Below are positions 1 through 64,000 of a stretch of 64,000 bases of DNA, one piece after another (the stretch's first letter is position 1; every line of letters begins with the position of its first letter). The stretch is from Saccharothrix ecbatanensis (lineage in GTDB: Bacteria; Actinomycetota; Actinomycetes; Mycobacteriales; Pseudonocardiaceae). The position numbers and the translations under genes are program-made. Below the pieces are notes generated by a model. That model saw only the letters and a list, made by a program, of their open reading frames with translations, was not told where the DNA came from and ran no database searches. The stretch is from contig NZ_JACHMO010000001.1 in NCBI RefSeq assembly GCF_014205015.1, positions 5,456,001-5,520,000 on the forward strand, in the 5' to 3' direction.

Positions 1-12
1 AGGAGAGTCAAC

Positions 13-387
13 ATGGCCCCGAGCAAGCCCGTGGTCGAGCCGTACGAGGGCGCCCCGCCCGCCGACCTGGTGATCGAGGACATCACCGTCGGCGAGGGCC
101 CCGAGGCGGCGCCCGGTCAGCTCGTGAACGTGCACTACGTCGGCGTTTCGCACTCGACCGGCGAGCAGTTCGACGCCTCCTGGGACCGCGGCGAGGCGTT
201 CAGCTTCCCGCTGGGCGCCGGGCGTGTCATCGCCGGCTGGGACCGCGGCGTCGCGGGCATGAAGGTCGGCGGCAGGCGCAAGCTCGTCATCCCGGCCCAC
301 CTCGGCTACGGCGACCGCGGCGCGGGCGGCGCGATCAAGCCCGGTGAGACGCTGATCTTCGTGGTGGACCTGCTCGGCGTGAAATAG
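13..387 (+). CDS. FKBP-type peptidyl-prolyl cis-trans isomerase
   Basis: This 124-residue cytoplasmic protein is a single FKBP domain that catalyses cis-trans isomerisation of peptidyl-proline bonds and so assists protein folding. The canonical FK506-pocket residues are visible: Y42, F53-D54, V72-I73, W76 and Y99. There is no signal peptide or membrane segment, and the length matches the small soluble FKBPs of actinobacteria. AGGAG at 1-5 sits 7 nt before the ATG and fixes the start. A strong hairpin 20 nt after the stop suggests a monocistronic message. The family assignment is secure; the client proteins are unknown. Confidence 0.96.
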   Translation: MAPSKPVVEPYEGAPPADLVIEDITVGEGPEAAPGQLVNVHYVGVSHSTGEQFDASWDRGEAFSFPLGAGRVIAGWDRGVAGMKVGGRRKLVIPAHLGYGDRGAGGAIKPGETLIFVVDLLGVK

Positions 388-406
388 ACAGGCGACCAAG
401 GATCGT

Positions 407-439
407 GGGCGGCCGCCGCCGAGTGGGCGGCGGCCGCCC
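407..439 (+). terminator. GC-rich hairpin terminator after the FKBP gene
   Basis: A 14-bp perfect stem (407-420 with 426-439, allowing for the four- to five-base GAGT loop) lies 20 nt after the FKBP stop. It is followed by a short pyrimidine stretch (GGTCCCCCTT) rather than a T-run, as is usual for actinobacterial intrinsic terminators. Confidence 0.8.
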
Positions 440-513
440 GGTCCCCCTTGCCGCTCCGGCCGGAGAAATTCGGTGGCCGGGCGGAACCGGGCCGTTCACT
501 ATCGCGTCATCAT

Positions 514-550
514 CCTCATAGGACCGGGCAAGCCGGCCTCATAGGACCGG
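514..550 (+). promoter_or_regulatory. 14-bp direct repeat upstream of the toxin locus
   Basis: CCTCATAGGACCGG occurs twice, at 514-527 and 537-550, with starts 23 bp apart (about two helical turns). The repeats end 40 bp before the first gene of the type VII toxin locus. The spacing suits binding of a dimeric regulator or an activator to one face of the helix. That they are an operator is inference; no family-specific consensus is recognised. Confidence 0.4.
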
Positions 551-590
551 ACATACCGGCGTCAACGCCGTCATCGAGGGGAAAGCCGCC

Positions 591-1178
591 GTGCCCGAGG
601 ACATCGGTGCGTCCGAGCGGATGCTCGGCCAGTGGCAGCAGAGCATCCAGGAGAAGGCCGAGCGCTACCAGGAGATGGCCACCCGCGTGCAGGGGATGAC
701 CATCTCCGAGGCTTCGCGCGACGGCTCGGTGCGGCTCACCATCGGGTCGAACGGCATCCTGACCCACCTGGAGATCGCCGAGTCCGCCAAGGACAAGCGG
801 ATGGCCGAGGTGTCGGCCGAGGTGATGCGGACGTTGCAGCGGGCGCAGTCTCGCATCCCGGAACTGCTCCAGCAGGCCATGGCGGAGACCATCGGCACCC
901 AGGACGAGACGGCCAACGTCCTGTTCGACGAGGCCAAGCGCAACTTCCCCGCACCGCCGCACGAGGACGTTCCGCCACCGCCGGCGGTCGGCCGTGAGAT
1001 CCGGTTCGGCATCGAGGACGACGACACGCCGCCTCCCGCCCCGCGCCCGGCCCCGCCCGCGCAGCCGTACACCCCGCAGCCGTTCAGCCCGCCGCCGCCC
1101 GCTCCCCAGCCCCCGCCGCGCCGGCCCACGCGCAGGCCGGACGACGACGACTTCGACGGGCAGTCCTTCCTCTCCTAG
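591..1178 (+). CDS. YbaB/EbfC-like protein of a type VII secretion locus
   Basis: This 195-residue protein has an N-terminal coiled-coil and beta-hairpin region (about residues 1-110) of the YbaB/EbfC nucleoid-associated type, then a proline-rich disordered tail (about 118-195). Such YbaB-like genes commonly precede WXG100 and large toxin genes in actinobacterial type VII loci, where their role is not established; DNA binding or chaperone-like roles are both possible. The GTG start is supported by AGGGGAAA about 7 nt upstream. It is the first gene of the locus, preceded by a 14-bp direct repeat. The family is moderately certain and the function is inferred from context. Confidence 0.78.
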   Translation: MPEDIGASERMLGQWQQSIQEKAERYQEMATRVQGMTISEASRDGSVRLTIGSNGILTHLEIAESAKDKRMAEVSAEVMRTLQRAQSRIPELLQQAMAETIGTQDETANVLFDEAKRNFPAPPHEDVPPPPAVGREIRFGIEDDDTPPPAPRPAPPAQPYTPQPFSPPPPAPQPPPRRPTRRPDDDDFDGQSFLS

Positions 1179-1251
1179 GCCTGTCCCGGCCCTTGCCCAG
1201 CCCCTTTCCCAGCCAACTTCCTTACCCAGCCAGCCTTTCCAGGGGGATCAC

Positions 1252-1554
1252 ATGGCCGGTTTCGAGATCGTCTCGGACACGCTCGCCGCGCACGGCAAGC
1301 AGTTGGACGACCTGGGCGCGCGGTTGCAGGGCGCGGTGGACGCGGCGAAGACCGTCAGCATGCCGACCGACGCGTACGGCATCATCTGCCAACCGTTCCG
1401 GATGATGCTCGACCCGGTCGAGCAGTGGGGGCTGGACGCGCTCCAGGGCGCCGTGGAGGCCATGGACGCCGCCGGCAAGTCGGTGAAGGACACAGTGGAC
1501 CAGTACCGCGAGATGGAAGACGCGATCCGGGACAGCTTCAAGGCCGGTGAGTGA
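1252..1554 (+). CDS. EspC/WXG100-like type VII secretion partner protein
   Basis: This 100-residue all-helical protein with no signal peptide has the size and helix-turn-helix pattern of WXG100 or EspC-like (DUF2580) substrates. Helices span roughly residues 3-30 and 45-95, and the C-terminal tail contains YREMEDAIRDSF, resembling the YxxxD/E export motif. It probably pairs with the N-terminal helical domain of the large toxin encoded immediately downstream for export through an ESX-type machine. The ATG at 1252 is preceded by AGGGGGAT. Its stop overlaps the start of the toxin gene, indicating translational coupling. No ESX core component is visible in the window. Confidence 0.8.
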   Translation: MAGFEIVSDTLAAHGKQLDDLGARLQGAVDAAKTVSMPTDAYGIICQPFRMMLDPVEQWGLDALQGAVEAMDAAGKSVKDTVDQYREMEDAIRDSFKAGE

Positions 1555-4500
1555 TGGCGGGCGAGAACCCGCTGGTGGCGGCGCCGCCGGCTGAGCCGGG
1601 TGGTTTCGTCAACGCCGGCACCGGTGACAACGGCTGGGCGACGGGATTTTCCATCGCGGAGTCGGCGATGGACACCTACAACGGGATCAAGGACGGGAAC
1701 TGGGTCGAGGCCGGCCTGGGGATGGTCGGGCTCGCGGCGGACGCGGCGGCGATGGCGATCGACCCGTTCGGGACGTTGTTGTCGTCGGCGGCGTCGTTCC
1801 TGATGGAGCACGTGCAGCCGTTGAAGGACATGCTCGACTGGTTGGCGGGCGATCCGCCGGTGATCGAGTCGTACTCGACGACGTGGAGCAACGTGGCCAC
1901 CGAGTTGGGGAAGGTCGCGGAGGACTACAACAACACCGTGCGGTCGGGCACCGAGGGATGGACGGGTGCGGCGGCGGACTCGTACCGGACCAATTCGGCG
2001 ATGCACGGGGACGCGTTGGCCGGTGCGGCGTCGGCGGCGGGGACCGTCGGCACGGTCGTGGGTCTGATGGGGATGGTCGTCGGGTTCGTGCGCGAGATGG
2101 TCCGTGACCTGATCGCGGACCTGGTGGGCAAGCTCATCGCGTGGGTGCTGGAGGCGGTGTTCACGCTCGGGTTCGGCACGCCGGTGATCGTCGCGCAGGC
2201 GGTGACGGCGATCTCGAAGTGGGCCGCGAAGATCGCGAAGATCATCCAGGACCTGCTGAACACGATCAAGAAGGTCTCGCCGATGCTGAAGCGTCTGGTC
2301 GAGGTCTTCGAGAAGATCATGAAGGTGGTCGGGAAGCTCGCGGGCAAGGCCACCGGGCTGGACGTGCTGGACCCGAAGAACATCAAGAAGGGCGGGTTCC
2401 TCCAGACCGGGAACGTCGACGTCGACACGCCGTCCGGGTCGCCGGGGAGCACCAGTCCTTCCTCTTCTTCGTCCTCTCCGGACTCCCCGCCGTCGACCAC
2501 ACGTCCGGGCGACACCACGTCCACGTCGGGTACGCCCGCGGATTCGTCGACGTCGAGGCCGGGCCGGAGCGATCCGTCCGACGTGCCTCCGCCGACGACC
2601 CGCCCCACCCGTGATCCGGGCAGTCCCGACGCTGACACGTCACCGCGCGGCAGCGCACCCGGCCCTCGGACGACCGGGCCTGGTGGCGGTGGTCCCGGGA
2701 GCCCGGCCCCTGGTGGGAACGTTCCTCACAGTGCGAGCCCCACCATCGGCGGCCCGGCCCCCGGCGGGCACGTCCCGTCAGGCACCACCGGCCCCGGCGG
2801 GAACTCCGGCGGCGGTCCCGGTGGCAGCGGCCCGTACGGCAGCCCCGGCAGTGGCGGCCCCGGCTCGGGTGGCCCCGGCAACGGCGGCCCCGGCTCGGGT
2901 GGCCCCGGCAACGGCAGCGGTGCTCCGAGCGGCGGCAGCCCCAGCGGCGGCAGCCCCAATGGTGGCAGCCCAGCCGGTGGCGGTGGCGGTGGCAGCCCCG
3001 CCGGTGGAGGCACCCCCGGCAACGGCAGCGGCTCACCGACCGCACCGACCCCGTCAAGGCTGGACCAGACCGCAACCTCGACCGCCGCCACCCCAGAAGC
3101 CCCACCGCGCGCGGACCAGCCCAACGCGCCCGCTCCATCCCGCGACCCTGGTTCCGCTCCGCAGACCAACCAGCCCGCAGCGGCTGCCGGCGGCGGCGCA
3201 CCGGCAGGTGGTGGCGCGCCCGGCGGTGGCGCTCCGGGTGGCGGCGCACCGGGGTCCGGTGCCAGGCCAGGAGCGGGCGGCGGCTGGACCGGCACGCCCG
3301 GCACACCTGCAACGCCCAACACACCTTCCGCGCCCAACACACCTTCCGCGCCCAGCACAGCCGGCACGCCCAGCAACCGGGGCGACCTCGGCACGGGCGC
3401 ACCGAACACCCGTAGCCCGGAAAGCCCCAGGCCGTCCTCATTCGGCCCGTCAAGCACCGGACCCACGGGTCCGTCGCACAGCGGCCCAGGCAACAGCGGC
3501 CCCACGCACACAGGTCCCGGCGGCGCTGGCCCTTCGCACAGCGGACCCGGCGGCACTGGTCCGTCACACACCGGACCCGGCAACAGCGGTCCTGCGCACA
3601 GCGGACCCGGTGGCACTGGTCCGTCGCACAGCGGGCCGTCGAACGCGGGACCGCCGCACCACCGTGGCGGGCCTCAGGGCGGCCCGTCGCCGAGCACCCA
3701 CCCGGACAACGCCCGTCCCCGAGGCGGCGACGGACCCGGCGGCCACCCCACCTCCCCCGACCGCCCGAACCCCAACGGCCCCGGCCCGCACAACCAGCCC
3801 AGGCCCCACCCCGACGCTCCCCAACCACCACACCGCAGCCCGGACGGCCCACCGCAGCCCCGCCGCGACGCGGACGCCGGCACCCACCGCGCCCCGGACG
3901 GCCCACCCGCCCCACGGCGCGACCCCGACACCGGCCCACAACACCGACGAGACCCGGACAGCGCCCCCCACCCGCGCCGCGACCCCGACTCGTGGACACC
4001 GCCACGCCGCGACCCGGACGGCATGCCCAGTCCCCGACGCGATCCGGACGGTCCGCCCAGCCCTCGTCGTGATCCCGACGCCGGCCCGCAGCACCGCCGC
4101 GACCCCGAATCCCCGCACCGGGACCCCAACCGCAGCCCCAACGACCGCCCGGTCGACCGTCCGAACGACCGCACCGACGGCCGCACCGACACCGATCAGC
4201 CGAACACCGACCGTCCCGACGGCACCAACCCCGACGGCACCCACCGGGACCCGGACACCGACACCCCGGACACCGATCGCCCCGACGCAGATCGACCGGA
4301 CATCGACGACGCGCACGCCCGGCACGGCGAGACGACCCCCGCCGGTATCTCGCACCACCGCGGCGACCCCGCCATGGGCGACCTACCCCACCGCGTCCCG
4401 GCCGACCCGCGCTACTTCACCGCCGACGTCCACATCACCCCCGACGGCCGCGCCCGCATCGGCAACAACACCTACACCCCCGAGCAGTACGGCGATCTCC

Positions 4501-5729
4501 TGCGCCGCAACGGCTGGGACGGCAAAACGCCCATCCGCCTCATCGGCTGCGACGCCGGCACGAACAACTTCGCCAACCGCCTCTCCACCCACACCGGCGC
4601 CGACGTCCTCGCGCCCACCAAACCCGCCTGGACCGACAGCAACGGCCGCGTCTACACCAGCGACGCCCACATCGGCCCCGACGGCAACCGCCAACCCAAG
4701 ATCCCGCCCAACGGCGAGTGGAACACCCACCGCCCCGACGGCAGCAGCGCCAAAGCAAGCGACGACGGGTTCGCCCCCGGCACCAACACCACCGACCAGC
4801 ACGACCTCGACCCGACCGACGCCAAGGACCGGGCCGCAGACGACACCACGAACGACACCACGGACGACACGGCGAACGAGGGCAGCGACGACAAGTACGC
4901 CCGCGACCCGCAGTTCGACCACCACCCGGACCAGCCGCCACCGGACCCGTCGCAGCCCCAACGGCTGGAAACGCTCGACCCGGAACGGTGCACGTTCGAC
5001 GAGAACGACCTCATCACCCACTACGACGGTCGCCCGATCGACGACTACCAGCGCGAGGTGCTGACCGACCGGGCCAAGCTGATCCAGTCGAAGGTCGAGG
5101 ACCGGTCGATCATCCCGGAGGAGATCCGGAACGACCCCCGCCGCAACCCGGACAAGTGGCCGACCAAGAACGTCGTCTGCGTGTCCGTGTCGATCGACCA
5201 CCGCACCGGTCACGTGTACGAGTCGATCAACGGCGCGTCCACGGACGTCATCCCGAACGACAAGCTGCACCCGGTGCTGCACGAACGGCAGGAGGCCATC
5301 CGCGGCAACCCGCAGCCGGACGGCTCGACCCCCGGCTACATCCAGCCCGACCGGCGTCCGGGGCTCGAAGGCCAGCCGATGTCGAACAAGCACGGCGAGA
5401 TCAGGTACGACTACCCGATCAACGACGCGCCGACCCGGCACGCCGAGGTGAAGAACGTCAACCAGATGCTGAACGACCGCGGCGTGCCCGCCGACGTGTC
5501 CCCCGAGGAGCTGGACCGCATCCTGTCCGAGATGATGGTGGACAACGCCTTCATCCCGCCGGGCAAGGGGCCGAACGCGACCGGGGACTTCCCCGACATC
5601 GCGCCGTGCTGCGCCAACTGCACCAGGATGATCGACGGCGTCCCCAGCGCGACCGAGAAGCTCACCCAGCCGCCGTTCCACCCCGAAATCCAGACGCTCC
5701 CACCGAAGGTCACCCACCATGCGAGTTGA
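1551..5729 (+). CDS. Polymorphic type VII toxin with YwqJ-type deaminase domain
   Basis: This is a 1392-residue secreted toxin. Residues about 100-165 form a WXG-like helical region (pattern W...GWTGAAADSY) and residues about 165-280 are hydrophobic helices resembling the N-termini of actinobacterial T7SS toxins. Residues about 290-900 are a Pro/Gly/Ser linker with six 10-residue repeats (640-699) and RRDPD repeats. At about 950-1065, H961 (VHITPDG) and C1000 (LIGCDAG) fit the His/Cys arrangement of caspase-like clan CD peptidases, so this is a likely self-processing domain. The C-terminus (about 1130-1392) has the deaminase metal and catalytic signatures H1297-A-E1299 and C1354-x-x-C1357 of the YwqJ group, implying nucleic-acid or nucleotide deamination in target cells. 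The start is GTG 1551 or ATG 1554, both coupled to the upstream stop. A YwqK-like immunity gene overlaps the 3' end by 11 nt. The deaminase family is well supported; the peptidase is inference. Confidence 0.85.
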   Translation: MMAGENPLVAAPPAEPGGFVNAGTGDNGWATGFSIAESAMDTYNGIKDGNWVEAGLGMVGLAADAAAMAIDPFGTLLSSAASFLMEHVQPLKDMLDWLAGDPPVIESYSTTWSNVATELGKVAEDYNNTVRSGTEGWTGAAADSYRTNSAMHGDALAGAASAAGTVGTVVGLMGMVVGFVREMVRDLIADLVGKLIAWVLEAVFTLGFGTPVIVAQAVTAISKWAAKIAKIIQDLLNTIKKVSPMLKRLVEVFEKIMKVVGKLAGKATGLDVLDPKNIKKGGFLQTGNVDVDTPSGSPGSTSPSSSSSSPDSPPSTTRPGDTTSTSGTPADSSTSRPGRSDPSDVPPPTTRPTRDPGSPDADTSPRGSAPGPRTTGPGGGGPGSPAPGGNVPHSASPTIGGPAPGGHVPSGTTGPGGNSGGGPGGSGPYGSPGSGGPGSGGPGNGGPGSGGPGNGSGAPSGGSPSGGSPNGGSPAGGGGGGSPAGGGTPGNGSGSPTAPTPSRLDQTATSTAATPEAPPRADQPNAPAPSRDPGSAPQTNQPAAAAGGGAPAGGGAPGGGAPGGGAPGSGARPGAGGGWTGTPGTPATPNTPSAPNTPSAPSTAGTPSNRGDLGTGAPNTRSPESPRPSSFGPSSTGPTGPSHSGPGNSGPTHTGPGGAGPSHSGPGGTGPSHTGPGNSGPAHSGPGGTGPSHSGPSNAGPPHHRGGPQGGPSPSTHPDNARPRGGDGPGGHPTSPDRPNPNGPGPHNQPRPHPDAPQPPHRSPDGPPQPRRDADAGTHRAPDGPPAPRRDPDTGPQHRRDPDSAPHPRRDPDSWTPPRRDPDGMPSPRRDPDGPPSPRRDPDAGPQHRRDPESPHRDPNRSPNDRPVDRPNDRTDGRTDTDQPNTDRPDGTNPDGTHRDPDTDTPDTDRPDADRPDIDDAHARHGETTPAGISHHRGDPAMGDLPHRVPADPRYFTADVHITPDGRARIGNNTYTPEQYGDLLRRNGWDGKTPIRLIGCDAGTNNFANRLSTHTGADVLAPTKPAWTDSNGRVYTSDAHIGPDGNRQPKIPPNGEWNTHRPDGSSAKASDDGFAPGTNTTDQHDLDPTDAKDRAADDTTNDTTDDTANEGSDDKYARDPQFDHHPDQPPPDPSQPQRLETLDPERCTFDENDLITHYDGRPIDDYQREVLTDRAKLIQSKVEDRSIIPEEIRNDPRRNPDKWPTKNVVCVSVSIDHRTGHVYESINGASTDVIPNDKLHPVLHERQEAIRGNPQPDGSTPGYIQPDRRPGLEGQPMSNKHGEIRYDYPINDAPTRHAEVKNVNQMLNDRGVPADVSPEELDRILSEMMVDNAFIPPGKGPNATGDFPDIAPCCANCTRMIDGVPSATEKLTQPPFHPEIQTLPPKVTHHAS
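3468..3647 (+). repeat. 30-nt in-frame repeats in the toxin linker
   Basis: Six consecutive 30-nt units encode variants of GPSHSGPGNS (toxin residues 640-699). They alternate S/T/A and GG/N positions, consistent with expansion by slippage or unequal exchange. They lie in the extended linker between the secretion domain and the C-terminal effector domains. Confidence 0.85.
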
Positions 5730-6069
5730 TGCCGACGACGTCGAGGACGACGGCGGCCTGGTGTTCTACCAGGGCGAGCCGTTCACCGGCGAGGTGGTCG
5801 AGCAGGGCCCGGACGGCAGCCTGGCGACCCTGTACACCTACGACACCGGCGCCGAGGACGGCCCGTACCGCGAGTGGTACCCCGACGACCGGCCGTACAA
5901 GGAGGGCACTATGCGCATGGGCCTTCCCGTCGGCCTGCACCGCAGGTGGCACCCGAACGGCGTGGTCGCCGAGGAGACCCTGTTCGGCGACCACGCCGAC
6001 CACCTGGGCCACCGCAAGTGGGACGAGAACGGGAACCTCCTGGTGGACACCATGCCGCCCACGCCGTGA
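5719..6069 (+). CDS. YwqK-like (MORN-repeat) immunity protein
   Basis: This 116-residue acidic protein is built of MORN-like repeats (patterns such as YREWYPDDRPYKEG, HRRWHPNG and KWDENGNL at roughly 20-residue spacing), the architecture of the YwqK antitoxin family. In Bacillus subtilis ywqK lies next to ywqJ, and here the gene starts 11 nt inside the 3' end of a YwqJ-type deaminase toxin, so it is very probably the cognate cytoplasmic immunity protein. The overlap ensures coupled translation. It has no signal peptide. Its direct binding partner is inferred from position. Confidence 0.85.
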   Translation: MRVDADDVEDDGGLVFYQGEPFTGEVVEQGPDGSLATLYTYDTGAEDGPYREWYPDDRPYKEGTMRMGLPVGLHRRWHPNGVVAEETLFGDHADHLGHRKWDENGNLLVDTMPPTP

Positions 6070-6121
6070 CGGCGGGCGCGCACCGGCCGGACACCAAGAA
6101 GACGACGGCGAGCCGGTCGAA

Positions 6122-6970
6122 GTGAGCCGGCATGAGATGTTCCCGGCTTTCTCCGCAGGGCAGTTGGAGAAGCTGAAGCAGCTCGTCGAAGGCGACGTCG
6201 CGGCGGTCGCGACCCGCACGCCGGCGCTGAACAGCCTGCTGTCGAACGCCTTGCGCCACCTCGGCCACCAGTGCGCGGTCGACCCCAAGGGCAGCAACGG
6301 CGGCACGTGGGACAGCCTGCTGTTCGCCACGCGAGTGGGTTCGGCCATCTTCACGGTGGCCACCGCCGAACCGGGCACGACTGTCGAGCTCGACCTGGGC
6401 GACCGGTCGGTCCAGGCCACCGCGACCGGACCGGAGTACTTCGCGTCCGCGACCACCTGGCTCACCGCGACGTGGCTGGCCTACGCGGCCCGTGACGAGG
6501 CGACGATCCAGCAGCTGGCGGCGGTCCCGGTGGACGTGCTGCGCGCGGCGGACGACTCGGAGCCCGAGTACGCGTTCGCGATGGTCGACATGCTCGGCCG
6601 CTTCGCCCGCCAGGAGCCGGGCGTCGCCGAAGCGCTCAACGCCGCCCTGCGCGCGACCGACCCGGCGGGCCTGCACCCGCTCCGGCGCGACTACGTGCTC
6701 AAGATCGTGGTGCCGCTGCTCGACGTCTTCCACCACCTGGGCGACGAATTCAACCGGGCGCTGGCGGAGGCGCTGGAGCTGCACAAGGAGTACTGGACCC
6801 GTACCGACGACGACGCCGACTCCCCGTTCGGCTTCATCGCCCTCGGCCCGCTGGCGTTGGCGTCCTTCGCGCACGACACCGGGACTCCGGTCGCGGTGCG
6901 GTCCGACTACCTGCCGTCGCGCGTGGTGGACGGCACCCGGGTCCGGGAACGCGGCCTGGCAACGCCGTGA
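6122..6970 (+). CDS. Imm49-like immunity protein
   Basis: This is an all-alpha protein of about 282 residues whose C-terminal part (ALELHKEYW ... GFIALGPLALASFAHDTG ... SDYLPSRVV) matches the Imm49 family of polymorphic-toxin immunity proteins as I recall it. It follows the YwqK-like gene by about 50 nt and is probably co-transcribed. The start is GTG 6122 or ATG 6137; neither has a strong Shine-Dalgarno, and no earlier in-frame start is available after the preceding gene. It could protect against the adjacent deaminase or against other imported toxins. The family call is fairly sure and the target is not. Confidence 0.75.
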   Translation: MSRHEMFPAFSAGQLEKLKQLVEGDVAAVATRTPALNSLLSNALRHLGHQCAVDPKGSNGGTWDSLLFATRVGSAIFTVATAEPGTTVELDLGDRSVQATATGPEYFASATTWLTATWLAYAARDEATIQQLAAVPVDVLRAADDSEPEYAFAMVDMLGRFARQEPGVAEALNAALRATDPAGLHPLRRDYVLKIVVPLLDVFHHLGDEFNRALAEALELHKEYWTRTDDDADSPFGFIALGPLALASFAHDTGTPVAVRSDYLPSRVVDGTRVRERGLATP

Positions 6971-7055
6971 CTCGGCCGACCGGACCACGTCGACGTGTTG
7001 TGGCCGTTAAGATCAGCGGCACATTGTCGGGGGGAGCCAAAGGGGTGTTCGTCGC

Positions 7056-7937
7056 ATGAGCCAGCCAGCCACACCGCTGAACGAGCAGGAGCAGAACCAG
7101 CTCGTCAAGCAGATCGGCCGCGCCATGCTCCCCGCGCTCCCACCGGGCTGGCAGCGGGTCCGCGCCGAGTACCGGGCCGCCGGTCGGCACATCGAGGTGG
7201 ACCTGGCGTTCGCCGGCCCGGACGGCCAGTGGCGGCCCGTGCGCCCGCCGATGGACATGGTGCAGCTGCTCGGCCAGCTCCGCACCGGCATGTACGAACC
7301 GGTCCGCGGCACGTGGCTGAGCGCCGTGTACGAGATCGAGGCGCCCGCGGCGTTCTCGGTCGACTTCAACGCCGAGGACGAGCCGCGCTGGCGCAACGCG
7401 CCGCCGCTGATCGGTTTCCAGGACGAGCTGCGCACGTTCCCCCGCCAGGACGAGCGCATCCCGGAGTGGCTGCGCCAACGGCTGGGTCTGCCGCCGCTCC
7501 CCACGCCCGTCGAGCCGGAGCCGGAACAGCCCGCCGCACCCGTCCAGCAGGTCCAGCAGGCTCAGGAAGGCGAACTGCGCACCGCGCACGTCTACGACGG
7601 CCGGGACGAGGAAGGCCGTCCGGTGGTCAACCGGCAGGCCATCGACCGCCAACTCGGCGACGCCCTGCTCGGCTACCTGGAAGGCGCGCCGGTCGTGCTC
7701 GCCGCACGCGACCTGGACGTGGACGAGTTCGTCCCCACCGACCGGGACGTGCCGCTGAACTTCCGCACCGACGGCGCCTGGATCTGGGCCGGCGCCGTGC
7801 CGCACTACCTGCGCAAGCACGGCCTCCCGCCGGAGCCGGACCTGGTGGAGCACATCGTGGCCCGCGGTTTCCGGCTCGGCGAGGTGGACGAGGCGACCCG
7901 CGAACGCGCGGTCGCGATGATCACCGGCGGGGCCTGA
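7056..7937 (+). CDS. YezG-like (DUF600) protein of the toxin-immunity island
   Basis: This is a 293-residue cytoplasmic protein. Residues about 1-150 carry the YezG/DUF600-type pattern (AEYRAAGRHIEVDL, LRTGMYEPVRGTW, VDFNAEDEPRW, FPRQDERIPEWL) of an immunity-protein family. Residues about 180-293 form a second domain (FRTDGAWIWAGAVPHYLRKHGLPPEPDLVEHI) that I associate with actinobacterial TNT-type toxin relatives, but no TNT toxin domain follows here. It is preceded by an 85-nt gap, so it may have its own promoter. It overlaps the convergent mannosyltransferase gene by 17 bp. It may be an orphan immunity or regulatory gene. Confidence 0.62.
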   Translation: MSQPATPLNEQEQNQLVKQIGRAMLPALPPGWQRVRAEYRAAGRHIEVDLAFAGPDGQWRPVRPPMDMVQLLGQLRTGMYEPVRGTWLSAVYEIEAPAAFSVDFNAEDEPRWRNAPPLIGFQDELRTFPRQDERIPEWLRQRLGLPPLPTPVEPEPEQPAAPVQQVQQAQEGELRTAHVYDGRDEEGRPVVNRQAIDRQLGDALLGYLEGAPVVLAARDLDVDEFVPTDRDVPLNFRTDGAWIWAGAVPHYLRKHGLPPEPDLVEHIVARGFRLGEVDEATRERAVAMITGGA

Positions 7938-9054
7938 CGAGCACCACCAGCACGGCGAGGCCGACCCACACGTAGGCGTTGCCGACGAGGTGCTGCCACC
8001 ACGTCCACTGCAACTCCAGGTCCTTCTCGTGCGGCAGGTACCACATCGGCGCGACCAGGAACAGCAACGCGAGCAGCCCGGTCCACAGCTTCGACCGGTA
8101 GGCCAGGTAGATCAGGCCGGGCGCGATCCACACCCAGTGGTGCGACCACGACACCGGCGACACGAGCAGCCCGCCCACGGCGACCGCGAGCAGTGCCGCC
8201 ACGTGGTCGTCCTTGGCGCGCGCGACGGCGACCCAGACCAGGACCACCACACCGAGGCTGAGCAGCCCCCACACGACGGTCTCCGCCGTCCCGGTCAGCC
8301 CGAGCCGGTGCACCAGGCCGCGGAACGACTGGTTGCCGACGTACGCGAGGCCACCCACCCGGCCGGGGTCGAGCAGCGCCTCGAACCAGTACTGCTTGGT
8401 GTCCGTCGGCGCGGCCACGAGACCGGCCAGCCCGAACCCGACGAACGACGCGAACGCCGTCACCACGGGCTTCCACTGGCGGCGGGGCAGGAAGAACAAC
8501 ACGAAGAACGCGGGCGTGAGCTTGATCGCGGCGGCCAGGCCGATCAGCAGACCACGCGGCCACTTCGTCTTCGGCAGCAGGCAGTCGAGCGCGACCAGGC
8601 CCATCAGCAGCAGGTTGATCTGGCCGAAGTCGAGCGTCTCCCGCACCGGTTCGAGCACCAGCGACCCGGCGGCCACGCCGAGGCCGACGAGCACGGCGCG
8701 TTCACCGAGGCCGTGCACGTGGCGCGCGGTCGCGAGGCAGACGACGGTGAGCAGCACGAGGCCGAGACCGGTCCACACCAGCACCGCCGCCGACCACGGC
8801 ACGACCGCGAGCAGCGAGAACAGGGCCGCGGCGATCGGCGGGTAGGTGAAGGGCAGCGCGGGCCCGTCCAGCGGCTTCGGGAAGCCATCGGCGTACAGGC
8901 GCACGCCTTCCAGCCACGCCTCGCCGCCGACGCGGTACACCCGCAGGTCGATCAGGCCGGTGCCCGACCGGATGAGGACCACGGCGAGCGCGACGGCCAT
9001 CACCGCCACCCACACGCCGACGACCCGCTTGTCCGTTCGAACCGGCACCGCCAC
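7921..9054 (-). CDS. GT87-family (DUF2029) polyprenyl-sugar mannosyltransferase
   Basis: This integral membrane protein of about 377 residues has roughly nine to ten hydrophobic segments. An Asp-containing loop after the first segment (LIDLRVYRVGG) is typical of the GT-C fold GT87/DUF2029 alpha-mannosyltransferases that use polyprenyl-phospho-mannose for lipoglycan or cell-wall glycan assembly. The motif PFTYPPIAAAL in the first extracytoplasmic loop and KLTPAFFVLFFLPRR are characteristic of the family. The GTG at 9054 has GGGGG about 6 nt upstream; an in-frame GTG at 9048 is an alternative. It is convergent with the YezG-like gene. The acceptor glycan is unknown. Confidence 0.85.
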   Translation of the reverse strand: MAVPVRTDKRVVGVWVAVMAVALAVVLIRSGTGLIDLRVYRVGGEAWLEGVRLYADGFPKPLDGPALPFTYPPIAAALFSLLAVVPWSAAVLVWTGLGLVLLTVVCLATARHVHGLGERAVLVGLGVAAGSLVLEPVRETLDFGQINLLLMGLVALDCLLPKTKWPRGLLIGLAAAIKLTPAFFVLFFLPRRQWKPVVTAFASFVGFGLAGLVAAPTDTKQYWFEALLDPGRVGGLAYVGNQSFRGLVHRLGLTGTAETVVWGLLSLGVVVLVWVAVARAKDDHVAALLAVAVGGLLVSPVSWSHHWVWIAPGLIYLAYRSKLWTGLLALLFLVAPMWYLPHEKDLELQWTWWQHLVGNAYVWVGLAVLVVLVRPRR

Positions 9055-9174
9055 CGAACACCCCCGATATGTCTTCCGGCGGCATCGTAGCCGGCGGCCG
9101 GGACGACCTGCCGATGCCCCGAGTGAGGTCGACATCACCATGCCCCACCTCGCTCGTTTACGTAGGGTGGCGAA

Positions 9175-9254
9175 GTGTGCGCACACAGTCGAGCACTTCG
9201 GACGATCGGGTTACCTGGGCGCACAAAAGCGCACGCACGGGATACCCTGTGCGC
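9175..9254 (+). promoter_or_regulatory. Promoter/operator region of the RES toxin-antitoxin locus
   Basis: A perfect 12-bp palindrome GTGTGCGCACAC lies at 9175-9186. Further GCGCAC/GTGCGC half-sites occur at about 9220, 9230 and 9250. A TACCCT -10-like hexamer at 9243-9248 is directly followed by the start codon region, so the transcript may be leaderless or nearly so. Repeated half-sites suit autoregulation by the DNA-binding partner encoded downstream; this is inference. Confidence 0.45.
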
Positions 9255-9839
9255 ATGAGTCCCGCGCTGGAGTCGGTGTTGGCCAAGGCAGGCCTCCAGG
9301 TCACCCCGGACGAGTTCCTGTCGCTGGTGGCCGATGCGGCGAAGAAGCTGGCGCCGCCGCACCCCGATCCGGCGAGCTACTTCCCACCGGACCAACGCGA
9401 CGCGCTGGTCGAGGTGGGCCTGGACCTGAGCCCGCACCGCGTCAGCGACGACCAGGGGCGCGCGCGGACCGTGGTGGCGCACGCCGTGCTGCGGGACTCG
9501 GCGCTGACCGTGGCCGAGGCCGCCCGCCAGCTGGGCGTGGACACCAGCCGCATCCGGCACCGGCTGGGCGTCGGCCGCCTGGTCGGCTGGAAGGACCGGG
9601 GCAGCTGGCGGCTGCCCGCCTGGCAGTTCGCCGGCGGTGGCGTGCTGCCGGGGCTGGAGGCCGTGCTGGCCGCCGTGCCCGCGGACCAGCCCGCGCTGGT
9701 GGTGGCCGGGTTCATGACGACCGAGCAGGAGGACCTGTTGGTGGACGGCAAGCCGACGACGCCGCGCGAGTGGCTGCTGGCGGGTGGCGAGCCGCGCCGG
9801 GTGACGGCGCCGGCCGCGCAGCTCGGCACGCCTGCCTGA
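9255..9839 (+). CDS. HTH DNA-binding antitoxin-like protein paired with RES toxin
   Basis: This 194-residue protein has a helix-turn-helix in the middle (about residues 80-105: LTVAEAARQLGVDTSRIRHRL) followed by a W-rich segment (GWKDRGSWRLPAWQF). Its C-terminal part has the TTPREWLLAGGEPRRV pattern, similar to the MbcA/ParS/Xre antitoxin C-terminal region. It precedes a RES-domain gene on the same strand, a combination widespread in actinobacteria and likely to act as antitoxin and autorepressor. The start is ATG 9255, with GTG 9249 in frame just upstream. The 213-nt spacing to the toxin is unusually long for such a pair. Confidence 0.75.
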   Translation: MSPALESVLAKAGLQVTPDEFLSLVADAAKKLAPPHPDPASYFPPDQRDALVEVGLDLSPHRVSDDQGRARTVVAHAVLRDSALTVAEAARQLGVDTSRIRHRLGVGRLVGWKDRGSWRLPAWQFAGGGVLPGLEAVLAAVPADQPALVVAGFMTTEQEDLLVDGKPTTPREWLLAGGEPRRVTAPAAQLGTPA

Positions 9840-10052
9840 CCCGACCGCGACAACCGACGACCGCCACAACTCCATCCAACGGCCAACACCTCCGACCGCC
9901 GGCAACACCAACGGCCGGCGACACCGACCGCGAGACACCGGCTGCCGAAAACCCCCCGCGACAACCCTGCCGACGACGACGCCGTCGGCCACGAGACCTG
10001 CCGTCGATGACCTTGCCGTCGATGATCCTGTCGCCGAGAACCTTGGACGCGA

Positions 10053-10709
10053 ATGTCACGGCTTCCCTTGCCGCCCGCTCCCGCTGTGCTCCAGGCGAAC
10101 CTGCGCCGCACCGAGGACGTCGTGGCGGTCCACCGGGCCACCCGCTTGGTGCGCATCTTCGCCGCGAAGGGCCTGCACCCGCAGCGGTGGAACAGCTTCC
10201 GGTACACCGGGCCCCTGCCGCACGCGCGGTTCGACACCCAGCCACCCGGCCCCGACGGGTCGCCCACGCACGCCCACGACCAGGGGGTGCTGTACTTCGG
10301 GCTGTCCGTGCGGACGTCGGTGGCGGAGGTGTACCAGGCGACGTCCGTGGTGGACCGGCGGACGCGCAGCCCGTTCCTGGTGGTGCTGCGCCCCCGGCGG
10401 ACCCTGCGGCTGCTCGACCTGGCCGGGCTGTGGCCGACCAGAGTGGGCGCCTCGCAGGAGATCAGCTCCGGGCCGAAGGCCGTGACGCAGCAGTGGGCGC
10501 GGGCCATCCGGGCGGCCTACCCCGAGTTGGACGGGCTCTGGTACCGGTCGTCGATGGACTCCGGCGATCCCGCCGTGTGCCTGTGGGACCCGCCGGGCGG
10601 CTCCGGGCTGCCCGTCTCACCGGACGTGCTGCTGCCGTTGGAGCACCCGGGCCTGGACCTGCCGCTGGCGCGGGTGTGCGAGGAGCTGAACTACACGCTG
10701 CTCGGGTGA
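10053..10709 (+). CDS. RES-domain protein, probable NAD+-degrading toxin
   Basis: This 218-residue protein carries a RES domain: R28 in VHRATR, RFDTQ, the GVLYFGLSVRTSVAEVYQ core with its conserved Glu, and a WYRSS/CLWD C-terminal strand. Characterised RES toxins (MbcT of Mycobacterium tuberculosis, Pseudomonas RES proteins) degrade NAD+ by phosphorolysis or hydrolysis. The upstream HTH gene is the presumptive antitoxin. The 213 nt between them (9840-10052) is low-complexity, with a tandem repeat TGCCGTCGATGA near 10001-10024, and has no convincing ORF. The ATG at 10053 has only a weak Shine-Dalgarno. Toxic activity is inferred from the family. Confidence 0.82.
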   Translation: MSRLPLPPAPAVLQANLRRTEDVVAVHRATRLVRIFAAKGLHPQRWNSFRYTGPLPHARFDTQPPGPDGSPTHAHDQGVLYFGLSVRTSVAEVYQATSVVDRRTRSPFLVVLRPRRTLRLLDLAGLWPTRVGASQEISSGPKAVTQQWARAIRAAYPELDGLWYRSSMDSGDPAVCLWDPPGGSGLPVSPDVLLPLEHPGLDLPLARVCEELNYTLLG

Positions 10710-10721
10710 CGCGCGGGCCGC

Positions 10722-11288
10722 TCAGACCTTCGTCGCCTGCCTGCCGCGTTTGCGTGGCGCGGGCAGGAACCGGCCGTACCTGACCTCGGGCAGGTGCTGG
10801 TCGCCCAGTTCGTAGCGGTGCACCAGCCCGTCGTGCCGCCAGCCGTGCGACTCGTAGAACGCCCGGCTCTTGGTGTTGTCCTGGAACACCCACAGGACCG
10901 CGTACCGGAAACCCTGCTCCATCAGGTGGCGCACCGCGGCCTCGTGCACCTCGTGGCCCGCGCCCCGACCGTGGTAGCGGGGGTCGGCGTAGATCGCCAC
11001 CAGCTCACCCGTGTGCAGGTCGGGGTGGGCGTCCTTGGACTCGCGGACCGCGTCGACCGCGCAGTACGCCCCGATCTTGCCGGTGCCGTGCTCGACCGCG
11101 ACGAACACCCGGCTGGGGTCCGGCAGCCGCAGCACCCGCGCCCACGCCGGGAGCCTGCTCTCGGGCAGCATCCGGTCCAGCACCGGGTCGTCCACTATCC
11201 CCCGGTACGAGTGCTGCCAGGCGTCGACGTTGATCCTGGCGATCTCGGGCGCGTCGTCGGGCTGTCCGGCCCGCACGGTCCACTGCAT
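10722..11288 (-). CDS. GNAT family N-acetyltransferase
   Basis: This is a 188-residue single GNAT domain. The acetyl-CoA binding motif A is LVAIYADPRYHGRGAGHEVHEAA (about residues 95-117; pyrophosphate loop RYHGRGAG), and the C-terminal motif B is DNTKSRAFYESHGWRHDG. It transfers an acetyl group to an unidentified amine substrate. The ATG at 11288 is preferred; an in-frame GTG at 11315 would add nine residues. It lies 33 nt downstream of a cyclase-like gene on the same strand, so co-transcription is possible. It is convergent with the RES gene. Confidence 0.85.
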   Translation of the reverse strand: MQWTVRAGQPDDAPEIARINVDAWQHSYRGIVDDPVLDRMLPESRLPAWARVLRLPDPSRVFVAVEHGTGKIGAYCAVDAVRESKDAHPDLHTGELVAIYADPRYHGRGAGHEVHEAAVRHLMEQGFRYAVLWVFQDNTKSRAFYESHGWRHDGLVHRYELGDQHLPEVRYGRFLPAPRKRGRQATKV

Positions 11289-11321
11289 CGGGAGAGCGTG
11301 CCGCACGCACGGCACCGTCCG

Positions 11322-11921
11322 CTAGCCCCGCCGCGCCGGGCCGGGGCAGAGGTAACCCGCATAGGAGATGCCCTTCACCCGGAAGCGGGTCGCCCGGAAC
11401 CTGTTCGGGTCGAGGTCGTGGAAGCGGGTGCGGACCACGTCGTCGAACAGCCGCTCCGAGATGATCAGCACCAGGTCGCCGTCGGCCAACGCGAGTTCGC
11501 GGCGGACCACCTTGGCGTCCAGGAGCCGGCTCGTCACGATCGGCGCGTCGCCGACCAGCCCGAACCGGCCCGCGGTGAGCGTGCCGCAGTGCATCGCCAC
11601 CCTCATCCGCAACGGGGTGCCGGCGCGGCGCAGTTCGGCGAGCGCGGCGGCCAGCGCGTCGGTGAAGTGGGCGATCACCCACGCGGTGTCGGCGTCGGCC
11701 GGCAGCACCGCCAGCTCGCCGTCGCCGCGGAGCTGTCGGTACCAGTGGGATCGGTCCAGTCCGGCGTGGTGGGCGGCGAGGTCCATGACCTCGCCCAGCC
11801 TCGACTGCACCAGGGACTGGTCCAGCGCGTCGAGCTTGCTGTACCCCTCGACGTCCACGGCCACCACGAGGCGGTAGACCAGTCCGTCGAGCGGTGTCAT
11901 GGTGTCTGTTGTCACCACCAC
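11322..11921 (-). CDS. Degenerate class III nucleotide cyclase-like protein
   Basis: This 199-residue cytoplasmic protein resembles a lone cyclase homology domain. Both metal-binding aspartates are present (VDVEGYS near residue 22 and RGDGELAVLP near 66), as is a GDAPIVTSRLLDA segment where active enzymes carry an Asn four residues before Arg. Here that Asn is replaced by Ile, so catalysis is doubtful; the domain may only bind nucleotide. It lies directly downstream of a Crp/Fnr-type regulator gene on the same strand, a pairing that recurs in actinobacteria and hints at a signalling role. The start is taken as GTG 11921, with ATG 11900 as an alternative. Confidence 0.65.
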   Translation of the reverse strand: MVVTTDTMTPLDGLVYRLVVAVDVEGYSKLDALDQSLVQSRLGEVMDLAAHHAGLDRSHWYRQLRGDGELAVLPADADTAWVIAHFTDALAAALAELRRAGTPLRMRVAMHCGTLTAGRFGLVGDAPIVTSRLLDAKVVRRELALADGDLVLIISERLFDDVVRTRFHDLDPNRFRATRFRVKGISYAGYLCPGPARRG

Positions 11922-12012
11922 AGCATCCGGCCGTCCGGTCGCCGGAAGTAGGGCGAACGCCGGGTTTCCCGTTTCCGGCCGGTTTCCGGTTCCCGGCGGC
12001 TTTCGAAACCGC

Positions 12013-12696
12013 TCAGGCGCAGGCGACCTCGGCCAGCACGTCCAGGTCCACGATCGTGATCGCCCGGTACCCCATGCTGATGACGCCGCGGTCCCGCAGC
12101 ACGCGCAGTTCGCGCCGCGCGGTGTCCTCCTCCACGCCGACCAGCGACCCGAGCTCGCCCTGCGTGAGGCCCAGCTTCAGCGTGACGCCGTACGGTCCGG
12201 GTCTGCCGTAGGCGTCGGCCAGGTGGTTGAGCACGCGGGCCAGCCGCACCACCGCCGAGTAGCCGTTGACGTCGACCCGGCGCTGCTGGTTCCAGCGCAG
12301 CGTCTTCATGATCATCCGGGTGAGGGCGAGGTTCGCCTCGGGGTGCTCGCCGAGGAACCGCTGGAACTGCGCCGACGCCACCACCCGCGCTCTGGTGTCC
12401 ACGCACGCGGTCACGGTCGCCGAGCGCGGTTCGCCGCTCAGGAACGCCATCTCGCCGACGACGTCGCCGCCGACCTTGATGTTGAGCAGCGCGACCCGCC
12501 CGTTGCCGAGCGTCTCGGTCACCTTGACCAGCGCCTGCACCAGCACCACGACGTAGTCGGACCGCTCGGACTCTCGCATGATCACGTCACCGCGCCGGAA
12601 CAGCTTCGGCACTCCGAGGCCGAGCAGTGCGGTCTGCGCGACAGGACCGAGCGTGTCCAGATAGGTTCCGACGGGCCAGTTCGACGGGATCGCCAT
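12013..12696 (-). CDS. Crp/Fnr family transcriptional regulator
   Basis: This 227-residue regulator has an N-terminal cyclic-nucleotide-binding-type beta-barrel (about 20-120, with GGDVVGEMAFLSGEPRSATV matching the phosphate-binding cassette) and a C-terminal winged helix (about 150-220; recognition region LTQGELGSLVGVEEDTARREL). The cassette Arg/Ser pair (EPRSATV) suggests cyclic nucleotide binding rather than an iron-sulfur cluster. GGAGGGAGG 5 nt before the ATG at 12696 fixes the start. The neighbour downstream encodes a cyclase-like protein. The regulon is unknown. Confidence 0.88.
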   Translation of the reverse strand: MAIPSNWPVGTYLDTLGPVAQTALLGLGVPKLFRRGDVIMRESERSDYVVVLVQALVKVTETLGNGRVALLNIKVGGDVVGEMAFLSGEPRSATVTACVDTRARVVASAQFQRFLGEHPEANLALTRMIMKTLRWNQQRRVDVNGYSAVVRLARVLNHLADAYGRPGPYGVTLKLGLTQGELGSLVGVEEDTARRELRVLRDRGVISMGYRAITIVDLDVLAEVACA

Positions 12697-12764
12697 CGTG
12701 CCTCCCTCCGCGAGCAACCAGTCTGCCGCCCGCGGAGGTCGCCGATCCCGGCTTTTGCCGTATT

Positions 12765-14675
12765 TCAGACCAAATGGCGGCCCCACCACTTCAACACCGC
12801 GTCGAACCGCTGCTTGCGGTGGCGCGGCTTGCCCGAGCGGGTGAGTTCGTGGCCTTCACCGGGGAACACCAGCATCTCCGCCTCGACGCCGTTGCGGCGC
12901 AGGGCGACGAACATCCGCTGTGCCTGTTCGAGCGGGCAGCGCCAGTCGTGCTCGGAGTGCACCACCATGAACGGCATGGTGATCTTCTCGGCGTAGGTGA
13001 GCGGGCTCATCGCGCGCTGCGCCTCCGGGCTGGGCCCGCAGTAGGCGTCTGCGAAGAACCAGCCGATGTCCGACGACCCGCCGAACGAGTCCCACGCGTT
13101 GACGGCGCGCTCACTCCACGCGGCGCGGAACCGCTCGCCGTGGTGCGCGGCCAGCCATGAGGTCATGAACCCGCCGTACGAACCGCCCATCACGCCCACG
13201 CGGTCGGCGTCGAGGGCCGGGTCCTCCAGCGCGATGTCCAGCACGGCGAGGACGTCGTCCACGTCGACCGTGCCGAACGCGCCGATCACCGACTGGCCGT
13301 GGGCCTGGCCGTACCCGGCAGAGCCGCGCGGGTTGGGCAGCACGACCGCGTACCCGGCCGCGGCGTACACCTGGGCCTCGTCGAAGAAGCCCCAGCCGTG
13401 GTACATGAACGGGCCGCCGTGCACGGCCAGCACCACCGGGTGCGGCCCTTCGCCCTCGGGCAGCACGACCCAGCCGTGCACCGGGTAGCCGTCGGGCGCG
13501 GCGCCGGTCAGCTCCTTGGCCGGTCGCAGCGGCGCCTTCGAGCCGAAGTCGGTCAGCGTGCCGCCGCCCACGAGCACGACCTCGCCGGTGTTGTCCGAAG
13601 TGGACACCACGGCCACGATCCGGTCGCCGTCCGCGGCGAACGACTTCACCTCGGCCCGTTCACCGGCCAGCACTTCCAGGTCGGCCAGCACGGCGTCGTC
13701 GGCGTCCAGCGGCACCCGGCGCAGCTCGATCGCGCCCCGGTTCCGCACCGCCACGAGCACGCCCGCGTCGGTCACCACCGGCGGACCGGCGGCCTTCTCG
13801 CAGTCCACCGTCTCCATGTCGGTGAGCCGGGTGACCCGCTCACCGTCGAACCGCCACAGGCTCATGTTGCGCGCGATGGCGGCCTGGCCAGGCGCCTGCT
13901 CGGGCGAGTAGAACAGCACGCCGCCGTCGGGCAGCGCGACCGGGTACGCGGCCCCGCCCCGGGTGCGCACGACCAGTTCGGGCGTGCCACCGGACGCCGG
14001 TGCGGAGTACACGTCGTTGTTGAACGTCTCGGTCGCGCCGAGGTCTCGTTCGGCCACGAACAGCACCCGCTCGCCGTCCGCCGTCCAGGCCGGATCGACC
14101 GCGGAGAACGTGCCGTCGGTCAGCTCCACCGGCTCGGCGTCCGGGTCCAGCGCGTCCACGGTGAACACCCGCGAGTGCCGGTCGGCGGTGAAGCCGATGT
14201 CGTCCAGCCGGTAGTCGAGCCGGGTGATGTGGCGCGGCGCCTCGGCGTCCGGCGTCGGGGCTTCCTCGCCCTCGGCGACCGGCACGCCGTGACGGCCGGG
14301 CTCGGGCACCCGCGAGGTGAACGCGATCCGCCGCGAGTCCGGCGCCCACACCGGCACGCCCGCGCCCAGCGCCAAGTCGGTGACCCGACGCGCCTCGCCG
14401 CCGTCGGCCGGCATCACGTGCAGCTGCGGCGGCTTGCCACGGGCGGTGACGCGCAGGAACGCGACCCAGCGCCCGTCCGGTGAGATCCGGGGGGCCAGGT
14501 CGCGTTCCGCCCACGTCCAACGACGCGTCCCGCCGCCGTCCGGGGCGACGCGGTGCAGGCCGCCCCGGTAGGCGTTCGCGCTGACGTCCGGGCAGGTCAC
14601 GTCCACCAGGACGAGGTCACCGCGCACCGACACGGAGCCGGGCAGGGTCAGCGATCGCAAGTCATCGGGGCGCAC
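12765..14675 (-). CDS. S9 family (prolyl oligopeptidase-type) serine peptidase
   Basis: This 636-residue cytoplasmic peptidase has an N-terminal beta-propeller with TolB-like/WD40 repeats (about 1-370; ISPDGRWVAFLR, WAPDSRRIAFTS, WTADGERVLFVA) and a C-terminal alpha/beta-hydrolase domain. The catalytic triad is S499 (GGSYGGF), D577 (SEHDW) and H609 (GEGHEL). It would act as an oligopeptidase, dipeptidyl peptidase or acylaminoacyl peptidase on short peptides. The start is GTG 14675. It is separate from the Crp gene (68 bp apart). The substrate preference is not predictable. Confidence 0.92.
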   Translation of the reverse strand: MRPDDLRSLTLPGSVSVRGDLVLVDVTCPDVSANAYRGGLHRVAPDGGGTRRWTWAERDLAPRISPDGRWVAFLRVTARGKPPQLHVMPADGGEARRVTDLALGAGVPVWAPDSRRIAFTSRVPEPGRHGVPVAEGEEAPTPDAEAPRHITRLDYRLDDIGFTADRHSRVFTVDALDPDAEPVELTDGTFSAVDPAWTADGERVLFVAERDLGATETFNNDVYSAPASGGTPELVVRTRGGAAYPVALPDGGVLFYSPEQAPGQAAIARNMSLWRFDGERVTRLTDMETVDCEKAAGPPVVTDAGVLVAVRNRGAIELRRVPLDADDAVLADLEVLAGERAEVKSFAADGDRIVAVVSTSDNTGEVVLVGGGTLTDFGSKAPLRPAKELTGAAPDGYPVHGWVVLPEGEGPHPVVLAVHGGPFMYHGWGFFDEAQVYAAAGYAVVLPNPRGSAGYGQAHGQSVIGAFGTVDVDDVLAVLDIALEDPALDADRVGVMGGSYGGFMTSWLAAHHGERFRAAWSERAVNAWDSFGGSSDIGWFFADAYCGPSPEAQRAMSPLTYAEKITMPFMVVHSEHDWRCPLEQAQRMFVALRRNGVEAEMLVFPGEGHELTRSGKPRHRKQRFDAVLKWWGRHLV

Positions 14676-14728
14676 GCCTCAGGACGCTACCGCACCGATT
14701 CTTAGCAAGACTCACGAGAATTTGACGC

Positions 14729-15739
14729 TCACAGATGGTCACTCCCGGACGCCTGCTCAACCGCCTCGGCCGCGTCCCGCTTCACCTTCACGAGGCTCGC
14801 GATGGTGGTGATGGCCAGCACACCGATGATCACCGAAAGCGACAGCTCGATGCCGATGGTCGGCACGTGCAGCGGCTCGCCGCCGTTGATGAAGCCCAGC
14901 GAGTTGGTGTGCAGCGCCTCCAGGATCAGCTTCACGCCGATGAAGCCCAGGATCACCGACAGCCCGATCGACAGGTACACCAGCTTGCTCAGCAGGCCGC
15001 CGAGCAGGAAGTACAGCTGGCGCAGACCCATCAACGCGAACGCGTTCGCGGTGAAGACCAGGAACGGCTCCTTGGTCAGGCCGAAGATCGCCGGGATGGA
15101 GTCGAGCGCGAACAGCAGGTCCGTGGTGCCGATGGCCACGATGACGATGAACATCGGCGTGACGAACCGCTTGCCGTCGATCCTCACGAACGACTTGGCG
15201 CCCTCGTAGCCGGCGGTCACCGGGTACACCTTGCGGACGAGCCGCAGCGCGATGTTCTCCTTGTACTCCTCTTCCTCTTCGTTGTGGTCCGTCCGCGCCA
15301 GCTTGTAGCCGGTGTAGATGAGGAACAGGCCGAAGAGGTAGAAGACCCAGCTGAACTCCGCGATGACCGCCGCGCCCACCGCGATGAAGATGCCGCGCAT
15401 GACCAGCGCCATCAGGATGCCGATCAGCAGCACCTTGTGCTGGTGGATCGCGGGCACCTTGAAGGTGGTCATGATGATCAGGAAGATGAATAGGTTGTCG
15501 ACGCTCAGGGAGTACTCGGTGATGTACCCGGCGAAGAACTCGCCCGCGTAGACACCACCGGACCAGAACCAGATCCCGATGCCGAACAGGACCGCGACAC
15601 CGACGTAGAAGGTGACCCACCGGGCAGCTTCACCGATGGTGACTTCGTGCGGTTTGCGGTCGACGATGAAGAGGTCGATGGCCAGCAGGACCACCAGGCC
15701 GGCGATCGTGGCAAACCACAGCCACACGGGTACAGACAT
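14729..15739 (-). CDS. TerC/Alx-family membrane protein, probable Mn2+ exporter
   Basis: This 336-residue integral membrane protein has about nine transmembrane helices and the TerC-family signatures EYSLSVDNLFIFLII (near 70-85) and TTDLLFALDSIPAIFGLT (near 200-218). These hold the acidic residues thought to bind metal. Between them is an acidic cytoplasmic loop (HNEEEEEYKEN). TerC/Alx proteins export manganese and support metallation of secreted proteins. GGAGGT 8 nt before the ATG at 15739 fixes the start. The leader carries a yybP-ykoY-like riboswitch, agreeing with Mn2+ control. Confidence 0.92.
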   Translation of the reverse strand: MSVPVWLWFATIAGLVVLLAIDLFIVDRKPHEVTIGEAARWVTFYVGVAVLFGIGIWFWSGGVYAGEFFAGYITEYSLSVDNLFIFLIIMTTFKVPAIHQHKVLLIGILMALVMRGIFIAVGAAVIAEFSWVFYLFGLFLIYTGYKLARTDHNEEEEEYKENIALRLVRKVYPVTAGYEGAKSFVRIDGKRFVTPMFIVIVAIGTTDLLFALDSIPAIFGLTKEPFLVFTANAFALMGLRQLYFLLGGLLSKLVYLSIGLSVILGFIGVKLILEALHTNSLGFINGGEPLHVPTIGIELSLSVIIGVLAITTIASLVKVKRDAAEAVEQASGSDHL

Positions 15740-15748
15740 CAGACAGTT

Positions 15749-15890
15749 ACCTCCGGTGCATCGCGCGCACGCCAATGACCGGAGGTCTCCTCCGCCGGTT
15801 CCGTAGAACCGACCGGCGGCACCGGGAACCTCACGCCAGGCTCCGTGCTGACGACACCGCCGCGAGGGAGTACTCCCCTCCACGCTGGAC
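15749..15890 (-). promoter_or_regulatory. yybP-ykoY-like manganese riboswitch with RBS-sequestering platform
   Basis: Read on the minus strand, the terC leader contains GGGGAGTA (15878-15871) and TCGTCAGCAC (from 15854), the two hallmark conserved loops of the yybP-ykoY Mn2+ aptamer, which typically precedes terC/alx genes. A GC hairpin follows (15792-15819). Downstream, ACCTCCGG (15786-15779) is perfectly complementary to CCGGAGGT (15756-15749), which is the terC Shine-Dalgarno. The anti-SD can alternatively pair with an upstream GGAGG. This predicts translational control, with Mn2+ releasing the RBS. The motif match was made by eye and not by covariance search. Confidence 0.75.
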
Positions 15891-16025
15891 ACAGTCTCAC
15901 GCATGAATGCGGTTTCGCGCCAGCGGAGGTGATCAGACGCACCCGTCCGGGGCCTTCCGAACGACCGTGACGCGCCTGAGGGGCGACCCGCTCGACTGAC
16001 AGCCCGTTCTCAGGCAATCGCGCAT

Positions 16026-18887
16026 ATGGTCAACGCCGTGGCCTCCCTAAACCGCCTCCGCGGTAGGTGGTCGCTCCCCGCGCTCGTCGTGTTGGTCGCC
16101 CTTGTGGGCGCCTTCGTCGTATGGACGCGCCAGGGAGACGACCCCGCCCCGGTGAGCACCCGCGAAGCGGTGATCGACGTGCCGGAAAGTCCGGACAGCG
16201 ACCGCACCGTGCAGATCGACACAACCCTTTACCTGCCCGAACGCACACCCGCGCCCGCCGTGCTGCTGCCGCACGGCTTCGGCGGCAGCAAGGCGAGCGT
16301 CGCGGCCCAGGCGAACGAGCTCGCGCAGCGCGGGTTCGTGGTGCTGGCCTACTCGGCGCGCGGCTTCGGCCGCAGCAGCGGGCAGATCGCGCTGAACTCG
16401 CTGGACCACGAGGTCCGCGACGCGCGGAAGCTGCTCGACTGGCTGGCCACCCGGGAGGAGGTGGTGACCGACGGTGGCGGTGACCCCAAGGTCGGTGTGA
16501 CCGGCGGCTCGTACGGCGGCGCGCTCGCGCTGTCGCTGGCCGGCGTCGACCAGCGGGTGGACACCATCGCGCCCGTCATCACCTGGAACGACCTCGGCCA
16601 GGCGCTGCTGCCGAACTCGGCGAGCGCCGACGGCGTGGCCGGCGAGACCCCGTCACCCGGCGCGTTCGCCGACGACGGCGTGTTCAAGCGGTCGTGGGCG
16701 GGCATCTTCTTCTCCGCCGGCCTGTCCGGCGCGGACACCGCGAACCCGGGCCAGGAGGCCTCCGAGCCCGGTCAGGACGACGACGACGCGGCCCCTGCGG
16801 CCACTGCGGCCACCACGCCGCCCCAGCAACAGGGCGACCCCCGACCGGCAGGTCCGGTCAACGGCGCCTGCGGCCGTTTCCAGGCCGACGTCTGCGCCGC
16901 GTACACCGAGGTCGCCACCACCGGCAAAGCAGGACCGCAGACCCTCGAAATCCTCCGCCGAGCCTCCCCCTCAGCGGTCACGAACAAGATCACCCAGCCG
17001 ACGCTGCTGGTCCAGGGCGAGCAGGACACCCTGTTCGGCTTGGACCAGGCCGACGCCAACGCCCGCGAGATCGCCGCGAACGGCGCGAAGGTCAAGGTCG
17101 TCTGGTACTCCGGCGGCCACGACGGCGGTTCGCCCGGCCCTGAGCTGCGCGGCCAGATCGCCGACTGGATGGCGTTCCACCTGGAAGGCAAGGGCACCGA
17201 TCCCGGCACGGCGTTCGAGTACACGGTCGTCGGAGCGTTCCGCAGCAGCGGGGCGCCGTCCCTGCGCAACGTCGTCGCACCGAGCTACCCCGGCCTCAAC
17301 GGCGCAGCCCGCACCGAGCGCAAGGACATCGAACTCTCCGGCCGCGAGCAGATCGTGGTCAACCCGGCCGGCGGCAACCCGGCGGCGGTGTCCAGCCTGC
17401 CCGGTCTCGGATCGGCATTGGCCGGGTCGAGCTCCTTGTCGTCCAGGCTCTCCCTCGACCTGCCAGGTCAGGCGGCGGTGTTCCAGAGCGAGCCGCAGAC
17501 CGCGCAGACCCTCCTGACCGGCGCGTCCACCGTGAAACTGCGGGTCGCCGCCGTGCCCGGCCAGCCCGTGCCCCCGGAAGGCGCGGTCCTGTTCGTGAAG
17601 CTGTACGACGCGGACGGCAGCGGCGTGCGGACGCTGCCAGGCTCCGCCGTAGCCCCGGTACGCGTGGCCGTGCCCGCCGACGGCACCCCGGTGGACGTCA
17701 CCGTGACCCTGCCCGGCGCGGTGCGCCCGGTCGAAGCGGACCACCGCCTGCAACTCGTCGTGTCGACCACCGACATGGCGTACGCGAACGCGGAGGAGCC
17801 CGCCGCCTACCGCATCTCCCTGGCCGCACCGACCCTGTCGGTCCCGGTGGTCGCAGGCGTGAACGCGACCAGCGACGTGCCCACCGCGGCCCTCTGGGGC
17901 ATCGCGATCGTCCTGGCCATCGTCGTCATCACCGGCGTGGTGGCCTGGTTCCGCCGCAGGCTGACCGCCGACGTCGACCCGGACCTCGAATCCGTGCCAC
18001 TGGTGATCGAGAACCTGACCAAGTCCTACCCCGGTGGTCTGACCGCCGTGAAGGACCTGTCGTTCCGGGTGGAGCACGGCCAGGTACTAGGTCTGCTCGG
18101 CCCGAACGGCGCGGGCAAGACCACCACGCTGCGCATGTTGATGGGCCTGATCCGGCCGACCGAGGGCGGAATCCGCGTGTTCGGCCACCGGGTGAGCCCA
18201 GGCGCACCCGTGCTGTCCCGGATCGGTTCGTTCGTCGAGGGCTCCGGCTTCCTCCCGCACCTCTCCGGCGCCGAGAACCTGAAGCTCTACTGGGCGGCGA
18301 CCGGCCGTCCGCTGGAGCAGGCGCACATCGAAGAGGCCCTGGAGATCGCGGGCCTCGGCAACGCCGTGAACCGCCGGGTGCGCACCTACAGCCAGGGCAT
18401 GAGGCAGCGGCTGGCGATCGCCCAAGCGATGCTCGGCCTGCCTGACCTGCTCGTGCTGGACGAGCCGACCAACGGCCTCGACCCGCCCCAGATCCACCAG
18501 ATGCGCGAGGTCCTGCGCCGTTACGCGGCGGCGGGCCGAACGGTCCTGGTGTCGTCGCACTTGTTGGCAGAGGTCGAGCAGACGTGTTCGCACGTCGTCG
18601 TCATGCACAAGGGCAAGCTCGTGGCGGCCGGTCTGGTCGACGAGATCGCGACGGGCAGCGGCGAGGCGAGCTTCCGAGTCGACCAACCGGACGAAGCGGC
18701 CACCGTCCTACGCAGCCTGTCCGGCGTGCACGACGTGCACGTGGACGGCGAACAGGTCCACGCCAGCCTCAACGGCATGCCACGCGCGACCGCGTTGCAG
18801 GCCCTCGTGGCAGCAGGCGTCGCCGTGGACCAGGCCGGCCCCCGTCGGCGGTTGGAAGACGCGTTCCTCGAGTTGGTGGGCGAATGA
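16026..18887 (+). CDS. Membrane-anchored alpha/beta hydrolase fused to ABC transporter ATPase
   Basis: This 953-residue fusion has an N-terminal signal-anchor (about 15-33), then a serine hydrolase of the Xaa-Pro dipeptidyl-peptidase/CocE type (about 45-400) with S162 (GGSYGG), D334 (GEQDTLFG) and H365 (GGHDGG). A jelly-roll PepX-C-like domain follows (about 420-605), then a second transmembrane helix (about 620-642) and a complete ABC ATPase (about 660-950) with Walker A (GPNGAGKTT), signature YSQGMRQ and Walker B LLVLDEPTNGLD. Topology predicts the hydrolase outside and the ATPase inside. The next gene, overlapping by 4 nt, encodes the permease. The function is probably export coupled to extracytoplasmic peptide or ester cleavage; the substrate is unknown. 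No strong RBS precedes the ATG at 16026; GTG 16038 is an alternative. Confidence 0.85.
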   Translation: MVNAVASLNRLRGRWSLPALVVLVALVGAFVVWTRQGDDPAPVSTREAVIDVPESPDSDRTVQIDTTLYLPERTPAPAVLLPHGFGGSKASVAAQANELAQRGFVVLAYSARGFGRSSGQIALNSLDHEVRDARKLLDWLATREEVVTDGGGDPKVGVTGGSYGGALALSLAGVDQRVDTIAPVITWNDLGQALLPNSASADGVAGETPSPGAFADDGVFKRSWAGIFFSAGLSGADTANPGQEASEPGQDDDDAAPAATAATTPPQQQGDPRPAGPVNGACGRFQADVCAAYTEVATTGKAGPQTLEILRRASPSAVTNKITQPTLLVQGEQDTLFGLDQADANAREIAANGAKVKVVWYSGGHDGGSPGPELRGQIADWMAFHLEGKGTDPGTAFEYTVVGAFRSSGAPSLRNVVAPSYPGLNGAARTERKDIELSGREQIVVNPAGGNPAAVSSLPGLGSALAGSSSLSSRLSLDLPGQAAVFQSEPQTAQTLLTGASTVKLRVAAVPGQPVPPEGAVLFVKLYDADGSGVRTLPGSAVAPVRVAVPADGTPVDVTVTLPGAVRPVEADHRLQLVVSTTDMAYANAEEPAAYRISLAAPTLSVPVVAGVNATSDVPTAALWGIAIVLAIVVITGVVAWFRRRLTADVDPDLESVPLVIENLTKSYPGGLTAVKDLSFRVEHGQVLGLLGPNGAGKTTTLRMLMGLIRPTEGGIRVFGHRVSPGAPVLSRIGSFVEGSGFLPHLSGAENLKLYWAATGRPLEQAHIEEALEIAGLGNAVNRRVRTYSQGMRQRLAIAQAMLGLPDLLVLDEPTNGLDPPQIHQMREVLRRYAAAGRTVLVSSHLLAEVEQTCSHVVVMHKGKLVAAGLVDEIATGSGEASFRVDQPDEAATVLRSLSGVHDVHVDGEQVHASLNGMPRATALQALVAAGVAVDQAGPRRRLEDAFLELVGE

Positions 18888-19810
18888 GCGAGAACGGTGT
18901 ACACACTGATCCGGCCGCGATCTCCGATCTCACGGACGCGGCGGAGGCCGAGCACTCCTCGGTAGCGCCGGACGGCTCGAAGGTCGGCTACCGAGCAGGC
19001 CGAACCCTGCCCGTCCGGGTCGAGCTGATCCGACAACTACGCCGCAGGCGGACGCAGTTGGTGCTGGGTTTCCTGGTGCTGCTGCCGTTCATCCTGGTGG
19101 TGGCGTTCGAGCTGGGGCAGGCGTCGCCGAACCGCCGTGCGGGCGGTTTCGTGGACCTGGCCACGGCCAGCGGCGTCAACTTCGTGATCCTGACGCTGTT
19201 CGTCAGCGGTGGCTTCCTGCTGCCGATGATCGTGGCGTTGTTCTTCGGCGACACGATCGCGTCCGAGGCGTCGTGGTCGTCGTTGAAGTACTTGCTGGCC
19301 GCACCGATCCCCCGCCACCGCCTGCTCCGGCGCAAGGCCCTGGCCTCCGGCTTGATGTCGGTCTTCGCACTGGCACTCCTGCCCGCGATCGCGCTCGGCG
19401 TCGGCGTCATCTGGTACGGCGCGGGAGAAGCAGTCTCACCAACCGGTGAGGCCGCGTCCTTCGGCGCCGGTGTCTACGGCATTGCGCTGGCCGTCGTCTA
19501 CATCTCGATCCACCTGTTCTGGGTGGCAGGCCTGGCGCTGTACCTCTCGGTGTCGACGGACGCGCCCCTCGGCGCGGTCGGCGGCGCGGTGGTGGCGTCG
19601 ATCGTGTCGCAGATCCTCGACCAGATCACGGCGCTGGAGGGCCTGCGGGACTACCTGCCCACGCACTACGCGTTGGCGTGGGTGGACCTGCTGTCGTCCG
19701 ACGTCGACTGGTCGCAGATGGCGAAGGGCACCTTCTCCGCCCTCGCCTTCGGCTCGTTCTTCACCCTGCTGGCAGCCCGCAAGTTCGCCCGCAAGGACAT
19801 CACCAGCTGA
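18884..19810 (+). CDS. ABC-2 type transporter permease
   Basis: This 308-residue membrane protein has a cytoplasmic N-terminal tail of about 60 residues and about six transmembrane helices (first near 60-78). The cytoplasmic loop EASWSSLKYLLAAPIPRHRLLRRK is typical of ABC-2 permeases. The ATG overlaps the upstream TGA (ATGA), so it is translationally coupled to the hydrolase-ABC ATPase fusion and must form its transmembrane partner. A terminator 7 nt after the stop ends this two-gene operon. Confidence 0.9.
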   Translation: MSENGVHTDPAAISDLTDAAEAEHSSVAPDGSKVGYRAGRTLPVRVELIRQLRRRRTQLVLGFLVLLPFILVVAFELGQASPNRRAGGFVDLATASGVNFVILTLFVSGGFLLPMIVALFFGDTIASEASWSSLKYLLAAPIPRHRLLRRKALASGLMSVFALALLPAIALGVGVIWYGAGEAVSPTGEAASFGAGVYGIALAVVYISIHLFWVAGLALYLSVSTDAPLGAVGGAVVASIVSQILDQITALEGLRDYLPTHYALAWVDLLSSDVDWSQMAKGTFSALAFGSFFTLLAARKFARKDITS

Positions 19811-19817
19811 CCAGGGG

Positions 19818-19852
19818 AAACGGCGCACCGGGACATCCCCGGTGCGCCGTTT
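19818..19852 (+). terminator. Intrinsic terminator after the hydrolase-ABC operon
   Basis: A perfect 15-bp stem (19818-19832 with 19838-19852) and a 5-nt loop ACATC are followed by TCTCT. The element starts 7 nt after the permease stop. Confidence 0.9.
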
Positions 19853-19867
19853 CTCTAAGCTGATCAG

Positions 19868-20257
19868 GTGACTGTCTACACGGACGAGGAAAGCCGGACC
19901 CTGCGCACGGCGGTCTTCGGCGCGATGGTGCTGGTGTCCACCGCGGAGCCGGGTGCCCTGGACGAGGAAAGCCACGCGGGAATCCGTGCCATGGCAACGT
20001 TCTCACCACACCTACGCCACCTCCTGGGCGCCGCCCGCCCCGAACTACCCGCCGGCACCACCACCGACGTGGAAAACGGCGTACTGGAAGCACTGCAGAA
20101 CTCGATGGCAATCCTGGCCACCAAAGCCCCCCAGGAAGCCACCACATTCCCCACCGCCGTACTGGCAATCTGCAACGAAGTCGCCGCAGCCGACGGCCAA
20201 GTAGGCCAAGCCGAACACGAAGCAGTAACCAAGATCCGCGCAGCACTAACCCGATAA
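19868..20257 (+). CDS. Small TerB-like protein
   Basis: This is a 129-residue cytoplasmic helical protein. Its C-terminal stretch (AICNEVAAADGQVGQAEHEAVTKI) resembles the TerB fold pattern of Asp/Gly followed by Glu in tellurite-resistance-type proteins; no function is established. The GTG start at 19868 has no Shine-Dalgarno, but TAAGCT at 19856-19861 is placed as a -10 box for a leaderless transcript beginning at the GTG. ATG 19925 is an alternative start. Codon usage shifts towards more A-ending codons in its last third than in its neighbours. Confidence 0.62.
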   Translation: MTVYTDEESRTLRTAVFGAMVLVSTAEPGALDEESHAGIRAMATFSPHLRHLLGAARPELPAGTTTDVENGVLEALQNSMAILATKAPQEATTFPTAVLAICNEVAAADGQVGQAEHEAVTKIRAALTR

Positions 20258-20294
20258 ACCCCGCCACCCGCACCAAACCGACAGTGGCCGCAGA

Positions 20295-20428
20295 GGCTCG
20301 ATTTGACATGGGTTCGGGTGTCGTAGGCTGGTCGAAGCCGGGCAGGCTTGGCGGACGCTCTTCCCGCCACGCCTGCCCGGCTTTGGCCTGCCTGTGGCGC
20401 CTGTAAGGGCCCCATGTCAAATCGAGCC
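20295..20428. repeat. 134-bp cruciform element with 18-bp perfect terminal inverted repeats
   Basis: GGCTCGATTTGACATGGG at 20295-20312 is repeated perfectly inverted at 20411-20428. Inside is a second strong stem: AGCCGGGCAGGC (20336-20347) pairs with GCCTGCCCGGCT (20371-20382), extended by TGGCGG/CCGCCA to a 9-nt loop. The element sits between the converging TerB-like and uvrB genes and contains no ORF. It could be a MITE- or REP-like element, a structured RNA or a bidirectional terminator. No target-site duplication is evident. Confidence 0.7.
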
Positions 20429-20452
20429 GGCCGCACCGACCGGGGGATACCC

Positions 20453-22612
<2,160 letters not shown>

Positions 22613-22659
22613 GAACACGACGGTACGCCGGGGGTACGACAATCTCCCATCGCCCCAGG

Positions 22660-24003
22660 TCAGCAGTTGCAGTCGCACCCCGAGCAGCCCGAACAGCCCG
22701 AGCAGTCCGGGCACGAGCAGTCCCCGCACGAGTCGTTCGGCTTGCCGCTGAACGGCCCGGGGAAGGGGTCGCGACAGCACTGCTGGCAGGTGCCGCACTG
22801 GTAGAGCACCGCCAGACAGCCCAGGAGGATGCCGCGGCTCACCGGCGGCTCCTTCAGCTTGGGCCAGCACCACAGCCCGCTACCGGGCTTCATCGGCCCA
22901 CCGCCGCGCTTCTTCTTGCCACCGCTCGGCGGCTCAGGCGGCCCCCCGCCACCCGGCGCGCCCGGCGGCGGCACATGACCAGGCGGCGGCACGCTCCCGG
23001 GATGAACGGGCTGCCCATACTGCCCGGGCGGCGGGTACGGACCCGGTTGCCCATAAGGCCCAGGCGGCGGGTACATCCCCGGCCCAGGCTGCCACCCAGG
23101 CGGCGGAGGCGGGTTGTGCACGTGCGGCCCACCCGCACCCCCATGCCCATGCCCATGCGACTCACCAAAAGCCCGCCGAATCGACTCCTGCACCTCATGC
23201 ACCAACAGCACGTGCACCAGCCGGTCGTCCGCGAACTCCACTTCCTTCAAAGCGAGCTTGATCCCCAACGCCGCGTCATCGCACAACCGCCGCGCCTCGT
23301 CCACCGTCGTCCCAGTAGCCGACAACGGGTTCCAAGCCCCAGAAGCCCGATCAGCCTCCAGGTCCTCCACCGCGTCCAGCAGGTGCGCCGTCCGCCCGAA
23401 CAGCCGCCCCACCTCGCGCAACGGCTCCGCGTTCCCCGGCCGCCCGGCCAACACGGCGGTCTGCGCCACAGCCTCCCCCGCTGCCGTCTCCGTCGGCTCG
23501 GTCACCACGACCACCGACGACCCCACCCCAGCCGACGCCTCGACAGACGACTGCCGCCGCACCGCGTCCACCAGCACAGCCGTGTCAAACCCCAGGTCCA
23601 ACCCGGTGGCCGAGGCCTGCGCGGCCCACCGCCGCGCCACCTGCCTCCCGACCCCACGCATCGGCGCACGCGCGAACACGCCATCACCATCGGACACGTG
23701 GTCGCCGACCTTCGCCGACGCCAGCACCAGCGACACCGTCGCGGCCAACCGCGCACCAGCCCCCACGGCCACGTCCGCCGACTGCATCCCACGCAGCGCG
23801 CACGGCCCCGCGGCACGCCTCGACCGTCCCACCTGCGCCTCGACCAGCGCGGAGATGACCAGACCGTCGTAATTGGTGACCACCCGCGCCATGTGGCCGT
23901 GGTCGTCGCGCAACGCCAGGCACAACCCGCACAGGTGGGCCAGCCAGGACTCTCGCAGCTCAGGGCCCAGGCGGTTGCGACAAGGGCGGATGATGCCGAA
24001 CAT
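22660..24003 (-). CDS. DUF5685 family protein with cysteine-rich tail
   Basis: This is a 447-residue protein. Residues 1-290 form a helical domain starting [17 protein letters not shown], with a CGLC motif near residue 25, as in DUF5685 proteins of actinobacteria. Residues about 290-390 are a Gly/Pro-rich linker with [14 protein letters not shown] repeats, followed by a possible short membrane-associated segment ([12 protein letters not shown]). The last 52 residues hold 14 cysteines, many as CSGCSGC or CDC, suggesting metal binding. The function is unknown. It lies 47 nt upstream of uvrB on the same strand, and 108 bp separates its start from the start of the divergent DUF402-like gene. Confidence 0.8.
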
Positions 24004-24111
24004 GGCAGGAAGACTAAGCGATCATCATCCTTTTGGGTGACAGGAAGGGGCATCCCAGGAGGGTCGTTGCCTAAAGTCGCTCTTGTGACGTCGAGTGCCG
24101 CCGGGACCCGC

Positions 24112-24624
24112 ATGCACATCCACCCGCCGAAGATCGAGTACTTCGACCTCGACGCGAAGAGCAACACCGATCCCAAGGGCTACCTGCGCGGGGTCGAGGA
24201 GTACCGGCTGACGCAGGACGGCCTGTACATGTTCCGCCCGGTGCCCGGCCACCCGCACCTCACCCACTTCGAGTCCTGGCTGCTGCCCGCGCACGGCCTG
24301 CGGCTGACCCGGCAGTCCTGGCACCCCGGCCACGAGCGCGACTACGACCTGTACGTGGACGTGGTCGAGATCAGCTCCAGCGGTTCGGTGTGGAAGACCG
24401 TCGACCTGTACCTGGACCTGGTCGTGCGCACCGGCCGGAGCGTGACCGTGCTGGACACCGACGAGCTGCTGACCGCCCTCGACCAGGGCCTCGTCCAGGC
24501 TGACCGGGCGCAGTGGGCGCTGGAGACGACGTACCGCGCGGTGGCCGGGATCGCGGCGCACGGGCACGACGCGGTGCGCTGGCTCGCGTCCCAGGGCACG
24601 GTCACGACATGGCGTCCCCGGTAA
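24112..24624 (+). CDS. DUF402 family protein
   Basis: This 170-residue beta-rich protein (HIHPPKIEYFDLDAK, YDLYVDVVEIS, YLDLVVRTGRSVTVLDTDELLTAL) matches the DUF402 fold seen in nucleoside phosphatases and in the FomD-like family. Whether the catalytic acidic cluster is complete cannot be judged by eye. The start could also be GTG 24085, nine residues earlier; ATG 24112 is preferred because homologues begin with MHIHPPK. It is divergent from the DUF5685/uvrB operon, and a paralogue follows on the same strand. Confidence 0.75.
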   Translation: MHIHPPKIEYFDLDAKSNTDPKGYLRGVEEYRLTQDGLYMFRPVPGHPHLTHFESWLLPAHGLRLTRQSWHPGHERDYDLYVDVVEISSSGSVWKTVDLYLDLVVRTGRSVTVLDTDELLTALDQGLVQADRAQWALETTYRAVAGIAAHGHDAVRWLASQGTVTTWRPR

Positions 24625-24761
24625 TACAGACGGTCACACTTGCTGGTCAACCGCCATCGGTGTCCCGTCACCTGATAGAGACCGCGTACCACACAGACCG
24701 TGATGTAACGAATCAACCCGCATAGTTACGCGGAGCACATCTCCGGCTACCCTCGGGTCGC

Positions 24762-25280
24762 GTGGGAGCGGTCATCACACCTCAGCTGGTCGACGTTGTC
24801 GACACCGTCAGCGCAGTTCGCAGCTACTCCAGTGGGATGTCGCGGTACCTGTCTACCTGTCGGGTGGAGCCCTGGGGTCTGCGGCTCGAATGCCCCACCC
24901 CGGACGATCCGTTCTCCGATTCCGAGGTCACCTGGTTGATGCCCGAGCTCGGGCTCCGGCTGACCCACCACCGGCCCCGTTCACGGCACGCGCGCAGCGG
25001 TCCGAGCGTGCTCAGCGCGGTCCGCGTCCAGCGTGACGGTCGCTCGTGGCGCACGACGGACCTGCTGCTGGGCCTGGCCGTGCCGGGTGGCACGACCGCG
25101 CGGATCGTGCGCTGCGAGGAGTTCGCCGCCGCCGTCGCCGGACGCGTCCTCGGCCCCGCCGACGCCGACCAGGCGCTGCGCACCGTGCACCGCACCCTGG
25201 AGGAGGTCAGCCTGCACCGGCACGACCTCCGCTCGTGGCTGACCCACCGGGGCATCTACGACATGTGGCCGTCGCTCTAG
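24762..25280 (+). CDS. DUF402-like paralogue
   Basis: This 172-residue protein is a diverged relative of the preceding gene. The same order of elements is seen (VEPWGLRLECP, WLMPELGLRLTHH, WRTTDLLLGLAVPGG, EEFAAAVAGRVLGPADADQALRTVHRTLEEV, WLTHRGIYDMWP). It is separated by 137 bp with its own likely promoter region. It starts at GTG 24762. The function is unknown; tandem arrangement implies duplication and divergence. Confidence 0.7.
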   Translation: MGAVITPQLVDVVDTVSAVRSYSSGMSRYLSTCRVEPWGLRLECPTPDDPFSDSEVTWLMPELGLRLTHHRPRSRHARSGPSVLSAVRVQRDGRSWRTTDLLLGLAVPGGTTARIVRCEEFAAAVAGRVLGPADADQALRTVHRTLEEVSLHRHDLRSWLTHRGIYDMWPSL

Positions 25281-25336
25281 CAACGTCGCTCTGGTAGTAA
25301 CCGCCTACAACCTGAACGCCTACGAACGCTGAACGC

Positions 25337-26509
25337 CTACGGCCGCGCGCCCCCGTAGAACGCATCCACCCTCGCCGTAGCCGCCGCCATCCAAGAATCC
25401 TTGGACTCGCCGTACGCGAACCCGTCCACGTCACCCTTGTGCTGCTCGGCCAGCTCCAGCTTCAGCGCCGCGTACTCCTCCCGCGCCCGCTCGTCGGCCC
25501 GCAGCCAGTCGCGGAACCGGATCGCCCAGTTCCACGCCGGCCCGCCCTCCACCCGGACGTGCAGGTTGACCCGCCGACCCGGGTCCGCACCCGCGTGCAG
25601 CCGCTTGTGCCAGTCCTCCGGCGCGTCACCCTCGTACCGCACGGTGTCCTCGCCGATCCCCAGGCTCGGGAACCCGGCCGGCGCGAGCGACTCCTCCAAC
25701 CCGGCGGCCTCTTCCAGCGACGTCACGCCGAGCTGGAAGTCCAGCACGTCCTTGGCCGCGAGCCCCGGCACAGCCGTGGAGCCGATGTGCTCGACCCGCC
25801 GCCCGCCCGCCGCCAGCCGGATGCGTGCCGCGACCCGTTCCGCCTGCACCGGCCACGTCTCGTCGTACGGCACCACGATCGGCGGACCGGCCGCGTACCG
25901 GCGCAGCCTGATGTTCGACTCGTACCGCACCAGCCGATCCGCCCACAACGCGTCGACCTGCGCCTGCACCACGTCCCTCGGCCCGGAGTTGTCCAGCCAC
26001 ACGTCCGCCACCGCCCGGCGGCGCTCGTCGTCGGCCTGCGCGGCGATGCGGCGGCGTGCGTCCTCCTCCGCCATACCCCGGTCACGCAGCCGGGCGAGGC
26101 GCTGGTCGAGGTCCGCGTGCACGATCAGCACCAGGTGGTAGAGCGGCGCCATGCCGTTCTCGACCAGCAGCGGCACGTCGTGCACCACGATCGCGTCCTC
26201 GGGCGCGGCGGCGAGCAACTGTGCCGTGCGGGCCGCGATCTTGGGGTGCGTGATGCCGTTCAGCGTGGCCAGGGACTTCTCGTCGCCGAACACCTTGGCC
26301 GCGAGGGCCGGCCGGTTCAGCGCGCCGTCGGCGTCCAGGACGTCCGGGCCGAACGCCTCGACGATCTCGCGGAGGCCGTCGGTGCCGGGTTCGACCACCT
26401 CCCGGGCCAGCCGGTCGGAGTCGATGACCACCGCTCCGTGCTCGGCGAGCCTGCCCGCCACCGTCGACTTGCCCGACCCGATTCCCCCGGAGAGCCCCAC
26501 GCGCAACAT
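25337..26509 (-). CDS. coaE: Dephospho-CoA kinase fused to GrpB/UPF0157 domain
   Basis: This is a 390-residue bifunctional-looking protein. Residues 1-200 are dephospho-CoA kinase, the last step of coenzyme A synthesis (P-loop GLSGGIGSGKST at 5-16; the DSDRLAREVVEPG CoA-binding segment; the lid DRGMAEEDARRRIAAQ). Residues about 215-390 form a GrpB/UPF0157 nucleotidyltransferase-like domain (VVPYDETWPVQAERV; VEHIGSTAVPGLAAKDVLDFQ). The same fusion is known in mycobacteria and relatives. The ATG at 26509 is set by the conserved MLRVGLSGG start. The stop codon lies within a short tandem duplication. The rpsA-coaE-uvrB order matches mycobacteria. Confidence 0.95.
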   Translation of the reverse strand: MLRVGLSGGIGSGKSTVAGRLAEHGAVVIDSDRLAREVVEPGTDGLREIVEAFGPDVLDADGALNRPALAAKVFGDEKSLATLNGITHPKIAARTAQLLAAAPEDAIVVHDVPLLVENGMAPLYHLVLIVHADLDQRLARLRDRGMAEEDARRRIAAQADDERRRAVADVWLDNSGPRDVVQAQVDALWADRLVRYESNIRLRRYAAGPPIVVPYDETWPVQAERVAARIRLAAGGRRVEHIGSTAVPGLAAKDVLDFQLGVTSLEEAAGLEESLAPAGFPSLGIGEDTVRYEGDAPEDWHKRLHAGADPGRRVNLHVRVEGGPAWNWAIRFRDWLRADERAREEYAALKLELAEQHKGDVDGFAYGESKDSWMAAATARVDAFYGGARP

Positions 26510-26581
26510 GGCGACCAGCCTGCCATGCCCTGCCCAACCCCCAGCACCCAAACCCAGCGCCCAACCCCCAGCGCCGAACCC

Positions 26582-27196
26582 TCAGGCGTCCTCGATAGGC
26601 GTCATCGACTGCTGGGCCAAAGCCGCGAGGAAGATCCCGACCTGGTCGTCCGGCAACACGCCGACCTTCGCGCGGCTCACGAACGTGGTCTTGCCCAGCG
26701 ACCCGATGAGCAGCCGCTCGTCCTTCGTGCTGACCAGCGACGCCTTCACCTTGCCCACGTCCATCTGCGTGACCGAAGCGCCGTCCTCGCGTTCGGCGGC
26801 CACGCTCTCCTCGACCCGGGTGCCGGCAGCCGCGGGATCCGCGTAGGTGGCCAGGCCGACGACGACGGGCGCGGCGCCGAGGGGCTGGCGTTCACCGAGG
26901 CCGTAGTAGCAGTCGACCTTCCCGGTCCGGGCGAGCGAAGGCTCCGGGATGCCGATGATCGTTCTCAACTCGCCGGGCAGCTCACGGCCGAGGAACTTGT
27001 GCACGCTCGCCACGGGCACGATCAGCTCGCAGTCGTCCGGCAAGGGTCTGTCGGTCATCTGCGGCGCTCTGGTGAACGTCGTCGGCGGCAGGATCGTCGG
27101 GATCTGCGGAGCGGCCGGGGGCGGCCGCATCTCGGTGGCGCACGCCGTACACACGAGCACCACCACAGCCGCCAACACCGTCGTCCGCACGCTCAT
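26582..27196 (-). CDS. Secreted lipoprotein of unknown function (DUF3558-like)
   Basis: This 204-residue protein has a lipoprotein signal peptide ending VLVCTAC, with C19 as the lipidated residue. A proline-rich spacer follows, then a globular domain with two further cysteines (DDCELIVPVASVHKFLG; VDCYYGLGERQ). The pattern of an early Cys near the lipidation site and a CYYG-type motif resembles actinobacterial DUF3558 lipoproteins; this assignment is tentative. It lies between coaE and rpsA on the same strand. The 70 bp after its stop is C-rich and repetitive. Confidence 0.65.
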   Translation of the reverse strand: MSVRTTVLAAVVVLVCTACATEMRPPPAAPQIPTILPPTTFTRAPQMTDRPLPDDCELIVPVASVHKFLGRELPGELRTIIGIPEPSLARTGKVDCYYGLGERQPLGAAPVVVGLATYADPAAAGTRVEESVAAEREDGASVTQMDVGKVKASLVSTKDERLLIGSLGKTTFVSRAKVGVLPDDQVGIFLAALAQQSMTPIEDA

Positions 27197-27252
27197 AGGA
27201 CTCTTAACTTAACGCACCACAACGACTTCGCACCGCTTAGAAGCCGAAACGA

Positions 27253-27289
27253 CGATCGCCCCCCACCCGCGAGGGGTAGGGGGCGATCG
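27253..27289 (-). terminator. Terminator downstream of rpsA
   Basis: CGATCGCCCCC pairs with GGGGGCGATCG, extended by an ACCC/GGGT inner stem around a GCGA loop, 42 bp after the rpsA stop on the minus strand. The minus-strand downstream sequence is moderately T-rich (TCGTCGTTTCGG). Confidence 0.8.
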
Positions 27290-27331
27290 GGTCGATCAAT
27301 CAGCCGACGAGGTGCCGTCGGCCGGTGCTGC

Positions 27332-28828
27332 TCAGACGCCGCCCGACAGCTTCTCGCGCAGCGCGGCCAGCTGCTCGTCGCTCGCCAGGGTGCCGCCGGC
27401 CTGAGCCGGAGCGCCCGTGCTGGACGAGGTCGCGGCGGCCGGAGCCTCGCCACCGGAGGAGTAGTTCGTCTCCCCGGCAGCTTCTTCCTCGGCCACGGCG
27501 GCCTTGGCCACCTGCTTCATGTGGGCCTCGTAGCGCGTGTGGGCCTCGGCGTACTGACGCTCCCACTCCTCGCGCTGCTTGTCGAAGCCGTCCTGCCACT
27601 CCTGGGTCTCCGGGTCGAAGCCCTCGGGGTAGATGTAGTTCCCCTGGTCGTCGTACTCGGCGGCCATGCCGTACTGGGTCGGGTCGAACTCGGAGTCGAC
27701 CGTGAAGCCCTCGTTGGCCTGCTTGAGCGACAGCGAGATCCGGCGACGGTCGAGGTCGATGTCGATGACCTTGACCATGACGTCGTCGCCGACCTGCACG
27801 ACCTGCTCCGGGATCTCGACGTGGCGCTCGGCCAGCTCGGAGATGTGGACCAGGCCCTCGATGCCCTCGTCCACCCGGACGAACGCGCCGAACGGGACGA
27901 GCTTGGTGACCTTGCCCGGCACGATCTGGCCGATCGCGTGGGTGCGGGCGAACTGGCGCCACGGGTCTTCCTGCGTCGCCTTGAGCGACAGCGACACGCG
28001 CTCGCGCTCCATGTCGACGTCCAGGACCTCGACCGTGACCTCCTGGCCGACCTCGACGACCTCGGACGGGTGGTCGATGTGCTTCCAGGACAGCTCCGAG
28101 ACGTGCACCAGGCCGTCCACGCCACCCAGGTCCACGAAGGCACCGAAGTTGACGATGGAGGACACGACGCCCTTGCGGACCTGGCCCTTCTGCAGCTGGT
28201 TGAGGAACTCGCTGCGGACCTCGGACTGGGTCTGCTCGAGCCACGCACGGCGGGACAGGACCACGTTGTTGCGGTTCTTGTCCAGCTCGATGATCTTGGC
28301 TTCGAGCTCCCGGCCGACGTACGGCTGGAGGTCGCGCACGCGGCGCATCTCGACCAGGGAGGCGGGGAGGAAGCCCCTCAGGCCGATGTCCAGGATCAGG
28401 CCGCCCTTGACGACCTCGATGACCGTGCCCTTGACGGGCTCGTCCTTCTCCTTGAGCGCCTCGATGGTGCCCCAGGCGCGCTCGTACTGCGCGCGCTTCT
28501 TGGAGAGGATCAGCCGACCTTCCTTGTCCTCCTTCTGGAGAACAAGAGCCTCGACCTCGTCACCAACCTTGACGACCTCGTTGGGGTCGACGTCGTGCTT
28601 GATCGACAACTCACGCGAGGGGATGACGCCCTCGGTCTTGTAGCCGATGTCGAGCAGGACTTCGTCCCGGTCGACCTTGACGATCGTGCCTTCGACGATA
28701 TCGCCGTCGTTGAAGTACTTGATCGTCTTGTCGATAGCGGCGAGGAAGTCCTCCTCCGTCCCGATATCGTTGATGGCGACCTGCTTCGGCGCAGCGGCAA
28801 CCGGGACAGTGGTGGTGTCGGTGGACAT
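27332..28828 (-). CDS. rpsA: 30S ribosomal protein S1
   Basis: This 498-residue S1 protein has four S1 (OB-fold) RNA-binding repeats at about 43-112, 128-196, 215-285 and 302-370. The last two carry the classic GAFVDLGGVDGLVHVSELSW and GAFVRVDEGIEGLVHISELA motifs. A long acidic/alanine-rich C-terminal tail (about 390-498) is typical of actinobacterial S1. It binds mRNA on the small ribosomal subunit during initiation. The ATG at 28828 is preceded by GGAG at about 12 nt. It is divergent from a methyltransferase gene and followed by a clear terminator. Confidence 0.97.
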   Translation of the reverse strand: MSTDTTTVPVAAAPKQVAINDIGTEEDFLAAIDKTIKYFNDGDIVEGTIVKVDRDEVLLDIGYKTEGVIPSRELSIKHDVDPNEVVKVGDEVEALVLQKEDKEGRLILSKKRAQYERAWGTIEALKEKDEPVKGTVIEVVKGGLILDIGLRGFLPASLVEMRRVRDLQPYVGRELEAKIIELDKNRNNVVLSRRAWLEQTQSEVRSEFLNQLQKGQVRKGVVSSIVNFGAFVDLGGVDGLVHVSELSWKHIDHPSEVVEVGQEVTVEVLDVDMERERVSLSLKATQEDPWRQFARTHAIGQIVPGKVTKLVPFGAFVRVDEGIEGLVHISELAERHVEIPEQVVQVGDDVMVKVIDIDLDRRRISLSLKQANEGFTVDSEFDPTQYGMAAEYDDQGNYIYPEGFDPETQEWQDGFDKQREEWERQYAEAHTRYEAHMKQVAKAAVAEEEAAGETNYSSGGEAPAAATSSSTGAPAQAGGTLASDEQLAALREKLSGGV

Positions 28829-29017
28829 TAGGTAGGTGGCTCCGGTACGGATTGGGGTTGGGCCTGCGGGTTCAACGCTACGCGGAGGGCGCGCCCCACC
28901 GCGAAGACCGACTCACCAGGTGATCACCGATCAAGGACAGCGCGAACCCACTACGCGGGCGATATCGTACGCGGCCGGCCGTCCACCCGGCAAACGCACC
29001 CCCTTGAATGGAGCAGT

Positions 29018-29848
29018 GTGTCCGACCAGCACGCGAGCGCGGAACAGGCGCTCGGCACGACCGGCATCGCCAAGCGGGGCGTCGACGCGGCCGAGTCGCG
29101 GACGGCCAACCGGATCTGGTGGGACGCCGACGCGGACGACTACCACGCCGAGCACGGCGACTTCCTGGGCTCGGCGGACTTCGTCTGGTGCCCGGAGGGT
29201 GTCCGCGAGGAGGACGCCGGATACCTCGGTGACCTGCGCGGACGTCGGATCTTGGAGGTCGGCTGCGGCTCCGCGCCGTGCGCCCGGTGGCTGACGGCGC
29301 GTGGTGCGCACGCGGTGGCGTTCGACATCTCTGAGGGGATGCTGCGGCACGCCGTGGCGGCGAACGAGGCGACCGGCGTGGCCGTGCCGCTGGTGCAGGC
29401 GAGCGCGGACCAGCTGCCGTTCGCGTCCGGGAGCTTCGACGCGGCCTGCTCGGCGTTCGGCGCGGTGCCGTTCGTGGCGGACGTGGGCGAGGTGTTCGGC
29501 GAGGTCGCGCGGGTGCTGCGGCCGGGCGCGCCGTGGGTTTTCTCGGTGACTCACCCGATCAGGTGGATTTTCCCGGACGACCCGGGGCCGGGCGGCCTGA
29601 CCGTCACCCAGTCGTACTTCGACCGCACCCCGTACGTGGAGGTCGACGACAGCGGCCGGGCGACGTACGTGGAGCACCACCGGACCACCGGGGACTACGT
29701 GCGGGCGCTCGTCGGCGCGGGCCTGGAGCTGGTGGACGTGGTCGAGCCGGAGTGGCCGGCGGGGCACACCCGCACGTGGGGCCAGTGGAGCCCGCTGCGC
29801 GGCCGGCTGTTCCCGGGCACCGCGATCTTCCGCACCCGCAAGCCGTAA
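29018..29848 (+). CDS. Class I SAM-dependent methyltransferase
   Basis: This 276-residue cytoplasmic enzyme has a Rossmann-type SAM-binding domain: motif I ILEVGCGSAPCARWL (about 79-93), the acidic residue of motif II in AVAFDISEGML, and motif III ADQLPFASGSFDAACSAFGAVPF. The N-terminal 70 residues (NRIWWDADADDYHAEHG) are typical of the UbiE/Methyltransf_11-like subgroup located next to rpsA in many actinobacteria. The substrate is unknown. It starts at GTG 29018; 189 bp separates it from the divergent rpsA start. Confidence 0.88.
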   Translation: MSDQHASAEQALGTTGIAKRGVDAAESRTANRIWWDADADDYHAEHGDFLGSADFVWCPEGVREEDAGYLGDLRGRRILEVGCGSAPCARWLTARGAHAVAFDISEGMLRHAVAANEATGVAVPLVQASADQLPFASGSFDAACSAFGAVPFVADVGEVFGEVARVLRPGAPWVFSVTHPIRWIFPDDPGPGGLTVTQSYFDRTPYVEVDDSGRATYVEHHRTTGDYVRALVGAGLELVDVVEPEWPAGHTRTWGQWSPLRGRLFPGTAIFRTRKP

Positions 29849-29858
29849 TCTGCCTGGT

Positions 29859-30782
29859 ATGACCGTCGGTCAAGGGCTGATGGACGCGCAGAGCGCGCGC
29901 TTCGCGAGCGTCGACCCGCTGTTGCCGTCGGTGATCGCACCGCCGGAGGGCGACGTCATCACCGCCGCGCTGCCGGACGGCACCAGGGTCGCGGGCGTGC
30001 TGCACCGGCAGGTGCACGAGCGGCGGTCGGCCGCCCGGCTCTGGTCGGCCACCGAGGTGTGGGAGCTGACGCCGCTGCTTGGCGCGACGGGCGCGGCGGG
30101 CATGGACGCGTTGCTGCGGGCGTGGCGCAAGCGGCTGGACCTGCTCTCGCCGGCCGAACGCGACTCGGCGTGCGTGCTGATCTGGCCGAGCCGGGACGCG
30201 GAGGCGACCAGGGCGCTGCTGGACCACGGCCTGGTGCCGCTGACCGTGATCGCCGTGCGGCAGGGCCCTCCCCCGCCGGTGACGGGCACCGCGACGATCC
30301 GCCGGGCCACGCCGGCCGACCTGGAGACGGTGCTGACGCTGGCGCTGGCCGAGCTGCGCTACTCGTCGATGGTGGGTTCGACGGTGCACCGGCCGGACGC
30401 GGTGGAGCTGAAGCGGCGGACGTTGGCCGAGCGGCTGGCCGCGGGCGGTCCGGCGTGGCTGGCCGAGCGGGACGGCATCGCGGTGGCGCTGGCCGAGTGC
30501 GCGGTGGTGACGTCGGAGCCGGGCAACTGGACGGCGACCAGGCTGCCGCACGGGCGGTGGGGTTACGTGAACTGCGTGTCCGTGCTGCCGGGCGCGCGGG
30601 GCACCGGGCTGGGCCGCCAGATCATGGCGCACGCGCACCGCGAGCTGCACCGACTGGGCACGGTCGGCACCTACCTGTACTACAACCCGCCGAACCCGCT
30701 GTCCTCGGTGTTCTGGCCGCGCCAGGGTTACCGTCCACTGTGGACGATGTGGGAGGTCCGCCCGGCGGGGGCGTTGCGCTAG
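29859..30782 (+). CDS. GNAT family acetyltransferase with N-terminal GNAT-like half
   Basis: This is a 307-residue protein. Residues about 150-307 form a canonical GNAT domain (YVNCVSVLPGARGTGLGRQIMAHAH, with the GARGTGLG pyrophosphate loop; FWPRQGYRP at the C-terminus). Residues 1-145 look like a degenerate second acetyltransferase-like half. It starts 10 nt after the methyltransferase stop, so the two genes are probably co-transcribed. The substrate is unknown. It is followed by three 16-bp-spaced repeats. Confidence 0.82.
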   Translation: MTVGQGLMDAQSARFASVDPLLPSVIAPPEGDVITAALPDGTRVAGVLHRQVHERRSAARLWSATEVWELTPLLGATGAAGMDALLRAWRKRLDLLSPAERDSACVLIWPSRDAEATRALLDHGLVPLTVIAVRQGPPPPVTGTATIRRATPADLETVLTLALAELRYSSMVGSTVHRPDAVELKRRTLAERLAAGGPAWLAERDGIAVALAECAVVTSEPGNWTATRLPHGRWGYVNCVSVLPGARGTGLGRQIMAHAHRELHRLGTVGTYLYYNPPNPLSSVFWPRQGYRPLWTMWEVRPAGALR

Positions 30783-30791
30783 GTCGCACCC

Positions 30792-30835
30792 GCTCGAAGT
30801 CACGCCCGCTTGAAGTCACACCTGCTTGAAGTCAC
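30792..30835. repeat. 16-bp period tandem repeat after the GNAT gene
   Basis: The core GCTTGAAGTCAC (first copy GCTCGAAGTCAC) occurs at 30792, 30808 and 30824, exactly 16 bp apart, with a decayed fourth start GCTTGCGAC at 30840. It begins 10 bp after the GNAT stop codon. Confidence 0.8.
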
Positions 30836-30866
30836 ACACGCTTGCGACTCGGCACGTGCCGGACGA

Positions 30867-30896
30867 CTATTTGAACTGACCGGTCAGTTCGAATAG
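30867..30896. promoter_or_regulatory. 30-bp palindromic operator, probably for the downstream TetR
   Basis: CTATTTGAACTGACC (30867-30881) is followed by its inverted copy GGTCAGTTCGAATAG (30882-30896) with a single mismatch. The core ACTGACCGGTCAGT is typical of TetR-family operators. The palindrome abuts the AGGAGG ribosome binding site of the first gene (30895-30900). The last gene of the same operon encodes a TetR regulator, so autoregulation is likely. Confidence 0.82.
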
Positions 30897-30906
30897 GAGG
30901 TCCGCA

Positions 30907-31542
30907 GTGCAGATCCACGCTCGGCACGTCGGCGTCACCGGGCCGCACGGCCCGTTGCTCGAGCCGACGTCCGTGCTGGTCAGGCCGGGTGAGCTGGTGC
31001 TGGTGGCGGGCGATCCGGGCGCCGGGCACACCGCGCTCGGGCTGGTGCTGGCCGGGCGGATGCGCCCGACGACCGGCGAGGTCTCCCCTTCTCCGGCCGA
31101 GCTGCGCAAGCGCGTGGTGCTGGTGGACTCCCCCGACGTCACCGAACCCGAGGGATCGCTGACGCTGGCCGGCGTGGTCGGCGAGGAACTGGCCATGAAC
31201 GGCGCCCGCAGCGGGCGCAAGGCGGTGGCGGACTGGCTGGTCGAGCGGGGCGCCGACGAGTACCTGGACCACCGGTTCGAGCAGGTCCCGGCCGCCACCC
31301 GGTGCGCGCTGACGTTGGAGCTGGCCGCGGGCCGTCCCGGCGCCGACACGCTCGTGCTGGACAGCCCCGACCGCTACCACGGCGACCCGAAGGGCTGGTG
31401 GGAGCTGGCGCGCGGGCACGTGACGCCCGACCGGTCGGTGGTCGCCCTCTGCACCACCACTTCTGCCGGCGTCCTCGGCGTGCCCGTCGCGCGGATCGGC
31501 GCCGACAACGTTCCCGACAACGTTCCCGAGGAGTCCGAGTGA
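30907..31542 (+). CDS. ABC-ATPase-like protein with degenerate nucleotide-binding motifs
   Basis: This 211-residue protein is placed and shaped like an ABC transporter ATPase but has altered catalytic motifs. The Walker A reads GDPGAGHTALG, with His in place of the essential Lys, and the Walker B region TLVLDSPDRY lacks the catalytic Glu. No LSGGQ signature is evident. It precedes a YhgE/Pip-type permease with a 4-nt GTGA overlap. Such shortened ATPase-like partners may be regulatory rather than energising. The GTG start is fixed by AGGAGG 6 nt upstream, which overlaps a TetR operator. Confidence 0.75.
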   Translation: MQIHARHVGVTGPHGPLLEPTSVLVRPGELVLVAGDPGAGHTALGLVLAGRMRPTTGEVSPSPAELRKRVVLVDSPDVTEPEGSLTLAGVVGEELAMNGARSGRKAVADWLVERGADEYLDHRFEQVPAATRCALTLELAAGRPGADTLVLDSPDRYHGDPKGWWELARGHVTPDRSVVALCTTTSAGVLGVPVARIGADNVPDNVPEESE

Positions 31543-33434
31543 CCGCCGTCCGGATGGCGTTCAACGAGCTGCGCCGGGTCACCTCCGGCCGGCTGCCCAA
31601 GCTCGCCGTGGTGGCGTTGACGCTGGTGCCGCTGCTCTACGCGGCGCTGTACCTGTACGCGAACAAGGACCCGTACGCGCACCTCGACCAGGTGCCGGCC
31701 GCGCTGGTCGTGGAGGACAAGGGCGCGACCGCGAGCGACGGCACCCACGTGGACGCCGGGCACGACGTGGCCGAGGAGCTGGTGCGCGGCGGCCGGTTCG
31801 ACTGGCAGCGGGTGGACGCGGCGGAGGCCGAAGAGGGTGTGCGCAACGGGACCTACACGTTCGGGTTGACCTTGCCCGAGGACTTCTCGCAGGCCCTGCT
31901 GTCGTCCGGCGACTTCACGCCCCGGCAAGGCGTCATCGTGCTGACCACCAACGACGCGAACAACTACCTGGGGTCCACGATCGCCAACCAGGTGGTCGCC
32001 GAGGTGCGCCGGTCGGTGTCGGTGGAGGTCGGCGCGGAGGCCGCGGACCGGCTGCTGCTGGGCTTCTCCACGATCCGGCAGAAGACGGCCGAGGCCGCGG
32101 ACGGCGCGACGAAGCTCGCCGGCGGTCAGCAGGACGCGTACGCCGGTGCTCAGCAGCTCGCGGACGGCACGGCGCCGTTGGCCGACGGTGCGGCGCAGGT
32201 GTCGTCCGGGTTGACGCGGTTGCGCGACTCGACGGCGGACCTGCCGGTGAAGGCCGAGCGGTTGGCGTCGGGGGCACGGCAGGTCGCCGACGGGAACGAG
32301 AAGGTCGCGGTGACGGCCGAGGAATACGCGGTCAAGGCGCAGGGTCTGGTCGACCGGCTCGGCGCGGTGGACGGGGACGTGGCGGCGCGGCTGCGTGCGC
32401 TCGGGTTCTCGGAGGAGGAAGTGCACCGCGTAGTCGGGGCGTTGGGCGAGGTCCGCAAGCCGGTGGACGACGCGAACGCCCAGGTCCAGGGTGCGGCCGG
32501 GCAGCTGCGGACGTTGGCGGACGGCGCTCGTCAGGTGTCCGACGGTGCGGCGCAACTGGCCGCGAGCACGCCCGCGTTGACCGACGCCGTGGTCAGGCTG
32601 AACGACGGGGCGGCCCAGGTGGCGTCGGGGGCGGCGCGGGTGCGTGACGGCGCGGGGCAGCTGCGGGACGGTTCCGGACAGCTGGTGGAGGGGGCGAACC
32701 GGCTGCGGGACGGCTTGGTGGCGGGGGTCGAGGAGATCCCGAATCCCGATGACCCCACCCGTGAGTCGACCGCGCGGACGATCGGCGACCCGGTTTCGGT
32801 GCGCGGGGTGAGCCAGACGTCGGCGGGCAGCTACGGCGCCGGGCTGGCGCCGTTCTTCCTGGGGCTGGCGACGTGGATCGGGGCGTTCGTGTTGTTCCTG
32901 CTGCTCAGGCCGTTGTCACGGAGGGGGTTGGCGGGTGGGCAGTCGCCGCTGCGGGTGGCTTTGGGCGGTTGGCTGCCGGGTGTGCTGCTGGGTGCGGCGC
33001 AGGTCGTGGTGATGTTCGCCGTGGTGACAGTGGTGGTGGACATCCGGCCGGCGCACCCGGTGGGCGTGTTGGCGTTCCTGTTGCTGGTGTCGGCGACGTT
33101 CGTGGCGGTGCTGCACGCGTTGAACGCCATGTTCGGCGCGGTCGGGAAGTTCATCGGCCTGGTGCTGCTGATCTTGCAGCTGGTGAGCGCCGGCGGCACG
33201 TTCCCGTGGCAGACCATCCCCGTGGCGTTGTACCCGCTGCATTACGGGCTGCCGATGGGGTACGCGGTGGACGGGCTTCGGCACCTCATGTACGGCGGGC
33301 CGTTGGGCGGCGTGGGGCGGGACGCGGTGATCCTGGTCGGGTACCTGGTGGCGGGCCTAGCCTTGGCGACGCTCGCCGCGTACCGGCAGCGGGTGTGGAC
33401 GCCGGCTCGGCTCAGGCCCGAGCTGGCGCTGTGA
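31539..33434 (+). CDS. YhgE/Pip-family ABC-2-type membrane transporter
   Basis: This is a 631-residue membrane protein. One N-terminal transmembrane helix (about 22-40) is followed by a large extracytoplasmic domain (about 45-415) with heptad-like ADGAAQL/ASGARQVADG repeats forming long coiled coils, as in YhgE/Pip (phage infection protein) and EsaA-like proteins. Five C-terminal transmembrane helices of ABC-2 type follow (about 430-620). The family is implicated in phage receptor function in Lactococcus and Bacillus and in type VII secretion or drug export elsewhere. The GTG start overlaps the upstream stop. Confidence 0.87.
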   Translation: MTAVRMAFNELRRVTSGRLPKLAVVALTLVPLLYAALYLYANKDPYAHLDQVPAALVVEDKGATASDGTHVDAGHDVAEELVRGGRFDWQRVDAAEAEEGVRNGTYTFGLTLPEDFSQALLSSGDFTPRQGVIVLTTNDANNYLGSTIANQVVAEVRRSVSVEVGAEAADRLLLGFSTIRQKTAEAADGATKLAGGQQDAYAGAQQLADGTAPLADGAAQVSSGLTRLRDSTADLPVKAERLASGARQVADGNEKVAVTAEEYAVKAQGLVDRLGAVDGDVAARLRALGFSEEEVHRVVGALGEVRKPVDDANAQVQGAAGQLRTLADGARQVSDGAAQLAASTPALTDAVVRLNDGAAQVASGAARVRDGAGQLRDGSGQLVEGANRLRDGLVAGVEEIPNPDDPTRESTARTIGDPVSVRGVSQTSAGSYGAGLAPFFLGLATWIGAFVLFLLLRPLSRRGLAGGQSPLRVALGGWLPGVLLGAAQVVVMFAVVTVVVDIRPAHPVGVLAFLLLVSATFVAVLHALNAMFGAVGKFIGLVLLILQLVSAGGTFPWQTIPVALYPLHYGLPMGYAVDGLRHLMYGGPLGGVGRDAVILVGYLVAGLALATLAAYRQRVWTPARLRPELAL

Positions 33435-33450
33435 GCTAGGGGGTGCGCCT

Positions 33451-34044
33451 GTGACCGGCACGCGACCGGGCCGTACCGCCGTGACCAAGCAGAAGCTGTT
33501 CGACGCCGCGTTGCGGCTGGTCGGCGAGCGGGGCGCGGCGGGCGTGACGGTGGACGAGATCGCCGCCGAGGCGGGGGTGGCGAAGGGGACCGTCTACTAC
33601 AACTTCGCCAGCAAGGACGCGCTGGTGGACGCGTTGCTGCGGCACGGCGTGGACCTGTTGGCGGCTCGGCTCCGGGTGGCCGAGGAGGAGTCGGAGACGT
33701 CGTCGGCGATGGCGTCGCTGGTGGACGGGATGCTCGGGTTCTTCGCCGAGTACCCGGCGTTCGGGCAGTTGCTGGTGTCCGAGCTGTGGCGGACGCCCGG
33801 TCAGTGGCACGACACGTTGAGCCTGCTGCGGGACGACATCGTGTCGATCGTGCGTGGCCAGATGCAGCGGCTGGCAGACACCGGCCGGCTGCCGGAGGGT
33901 GTGCAGGTGGGGACGGCGTCGGCGGCGTTGTTCGGCACGCTGCTGGTGATCGCGTTGGACTGGCAGGTGTTCCAGCCGGAGCGCAGCCTCGCGGACGTGC
34001 GGGAGTCGGTGTTGTCGCTGGTTCGGGGTTTGCGGCCGAGCTGA
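33451..34044 (+). CDS. TetR family transcriptional regulator
   Basis: This is a 197-residue TetR repressor. The HTH (about 30-55; VTVDEIAAEAGVAKGTVYYNFASKDAL) is canonical and the C-terminal ligand domain is helical (MASLVDGMLGFFAEYPAFGQLLVSELWR). It starts with GTG 33451 after a G-rich Shine-Dalgarno, 16 nt behind the permease gene, so it is the third gene of the operon. It probably represses its own operon through the 30-bp palindrome at 30867-30896. The ligand is unknown. Confidence 0.9.
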   Translation: MTGTRPGRTAVTKQKLFDAALRLVGERGAAGVTVDEIAAEAGVAKGTVYYNFASKDALVDALLRHGVDLLAARLRVAEEESETSSAMASLVDGMLGFFAEYPAFGQLLVSELWRTPGQWHDTLSLLRDDIVSIVRGQMQRLADTGRLPEGVQVGTASAALFGTLLVIALDWQVFQPERSLADVRESVLSLVRGLRPS

Positions 34045-34089
34045 GCCCGTCGGTGGTGCTTCTCGCTGGACGTTACTGTCGGACCGCTG

Positions 34090-34695
34090 TCAGTGCCGCA
34101 TGACCCAGGTGTCGACCTCGCCGACCTGGTGCACCGACGGCGGTCTGCCGGCCAAGGCCCGGTGCACGGCTTCGAGGACGCCCACCGACGTCTCCTCGTG
34201 GCTGAGCCAGCGGGTGCTGCCGCCGTGGCGGATGAAGCCCAGCACCACCTGCTGGGTCGGGTGGCCGTCCAGGGCCGGGTCGGGCACGCCGCGGACCGGG
34301 TTGATCGCGCCGCTGTCGTGGACCTCCACCACGGGGGCGTGCGGGGCGAGGAGGGGTGCGACGGCCTTGAGCACGTCGTCGCGGTAGCTCGCGTGCACCC
34401 ATGCCACCAGCAGGTCCGCCGGTCGGTCCATCACCTCGCGGACCCGGTCCACCAGCTCCTGCGGTCGGGACCAGTCCGCCGTCACCGTGATCTGCTCCGC
34501 TTCGCCGACTTCCCGGACCTCGCTCACGTGCGGCAAATGGCTGCGCCCGCGCAACGCCGCTTTGGCCGCGCGGCCCAACGTCCCCTCCGGGCGGCGGCTG
34601 GGGAGCACCACTTGCCACCCCTGCGCGAGCAACTCGTCCGCGCACCCCTTCAGCATCCCCGTGCCGCCCAACACCAACGCCGTCCGCTCGTTCAT
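34090..34695 (-). CDS. Short-chain dehydrogenase-like NAD(P)-binding protein
   Basis: This 201-residue protein begins with a Rossmann nucleotide-binding motif (ALVLGGTGMLKGCADELLAQGW), then an arginine pair after strand beta-2 (LPSRRPEG) suggesting NADP(H). The usual YxxxK catalytic pair of SDR enzymes is not evident, so it may be a non-classical or inactive member. The ATG at 34695 has GAGGAG 9 nt upstream and overlaps the stop of the upstream P-loop kinase gene (ATGA), so the two are co-translated. Confidence 0.72.
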   Translation of the reverse strand: MNERTALVLGGTGMLKGCADELLAQGWQVVLPSRRPEGTLGRAAKAALRGRSHLPHVSEVREVGEAEQITVTADWSRPQELVDRVREVMDRPADLLVAWVHASYRDDVLKAVAPLLAPHAPVVEVHDSGAINPVRGVPDPALDGHPTQQVVLGFIRHGGSTRWLSHEETSVGVLEAVHRALAGRPPSVHQVGEVDTWVMRH

Positions 34696-35288
34696 CGCAC
34701 CGACTCCTCGCCCCGTTCGGCGGCCCGGCGCAGAGGGCCTGACCGCCATTGGTCGACCTCACGCTGCCCACGCAGACGCACCACCGTGACCCGTTCGGCG
34801 TGCTCTCCTTCGAGCACGGCGCGGACTCGTTCGCCGGTGCGGCTGTGCGATTTCCACGCCCAGCGCAGCAGGTGTTCCCGATCGGTGAACACCGTATGCA
34901 GGGGCGGTTCGACGTTGCCGTTCCACAGTTCCTGGCGGCGGACGCGGCGGACCGCGGTGCGCACCGCCACCCGGCGCATCACGACGTGCCGGGGGTGGTC
35001 CAACCAGACCAACGTGTCCGCGTGCTCCAGCAGCACCGGCCGGGCCGGGCTGTACTGCCACTCCGTCGCCCAGGCGCCGAGTTTGACGAATCGACGCACG
35101 TCGGACTCGAACTCCGGCCGTTTTGTCCACTGTGGACCGTGGAACAACGAGTCCATTTCCACATAGGGCAAGCCAAGAGTGCGGGCGACGAGGTTCGCCA
35201 GGGTAGATTTCCCCGAGCCGGACGTGCCGGCCACGAGCACCCGGCGTGGCGGGTGCGGCAACTCGTCGGTGGGTCCCAAGAGCGGCAC
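34692..35288 (-). CDS. P-loop kinase (FlaR/adenylate-kinase-like)
   Basis: This 198-residue protein has a P-loop GTSGSGKST (about 21-29) followed by VEMDSLFHGPQW and LLEHADTLVWLDHPRHVVMRRVAVRT, the layout of the topology-modulation/FlaR and adenylate-kinase-like NTPases. It would phosphorylate a small nucleotide or related substrate; the true substrate of this family is unsettled. It is the first gene of a two-gene operon with the SDR-like gene. Confidence 0.8.
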   Translation of the reverse strand: MPLLGPTDELPHPPRRVLVAGTSGSGKSTLANLVARTLGLPYVEMDSLFHGPQWTKRPEFESDVRRFVKLGAWATEWQYSPARPVLLEHADTLVWLDHPRHVVMRRVAVRTAVRRVRRQELWNGNVEPPLHTVFTDREHLLRWAWKSHSRTGERVRAVLEGEHAERVTVVRLRGQREVDQWRSGPLRRAAERGEESVR

Positions 35289-36131
35289 CGAGCCAGGCTA
35301 CCGCCGCACCGCAAGCCCTGGTGAAGACCGGGGAACACCGACTGAAGATCACCCTTCCGAGCTAACCGGCGATGAATGGGCAACTTTTGGCGGAGGAGCT
35401 GCGTTGCCGGGAAAGAAGGAGGCGGCGGCGCGGCGGGGACAGGTGGGTGAGGCGTCGGGCAGGCGAGGTGGACAGACTGGTCAGGCAGGTGGCTGGTCAT
35501 GCAGGTGGCTGGTCATGCAGGCTGGTCGGACAGGCCCTGGTCGGACGCGGAACACGCACACGGGCCATGGTCGGGCACGGGCACGGGCACGGGTGCGGGT
35601 AACGGGTACGCGTCTGCCAACCTGGTGAGCGTCTGCCAACCTGGTCGGGTCGGACAGCGGATCGGATCGGGCCAGATTGGCAGCCGCCCACCACGGGTCG
35701 GGTCGCGCAGGCACGGCGGTCAGTCAGACACGCGCGGGTCGATCGGACACGCACGGCGGCCGGTCGCGCACGCGCACGAGCCGGTCGGGCGCGCGGGTCG
35801 GTCGGGTCGATCGGGCACGCGCGCGGGTCGGTGGGGTCGATCGGCACGCGCGGGTCGGTCGGGTCGATCGGGCACGCGCGCGGGTCGGTCGGGTGTGTGG
35901 GTCGGCCGGTGCGCGAGCGGGCCGATCGCCGGGCAAGGCGTATAGGGGCTCGGGGCGCAGTTGGGCAGCGCCTGACGGCAGTTGGGCAGCGCCTGACGTG
36001 AGATGGCCGGCCCACAACCCGGCCGGGCAGGCAGCCGGCAGCGCGGGCTGGGCGCGGGCTGGGCGAGCGGTTGCGTTCGTGCACAGGTCGGCGCGAGCGG
36101 GGCACGTCGGTGGTGGTGGGCGTGGGCGGGG
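35289..36131. other. 843-bp gene-free stretch rich in short direct repeats
   Basis: No convincing gene was found. The stretch contains three tandem copies of GGTGGCTGGTCATGCA-like units around 35482-35530. It also has CGGGCA/GGGCAC hexamer runs around 35570-35600, a doubled CGTCTGCCAACCTGGT at about 35610-35642, the 28-30-bp tandem array at 35791-35905, and a doubled CAGTTGGGCAGCGCCTGAC around 35957-35998. ORFs through it have repeat-driven Arg/Gly/Ser-rich translations on both strands. It separates two minus-strand genes. Confidence 0.7.
35791..35905. repeat. 28-30-bp tandem repeat array
   Basis: Three near-identical units, GCGCGGGTCGGTCGGGTCGA plus TCGGGCACGC, occupy 35791-35820, 35821-35849 and 35850-35877. 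A fourth, partial and diverged, copy runs to about 35905. The units are contiguous without unique spacers, so this is a minisatellite rather than a CRISPR array. Confidence 0.8.
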
Positions 36132-37418
36132 CTAGTGGAGGTTGAGTAGGTCGGTTACGTGGACTGGGTGGCCGGTTTCGAAGCTTTGGTTGGCGGCGAA
36201 ACCCGTCAGCAGTGAGAGTGCCCCGTCACGGTGGGTGGCTTGCCGGGCCAGCGGGTCCGGTTGGCCGGGTGGGCCGTACAGGACCTTGGTCATCCGCGCG
36301 TCCGCACCGCCGTGCCCGACGCTGCCGAACTCCAGGGGAACCTCCCGTGCCCGTTCGAACAGTGGCTGGACCGTCAGCCGAGCACTGCCCTCCTCGGGAT
36401 TCGCCTCCTTGCCGTGCACCGCGGGCTGCTGGCCGCTCACCCAACTGTTCTCCACGACCTCCAGTTCCAGCCGCCCCCTACTGCCGTTGACCATCAGCCG
36501 ATAGCCCTCCCACGGCGAGTACGCGGTCAGGTGGTACGTCAGGTTCGCACCGCTCGCATACCTGACCAGCACAGACATGTCGTCCTCAATGGACACACCG
36601 GGCGCGAAGGGGTTCTGGTCCCGCTGGTAACCGTCCTCGTGCTCCGCATCCAAGTACAACCGGCGCAGCCACGGGTCGCGGTCGATGTGCAGGGCGAACG
36701 GGTCGTCCACGGCCTCCGGTGAACCGTGCACCCGACCGTAGGGCCGACCGTTGCCGTGACGTTCGCCGTTCTCCTCCCCGTAGAAGAACAGCCGCCCGTG
36801 CGCGTACACGACCTCCGGCACTGAATCGACCCACCAGTTCAGCAGGTCGAAGTGATGCGTGGCCTTGTGCACCATCAGGCCACCGGAGTTCGCCTTGTCC
36901 CGGTGCCAGCGCCGGAAGTAGTCGGCGCCGTGGCGCACGTCCAGCAGCCACTCGAAGTGCACTGAACCGATCTCGCCCACCGCTCCACCGGTCAGCAGCT
37001 CTCGCACCTTCTCGTGCACCGGGTTGTACCGGTAGTTGAACGTGACGGTGACCTGACCGTCGTTCCGCTCCACCGCGTCGAACACCTTGCCCACGCCGGC
37101 CGCGTCGACCGTCATCGGCTTCTCGGTCACGACATCACAACCCGCGTCCAACGCCTCCACGATGTAGGTGTCGTGGTGCCGATCAACGGTGCAGACGACC
37201 ACCACGTCGACCCGCTCCACCTCGATCATCCGGAGGAAGTCCTCGGCGGCGTACGTCGGCACGGGCCGGGCCAGGCGTTCGTTGTGCACCGCCATGCGAG
37301 TGGGGTTGACGTCGCAGAACGCCACCAACTCCCCCCGCTCCGCGTGCGCGACGATCGCGTCGATGTGCAGCTCCGCCCGCGCACCGGTGCCCACGACCGC
37401 GTAACGCTTGTGTGCCAT
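36132..37418 (-). CDS. Gfo/Idh/MocA family oxidoreductase
   Basis: This 428-residue NAD(P)-dependent sugar or cyclitol dehydrogenase-type protein has an N-terminal Rossmann domain (YAVVGTGARAELHIDAIV; VVVVCTVDRHH; the conserved DVVTEKPMTV with its catalytic-region Lys). Its C-terminal alpha/beta domain contains GGLMVHKATHHFDLLNWW, including the HxxD-type pair of the family. GGAGG 7 nt before the ATG at 37418 fixes the start. A LacI-type operator lies just upstream, suggesting carbohydrate-responsive control. The substrate is unknown. Confidence 0.92.
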   Translation of the reverse strand: MAHKRYAVVGTGARAELHIDAIVAHAERGELVAFCDVNPTRMAVHNERLARPVPTYAAEDFLRMIEVERVDVVVVCTVDRHHDTYIVEALDAGCDVVTEKPMTVDAAGVGKVFDAVERNDGQVTVTFNYRYNPVHEKVRELLTGGAVGEIGSVHFEWLLDVRHGADYFRRWHRDKANSGGLMVHKATHHFDLLNWWVDSVPEVVYAHGRLFFYGEENGERHGNGRPYGRVHGSPEAVDDPFALHIDRDPWLRRLYLDAEHEDGYQRDQNPFAPGVSIEDDMSVLVRYASGANLTYHLTAYSPWEGYRLMVNGSRGRLELEVVENSWVSGQQPAVHGKEANPEEGSARLTVQPLFERAREVPLEFGSVGHGGADARMTKVLYGPPGQPDPLARQATHRDGALSLLTGFAANQSFETGHPVHVTDLLNLH

Positions 37419-37430
37419 GCCAAGCCTCCA

Positions 37431-37444
37431 GGTAAGCGCTTTCC
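37431..37444. promoter_or_regulatory. LacI-family operator upstream of the Gfo/Idh gene
   Basis: GGTAAGCGCTTTCC is a near-perfect palindrome with the central AAGCGCTT typical of LacI/GalR-family operators. It sits 13 bp upstream of the ATG and next to the Shine-Dalgarno. The regulator gene is not in the window. Confidence 0.7.
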
Positions 37445-37487
37445 ACCACCCTAGCCCGCCCGCGCGACACACCGTCAAGCGCGGTTC

Positions 37488-38076
37488 TCACCGGCTGGGC
37501 AGCGACTCCAGGTGCCGACGCAGCACCGCGCGCATGACATCCGGCGTGGTCAGGGAAGGCTGGAGCACCCCGTTCACGGCGAGGCCGTCGAGGAGCGAGG
37601 CCAGCCGTTCGGTCTCCAGCGCCAGGTCCGCCACCCCGCCCTCGGTCAGGATCTTGCCGATCAGCGTCCGCATCCCCGCGTGCAACCGCCGTGCTTCCGG
37701 CTTCAGCGTCGGCCAGGTGCGCGCGGCGGTGACGAAGGCCAGATCTCCGACTCGTCCCTCCGGTCCGGGTCGAGGGGCAGCAGTTCGCCGAGCAGGTTCG
37801 CGACCGCCTGCCGCCGGACCTCGGGCGTCGTCGCGGAACGAGCCTGCCCGGCACGGCCAGCACACGGCGCTCCAACCTGTCGGTGAGTTCCGTGAGCGCG
37901 AACCGGAGCAGGAAGTCGTGGTCGGCGAAGTAGTGCCGGACCGACCCCACGGCGAGGCCGGCCTCGTCGGCGACGTTGCGCAGCGACGCCTGCTCCAGGC
38001 CGTGCCGCCGGACTTCGCGGAACACGGCTTCGGCTACCTCGCGGCGGCGGACATCGGGATCTACGACCTTGGGCAC
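37488..38076 (-). pseudogene. TetR-family regulator broken by two frameshifts
   Basis: The TetR N-terminus (GTG 38076; VAEAVFREVRRHGLEQASLRNVADEAGLAVGSVRHYFADHDFLLRFAL by pattern) reads in one frame to about 37850. The protein then continues in a second frame (QARSATTPEVRRQAVANLLG to DESEIW) and, from about 37738, in a third (LAFVTAARTWPTLKPEARRL to the stop at 37488). Both shifts are in the same direction. The second is explained by loss of four bases from a TGGCTGGCC-type duplication. All three pieces align in order to one TetR protein of about 195 residues. It is either a genuine pseudogene or the result of two sequencing errors. Confidence 0.8.
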
Positions 38077-38086
38077 GGCCCCTTAG

Positions 38087-38191
38087 CACAGTCACGTCAA
38101 AAACGCGTTGACGCTGTCGATCGGGATCGGCCTGCTCGGCGAGGCGATCCCGATCGGCGTGCGTCTGCTGAAATCCGCCCAGAACGCCTAG
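38087..38191 (+). pseudogene. Possible C-terminal remnant of a small membrane protein
   Basis: One frame reads KNALTLSIGIGLLGEAIPIG then VRLLKSAQNA to a TAG at 38189. It is a hydrophobic, protein-like stretch with no start codon and no upstream coding sequence. It lies between the broken TetR gene and a secreted hydrolase gene. It may be the tail of a gene lost when the TetR locus decayed, or chance. Confidence 0.3.
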
Positions 38192-39507
38192 CAGGCCGGG
38201 AAGAGGCGGCGGGTGGTGTTCGGCGCGGTGTAGGCGGCGGGGTCGCTGAAGCGGCAGCCGTAGTCGGGGGCGGCGACGACGGCCGGGTCGTCCACGACGT
38301 CACCGGCGGGCCGGCGGCCGGTGTCGGCCCACGTCACCAGGTCGTCCCACGCCGTGCCCACCTCGGTCGGGCTGAACTCGCAGTGGTTGATCGTGCGGAT
38401 CGCCCGCTGCGCGAGCAGGTGGCCGCGGTCGTTGCGGTCGACGTCCCGCGAGTAGATCTGCTCCATCGAGAACGGCACGAACATGTCGCCCAGCCCGTGC
38501 AGCGACAGCACCGGCGCGGTCGGACGGCCGGCGATGCGGGGCACTTCGGTCAGCTTCGGCGTCAGACGGGCCTTGAGGTTCTGCGGCAGGACGCGCTCGA
38601 CCGACCGGTTCACGTCGACCGGCGCGTTGGGCTCGTACCGGGTCGTCGCGTTGGTCGCGATCTGACCGGGACTTTGGGCCAGCCCTTCCCCCGACGCCGT
38701 GACCGCGAGACCGAACAGGAAGTCCTTCCAGAACGCGAACGCTTGCGCCGAACCCGGACGCGGCCCGCCGCTGCGGTTGGTGACGATGGAGACGAACTGC
38801 GCGCCGCGTTCGTTCGGGGTGCCGGTCAGGCCGAGTTCGGCCTGGATGCGCGGGACGACGGCACTCAGGTAGTCCTGCGGCGCGGGCCACGCGCGGATGC
38901 CGCTGATGGCTTGGGCCACCACGTTGTAGTCGAGGATGAAGTCGAACAGCTCGTGGTCGCCGAGCACACCGCACAGGGGCAGGGCGCCTTTGTAGAAGCC
39001 GGGGAACTGCTCCAGCGACCGGCCGATGACGTGGCCGCCCATGGAGGCGCCCACGATGAACGTGTCCGTCGGTTTGCCGACCAGCTTGTGGAAGTGCTTG
39101 GCCAGGTCGTGCGTGCCGAGGACGCCGGCTTTCACGTCGTAGGTGTTGGCGTAGTAGCTGGACGCGGCCCAGGCGAAGCCCTGGTCGAGGAGCTTCTGGC
39201 GCAGTCCGAAGCCGGGCGGGTCGACAGTGAGGACGGTGCTCGCGCCGCGGTAGCCGTGGGCCCACATGGCGAGGCGGCCGTTCCATCGCGGCGGGACCTC
39301 GATGATGTACGCGGCGTGCTCGTGCACGCCTTGCAGCACCCGTGACGGTTCGCCGCCGACCTGTGCGGGCGGCAGGGGCGGGTTGTTGATCGTGTAGCCG
39401 GGGAGTGGCTGGTCGCCGGGCGGCGATGACGCCATCGCCGGTGGTGCCAGCAGGACCAGGATGAGCGCCAACCCGAAGACCCGTCGCATGCGGGTCATTG
39501 TGCTCAC
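38188..39507 (-). CDS. Secreted alpha/beta hydrolase
   Basis: This exported protein of about 439 residues has a Sec signal peptide (RRVFGLALILVLLAPPAMA) and a hydrolase domain with the nucleophile elbow VGASMGGHVIG, an oxyanion-region MWAHGYRG and an acid-region LHGLGDMFVPF. The catalytic His is probably in the C-terminal NHCEFSP segment. The layout resembles secreted PHB-depolymerase or esterase-like hydrolases; the substrate is unknown. GTG 39507 overlaps the stop of the upstream acetyltransferase (GTGA); ATG 39498 is an alternative start. Confidence 0.82.
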   Translation of the reverse strand: MSTMTRMRRVFGLALILVLLAPPAMASSPPGDQPLPGYTINNPPLPPAQVGGEPSRVLQGVHEHAAYIIEVPPRWNGRLAMWAHGYRGASTVLTVDPPGFGLRQKLLDQGFAWAASSYYANTYDVKAGVLGTHDLAKHFHKLVGKPTDTFIVGASMGGHVIGRSLEQFPGFYKGALPLCGVLGDHELFDFILDYNVVAQAISGIRAWPAPQDYLSAVVPRIQAELGLTGTPNERGAQFVSIVTNRSGGPRPGSAQAFAFWKDFLFGLAVTASGEGLAQSPGQIATNATTRYEPNAPVDVNRSVERVLPQNLKARLTPKLTEVPRIAGRPTAPVLSLHGLGDMFVPFSMEQIYSRDVDRNDRGHLLAQRAIRTINHCEFSPTEVGTAWDDLVTWADTGRRPAGDVVDDPAVVAAPDYGCRFSDPAAYTAPNTTRRLFPAC

Positions 39508-40007
39508 CACCGGAGGTCTGCCACCAGGTCTTCGTGGGTCAACTGGTAGTTCAACGGATAGGTGACCCGGATGACGTCGTCCTCCTCGCGGACCAGCCGC
39601 GCTCCGGGGAACACGCGGGCGACGAGGCGCAGCATCGGTTCGTTGTGGCCGAGGACGTCGCCGTGCAGCTCGGTGTAGCGGAGGTCGGTGGCGAGCCGGC
39701 CGAGGGCGGTGATGAGCCGGGTGCCGACGCCTTTGCGCTGCCACGGGTCGACGACGGCGAGGGCGATCTCGGCGGTGTCGTCGCCGGTCGCGGCCAGGCG
39801 GGCGATGCCGATGGGCGTGCGGTGGCACTCGGCGACGACGGCGGCCTTGCGGTAGCCGTCGAGGTCGGTGAGCTGGCGGCGCATGGTGGCGGTGAGGCGC
39901 GGCATCGGAGCGTGGAACCGCAGGTAGCGGCTCTGCGGGGACAGGCCGTGGAAGACGGTGTCGACCGCCGCACCGGCTTCGGCGGCGTTCAGTTCGCGGA
40001 CTTTCAT
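39504..40007 (-). CDS. GNAT family N-acetyltransferase
   Basis: This is a 167-residue GNAT domain. Motif A is ALAVVDPWQRKGVGTRLITAL, with RKGVGT as the CoA pyrophosphate loop. The N-terminal segment LSPQSRYLRFHAPMPRLT is typical of the Pat-like GNAT domains that also occur in AcsA-regulating acetyltransferases. A doubled palindromic region separates it from the divergent HxlR gene, which may therefore regulate it. Its substrate is unknown. Confidence 0.87.
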   Translation of the reverse strand: MKVRELNAAEAGAAVDTVFHGLSPQSRYLRFHAPMPRLTATMRRQLTDLDGYRKAAVVAECHRTPIGIARLAATGDDTAEIALAVVDPWQRKGVGTRLITALGRLATDLRYTELHGDVLGHNEPMLRLVARVFPGARLVREEDDVIRVTYPLNYQLTHEDLVADLRW

Positions 40008-40023
40008 GGCGCACGCCCCTTGA

Positions 40024-40038
40024 GTTCGGATTCCGAAC
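40024..40038. promoter_or_regulatory. HxlR-type operator in the divergent promoter region
   Basis: GTTCGGATTCCGAAC is a perfect 15-bp palindrome around a central T. A related half-site TTTTCCGAACGC follows at about 40053-40064. The pair lies between the GNAT gene and the hxlR-like gene, fitting autoregulation and control of the divergent gene. Confidence 0.6.
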
Positions 40039-40084
40039 CCTAGCTGGATCCGTTTTCCGAACGCAAGGGGTATTGTCGACTGAC

Positions 40085-40537
40085 ATGGCCCCCGTGAAGG
40101 TTGCCGACGAGCTGTGCACGGTGTCGCTGCCCGCTGCCCTGCTGGGCGAGCGGTGGACGTTGCTGCTGCTGCGGCAGGCGTTCCTGGGCACGCGGCGGTT
40201 CGAGGACTTCCAGGCGGCGATGGACATTTCGCGCAGCGTGCTGACCGAACGGCTGGGCACGCTGGTCGAGGAGGGCATCCTGCGCCGGGAGGCGTACAAG
40301 GACGTGCGGACGCGCTACGAGTACCGGCTCACGGAGAAGGGTCTCGACCTGTACCCGGTGCTGATGGCGCTGCGGAAGTGGGGCGACAAGTGGATGTCGC
40401 CGGACGAGGGCCCATCGTTCGACCTGCACCACCGCTCGTGCGGGGGTGGCGTCGGGGTGCACGTGGCGTGCGACGAGTGCGGCGCCGACCTGACCGCGCG
40501 CGACGTCCGGGTGACGCCGCTGCGCGACCCGAGCTGA
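40085..40537 (+). CDS. HxlR family transcriptional regulator
   Basis: This 150-residue winged-helix protein has the family pattern LLGERWTLLLLRQAFLGTRRFEDFQ and ISRSVLTERLGTLVEEGILRR, followed by the C-terminal TEKGLDLYPVLMALRKWGDKW helix. The tail contains CGGGVGVHVACDECG, with cysteines that could sense redox state or bind metal. It probably controls itself and the divergent acetyltransferase-hydrolase pair. Confidence 0.88.
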   Translation: MAPVKVADELCTVSLPAALLGERWTLLLLRQAFLGTRRFEDFQAAMDISRSVLTERLGTLVEEGILRREAYKDVRTRYEYRLTEKGLDLYPVLMALRKWGDKWMSPDEGPSFDLHHRSCGGGVGVHVACDECGADLTARDVRVTPLRDPS

Positions 40538-40688
40538 GCCGGCTGGCGACCCTGGGTAAACCCACCCGGCGGACCGACCGGCGGACCCGCGCAGAACCGG
40601 CTGCTCTCGGCGGCGACCCGCTCGGCGCGCGTCGGCGCCCGTCAGTGCGGCTCAGTGCGCGGCGGCGTGTCGGCGCGCGCCAGCGCCC

Positions 40689-40831
40689 GTCAGCAGCGCC
40701 CGTCAGCAGCGCCCGTCAGCAGCGCCCGTCAGCAGCGCCCGTCAGCAGCGCCCGTCAGCAGCGCCCGTCAGCAGCGCGCGGCGTCAGTGCGCGGCGTCAG
40801 CGCGCGGCGTCAGCGCGCGGCGTCAGTGCGC
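40689..40831. repeat. 13-bp minisatellite at the 3' end of polA
   Basis: Seven contiguous 13-bp units GTCAGCAGCGCCC (six perfect, the seventh ending GCGC) occupy 40689-40779. Four units of the related GGCGTCAGCGCGC (two with CAGTG) fill 40780-40831. Looser TCAGTGCG/CGCCCGTC copies precede the array from about 40635. The last units include the polA stop codon (40823-40825). The 285-bp space between hxlR and polA holds nothing else recognisable. Confidence 0.9.
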
Positions 40832-43498
40832 GGCGGCGTCCCAGGAACGGCCCACGCCGACCGAGACCTCCATCGTCACCGACAGCTCGTACGCCCGGCC
40901 CATCTGGTCGCGGACGAGGGCCTCTACCTGCTCGCGCTCGCCCTCGGCGATCTCCAGCACCAGTTCGTCGTGCACCTGGAGCAGCATCCGCGACCTCAGA
41001 CCGGACTCCTCCAGCGCACGGAACACGCCCAGCATCGCCACCTTGATGATGTCCGCCGCGCTCCCCTGGATCGGCGCGTTCAACGCCATCCGCTCGGCCA
41101 TCTCCCGGCGCTGCCGGTTGTCGCTGGTCAGGTCCGGCAGGTAGCGGCGCCGGCCGAGGATCGTCTCGGTGTAGCCCTTCTTCCGCGCGTCCTCCACCAC
41201 CGCGTGCAGGTAGTCGCGCACGCCGCCGAACCGGGCGAAGTACGCCTCCTTCTGCTCCCGCGCCTCCGCCGCCGAGATCCGCAGCTGCTGCGCCAGCCCG
41301 TACTCCGAAAGCCCGTACGCCAACCCGTACGACATCGCCTTCACCCGCCGGCGCTGCTCGCCCGACACCTCCGACGTGGGCACCGAGAACGCCCGCGACG
41401 CGACGAACGTGTGCAGGTCCTCCCCGCTGCGGAACGCCTCGATCAGGCCCGCGTCCTCGGACAGGTGCGCCATGATCCGCATCTCGATCTGGCTGTAGTC
41501 GGCCGTCATCAGCTCGCTGTAGCCCGGCCCGACCACGAACGCCTCGCGGATGCGCCGCCCCTCGTCCGTCCGGATCGGGATGTTCTGGAGGTTCGGGTCC
41601 GTGGACGACAGCCGCCCGGTCGCCGCGATCGTCTGGTGGAACGTGGTGTGGATGCGGCCGTCGTCGGCCACCGACTTGAGCAGCCCGTCGACCGTCGACT
41701 TCAGCCTGGTCGTGTCCCGGTGCGCGAGCAGGTGCTGGAGGAACGGGTGCTGCGTGGCCTCGAACAGGTTCTGCAACGCGTCCGCGTCCGTCGTGTACCC
41801 GGTCTTGGTCTTCTTCGTCTTCGGCATCTGGAGCTCGTCGAACAGCACCGTCTGGAGCTGCTTGGGCGAGCCGAGGTTGATCTCCTTGCCGATCACCGAG
41901 TACGCGTCCTGCGCGGCCTGCTTCACGCCCGCCGAGAAGTGCGCCTCCAACGCCGCCAGGTGCTCGGAGTCGATCGCGATGCCGACCGCTTCGACCTCGT
42001 CGAGCACCATCATCAGCGGCAGCTCCAACGACGACAGCAGCGACGCCTGGCCGGTGGCCACCAGCTCGCGGTCCAGCGCGTCGGCCAGCTCGCCCACCGC
42101 GAACGCCCGCACGATGGTCGACGTCGCGACCTTCTCGCGCTCCTCGTCCTCGTCCGCCAGCAGCGACAGCTGGCCGTCGTCCGGCTCCTCCGCGCGCAGC
42201 TCGCGCTTGAGGTAGCGCAGCGCCAGGTCGTCCAGCGCGAACGACCGCTGGCCGGGCCGCACGAGGTACGCCGCCAGCGCCGTGTCGCTGGTGATCCCGC
42301 GCAGCTTCCAGCCACGTGCCCTGAGCTGGCGCAGCGGCAGCTTCAGGTCGTGCGCCGCCTTCGGCACCGACTCGTCGGCCAGCCACGCGGCCAGCGCATT
42401 CTCGTCTTCCTCGGTCAGCGACGCGACGTCGACGTACCCGCCCTCGCCGCCGACCGCCGCGAGCGCCAGCCCTTCGATCTCGCCGGCGGACGAGCGGAAC
42501 GCGACGGAGACCCGGCCGGACCGGGCGTGCGCGTCGAGCCACGACGCCAGCGTGCCGACCGGCACCGCGCCGCCGCTGACCGTGAAGCCCTCGTCGGCCT
42601 CCGGCTCGGCGGTGGACAGGGTGGAGAACAGCCGGTCACGCAGGACCCGGAACTCCAGCTCGTCGAACAGCCGGTGCACCGCGTCCCGGTCCCACGGCCT
42701 GGCTTCGAGGTCGGCCGGGCCGAGGGGCAGCTCGACGTCCTTGACCAGCTCGGTGAGCTGCCGGTTCAGCATGATGTTGGACAGGTTCGCGCGCAGCGCG
42801 TCGCCCACCTTGCCGGCCACCTCGTCGACGTGGTCGATGAGGCCGTCGAGCGAGCCGAACTGGGTGAGCAGCTTCACGATCGTCTTCGGGCCGACGCCGG
42901 GCGTGTTCGGCAGGTTGTCCGACGAGTCGCCGCGCACCGCCGCGTAGTCGGCGTACAGCTCGGGCGGCACGCCCTGCTTCTCCAGCACCAGGTCGGGGGT
43001 GTACCGGGCCATCTCGGACACGCCCTTGACCGGGTACAGCACCGTCACCTTGTCCGTGACCAGCTGCAACGCGTCCCGGTCGCCGGTACAGATCAGCACC
43101 TCGAAGCCCGCCGCCGTCGCCTGGGTGGTGAGCGTGGCGATCAGGTCGTCGGCCTCGTAGTTGTCCTTCGAGAGCGCCGGGATGGAAAGCGTGCCGAGCA
43201 CGTCCTCGATGAGGCTGACCTGGCCGCGGAACTCCTGCGGTGTCTCGCTGCGGCCGGCCTTGTACTCCGCGTAGGCCTCGCTGCGGAACGTCTTGCGCGA
43301 GACGTCGAACGCCACCGCGATGTGGGTGGGCTTCTCGTCGCGCAGCAGGTTGATCAACATCGAGGTGAAGCCGTAGACCGCGTTGGTGGTCTGGCCCGTG
43401 CCGGTCTGGAAGTTCTCCTTGGGCAGCGCGAAGAACGCCCGGTAGGCCATCGAGTGGCCGTCGACCAGCAGCAGACGGGAGGCTTCTGAAGTGCTCAC
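40823..43498 (-). CDS. polA: DNA polymerase I
   Basis: This 891-residue family A polymerase functions in gap filling and Okazaki fragment maturation. The N-terminal 5'-3' exonuclease (about 1-290; LLLVDGHSMAYRAFFALP, NYEADDLIATLTTQA) is intact. The 3'-5' exonuclease-like domain (about 305-480) has VSVAFRSS where active enzymes carry the DxE metal ligands, so proofreading is probably absent, as in other actinobacterial PolA. The polymerase domain shows motif A (TADYSQIEMRIMAHLSE) and motif C (LLQVHDELVLEI). The start is GTG 43498, chosen to begin just before the conserved RLLLVDGHS. The last codons run into a 13-bp minisatellite. Confidence 0.96.
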   Translation of the reverse strand: MSTSEASRLLLVDGHSMAYRAFFALPKENFQTGTGQTTNAVYGFTSMLINLLRDEKPTHIAVAFDVSRKTFRSEAYAEYKAGRSETPQEFRGQVSLIEDVLGTLSIPALSKDNYEADDLIATLTTQATAAGFEVLICTGDRDALQLVTDKVTVLYPVKGVSEMARYTPDLVLEKQGVPPELYADYAAVRGDSSDNLPNTPGVGPKTIVKLLTQFGSLDGLIDHVDEVAGKVGDALRANLSNIMLNRQLTELVKDVELPLGPADLEARPWDRDAVHRLFDELEFRVLRDRLFSTLSTAEPEADEGFTVSGGAVPVGTLASWLDAHARSGRVSVAFRSSAGEIEGLALAAVGGEGGYVDVASLTEEDENALAAWLADESVPKAAHDLKLPLRQLRARGWKLRGITSDTALAAYLVRPGQRSFALDDLALRYLKRELRAEEPDDGQLSLLADEDEEREKVATSTIVRAFAVGELADALDRELVATGQASLLSSLELPLMMVLDEVEAVGIAIDSEHLAALEAHFSAGVKQAAQDAYSVIGKEINLGSPKQLQTVLFDELQMPKTKKTKTGYTTDADALQNLFEATQHPFLQHLLAHRDTTRLKSTVDGLLKSVADDGRIHTTFHQTIAATGRLSSTDPNLQNIPIRTDEGRRIREAFVVGPGYSELMTADYSQIEMRIMAHLSEDAGLIEAFRSGEDLHTFVASRAFSVPTSEVSGEQRRRVKAMSYGLAYGLSEYGLAQQLRISAAEAREQKEAYFARFGGVRDYLHAVVEDARKKGYTETILGRRRYLPDLTSDNRQRREMAERMALNAPIQGSAADIIKVAMLGVFRALEESGLRSRMLLQVHDELVLEIAEGEREQVEALVRDQMGRAYELSVTMEVSVGVGRSWDAAAH

Positions 43499-43563
43499 GC
43501 CGGCGAGTCTAGGGTGAGGGTCCGACACTTCTGCACCGAGTGGAGCAACCGAGTGGAGCGCAC

Positions 43564-43986
43564 GTGACGTCAGCACCCGAGGACATGCCCGGCGCCGACC
43601 ACGACGCCGACCACGAGCAGCTGACCTCGAAACTCGGCATCGAGATCACCCATTGGGATGCCGATCGGCTGGTCGGGACGATGCCCGTGAAGGGCAACCG
43701 GCAGCCGTACGGGCTGCTGCACGGCGGCGCGAACGCGGTGCTGGCGGAGACCCTGGGCTCGGTCGCGGCGGCCATGCACGCGGCGCCGGAACGGCTGGCG
43801 GTGGGGCTGGAGCTGTCCTGCACGCACCACCGGGGCGTCACGGAGGGTGTCGTCACGGGTGTGTGCACGCCGATCCACCGCGGTCGCAGCACCGCCACCT
43901 ACGAGATCGCGATCACCGACGAGCAGGGGCGGCGCGCGTGCACGGCCCGGCTCACGTGCTTCCTCAAGGATGCCCCTAAAGCGTGA
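43564..43986 (+). CDS. Hotdog-fold thioesterase (PaaI/MenI-like)
   Basis: This 140-residue hotdog domain has the signature YGLLHGGANAVLAETLGSVAA (HGG turn and catalytic-helix Glu). It would hydrolyse acyl-CoA or aroyl-CoA thioesters. The start is GTG 43564 with GGAG 5 nt upstream. It is divergent from polA, an arrangement also found in mycobacteria (thioesterase next to polA). The substrate is unknown. Confidence 0.9.
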   Translation: MTSAPEDMPGADHDADHEQLTSKLGIEITHWDADRLVGTMPVKGNRQPYGLLHGGANAVLAETLGSVAAAMHAAPERLAVGLELSCTHHRGVTEGVVTGVCTPIHRGRSTATYEIAITDEQGRRACTARLTCFLKDAPKA

Positions 43987-44053
43987 ATGTGCGGTCCGGC
44001 TCCCCGCCGGCGTGGAACACCCGGAGTGGGGAACCCGTGGAGTGGAGGTGGGC

Positions 44054-44617
44054 GTGCGGCGGCTGGTGGCGGTGATGTCCGTGGTCCTGGCGGCCGGGTC
44101 GGCGACGGCGTGCGGCGGTATCCCGGTCGAGGCGGGCCCGCAGTCGGCGACGTCCCCCGCCCCGACGTACCCGGTGCCGGCGCAGGCGGTGCGGCCGGAC
44201 GAGAAGGTGCTGAAGATCCCGACCACGTCGGACGGCGACACGGCGTTCACGCTGGTCGGGCTGACCACGGAGATGCCGACGCTGATCGGCAGCCACGCCG
44301 AGTACCACGCCAAGGGCCAGTTCGTCCGTATCCGGCTGACGGTGATCAACAACGGTCGCAGCAGCGTGTCGTTCGACGCGCGCCGGCACGTGATGATCGA
44401 CGACCTCGAGGCCGAGCACGCGGTGGACACGCAGGCGATGAACGTGAAGCGGCAGCCGGAGACGATCGACCTCGGCGCGAACGTGCGCCTGGAGTACGAC
44501 GTCTACTACGACCTGCCGAAGGACGCGAAACCGCTGGCCCTGCGGGTGTACGGCGGTCCGACGCTGACCGACCTGAAGGACCAGTCGAGCACCGAGATCC
44601 CGCTGGCCCAGCCTTGA
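44054..44617 (+). CDS. Lipoprotein with DUF4352-like domain
   Basis: This 187-residue protein begins with a short signal peptide ending GSATAC, a plausible lipobox. A spacer follows, then an Ig-like beta-sandwich of DUF4352 type (about 60-185; GQFVRIRLTVINNGRSSVSFDAR, LEYDVYYDLPKDAKPLALRVYG). Such surface lipoproteins are of unknown function. GTG 44054 is chosen because GGAGG precedes it by 5 nt; in-frame GTGs at 44042 and 44048 are alternatives. The stop lies inside a terminator hairpin shared with livF. Confidence 0.78.
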   Translation: MRRLVAVMSVVLAAGSATACGGIPVEAGPQSATSPAPTYPVPAQAVRPDEKVLKIPTTSDGDTAFTLVGLTTEMPTLIGSHAEYHAKGQFVRIRLTVINNGRSSVSFDARRHVMIDDLEAEHAVDTQAMNVKRQPETIDLGANVRLEYDVYYDLPKDAKPLALRVYGGPTLTDLKDQSSTEIPLAQP

Positions 44618-44630
44618 CCAAGGCTGGGCC
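44605..44630. terminator. Bidirectional terminator between the lipoprotein gene and livF
   Basis: GGCCCAGCCTTG (44605-44616) and CAAGGCTGGGCC (44619-44630) form a perfect hairpin that overlaps the lipoprotein stop codon. It lies 41 bp past the livF stop on the opposite strand. Confidence 0.85.
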
Positions 44631-44670
44631 GGCGGGTTTCGGACTCAGTTCCCGGACTCAGTGCCCGGAC

Positions 44671-45375
44671 TCAGTGCCCGCCGAGGTACGCCGCGCGCAC
44701 CTGCGGGTCGTCCAGGAGCTCCAGGCCGGGGGCGCTCTTGACGACCCGGCCGGTCTCCAGCACGTACGCGCGGTGGGAGAGCTTCAGCGCCTGCTGCGCG
44801 TTCTGCTCCACCAGCAGCACGGTCGTGCCACGCTTGTTGATCTCCTTGATGATCTCGAAGATCTGCGCGATGAGCATGGGCGCGAGGCCCATCGACGGCT
44901 CGTCTAGCAGGAGCACCTTCGGCTTGGTCATCAGCGCCCGGCCGATGGCGATCATCTGCTGCTCGCCGCCGGACATGGTGCCGCCGAACTGGTTCTTCCG
45001 CTCGGCGAGCCGCGGGAACAGCTCGTAGACCTCGGCCAGGTCGGCGTCCAGCGCCTCCTTGCGGGTGTAGGCACCCATCAGGAGGTTCTCCTGCACCGTC
45101 ATGCCGGGGAACACGCCGCGGCCTTCCGGTGACTGGCCGATCCCCGCGACGACCCGCTTGTGGCCGGGCATCTTGGAGATGTCCGCGCCGTTGAACAGGA
45201 TCTGGCCGCTGGTCAGCGGGCGCAGGCCGGAGATCGTCTTGAGGGTCGTCGTCTTGCCCGCGCCGTTGGCGCCGATCAGCGAGACGATCTCGCCTTCGTC
45301 CACTTCGAGGCTGATGCCCTTGATCGCGGCGATCTTCCCGTAGTGGACGTGGATGTCCTTGATCTCAAGAAGCAT
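44671..45375 (-). CDS. livF: Branched-chain amino acid ABC transporter ATPase LivF
   Basis: This is a 234-residue ABC ATPase: Walker A GANGAGKTT (about 36-44), Q-loop IGQSPEGRGVFPGMTV, signature MSGGEQQM, Walker B VLLLDEPSMGLAP and the H-loop region replaced by LLVEQNAQQAL, as is typical of LivF. It energises the LivHM channel together with LivG, with which it overlaps by 11 nt. The stop codon lies in a 13-bp repeat that places two further in-register TGAs downstream. Confidence 0.95.
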   Translation of the reverse strand: MLLEIKDIHVHYGKIAAIKGISLEVDEGEIVSLIGANGAGKTTTLKTISGLRPLTSGQILFNGADISKMPGHKRVVAGIGQSPEGRGVFPGMTVQENLLMGAYTRKEALDADLAEVYELFPRLAERKNQFGGTMSGGEQQMIAIGRALMTKPKVLLLDEPSMGLAPMLIAQIFEIIKEINKRGTTVLLVEQNAQQALKLSHRAYVLETGRVVKSAPGLELLDDPQVRAAYLGGH

Positions 45376-46137
45376 CGTCGGACACCCCCAGGTAGGCCTC
45401 GATGACCTTCGGGTTGTTCTGCACCTCTTGCGGGAGCCCTTCTGCGATCAGCTGGCCGAAGTCCAGCACCGCCACGCGGTCGCTGACGCCCATGACCAGG
45501 CTCATGTCGTGCTCGATCAGCAGCACGGTCCGGCCGCTGTCGCGGATCTTGCGGATCAGCGCCTGGAGCGATTCCTTCTCGGCCGGGTTCATCCCCGCCG
45601 CGGGCTCGTCCAGCAGGAGCAGCTTCGGGTCCGTGGCCAGGGCGCGGGCGATCTCGAGCCGCCGCTGGTCGCCGTAGGGCAGGTTCTTCGCGGTCTCGCT
45701 CATCCGGCCGGGGATGCCGACGAAGTCCAGCAGCTCCCGGGCCAGCTCACGGCCGCGCTTCTCCTCCTTGCGGTGCCAGGGCAGGTTCAGCGTGGCGCCG
45801 ATCGCACCGGTCTTGTGGTGCGCGTCCGCGCCCACCATCACGTTCTCCAGCGCCGACATGTTGTGGAACAGCCGGATGTTCTGGAACGTGCGGGCGATGC
45901 CCTGCTTGGTGATCTTGAACCGCTTGCCGCCGTCGATCCGCGTGCCGTTGAACAGCACCTGGCCCTCGGTCGGCTGGTAGACGCCGGTGACCACGTTGAA
46001 CACGGTGGTCTTGCCCGCGCCGTTCGGGCCGATCAGGGCGAAGATCTCGCCCTGGTTGACGCTGATCTTCGCTTCGCGGAGGGCGACCACGCCGCCGAAG
46101 CGCATGGTCACGTTGTCCAGCTGAAGGACGGGAGTGC

Positions 46138-46141
<4 letters not shown>
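45365..46141 (-). CDS. livG: Branched-chain amino acid ABC transporter ATPase LivG
   Basis: This 258-residue ABC ATPase has Walker A GPNGAGKTT, Q-loop IARTFQNIRLFHNMS, the LivG-specific insertion before LPYGDQRRLEIARAL (degenerate signature, as usual in LivG), Walker B LLLLDEPAAGMNP and H-loop LIEHDMSLV. The GTG at 46141 overlaps the livM stop (GTGA), so the operon is translationally coupled throughout. Confidence 0.95.
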
Positions 46142-47300
<1,159 letters not shown>

Positions 47301-47304
<4 letters not shown>

Positions 47305-48263
47305 GCGCGGGCCTTCTGTAGGGATTCACCCAGGATGCCGGTCGGGCGGAACATCAGCACGATCACCAGCACGGTGAACGCGATCACGTCCTTCCACTCC
47401 GAACCCAGGAAGATCGCGCCCCAGTTCTCGATGAGGCCGAGCACGACACCGCCGAGCAGTGCGCCGCGCAGGTTGCCAATACCGCCGAGCACGGCCGCCG
47501 TGAACGCTTTGATGCCGAGCACGAAACCGACGTTGAAGACGGTGTTCTCGAACTCCATCAGGTAAAGCGCGCCGGCGACACCGGCCATCGCGCCGCCGAG
47601 GAGGAACGTGACCCGGACGATGTTGTCGATGCTGACGCCCATGAGCACGGCGGCTTCGGGGTCCTGCGCGGTGGCGCGGATGCCGCGGCCGATCTTGGTG
47701 CGGTTCACCACGCGGTCCAGCGCGATCATCATGATGACGGCGGCCACGATCACGATGATGTGGTCGGTGCGGATCGCCGCGTTGCCGATGGAGAACACGG
47801 TGTCGCGGTCGACCAGGCGTGGCGACGACTGCTGGTTGCGGCCGGGCTTGCCGGTCAGCCACGGGATGATGACCAGCGCGAACAGCTCTTGCAGGAACAG
47901 CGACGCGCCGATCGCGGAGATCAGCGCGGTGAGCCGGGTGGCCCCCTTCTTGCGCAGCGGCCGGTAGGCCACCACCTCAAGCAGCATCGCGGCTCCGCCG
48001 GAGATCAGGGCGGACAACGCGATGATCAACAGCATCACGCCGAACAGCGCGAACCCGGTCAGTGGCGACGCGGGCGCGACCGCGGTGATCACCACGAGCG
48101 ACGTGAAGGTGCCGATCATGAAGATCTCGGAGTGCGCGAAGTTGATCAAACGCAGCACGCCGTAGACCATCGTGTAGCCGAGGGCGATCAGCGCGTAGAT
48201 GGAGCCGAACACCAGTCCGCCCACCGTGCTGGGTAGGAACTGGTTGAGGAAATCATCAAGCAT
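47301..48263 (-). CDS. livH: Branched-chain amino acid ABC transporter permease LivH
   Basis: This is a 320-residue membrane protein of about eight helices. The N-terminal signature is FGSIYALIALGYTMVYGVLRLINFAHSE and the EAA-like loop is TKIGRGIRATAQDPEAAVLMG. The ATG at 48263 is preferred (GAGG upstream); an in-frame GTG at 48278 is possible. It lies 126 bp downstream of livJ, separated by a strong hairpin. Confidence 0.95.
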
Positions 48264-48311
48264 GACAGGTTGCCTCACGAGACGGGCGGGGAGAGAACAT
48301 AGCCATAGTGG

Positions 48312-48356
48312 TGGGGAGCGGGCGCCGTCGTTCCCACGACGCGCGCCCGCTCCCCA
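48312..48356 (-). terminator. Intra-operon hairpin between livJ and livH
   Basis: TGGGGAGCGGGCGC (48312-48325) pairs perfectly with GCGCCCGCTCCCCA (48343-48356), continued by a CGTCG/CGACG inner stem around TTCCCA. It is placed 34 bp after the livJ stop. It probably acts as a partial terminator or 3'-end stabiliser, giving excess binding protein over permease; that role is inference from known transporter operons. Confidence 0.75.
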
Positions 48357-48389
48357 GCTCGCTAGCTTGCTTGCCTAATCCGTCCCGGA

Positions 48390-49565
48390 TCAGCCTTCGA
48401 GCTTCGCTTCCTCCGCCGGCCCGAGCAGCTTGAGGACGCCGCCCTTGACCTGGTAGACGAAGATCGCGTTGTTCTCCGGCTCGCCGTTCGCCTTGAACTT
48501 GATCGGCTTGGAGATGCCGTCGAAGCTGATCGTCTTCAGGTACTCGTTGATCTTCTCACCGGTGGTGTTGCCCGCCTGGACGGCCTTGATGAAGGCAGTC
48601 GCGGCGTCGTAGCCCTCGGTCGCGTAGATCGCCGGGTCGGCGTTGGCGCTCTTCTTGTACTTGTCGAAGAACTCCTTCAACGGGCCGGTCACGTCCGCCG
48701 ACGGGATGTTGCACGGGCAGGCGAGGACAGCGCCCTCGGCCGCCGCGGCACCCGCGCCGGTCACCAGCTGCTGGTCGAGCGAGCCGTCGCCGGAAGCGAA
48801 CATGGCCGTGACGCCGCCGTCGCGCAGCTGCTTGAGCAGCCGGCCGGCCTGCGCGTAGTAACCGCCGAAGACGATCACGTCGGGCTTCGACGCGGCGACC
48901 TTAGTGACGGTGGACGAGTAGTCGGACGCGTCCTTCGCGAACTTGTCCCGCTCGACCGTGACACTGGCGCTCTCGAACGACTTGGCGACGGCGTCGGCCA
49001 GGCCGACGCTGTACTCCTGGTCGTCGGACAGGACGAACGCCTTCTTCGGGGCCTTGGCCTTCACCAGGAACTCGGCGATGCCGGGGCCCTGGTCGTCGTC
49101 GTTGGCGACGACGCGGTGCCAGTACGTCCAGCCGTTCTGCGCCAGGCCGGGGTTCGTGGCGGACGGCGAGACGCTGGGGAGCTTGCTCTCCTCCAGCTGG
49201 CCGCCGATGGCCTTCGACTCACCGGAGAAGGCCGGGCCGATCAGGCCGACGATCTTGTCCTGGGTGACTGCCTTCGTGATCAGCGAGGTCGCCTGGTCGG
49301 GCTTGCCCTGGCTGTCGTACGGCACCAGCTCGATCTTGACCTTGGGGTTCGTGGCGTTGTACTCGTCGATCGCCATCTTCGCGCCGTTCCGGGGCGGAAT
49401 CACGATCGCCGAGTTCTCACCGGTGAGGTCACCCATGAACCCGATCTTGACCGAGGTGACTTCGCCACCCGCGTCGCCACCGCCGCCGCCTCCAGCGCAA
49501 GCCGCGAGCACCAGCGACGAAGCCGCCGCCAGCGCCAGAACTCGGCCGAGTCGTGCTCCTGACAC
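48390..49565 (-). CDS. livJ: Branched-chain amino acid ABC transporter substrate-binding lipoprotein
   Basis: This 391-residue extracytoplasmic lipoprotein has signal peptide SSLVLAACAGG (lipidated C23) and a poly-Gly spacer, then a periplasmic-binding-protein type I fold: VKIGFMGDLTGENSA, IVGLIGPAFSGESKA, SVSPSATNPGL and VLSDDQEYSVG. It binds leucine, isoleucine or valine, or related ligands, and feeds LivHMGF. GTG 49565 is chosen because GGAGG lies 7 nt upstream; earlier in-frame ATGs (49580, 49592) would place that Shine-Dalgarno inside the gene. The 278 bp upstream holds the operon promoter. Confidence 0.92.
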   Translation of the reverse strand: MSGARLGRVLALAAASSLVLAACAGGGGGGDAGGEVTSVKIGFMGDLTGENSAIVIPPRNGAKMAIDEYNATNPKVKIELVPYDSQGKPDQATSLITKAVTQDKIVGLIGPAFSGESKAIGGQLEESKLPSVSPSATNPGLAQNGWTYWHRVVANDDDQGPGIAEFLVKAKAPKKAFVLSDDQEYSVGLADAVAKSFESASVTVERDKFAKDASDYSSTVTKVAASKPDVIVFGGYYAQAGRLLKQLRDGGVTAMFASGDGSLDQQLVTGAGAAAAEGAVLACPCNIPSADVTGPLKEFFDKYKKSANADPAIYATEGYDAATAFIKAVQAGNTTGEKINEYLKTISFDGISKPIKFKANGEPENNAIFVYQVKGGVLKLLGPAEEAKLEG

Positions 49566-49843
49566 CGGAATACCTCCCATGACACCAACCATCCCGCCGG
49601 TAGGCGGATGCCCTCACACGAGGGCTGGGTTAGGGCAGGAACGTAGCTTCAAGTGAGTTCGATGAACAGGTGGTCTTACTGCTCTGTGTCCACATCGTGA
49701 CGGTAGTCACCGGAAAATGCCCTGACGTTAACAACCCTAAATCCAGCTCAAATCGCCGCAGGTCACGTGGTCAATGCGGGCTGTGACCAACAATGGCCGA
49801 GGCACTGTCCGATACTCGAACGTGTATCACTCGCGGGGGTTAG

Positions 49844-50449
49844 TCACCCGAAGTTTTCGATGACGGCTTCGGCCACGGCCTTCATCGTCGTGCGGCGATC
49901 CATAGCCGTCCGCTGCACCCAACGGAATGCCTCGGGCTCCGACAGACCCTGCTTGGTCATCAGCAATCCCTTGGCGCGCTCGACCACCTTGCGCGTCTCC
50001 AGGCGGTCGGTGAGCCCGGCGACCTCGTTCTCCAGGGCCTGCAACTCGGCGAACCGGCTCATCGCCAGTTCGATCGCGGGCACCAGGTCGCGCTTGGCGA
50101 ACGGCTTGACCAGGTAGGCCATCGCGCCGGCGTCACGCGCGCGCTCCACGAGGTCGCGCTGGCTGAACGCGGTGAGGATGACGACCGGGGCGATGCGCTT
50201 GCCCGCGATCACCGAAGCGGCCTCGATGCCGTCGACCTTCGGCATCTTGACATCCATGATGACCAGGTCCGGTCGCAGCTCGGTGGCCAGCGTGACCGCC
50301 TCGTCGCCGTCGGCGGCCTGACCGGCCACCTCGTACCCCTCTTCGCGCAGCATCTCGACCAGGTCGAGTCGGATGAGGGCTTCGTCCTCGGCCACGAGCA
50401 CACGCCGTGGCGCGGCCTCGGGCTGGGCCTCGGCAGCCGGTTGGGTCAC
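49844..50449 (-). CDS. pdtaR: PdtaR-type response regulator with ANTAR RNA-binding domain
   Basis: This 201-residue protein has a receiver domain (about 16-130; phospho-acceptor D66 in LVIMDVKMP, with E21-D22 acidic pair and conserved T and K) and a C-terminal ANTAR domain (about 145-198; ERAKGLLMTKQGLSEPEAFRWVQRTAMD). By homology to mycobacterial Rv1626 it acts as an antiterminator binding tandem hairpins when phosphorylated by PdtaS. AGGAGG 6 nt before the GTG fixes the start. Its position near polA is conserved with mycobacteria; the kinase gene is not in the window. Confidence 0.93.
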   Translation of the reverse strand: MTQPAAEAQPEAAPRRVLVAEDEALIRLDLVEMLREEGYEVAGQAADGDEAVTLATELRPDLVIMDVKMPKVDGIEAASVIAGKRIAPVVILTAFSQRDLVERARDAGAMAYLVKPFAKRDLVPAIELAMSRFAELQALENEVAGLTDRLETRKVVERAKGLLMTKQGLSEPEAFRWVQRTAMDRRTTMKAVAEAVIENFG

Positions 50450-50871
50450 CGGGGTCCTCCTGACATTGACGTTCTGACGGCGGCTCGACGCGGTCGCGTC
50501 GGACGAAACCGCAGTCTACCGGCGGGTCGGGCCGCACCGGGGCGACCTGGCCGTGATCGCGGCCACCGCCGCCGGCTTGGTCGGTTCGGGCCTGGCCGAT
50601 CGGCCGAACGCGCCGGGTGGACGCCATCGTGCGGTGGGAGGCCGATCGGGGCGGCGGCACACGGTCCGCGACAGGGTGTCGACCAGGCAGGTGGACACCC
50701 TGTCGCGGCGAGGAGCCAATCAGGGCAAGCGGACACCAGCCTGCGCCAGGTTGTCGATCGGGCGGCTGGACACCAGTCGGCGGCAGGTGTGACCCGATCG
50801 GGTCTGCTTATCGCAGGCAACTGCGGGCCCAGGGCGTGCCGGGCGCCCGTGTGGACGCCCGGCACTGCGGG
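50450..50871 (-). other. 422-bp intergenic region with large hairpin
   Basis: No gene is supported. The main feature is a 15-bp perfect stem, CCGCGACAGGGTGTC (50666-50680) with GACACCCTGTCGCGG (50694-50708), extended by ACC/GGT around a 5-nt loop. It is followed by related fragments (TTGTCGATCGGGCGGCTGGACACC at about 50751-50774 and a CGATCGGGTC/GACCCGATCG palindrome near 50800). On the minus strand it lies between the end of the unknown 321-residue gene and the start of pdtaR, so it may be a terminator plus the pdtaR promoter. Confidence 0.6.
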
Positions 50872-51837
50872 TCAGCGCACCGCCTGCGGCGGCTCCCACC
50901 AGCCCGTCACGCCCCGCGGCCACTCGACCGCGGCCAGCGCGGGCTCGTGCTCCGGGTTCGGACCGTCCACCTCGCGCAGGAATAGGTCGTACCAGCCTGT
51001 CGAGATGCCGAGACCGCCCCCGACACTGGGAACTTCCACACACCCCGGCAGCCCGAACACCGGGTGCAACAGCTGATCAACCATCTTCGGCACGCTGAGG
51101 CTCGTGGGCCACTCGACCCACCACTGGTCGCCCTGGGCCAGCGCACGCACCCACGGCGCGGCGGCGAACAGGTGGTACCGGCGCAGCACGGCACTGCCCA
51201 CACCCGTCGGGCGCGGCGCCTCGGCCAGGCGGTCGCGCTCGACCTGGGTGAGCGGCCCGTCGATGAACGTCGCGCTCATGTCACGGCCCGCCAGCAGGTT
51301 CCGCACGTACTTCATCCCGTCGGCCCACGCCCGTTCGTCCACGCCCGCGAAGTGCACGGACGCGTCGAGGCCCAGCAGCCGCAGTTCCACCGAACGGGGG
51401 TGGTGGGTGACCCGCAGACCGGCCGCCCCCGCCGCCCACTCGCCGTCATACCTGGGCAGCAACTCGTAGAGCAGCGGGCCCAGGGCGTGTTCGGTGAGGT
51501 GCAGGCGGAGTTGCCTGCCCGGCTCGACGGCGCTGAACGCGTGCGCCGGCCGCAACATGCTCGCGGGCGGACGGAGTTGCAGGTGGGCGCCCGCGTCCAG
51601 ACCGGCTTGCAGCACCACGGATTCGAGCGCGCGCTGGTCGTCGCCCTCCGCGTCGGGCAGGAACAGGCCGCGCACGTCAGCCTTGCCGCCGCGCAAGGCG
51701 TCGACCACGCGTTCACGGCGGTCATCGGGCAGGTCGTGCAGCACCGCTTTCACCGCGGGCACGGCCTGGGACAGGTTCTCGCCGGTGTAGGTCCGGCGGA
51801 GGTCGACCAGCTGTTCGGTCAACGACGATCGCGCCAT
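50872..51837 (-). CDS. Conserved-looking hypothetical protein
   Basis: This is a 321-residue soluble protein that I do not recognise. It begins with a charged segment (MARSSLTEQLVDLRRTYTGE), a TYTGE-containing start I associate with several uncharacterised actinobacterial proteins. Two mixed alpha/beta regions follow, with Trp-rich C-terminal strands (DQWWVEWPTSLSVPKMVDQLL; GVTGWWEPP). It has no signal peptide, membrane helix or clear catalytic motif. Codon usage is normal for the genome. It is monocistronic, flanked by intergenic regions of about 300-420 bp. Confidence 0.7.
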   Translation of the reverse strand: MARSSLTEQLVDLRRTYTGENLSQAVPAVKAVLHDLPDDRRERVVDALRGGKADVRGLFLPDAEGDDQRALESVVLQAGLDAGAHLQLRPPASMLRPAHAFSAVEPGRQLRLHLTEHALGPLLYELLPRYDGEWAAGAAGLRVTHHPRSVELRLLGLDASVHFAGVDERAWADGMKYVRNLLAGRDMSATFIDGPLTQVERDRLAEAPRPTGVGSAVLRRYHLFAAAPWVRALAQGDQWWVEWPTSLSVPKMVDQLLHPVFGLPGCVEVPSVGGGLGISTGWYDLFLREVDGPNPEHEPALAAVEWPRGVTGWWEPPQAVR

Positions 51838-52135
51838 GGCAGTCCTCGCTCCCGCCGCCCGGCTCGGCGCAACAAGGACGCGTTACGCGTCGTTCAACGG
51901 TGTCAGGTGGGTCTTCCATGAGCAGGGGTGCCCTCACCCCGCGGCGGATCACGCCACCCGCTTGCCGGGGAGTGGCTCCAGCCTCACGTCTGCTCACACA
52001 CGCCGTTTCCGACGATAGCAAGCTCCGGCTCCGTGCCGCGACGCCCACACGATCAACCGGTGACGACCGGCACGAATCGGCGCTCGGCGGCATGATGACA
52101 CGTTGGCGTTAACCGCTCTCGGTAAGGTGTCGAAC

Positions 52136-52645
52136 ATGAGTTCGAACAAACGCACGTGGCCCAGCCCCGACGCCCAGGACGAGCTGCGGTTGATGACCGA
52201 GTTCCTCACCTTCCTGCGGCTCACCGCCGTGTCGAAGGTGGAGGGGCTGAGCTGGGCGGACGCCACGGCCGCGCCCATCCCGACGTCGCCGGTGGTGAGC
52301 GCGCTCGGTGCGCTGCGGCACCTGACGGCGGTGGAACGGTGGTGGCTGTCCATCGAGGTGGGCGGCGTGGAGCTGCCGTCGCTGTGGGGTGAGGACGCGG
52401 ACGCGTCGTGGCGCATGCACGAGGGCGACACGGTCGAGTCGGTGATCGACGAGTACCGGGCCGAGTGGGCACGGTCGGAGCGCGCGCTCGACGGATTGGG
52501 CGCGGACGACCGGACACGCGGCGACCACGACGGCAAGGGCCGCACGGTGCGCTGGGTCCTCGCGCACGTCGTGCAGGAAACCGCACGGCACGTCGGCCAT
52601 CTGGACTTCCTGCGTGAACTCGCGGACGGTGAAAAGGGCGAATGA
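52136..52645 (+). CDS. DinB/DUF664 family protein
   Basis: This 169-residue four-helix protein of the DinB-like superfamily shows the DUF664 pattern: LGALRHLTAVERWWLSIEVGG with the first His ligand, and LAHVVQETARHVGHLDFLRELADG with the HxxxH-type metal ligands. Relatives include mycothiol- and bacillithiol-dependent enzymes, so a thiol-dependent transferase or isomerase role is possible. ATG 52136. The 298 bp upstream (51838-52135) shows no other feature. Confidence 0.85.
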   Translation: MSSNKRTWPSPDAQDELRLMTEFLTFLRLTAVSKVEGLSWADATAAPIPTSPVVSALGALRHLTAVERWWLSIEVGGVELPSLWGEDADASWRMHEGDTVESVIDEYRAEWARSERALDGLGADDRTRGDHDGKGRTVRWVLAHVVQETARHVGHLDFLRELADGEKGE

Positions 52646-52714
52646 CGCGCGGGCATAACGCTTGCGGGTGAACGGCCCTGCGGTGTTCGGCGGCGGCTGA
52701 TTGGATCACCGCCC

Positions 52715-53560
52715 ATGCGCCACCTGGTTGCCTTTCTCGCCGCCGTACTCGTGTTGTCCCTGTTCACCGCGCCGGCGTCGGCAGTGCAGACGCCGGCCGC
52801 ACCAGAGACACCCACAGCGCCGGCCGTCGAAATCGACTTCACCGGGATCGTGTCGTTGCGGGGCTGTTCGGGATCGGTGGTCCGGCCGCCGGAGCACGAT
52901 CCGTCCGACCCGGCGATGGTGCTGACCAACGGGCACTGCGTGCGGCTCCTGGGCGTCGACGAGGTCGTCGTGGAGGAGCCTGCGGACCGGGTGTTCACCT
53001 TGCTGGACAAGGACGGCGACGGCACGCTCGGCACGTTGCGGTCGTCCGGTCTCGCCTACGCGACGATGTCCGGGACCGACGTCGCGCTGTACCGGCTGAC
53101 CTCCACCTACGCCGAGGTCGAGGCGATGGGCACGCGGGCGCTGGAGCTGTCGCCGACGCACCCGGAGATCGGCATCGGCATCCGGCTGGTGTCGGGCTAC
53201 TGGCGTCAGATCTACGCGTGCCACGCGGACGGTTACGTGCACGAACTGCGCGAGGACCGGTGGACCTGGCGCGGTTCGATGCGCTACACCGCGCAGTGCG
53301 ACAGCAAGGGCGGCACGTCGGGTTCCCCGGTGCTGGACGCGGCCACCGGCAAGGTCGTGGCGGTGAACAACACCGGCAACGAGAACGGCGAGCGGTGCAC
53401 GCTCGACAACCCGTGCGAGGTGGACGAGTCCGGCGAGGTGACGGTGCGCCAGGGCATCCGGTACGGGCAGGTGACCCACCAGCTGGCGCCCTGCCTGACC
53501 GGGGACGGCCGGGTCGACCTGACCGCCCCCGGTTGCGGACTGCCGCGACCCGCGGCTTAG
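52715..53560 (+). CDS. Secreted trypsin-like serine protease
   Basis: This 281-residue protein has a Sec signal peptide (LVAFLAAVLVLSLFTAPASA) and a short Pro/Ala-rich spacer, then a chymotrypsin-fold protease with triad H74 (LTNGHCV), D122 (GTDVALYRL) and S204 (GGTSGSPVLD). Cysteine pairs (C52/C75, C169/C197 and a C-terminal set) suggest disulfides outside the cell. It resembles actinomycete secreted trypsin-like proteases of V8/S1 type. It is convergent with the PI-PLC gene, with 7 bp between the stops. Confidence 0.9.
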   Translation: MRHLVAFLAAVLVLSLFTAPASAVQTPAAPETPTAPAVEIDFTGIVSLRGCSGSVVRPPEHDPSDPAMVLTNGHCVRLLGVDEVVVEEPADRVFTLLDKDGDGTLGTLRSSGLAYATMSGTDVALYRLTSTYAEVEAMGTRALELSPTHPEIGIGIRLVSGYWRQIYACHADGYVHELREDRWTWRGSMRYTAQCDSKGGTSGSPVLDAATGKVVAVNNTGNENGERCTLDNPCEVDESGEVTVRQGIRYGQVTHQLAPCLTGDGRVDLTAPGCGLPRPAA

Positions 53561-53567
53561 GACCGGC

Positions 53568-54872
53568 TCAGAACCGTTCGCCGGACAGGGCCTGGACCGC
53601 CGCCATCGGGTTGCCGAGGTGGTAGTGGTCCACGGCCAGGTACGTCGGCGTCTTGCGCGCGGCGGGCTCGCAGAACCGGCGGGCGCGGTCGGCGAGCTTG
53701 CCGTTGTCGGTGGTCGCCGTGCCGGTGATCGGCACGTCCCGGAAGTGGTTCATCACGAACAGCGGCCGGAAACCGGGTTCGGTGCGGTTCAGCGGCGTGG
53801 CCCAGCGGCTGTGGCAGGACCAGTCCGACGCGCCCAGGCCGGAGCCCATCGACCAGTAGTTCTCGACCGTCCACTCCGACTGGTACATCACGCCGAACGT
53901 GTCGCGCTGCGGCGAGTCGCCCGAACGCCCGTGGTCGGTGAAGATCATCAGCCGCTTGTTGTTGGCGCGCACCGTGTTCAGGGTCGGCCAGCCGTTCGTC
54001 CGGACGCCCGCCTGGTCGGGGCGGAACAGCACGTTCGCCAGGCCGTTGACGCGGGCGAGCTCGGAGCGCAGCACCGCGGCGGAGACGTAGTCCTCCAGGA
54101 ACACCGTGACGAACTCGTTCGGGTTGCGGTTGAGGAAGTCCACGATCCGCTGCACGTCCACCCACAGCGCCACCGGGCGGCTGACCCACGTGCAGCTGTT
54201 GTGGCACAGGATCGCGCCGTCCGGGGTCTGGTGGATGTCCAGTTGGAACCCGCGCACGCCGTCGCGGAGCTGCTGCTCGATCCCGCGGGCCTGGTTGGGC
54301 GCGAGATTCACGAACGGCGGGGCGAAGCCGCCGTCCACGCCGTTGGCGTAGGCGTTGTGCGTGGTGAGGAAGGTGACCTGGTCCAGCCGCCGCTCCCCCT
54401 CCACCGGCACCGGCACACGTTGGGGTGACACGGGAGTGAGGTACCAGCGGTCAGCGCCGGTGCCGATCCGCACCTGGTCCGTGCCGGACGCGATCAGGTG
54501 GCGGTCGACGCCGGGGACCTTGAGCCGGTGCCGGTCGCCGTCGAGCAGCACGTCCCACTGCGCGTCGGGGCTGGTGCACGCCATGACCACGGCCTGGTCG
54601 GCTTGGCGGCCCAGGCACTGGGTGCCTTCGCGCAGCGTGCGGCCGGTGAGGGTCCACTGCTGGCGGTCCTCGTCGCCTTTGGGTCGTCGTTGGAGGACGG
54701 ACGTGCCGGAGACGCCGGCGTTCAGGCCGGTGGTGACGCTTTGGAGGTAGTAGACGCCGTCGGCGGCTTGTGCCTGTGTCTGTGCCTGCGCGGGTGCGGT
54801 TCCGGTTGCAGGTGCGGTTGCGGTCAGGGAGGCGGCGAGCGTGACGATCAGGGCTGATCGGGTGGCGCGCAT
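53568..54872 (-). CDS. Secreted phosphatidylinositol-specific phospholipase C-like protein
   Basis: This 434-residue exported protein has a signal peptide (SALIVTLAASLTATAPATG), a beta-trefoil or ricin-like N-terminal domain (about 38-150; WYLTP, QWTLTG) and a PI-PLC X-type TIM barrel (about 160-434). The two catalytic histidines are H172 (TTHNAYA) and H224 (LCHNSC), with the metal-free bacterial PI-PLC arrangement FQLDIHQTPDG. It would cleave phosphatidylinositol or GPI-like lipids outside the cell. The ATG at 54872 has GAGAGGA 7 nt upstream. Confidence 0.87.
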   Translation of the reverse strand: MRATRSALIVTLAASLTATAPATGTAPAQAQTQAQAADGVYYLQSVTTGLNAGVSGTSVLQRRPKGDEDRQQWTLTGRTLREGTQCLGRQADQAVVMACTSPDAQWDVLLDGDRHRLKVPGVDRHLIASGTDQVRIGTGADRWYLTPVSPQRVPVPVEGERRLDQVTFLTTHNAYANGVDGGFAPPFVNLAPNQARGIEQQLRDGVRGFQLDIHQTPDGAILCHNSCTWVSRPVALWVDVQRIVDFLNRNPNEFVTVFLEDYVSAAVLRSELARVNGLANVLFRPDQAGVRTNGWPTLNTVRANNKRLMIFTDHGRSGDSPQRDTFGVMYQSEWTVENYWSMGSGLGASDWSCHSRWATPLNRTEPGFRPLFVMNHFRDVPITGTATTDNGKLADRARRFCEPAARKTPTYLAVDHYHLGNPMAAVQALSGERF

Positions 54873-54961
54873 CAAGAAGTCCTCTCGAAGGCTCCGCGGC
54901 GGCGGACTTCGCCAGACTAAACGCGAAAGAGGTTCATGTCAGCCCGTTCTAGGCTGGTGCC

Positions 54962-55381
54962 ATGACCGAACCCTGGGGTGACCCCGAGAAGATCCGCCGG
55001 ATCCTGGCGGACGGCGAGACCTGGGCCGTGGTCGGGCTGTCCGACCACCCGCAGCGCGCCGCTCACGGCGTGGCGAGGTTCCTCAAGCAGCACGGCAAGC
55101 GGATCGTGCCCGTGCACCCCGACGCGCCGACCGTGCACGGCGAGCAGGGCTACGCGTCGCTGGCCGACATCCCGTTCCCGGTGGACGTGGTGGACGTGTT
55201 CCGGCGGTCGGAGGCGGCGGGCGAGTTCGCCGACGCGGCGGTGGAGATCGGCGCGAAGGCGGTGTGGTTCCAGCTCGACGTGATCGACGAGGCGGCGTAC
55301 GAGCGGGCCACCGCGGCCGGGCTGGACGTGGTCATGGACCGCTGCCCGGCCATCGAGTGGCCGGCGCACGGGCCGCGCTGA
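54962..55381 (+). CDS. CoA-binding protein (YccU family)
   Basis: This 139-residue Rossmann-fold CoA_binding_2 protein has WAVVGLSDHPQRAAHGVARFLKQHG (about 20-45), VPVHPDAPTVHGEQGYASLADIP, and FQLDVIDEAAYERATAAGLDVVMDRCPAIEW at the C-terminus with the conserved DRCP motif. It probably binds CoA or a CoA-derived cofactor; no reaction is known. Its stop codon lies in a doubled CGCTGATCA sequence shared with the end of the convergent RidA-like gene. Confidence 0.9.
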   Translation: MTEPWGDPEKIRRILADGETWAVVGLSDHPQRAAHGVARFLKQHGKRIVPVHPDAPTVHGEQGYASLADIPFPVDVVDVFRRSEAAGEFADAAVEIGAKAVWFQLDVIDEAAYERATAAGLDVVMDRCPAIEWPAHGPR

Positions 55382-55395
55382 TCACGTCCCGCTGA

Positions 55396-55776
55396 TCAGG
55401 CGCGGCGGCGGGCGGTGACCTCGATCTCGATCCGCATCCGGGGGTCGGCCAGGCCGCACTCCAGCATCGTCGCGGCCGGCCGCACCTCGCCGAACACCGC
55501 GCGCAACGCGGGCCAGCACGGCTCGAAGTCCTTGGCGTCGGGCAGGTAGTACGTGACGCGGACGACATCGGCGAAGGCGCACTCCGCCTCGGTCAGCGCG
55601 GCGCCGATGTTGACCAGGCACTGCTCGGCCTGCGCGACCACGTCGTCGGAGATGGTCATGGTGGCGTAGTCGAAGCCGGTGGTGCCGGAGACGTGCACCC
55701 AGTCGCCGTCGACCACGGCCCGCGCGTAGCCGATCTGTTCTTCGAACGTGGAGCCTGAAAGGATCACTCGCCTCAT
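55396..55776 (-). CDS. RidA/YjgF family protein
   Basis: This 126-residue protein belongs to the RidA superfamily (WVHVSGTTGFDYATMTISDD; AQAEQCLVNIGAALTEAECAFADVVRVTYYL; RIEIEVTARRR), which deaminates reactive enamine/imine intermediates such as 2-aminoacrylate. The conserved Arg and Glu near the C-terminus (MRIEIEVTA) are present. ATG 55776 is preferred; GTG 55785 is alternative. It is divergent from the following hydrolase gene with 32 bp between starts. Confidence 0.9.
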   Translation of the reverse strand: MRRVILSGSTFEEQIGYARAVVDGDWVHVSGTTGFDYATMTISDDVVAQAEQCLVNIGAALTEAECAFADVVRVTYYLPDAKDFEPCWPALRAVFGEVRPAATMLECGLADPRMRIEIEVTARRRA

Positions 55777-55808
55777 GGCGTTCACCCTAATTGAGTAACC
55801 TGCGGGCC

Positions 55809-56627
55809 ATGCCGATCGTCGCGCTCAACGGGATCAACCTCAGCTACCAGGTCGACGGCGAGGGTGACCTCGTCGTCATGCTGATGGGCACCGGCAGCCC
55901 CGGCCGGGTGTGGCGCGCGCACCAGGTGCCCGCGCTGAAGGCCGCCGGGTTCCGGGTGGCCACGGTCGACAACCGGGGCATCCCGCCGACGGACGAGTGC
56001 GCGTCCGGGATCGCGATCGAGGACATGATCGGCGACACCGTCGCGTTGATCGAGTCGCTCGGCGGACGGGCGCACCTGGTCGGCACGTCGATGGGCGCGC
56101 GGGTGACGCAGGAAGTGGCCCTGGCCCGTCCGGACCTGGTCTCGAAGGCCGTGATGCTGGCGACGGCGGGCCGCAACGACCACCTGCAGAGCGCCCTGTC
56201 ACGGGGTGAGCGGGCGCTGCACGACCAGGGGATCAAGCTGCCGGGAGAGTATTTCGCGGCGGTGACGGCGGTGCTTAACCTGTCCCCCGCGACGCTGCGT
56301 GACCCCAGTGCGGCGCGGGACTGGCTGGACCTCCTGGAGCTGAACGGTTCCACCGTCGGCAAGGGCGTGCGGGCGCAGATGGGGATGAACGAGACCGAGA
56401 GCCGGCTCGACGCGTACCGCGGGATCAAGGTGCCTTGCCTGGTGGTGGGCTTCGCGGACGACCGCGTGCTGCCCACGTACCTGGCGCGCGAGGTGGCCGA
56501 CGCGATCCCGGGCGCGCGGTACGCGGAGGTCGCCGACGCGGGCCACTTCGGTTACCTGGAACAGCCGAAGGCCGTGAACCGGCTGCTCGTGGACTTCCTG
56601 AAGGCCCCGGTTCGACACGGATCGTGA
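55809..56627 (+). CDS. Alpha/beta hydrolase
   Basis: This 272-residue cytoplasmic hydrolase has the nucleophile elbow VGTSMGARVTQEVALARPDLV (Ser near residue 97), an acid in VVGFADDRVLP and His in DAGHFGYLEQP. The oxyanion region is MLMGTGSPGRVW. It is typical of proline iminopeptidase or esterase-like hydrolases; the substrate is unknown. The short divergent spacing from the RidA-like gene implies shared regulation. Confidence 0.87.
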   Translation: MPIVALNGINLSYQVDGEGDLVVMLMGTGSPGRVWRAHQVPALKAAGFRVATVDNRGIPPTDECASGIAIEDMIGDTVALIESLGGRAHLVGTSMGARVTQEVALARPDLVSKAVMLATAGRNDHLQSALSRGERALHDQGIKLPGEYFAAVTAVLNLSPATLRDPSAARDWLDLLELNGSTVGKGVRAQMGMNETESRLDAYRGIKVPCLVVGFADDRVLPTYLAREVADAIPGARYAEVADAGHFGYLEQPKAVNRLLVDFLKAPVRHGS

Positions 56628-56705
56628 CCGGTCGACCACGGGAACCCTTCTACCACCTCGCTCCGAACGCCGTTACCGTCGAGCGCGACTTGGCGGAAGG
56701 GGCAC

Positions 56706-58781
56706 ATGGACGCGCGACGGCTCGGCCGGACCTCCCGCCTGATCGCGCTGATCGGGCTGGGTGCGGTGACGTGCCTCGTGCTCGTCCCCGTCGCGGTCAA
56801 CATGGCCACGGGTGGGTCGGCGCTGGACGTGCTCGGCCCGTACGCGGCGTGGTTGTGGCCGGCGCTGGCGGTGCTGTGCGCGCTCACAGTGTGCCTCGCG
56901 GCGTGGGAACCGCTTCGCTCGCTCGTGCTGCAACGGCGTCCCTCGCACTCGGCTAATCGGCGTGCGGCGCTGGACTTGGTGGAACGGTTCGTGCGGGCGC
57001 GGGTGGACGGGTCGTTGGCCGAGCAGGTGCGGCTGAAGCTCGGTGTCGTGCCCCGGGTGGGGCCGCGGCTGCCTACGCGCATCCGTCACCCGTTGATCGT
57101 GGTGGGGTCGCCGGGGGCGGGGAAGACGACGTTGCTGCTGTCGCTCGCGGAGACGTTGGCGGCTCGGGCGCGGCAGGACCTGAGCCTGCCGGTGCCGGCA
57201 GTGGTGGACCTGGGCGGGTGGCGGCGGGACGACGACTTCGGCGAGTGGCTGCTGCGGGCGTTGTCGTCGCGGTACCGGATCGGGGCGCGGCTGGGGCGGG
57301 TGTGGCTGCGGCAGGGCAACCTGGTGCTGTTGTTCGACGGGCTGGACGAGTTGTCCCCGGCGGACCGGGTGGAGTGCCTGGCCTGGATCACCGCGTTGAA
57401 GCTGCGGGAGGTCGTGCTGTGCAGCGCGGGTGACGAGTACCAGCACTTGCCTCGTTGTGACGTGGTGCGGGTGGATCCGTTGGGGCGTAACGAGGTCCTG
57501 GATCTGATCGCGGCTTGTGGTCCGCGGTTGGATGGGCTGCGTGAGGCTCTGGAGAAGGATCCGGAGCTGTGGGACGAGGTGCGCACGCCGCTCGCGTTCG
57601 GGCTGCTGGCTTTGGCGTATCGGGCGGGGCGTGCGGAGTACCGGGGAGTGCTGGAGACGTACCTGGTGGAGTCGGTGGCGCGTGATCCTTCCGGCTCTTC
57701 GGGTTCTATTGGTTCCTCGGGCTCTTCGGAGCGTTCGGTGCGGGCTTTGCGGTTCCTGGCCCGGATCGCCAGGCGTCAGGGTGATCTCCAGGCGCGGTCC
57801 CGGTTGCCGTCGCGGGAGGTGTGGCTGGACTTCGTCGGCACGGACGTGGTGTGGCGGCTGTTCCGCCGGGCCGCGCCGGGTGCGTTGGCGGGTGCGGCGA
57901 CCGCGTTGTGCTTCGTGGTCGGGGTGCGCCTGGGTCTGGTGGCGGGCGTCGTCACCGCTGTCGCCACGCTCGGTGTGCCGCGCAGTGCGTTCATCGCGGT
58001 CCGTGGTGATGTGCGGCGGGGAAGGCGTTGGGCGGTAACGGGTTTCGTGGTTGGGGCGTTCGTCACCGGTGGTGTGGCGGTGCTGGGCGGGATGCTCGGT
58101 GGGCTGGTTTCGGGGTGGCCTCCGGCGGTCGGGTACGGGGTGGTCGTCGTGGTCGCGCTGCTTGTCGCGTACGGCAACACGCGTGACCGGTACTGGGCGT
58201 TGGCGTGTGCGTTGGTGCCGGTCGGGGTGACTGTGGTGACGGGGCCTGGCGCCGAGCTGCCGGTCGGTCTCGGTATCGGGCTGGCGTCGGGGGCGGTGGT
58301 GGGTGCGTTCGTCGGTGGTCTGCGTGGGGTGTGGGCGGGTCTGCACGCGCGGGGCGCCATCGGGCTGCGGTGGTTGCCGGTGGCGGGCTTGGTCGGGGTG
58401 GGGCTGGCGGCGCTCGCGGGTGCCGCGGTTCGTCCTTCGGCGTTGGGTGCGGTGACCGGTGTGCTGCTGGGGCTGGCGGTGACGCCTGTCGTGAACCGGC
58501 CGTTCGACGTGGTGGCCGGGCTGCTCGCGCGGCCGTTGGCGCTGGACGAGTTCCCGTTGGGGCGCAAGGCGATCCTCCAGTCCGCGCGGGACCGGGTGCT
58601 GTTGGTGGACGAGCACCGGTTCCCGCACGACCTGGTCCGCGACCACCTGGCGTCGTGCGATCCGGTGGAGGTGGCGGCGGGTGTCGAGCGGCGGCGTGCC
58701 GAGCTGGGGCGTGCCGAGTTGGGACGTGCCGAATTGGGGCGTGCCGGGCTCAGCCCCACCGCGTCCGACCCCACGGCTTGA
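56706..58781 (+). CDS. Membrane-embedded NACHT-domain NTPase
   Basis: This is a 691-residue protein. Two N-terminal transmembrane helices (about 13-32 and 45-67) are followed by a cytoplasmic NACHT/STAND NTPase domain (about 125-330) with Walker A GSPGAGKTTLL and Walker B LVLLFDGLDELSP, the FDGLDE form typical of NACHT. Residues about 395-610 form eight or so hydrophobic helices. The C-terminal region ends in four RAELG repeats from 15-bp DNA repeats. The ligand-sensing repeat domain of NLR-like defence proteins is absent. A function in stress or phage sensing at the membrane is conjecture. The 3' end overlaps a convergent gene by 32 bp. Confidence 0.85.
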   Translation: MDARRLGRTSRLIALIGLGAVTCLVLVPVAVNMATGGSALDVLGPYAAWLWPALAVLCALTVCLAAWEPLRSLVLQRRPSHSANRRAALDLVERFVRARVDGSLAEQVRLKLGVVPRVGPRLPTRIRHPLIVVGSPGAGKTTLLLSLAETLAARARQDLSLPVPAVVDLGGWRRDDDFGEWLLRALSSRYRIGARLGRVWLRQGNLVLLFDGLDELSPADRVECLAWITALKLREVVLCSAGDEYQHLPRCDVVRVDPLGRNEVLDLIAACGPRLDGLREALEKDPELWDEVRTPLAFGLLALAYRAGRAEYRGVLETYLVESVARDPSGSSGSIGSSGSSERSVRALRFLARIARRQGDLQARSRLPSREVWLDFVGTDVVWRLFRRAAPGALAGAATALCFVVGVRLGLVAGVVTAVATLGVPRSAFIAVRGDVRRGRRWAVTGFVVGAFVTGGVAVLGGMLGGLVSGWPPAVGYGVVVVVALLVAYGNTRDRYWALACALVPVGVTVVTGPGAELPVGLGIGLASGAVVGAFVGGLRGVWAGLHARGAIGLRWLPVAGLVGVGLAALAGAAVRPSALGAVTGVLLGLAVTPVVNRPFDVVAGLLARPLALDEFPLGRKAILQSARDRVLLVDEHRFPHDLVRDHLASCDPVEVAAGVERRRAELGRAELGRAELGRAGLSPTASDPTA

Positions 58782-59187
58782 ACACCGACAGCACGGTGTT
58801 GAAGGTGTAGAGGGTCAGGGACACGCAGCAGGCGACCAGGACGTCGCTGCCGGCCGCGACCACTCCGCCTGCGGCCTCGTGCAGGCCGGAACGCAGGGAG
58901 AACGTCGTGGCGATCACGGCGATGACGGTCAGCACGAACTTCACCAGCACCCAGCGGTGCTTCACCAGGCCCCACTTCGTGCCCAGGGACAGGACGACGC
59001 CGGTGACCAGCGCGGTGAGTGCGAGCGGTAACACGACGAGGTCGCCGAGCAGTGACATGGCTTGGTAGAGCTGGGGCGCGTCGAACGCCGCCAGTGCGAG
59101 CACGAGCATCCCGATCGTGACGCCGAGCCAGCCGACGGACGAGATGACGTGCAGCAGCAGCCACGACTTCCGCAGTTTCGGTTTCAT
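58750..59187 (-). CDS. DUF2269-like small membrane protein
   Basis: This 145-residue protein has four transmembrane helices. The first carries a His (WLLLHVISSVGWLGVTIG), and WGLVKHRWVLVKFVLTVIAV lies in the third, the DUF2269 pattern of possible haem- or metal-associated membrane proteins. The function is unknown. ATG 59187. Its last 32 bp overlap the 3' end of the NACHT gene on the opposite strand. A palindromic repeat lies just upstream. Confidence 0.8.
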   Translation of the reverse strand: MKPKLRKSWLLLHVISSVGWLGVTIGMLVLALAAFDAPQLYQAMSLLGDLVVLPLALTALVTGVVLSLGTKWGLVKHRWVLVKFVLTVIAVIATTFSLRSGLHEAAGGVVAAGSDVLVACCVSLTLYTFNTVLSVFKPWGRTRWG

Positions 59188-59267
59188 GCCGCACAGCGTG
59201 TCCCGCCTCACCCCCTCACCGCGTCCGCCCGACAGCGGCACCCCCACCTACGCCCCCCGACGTACAC

Positions 59268-59530
59268 CGCGAGTCGAACCCCCAGGTCCCGCGTGTCGAA
59301 CACTCAAGCCCCGTGAGTCCTACGTTCGCGTCGCGCGAGTCCTACGTTCAGGACCCCTGAATTCAACGCTCAGAACACAGGTCAGCCGGCCCGAGCTGTT
59401 CTGAGCGTTGAATTCGGGGTACGGGAACGTAGGACACGGTGGTCCTGAAGGTACGACTCACGGGTCTTGAACGTAGGACTCACGGGGTCTGGAGGTTCGA
59501 CACGCGGGGTCTGGAGGTTCGACTCGCGCG
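59268..59530. repeat. Nested palindromic repeat cluster
   Basis: Three pairs of inverted arms nest around a centre near 59387. CCCCGTGAGTCCTACGTTC (59309-59327) is perfectly inverted at 59469-59487. CGCGAGTCCTACGTTCAGG (from 59334) has an imperfect partner at about 59441-59462. GAATTCAACGCTCAGAACA (59359-59377) is perfectly inverted at 59397-59415. Outer GCGAGTCGAAC/GTTCGACTCGC and CGTGTCGAAC/GTTCGACACG arms flank both ends. The region is non-coding, between two minus-strand genes. Confidence 0.88.
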
Positions 59531-59535
59531 GAGGG

Positions 59536-60321
59536 TTACGGCCAGTGAGCGGGGTGGGTCAGGGTGGTGGGGAGTTTGGTGGCGCGGGAGCCCTTGGCAG
59601 CGTCCACCTGGGCCTGGGTGAGGAAGAGGGCGCCGGTCAGGTCGGCGCCGGAGAGGTCCGCGCCACGCAGGTCGGCGCCGATGAAGTCCACCAGGCGCAG
59701 GTCGGCCCCACGCAGGTCGGCGCCGATCAGGTACGCCCCGCGCAGGTTGGACGCACGCAGGTTCGCGCCCTTCAGCTCCTTGCCGATCAGGTCGGCGCCA
59801 CGGCGGTTCTTGCCCTTGCCACGGGTCAGCTCGCTCGCCTTCAGCAGCAGCGCGTTCGCCTGCTCCCAGTACGGGCCGACGTCCACAGCCAGCAGCTCTT
59901 CCGGCGAGCCGGCGGTGAGCGCTTCGATCTTCGCCTTGAGATCACGGGCAGCGGGGTGCAGTGCGCGGGCCTTGTCCAGGGACCGCACCTCGGTCAGGTA
60001 CCAGAGCAGTTCGTGCAGCTGCCGCATCACCGGGAACACGTCGAACATGGTCGCCGCCGACGCCGGGTCGTCACGCCAGCTCGTCCCGCCGAACGTCACC
60101 TGCGCCACCTGCTGACCGGCGCCGAAGCAGTCGTACACCGTGCAGCCGGTGAACCCGGACTCCCGCAGCTTCGTGTGGATGCCGCAGCCGAAGTCCGCGA
60201 GCAGGTTCCGGCACGGCGTGCGCGCCGGTTTGTCGATCGCGAAGTCGACCGACTTGGCGAACGCGGGCACCACGCAGCACAGCGCGAAGCAACGCGAGCA
60301 GTCGGCACGGAGGTCGTTCAT
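59536..60321 (-). CDS. Pentapeptide-repeat protein with cysteine-rich N-terminus
   Basis: This is a 261-residue protein. Residues 1-70 are rich in cysteines (CSRCFALCC at 8-16, further CRN, GCG, GCT, DCFG) and may bind metal or form disulfides. Residues about 70-170 are helical. Residues about 175-240 are pentapeptide repeats of A(D/N)LxG type ([20 protein letters not shown]) forming a right-handed beta-helix. Some pentapeptide proteins mimic DNA and protect gyrase. It starts inside the recQ stop (ATGA overlap), so it is co-translated with a DNA helicase; a DNA-linked role is suggestive only. Confidence 0.85.
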
Positions 60322-62117
60322 GCGCTCAACGTGTCCAAGATCTGCTGCCCGTACTTCGCCAGCTTGTTCTCGCCCACGCCGTTGACCGTGCCCAACTCGT
60401 CCAACGTCGACGGCCCGGACGTCGCGATCTGCCGCAGCGTCGCGTCGTGGAAGATCACGTAAGCCGGGACGCCCTGCTCCTTCGCCGTCGCCGCGCGCCA
60501 CGCCCGCAGCCGCTCGAACACCGGCGTCGCCTCGGCCGTCAGCTCCACCTGCGCCGCTGCGCTCTTCGTGGTCTTGACCTTGGCCAGGCGCTCCGGCTCA
60601 CGCCGCATCAGCACCTTGCGGCCCTGGTACAGCACCTCGTCGCTGCCCGGCGTGACGACGAGCGTCGAGTACTCGCCCTCCACCGCGATCAGCCCCTGCG
60701 CGAGCAGCTGCCGGATCACCCCGCGCCAGCCGCTCTCGTTCAGCTCGGCGCCGATGCCGAACACCTTCAGCTGGTCGTGGTCGTGCTGGATGACCTTCGC
60801 GGTCTTGCGGCCGAGCAGGATGTCGATCGTCTGCCCCGCGCCGAACTTCTGCCGCCGCTCGTTGCGCAACCGGACCAGCGTGGACAGCACCTTCTGCGCC
60901 GCCACGGTGCCGTCCCACGTCTCCGGCGGCACGAGGCACGTGTCGCAGTTGCCGCACGGCGTGCTGGACTGGCCGAAGTAGTCGAGCAGCCGCACGCGGC
61001 GGCAGTCGACCGTCTCGCACAGCGCGAGCATCGCGTCGAGGTGGGCCATGAGCTTGCGGCGGTGCTGCTGGTCGCCCTCGGAGTCGTCGATCATCTTGCG
61101 CTGCTGGACGACGTCCTGGAGCCCGTACGCCAGCCAGGCGGTGGACGGCAGCCCGTCCCGGCCCGCGCGGCCCGTCTCCTGGTAGTAGCCCTCCACGGAC
61201 TTCGGCAGGTCGAGGTGGGCGACGAACCGCACGTCCGGCTTGTCGATGCCCATGCCGAACGCGATGGTGGCGACCATCACCAGGCCGTCCTCGCGCAGGA
61301 ACCGGGACTGGTTGCGCGCGCGGGTGCCCGAGTCGAGGCCGGCGTGGTAGGGCAGGGCCGGGATGCCGTTCTGGGTGAGGAATTCGGCGGTCTTCTCCAC
61401 CGAGTTGCGGGACAGGCAGTAGACGATGCCCGCGTCGCCCTTGTGCTCGGTGCGGAGCAGTTCCAGCAGCTGCTTCTTCGGCTCGTTCTTGGGCACGATC
61501 CGGTACTGGATGTTCGGGCGGTCGAAGCTGGCGACGAAGTGCTTCGCGTCACCGAGCCGGAGGCGTTCGGCGATCTCGGCGTGGGTGGCTTGGGTGGCGG
61601 TCGCGGTGAGCGCGATCCGGGGCACCTCCGGCCACCGTTCGTGCAGGTGGGAGAGGGCGAGGTACTCGGGGCGGAAGTCGTGGCCCCACTGGGAGACGCA
61701 GTGGGCCTCGTCGATGGCGAAGAGGGCGATCTTGCCGCGCTCCAGCAGGCGGGTGGTCTGCTCGGTGCGCAGGCGTTCGGGGGCGAGGTAGAGGAGATCC
61801 AGCTCACCGGCCAGGAACTCGGCCTCGACCAGCGCGCGCTCGTCCGGGAACTGGGTGGAGTTGAGGAACCCGGCGCGGACGCCGAGGTCGCGCAGGGCGT
61901 CCACCTGGTCCTGCATCAACGCGATCAACGGCGAGATGACGACGCCCGTGCCGTCGCGCACCAGGGAGGGGATCTGGTAGCACAGCGACTTCCCACCCCC
62001 GGTGGGCATGAGCACCAACGCATCGCCGCCCGTGATGACGTGGTCGACGATGTCCTGCTGCTCCCCGCGGAAGGACTCGTACCCGAAAATCCTTCGCAGC
62101 ACCTCTTGCGAAGCCAT
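60318..62117 (-). CDS. recQ: ATP-dependent DNA helicase RecQ
   Basis: This is a 599-residue RecQ helicase: Walker A MPTGGGKS (K43), aromatic/DEAH segment [19 protein letters not shown], motif [12 protein letters not shown], the RecQ-C-terminal zinc module ([12 protein letters not shown]...CGNCDTC), winged helix and C-terminal HRDC domain ([23 protein letters not shown]). It unwinds duplex, forked and structured DNA in recombination and repair. ATG 62117. The downstream pentapeptide-repeat gene overlaps its stop. Confidence 0.96.
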
Positions 62118-62418
62118 CGCGCGATCCTAACTGACCCCTCCGACACTCCCTTCGGTCCGACCCTTGAACCGGTTCCGGCGATGCCGCACGAAGTACCGTG
62201 CCGACCGCTCGTGGAAGGCGTCCGTGACCCGGCACCGCAGCAGTTCAAGGTTGCAGATCGAGCGTGCCACCCGTGGCGGCGGCGAGCACCGCGCCGTCGT
62301 CGTCCACCGAGACGTGGCCGAGCTCGAGGAGTCGGTCGCAGCCGAACGAGCACGCGAGCATCGCAATGAGCGCCTTCCGGCCGTGACGGTGCTGGTCCCA
62401 GGCGGGATTCGCGATTCA
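62118..62418 (-). pseudogene. Decayed, frameshifted coding remnant upstream of recQ
   Basis: On the minus strand one frame reads IANPAWDQHRHGRKALIAML then ACSFGCDRLLELGHVSVDDDG to a TGA near 62258. The next frame continues LELLRCRVTDAFHERSARYF and VRHRRNRFKG to a stop at 62127. Both halves look like genuine protein and join after a single frameshift near 62260. There is no start codon in frame; the ATG at 62418 is in another frame. The parent family is not recognised. Confidence 0.5.
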
Positions 62419-62455
62419 TGCGTTCCTTGGTGGGGCTCTCTGGTAGCTGTAGATC

Positions 62456-64000
62456 ATGTACGTCCACTGCGGGCAGGTGGGTGAGACCCGTGAGGCGATG
62501 CGGTCGTCACCCCGCCGGTTCACGCGCGAGTGCGCGGATCGCTTCGAGGAGCAGCACGGGGAACCGCCGGGAGCGGCCGAGCTGCGGAGTTGGACCAACA
62601 GCTGGCCGGTGCTGCTGGACGCGCTGGACCGGGCCGGGCAGGCCGGGTCGTGGCTGCTCCTGGAGTACACGCTCGCGGGCAGCGCGGAACGGGTGGACGC
62701 GCTGGTGCTCGGCGCGCGACCCCGCGGCGGCCTCACCGGGGTCGTGGTCGAACTCAAGCAGTGGAGCCGCTGCACCTGGACGTCACCGCTCGAGGTCGCG
62801 TTGGACGACGTCGTCCGGACACACCCCTGCCGCCAGGCGTTCGGCTACACCAGCCACCTCGAGGGTTGGTTGGAGGAGGCGACGCTCGACCTCGAGTACC
62901 GGGGCGTCGCGTTCCTGCACAACGCGCCGGTCGACGTGGTGCACCGGCTGCGACACGCCGTGGTGGACAGCCACGGCAGCCGAGACGTGCCGATCGTCGG
63001 CCAAGCGGACCTGTCGGGAACGGACGGCGGCGAGCTGGCGCGGCTGCTGCGCTGCGAGGACCTCCGTCCGCCAACGTCCGAGCAGGTGGACAAGTTCGTC
63101 AGGGCCAGGCAACGGCCGTCGAAGTCGGTGTTCGAGGACCTCGACAACATCCTGTCGCAGAAGTCGGAGTTCCGACTCCTGGGCGACCAGCAGACGGCGC
63201 AGGTCCGCGTCCTGCGCACCCTCGACCCGGAGCGGACGACGAAGCGGCAGGTCATCGCGGTCACCGGCGGTCCCGGCACCGGGAAGACCGTGATCGCGCT
63301 TCGGCTGCTGGCCGACATCCCACGCATCCAGTCGCCGCGTGGCGAGGTGCAGACGCGATTCATCACACCCTCCGGCACTTTGCGCCGGCAGTTGGTTCGA
63401 GCCACCGAACTCCCTGGGGCGAAACAGCTCTTCCTGGTTCCGGACAGCTTCCGCCCCAGCCGGTCGGACGCCCACGTCATCCCGCTGATCGACGAGGCGC
63501 AGCGGCTGCGCCGGAGCGACCGCACCCTCGATCGGCTGATCCATTACTCGCCCGTGAGCGTGTTCTTCCTCGACGAGCGGCAGGTCATCCGGCCGAATGA
63601 GGGGGTCAGCGTCTCGGAGTTGGCACAGACCGCCGAGAGGTTCGACGCCGAGTTCACGCACATCACGCTGACCAGCCAGTTCCGCTGTGGCGGCTCGCAG
63701 CGGTACCTGAACTGGCTGGACCGCCTTTTCTCGGTGGACGGCGAGGCCGAGCCGTGGGTGCCGGGCCAGTACGAGGTGGGTTTGGCGGCGAATCCGGACG
63801 AGCTGTCCGCGTGGATCCGCGCACGCGGTCGTGGCGGGCGGACGGCCCGCATCTCCGCCGGCTTCTGCTGGGAGTGGAGCAAGGACGGGGTCAACCGGCC
63901 GCTCAGCGAGGATGTCGTGATCGAGTGGACCGACGAGCACGGCGGGCCGCGCACCTGGCGGCGACCGTGGAACTCGATGATGACCCGGATGGACGGCGAT
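62456..64000 (+). CDS. Nuclease-DUF2075 helicase fusion protein (partial, cut by window end)
   Basis: 515 residues are visible and the reading frame is open at the right edge. Residues about 20-200 contain a PD-(D/E)XK-like nuclease pattern, D81 (RVDALVLG) and E99-x-K101 (VVVELKQWS), similar to NERD-like nucleases. Residues about 265-515 form a superfamily 1 P-loop of DUF2075/Schlafen-group-3 helicase type: Walker A TGGPGTGKTV (K277), Walker B PLIDEAQRL (D346-E347), VFFLDERQVIRP and LTSQFRCGGSQRYLNWL. Such proteins are common in defence and mobile regions. ATG 62456 has no strong Shine-Dalgarno. A defence role is inference from architecture. Confidence 0.8.
   Translation, partial: MYVHCGQVGETREAMRSSPRRFTRECADRFEEQHGEPPGAAELRSWTNSWPVLLDALDRAGQAGSWLLLEYTLAGSAERVDALVLGARPRGGLTGVVVELKQWSRCTWTSPLEVALDDVVRTHPCRQAFGYTSHLEGWLEEATLDLEYRGVAFLHNAPVDVVHRLRHAVVDSHGSRDVPIVGQADLSGTDGGELARLLRCEDLRPPTSEQVDKFVRARQRPSKSVFEDLDNILSQKSEFRLLGDQQTAQVRVLRTLDPERTTKRQVIAVTGGPGTGKTVIALRLLADIPRIQSPRGEVQTRFITPSGTLRRQLVRATELPGAKQLFLVPDSFRPSRSDAHVIPLIDEAQRLRRSDRTLDRLIHYSPVSVFFLDERQVIRPNEGVSVSELAQTAERFDAEFTHITLTSQFRCGGSQRYLNWLDRLFSVDGEAEPWVPGQYEVGLAANPDELSAWIRARGRGGRTARISAGFCWEWSKDGVNRPLSEDVVIEWTDEHGGPRTWRRPWNSMMTRMDGD

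What the first reader, a model, noticed from the sequence alone, without database searches (positions are those of the whole stretch)
16026..19810. Extracytoplasmic serine hydrolase covalently joined to a cytoplasmic ABC ATPase
One polypeptide carries a signal-anchor, an Xaa-Pro-peptidase/CocE-like hydrolase with triad S162-D334-H365 and PepX-C-like domain, a second membrane helix, and a full ABC ATPase with intact Walker A, signature and Walker B. An overlapping gene supplies the permease. Peptidase-containing ABC exporters are known with cytoplasmic cysteine peptidases, but here the predicted topology puts a serine hydrolase outside. This would be a machine that exports a molecule and cleaves it on emergence, or that senses processed extracellular products.
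Basis: partly seen in the sequence, partly recalled or inferred. Interest (0 to 1): 0.75.

Follow-up and report, generated by a model that had tools for sequence, protein, structure and literature searches.

The report
Ectohydrolase fused to ABC ATPase
In many actinobacteria one protein carries a lipase-like enzyme that is predicted to lie outside the cell and, through the membrane, the ATP-burning motor of a transporter inside it, which suggests an unstudied machine that moves or presents a molecule and cuts it.

Summary
One uninterrupted gene (16026-18887; start probably GTG 16038) encodes a signal anchor, a lipase/CocE-fold serine hydrolase with jelly-roll domain, a second membrane helix and a complete ABC ATPase; an overlapping gene (18884-19810) encodes the permease. 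It is no artefact: 77 of 80 named loci carry the fusion and the other 3 run off their contigs. In 126 aligned fusions the triad is invariant; 124 have exactly two cysteines in the outer domain, at the same places, two have none, as expected of an extracytoplasmic disulphide. Not supported: a peptidase. The nearest solved structures are a lipase and cocaine esterase. Besides the permease no recurrent partner gene was seen, and neighbours are household genes. New here: the genome's closest paralogue is an operon with the same kind of ATPase and permease but a separate secreted DUF2092/RseB-like protein in the hydrolase's place, which points to lipids. Best explanation: a type V ABC transporter that delivers a lipid or lipid-linked ester to its own tethered ectohydrolase. 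Substrate, direction and coupling are unproven.

The parts
16026..18887 (+). Fused gene: signal anchor - lipase/CocE-fold ectohydrolase - TM2 - ABC ATPase (953 aa from ATG 16026; likely 949 aa from GTG 16038)
   Evidence: start:
16006..16013 (+). Upstream octamer GTTCTCAG (possible -35/operator element)
   Evidence: exact copy near the start in 19 of 29 related loci; function inferred
16025..16030 (+). -10-like hexamer TATGGT overlapping the ATG; suggests a leaderless GTG start at 16038
   Evidence: inference
16071..16127 (+). TM1, residues 16-34, signal anchor, N-terminus inside
   Evidence: hydrophobic in 126/126, net charge higher before than after TM1 in 124/126
16155..17189 (+). alpha/beta hydrolase domain, residues 44-388
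   Evidence: Pfam Peptidase_S15; boundaries from the model; fold of PaL lipase and CocE
16509..16511 (+). Catalytic Ser162 (G-G-S-Y-G)
   Evidence: 126/126
17025..17027 (+). Catalytic Asp334
   Evidence: 126/126
17118..17120 (+). Catalytic His365
   Evidence: 126/126
16869..16871 (+). Cys282, predicted disulphide with Cys290
   Evidence: 124/126; the two others lack both
16893..16895 (+). Cys290
   Evidence: 124/126; the two others lack both
17208..17855 (+). PepX_C/CocE-type jelly-roll domain, residues 395-610
   Evidence: Pfam PepX_C below cut-off; model; structure matches run to residues 609-612
17886..17942 (+). TM2, residues 621-639, followed by RRR
   Evidence: hydrophobic in 126/126; charge rule met in 96/126
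17994..18884 (+). ABC ATPase with C-terminal domain, residues 657-953
18099..18122 (+). Walker A GPNGAGKT
18387..18410 (+). ABC signature region YSQGMRQR
18447..18467 (+). Walker B LLVLDEP with catalytic Glu813
18884..19810 (+). ABC-2/type V permease, 308 aa, overlapping the fusion by ATGA
   Evidence: Pfam ABC2_membrane_2 and _4 above cut-off; NosY/ABCG fold; next to the fusion in 73 of 77 named loci

Best explanation
It is a two-gene ABC machine. Two fusion chains and two permeases (stoichiometry inferred from the fold) would form a type V (ABC-2/ABCG/NosFY-like) transporter whose ATPase chain crosses the membrane twice and carries an ectoenzyme. ATP binding and hydrolysis inside would drive the permease to lift or flip a hydrophobic substrate, most likely a lipid or a lipid-linked ester of the cell envelope, towards the outer leaflet, where the tethered serine hydrolase deacylates it. 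Shown: the single gene, intact catalytic residues in both halves, the permease gene, conservation. Strongly supported: hydrolase outside. Inferred: oligomer, coupling, substrate class, direction.
Against: No substrate, activity or transport is shown by any search. The lipid link is indirect: ATPases close to ABCA and permeases of this fold serve many cargos, and a lipase fold can act on many esters or amides. The TM2 charge rule is met in only 96 of 126. The permease tree agrees less well with the ATPase tree (r 0.34) than with the hydrolase tree (r 0.57), though both exceed all 500 permutations. Lipid binding by the DUF2092/RseB-like protein is recalled from its superfamily, not tested; its best solved relative by sequence is MucB at E 0.29, not significant, and 3 of the 25 genomes have that gene without an adjacent ATPase hit. 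The fusion model has pTM 0.61, so the placing of its domains relative to each other is not reliable.
Confidence: 0.42

Rival explanations
1. Mechanotransmission without transport: ATP cycling moves TM2 and the permease and so switches or positions the ectohydrolase, as in NosDFY or FtsEX; the substrate is already outside.
Against: The permease fold is equally that of true exporters (ABCG2 tied; PmtCD and Rv1217c); sharing a fold shows no mode of action.
Confidence: 0.2
2. Self-protection or detoxification: the ABC unit pulls antimicrobial lipopeptides or other hydrophobic compounds out of the membrane and the hydrolase destroys them.
For: The best NCBIfam ATPase matches, DrrA and lantibiotic protection, are of this kind, though all 25 shown are below their cut-offs; 22 and 10 of 58 permeases weakly match MutE and MutG immunity permeases (best E 3e-05 and 1e-04).
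Against: The hydrolase half matches in 241 of 249 family genomes and in 185 of 199 genomes of another genus, and the pair lies beside uvrB in several families, unlike strain-specific immunity genes.
Confidence: 0.15
3. Peptide exporter with a processing peptidase on the outside.
For: Pfam Peptidase_S15 match; peptidase-containing ABC exporters exist (recalled).
Against: Xaa-Pro peptidase model far below cut-off (39.6 against 642); nearest solved relatives are lipase and esterases; no recurrent third gene (ORFs under 80 aa not examined).
Confidence: 0.08
4. Fusion for co-localisation only: hydrolase and transporter act on different molecules and the fusion just fixes stoichiometry or place.
For: Exported free-standing relatives exist without an ABC partner, so the enzyme does not need one.
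Against: No natural split among the 77 readable named loci, and hydrolase and ATPase evolve together; a mere convenience would be expected to break at times.
Confidence: 0.15

Closest known systems
PaL lipase (PDB 8yzn/8yzo)
   Different: A separate enzyme with no ABC half; 24% identity over the aligned part; its source and function were not read, 'Lipase' is the depositors' name
CocE/NonD family (bacterial cocaine esterase) and S15 Xaa-Pro peptidases
   Same: Fold, Ser-Asp-His triad, C-terminal jelly roll
   Different: CocE_NonD model is below cut-off here (54.2 against 66.3) but above it in three free-standing relatives; Xaa-Pro peptidase model far below
NosDFY ABC complex
   Same: ATPase with C-terminal domain and permease have the NosF and NosY folds; an extracytoplasmic partner works with the ABC unit (recalled)
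   Different: Partner is a separate protein for copper-site assembly (recalled), not a fused hydrolase
Paralogous DUF2092/RseB-like - ATPase - permease operon (this genome, G000:C1:8325760-8328727)
   Same: Best ATPase paralogue (47%) and only other hit of the permease model; same gene order
   Different: Outer partner is a separate secreted protein of the DUF2092/MucB_RseB kind, not a hydrolase
Peptidase-containing ABC transporters (PCAT, C39 peptidase)
   Same: Peptidase or hydrolase and ABC ATPase in one chain
   Different: C39 is a cytoplasmic cysteine peptidase at the N-terminus of a permease-ATPase chain (recalled); here a serine hydrolase, predicted outside, is joined to the ATPase alone
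ABC-2 permease fused to M1 aminopeptidase (TC 3.A.1.145, Myxococcus; PMC3924187, passages seen) and ABC permease/CPBP protease fusion (NCBIfam NF041647, name seen)
   Same: Hydrolase fused to part of an ABC-2 system
   Different: Other enzyme classes, and fused to the permease, not to the ATPase across the membrane

Membership tests
S15 Xaa-Pro dipeptidyl-peptidase | Pfam Peptidase_S15 above gathering score | tested here: met
   71.5 against 23; this Pfam family also holds esterases (PMC11878206, passage)
S15 Xaa-Pro dipeptidyl-peptidase | NCBIfam Xaa-Pro dipeptidyl-peptidase model above cut-off | tested here: not met
   39.6 against 642
S15 Xaa-Pro dipeptidyl-peptidase | Cleavage after X-Pro | not testable with these tools
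   needs enzyme assay
CocE/NonD hydrolase | TIGR00976 above cut-off | tested here: not met
   54.2 against 66.3 for this protein; met by P0121 (77.0), P0139 (115), P0188 (72.2)
CocE/NonD hydrolase | alpha/beta hydrolase plus jelly-roll fold and triad | tested here: met
PaL-type lipase | Fold | tested here: met
PaL-type lipase | Lipase activity | not testable with these tools
   needs enzyme assay
Type V (ABC-2) ABC transporter | Complete ATPase motifs | tested here: met
   Walker A lysine 126/126; signature Ser, Walker B Asp-Glu and H-loop His 125/126, the remaining sequence (L127) being cut by its contig end
Type V (ABC-2) ABC transporter | ABC-2 permease fold | tested here: met
Peptidase-containing ABC transporter (PCAT) | C39 cysteine peptidase domain | tested here: not met
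   no C39 family among Pfam matches at E up to 0.1
Peptidase-containing ABC transporter (PCAT) | Permease and ATPase in one chain | tested here: not met
   permease is a separate gene
NosDFY | NosF/NosY-type ATPase and permease folds | tested here: met
NosDFY | NosD-type partner in the operon | tested here: not met
   no NosD family among Pfam matches of the two proteins; a hydrolase instead
ABC-2/M1-peptidase fusion (TC 3.A.1.145) | M1 metallopeptidase domain fused to permease | tested here: not met
   no M1 family among Pfam matches of the two proteins
Extracytoplasmic hydrolase | Outside location of residues 44-610 | tested here: inconclusive
   sequence evidence strong (TM1 charge rule 124/126, paired Cys, exported relatives) but TM2 rule 96/126 and no experiment

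The most novel reading that the evidence does not exclude
An ancient actinobacterial class of transport-coupled ectolipase: an ABC transporter whose own ATPase chain carries a lipid hydrolase on the other side of the membrane, so that ATP-driven extraction or flipping of an envelope lipid and its deacylation outside are one mechanical cycle; a sister operon with a LolA/RseB-like carrier in the enzyme's place shows a common ABC chassis with exchangeable outer partners for lipid traffic in bacteria of which many lack an outer membrane.
Probability: 0.25. Interest if true: 0.85.

Novelty: new variant of a known kind. Interest (0 to 1): 0.62.

Why it matters
If the coupling is real, this would be the first case known to me in which an ABC ATPase chain carries a working enzyme on the far side of the membrane, so that transport and chemistry on the emerging substrate can be studied in one protein. 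Its hydrolase half is found in nearly all sampled genomes of the window's family and of a genus that I take to be Streptomyces, yet my searches (open-licence papers only) found no study of it. In the window's genome it is present once, so a knock-out should be readable, and the open question of which lipids or esters these bacteria turn over at the outer leaflet becomes directly testable.

Tried and rejected
LipSm-type lipase family, which I recalled as S15-related: the paper (PMC5806266, outline with abstract and passages) shows a GHSQG, CALA-like enzyme, so it was dropped. Locus tags guessed from memory for a Streptomyces homologue (SCO2722-2725): no paper found. A search for the PaL structure paper brought nothing usable (listing only); a search for NosDFY papers one review, not read (listing only).

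Split genes: from the rows printed in the order-wide search with the hydrolase profile (117 of 150 genomes match; this profile also finds free-standing hydrolases), 20 stretches with short frames or in-frame stops, or weak hits, were picked by eye and fetched. In 18 (L218-L234, L236) no related ATPase was found near the hydrolase and they look free-standing; L237, from the window's own genome, is a more distant single hydrolase; L235 (G905) has both halves and the permease but in different frames, without a usable start codon for the ATPase, so it looks like a frameshift, not a natural split. It was described only.

Internal initiation: no excess of start-plus-Shine-Dalgarno-like signals before the ATPase. 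A first conservation count had 5 wrongly chosen ORFs (L016, L018, L025, L027, L028); they were replaced before the count that I cite. A first ORF extraction ignored strand and was redone.

Permease adjacency in the first 41 contexts: 38 hits including the window; L072 is a hydrolase with cell-wall repeats and no ABC half; in L094 and L102 my script picked another frame, so they are unresolved. In the 77 named loci 73 scored; L127 and L149 end at or near the contig edge, L109 has a permease hit further off, L179 scored none.

In the other genus search most printed frames are about 850 codons or more, but a few are shorter (748 and 599 in two fragmented assemblies, 804 in one other); I did not look into these. 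In the family search frames are printed only for the strongest matches, so for the weaker ones the fusion itself was not checked.

Co-occurrence of the fusion with the sister operon was not tabulated because the two order searches print incomplete lists. Other phyla were not searched as such, so absence outside Actinomycetota is not claimed.
Full report
What is there. The ORF 16026-18887 (+) reads through 953 codons; the next gene, 18884-19810, starts in an ATGA overlap. Pfam finds Peptidase_S15 at 62-346 and ABC_tran at 675-816, both well above cut-off, and a PepX_C match just below it; the second protein matches ABC2_membrane_2 and _4 above cut-off. Two hydrophobic segments (16-34 and 621-639) flank the hydrolase part, and the ABC motifs are present. 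The start is probably GTG 16038: the ATG at 16026 is absent in some close relatives and sits in a -10-like hexamer about 7 bases before a GTG that the relatives keep, with an octamer GTTCTCAG upstream that is found exactly in 19 of 29 related loci. This would be a leaderless mRNA (inference).

It is not a sequencing or assembly accident. A protein search scored 7992 candidates, its cap; 120 are listed, and all but one (P0098, a partial protein) show both the S15 and the ABC Pfam domains. They include Saccharothrix, Lentzea, Amycolatopsis, Pseudonocardia, Rhodococcus, Nakamurella, Blastococcus, Geodermatophilus, Actinoplanes, Microbispora, Kitasatospora and Embleya. These 80 were chosen by similarity, so weaker members may be built differently. 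The permease follows in 73 of these 77, 55 times with the same 4-base overlap.

Both halves look functional. Hydrolase and ATPase trees agree (correlation of distances 0.90 against at most 0.26 in 500 permutations; 37 of 70 splits shared, 73 taxa); the permease agrees less (0.57 with the hydrolase, 0.34 with the ATPase; 40 and 39 of 70 splits; permutations at most 0.20 and 0.23). There is no excess of internal start signals.

Topology. TM1 has more positive net charge on its N-terminal side in 124 of 126 and TM2 on its C-terminal side in 96 of 126, so the hydrolase is predicted outside, the ATPase inside. Independent support: residues 40-615 contain exactly two cysteines, C282 and C290, in 124 of 126 sequences, and none in the other two (L026, L028). 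Presence or absence as a pair is what a disulphide predicts, and disulphides as a rule belong outside the cytoplasm. The same pair is kept in 40 of 40 proteins aligned (22 fused, 18 free-standing). Free-standing relatives look exported: of 120 listed, 111 have an N-terminal hydrophobic stretch, 60 a hydrophobic C-terminal tail, 28 a lipobox-like motif and none a Walker A-like motif; 17 carry cell-wall binding repeats. One relative of that kind sits in a genome that also has the fusion (L031 beside L018, both G162). Still, no experiment.

A sister system. In the same genome the best paralogue of the fused ATPase (47% identity; the next has 46%) and the only other hit of the permease model (E 1.5e-44) lie together, and directly upstream is a separate protein of 375 aa with an N-terminal hydrophobic stretch that matches DUF2092 and MucB_RseB above their cut-offs and LolA weakly; among solved structures it has no significant match (MucB at E 0.29). 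The protein is found in 73 of 150 genomes of the order. Of 25 genomes whose locus was fetched, 22 have the ATPase next to it and 21 of these a permease hit too (G416 has none); 3 (G897, G872, G870) have neither. So a related ABC chassis is used with an RseB/LolA-like protein in one operon and with a fused lipase-like hydrolase in the other, in the same gene order. LolA and RseB folds are known to bind acyl chains or lipoproteins (recalled). This is my main reason to expect a lipid or lipid-linked substrate.

Setting. Besides the permease no gene recurs across families. In the window the pair stands between TerC and uvrB, and in the 41 first contexts TerC recurs in 20 and uvrB in 18; uvrB is also near in Rhodococcus, Antrihabitans and Nakamurella; in Geodermatophilaceae and Micromonosporaceae the pair lies near a threonine-synthase-like gene (13 loci), in many also near a GroEL gene (10 loci) (names by reading the sequences, not by a family search, except TerC and uvrB of the window). 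Such old, stable places speak for a household envelope role and against a cargo of one biosynthetic cluster (inference).

Known or new. The parts are known; the join is in the databases under names such as 'alpha/beta fold hydrolase' or 'ABC-2 type transport system ATP-binding protein'. I found no study of it: searches, over open-licence PubMed Central papers only. The inventory of Streptomyces coelicolor transporters (PMC3924187, passages only) mentions an ABC-2 permease fused to an M1 aminopeptidase in Myxococcus; the words hydrolase and esterase do not occur in its main text. The alpha/beta hydrolase survey (PMC11878206, passages only) does not mention the join in the passages seen. I call it a new variant of a known kind: a type V ABC system whose ATPase chain carries an outer enzyme. 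How it works remains inference, at 0.42 for delivery to a tethered ectohydrolase.

Noticed in passing
9069-9836 (+) and 10053-10706 (+): A gene with a weak Rv2175c-type winged-helix match (below cut-off) and a RES-domain gene (PF08808, 59.7 bits against 23.2) resemble a RES toxin-antitoxin pair, yet their relatives recur near the fusion in 18 and 20 of 41 fetched contexts, unusual for a toxin-antitoxin pair.
   Followed up: partly
15960-16040: Promoter-like block before the fusion: in relatives GCTGAGA and GTTCTCAG as an inverted pair, then TAAGGT/TATGGT and a GTG start; may be an operator of an unknown regulator.
   Followed up: partly
G000:C1:8325760-8328727 (-), L002/L190/L191: Operon without a known function here: DUF2092/MucB_RseB-like secreted protein, ABC ATPase, ABC-2 permease; the outer protein is found in 73 of 150 genomes of the order; worth a study of its own.
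   Followed up: partly
L031/L072 (G162:C8): Exported hydrolase of the same family with CWB2 cell-wall binding repeats and no ABC half; 17 such proteins listed.
   Followed up: partly
L026 and L028: Two fusions that lack both outer-domain cysteines; natural disulphide-free variants.
   Followed up: no
12768-14675 (-): Prolyl-oligopeptidase (S9) gene with a propeller-repeat match, on the far side of TerC; relatives recur in 16 of 41 contexts; not part of the operon.
   Followed up: no
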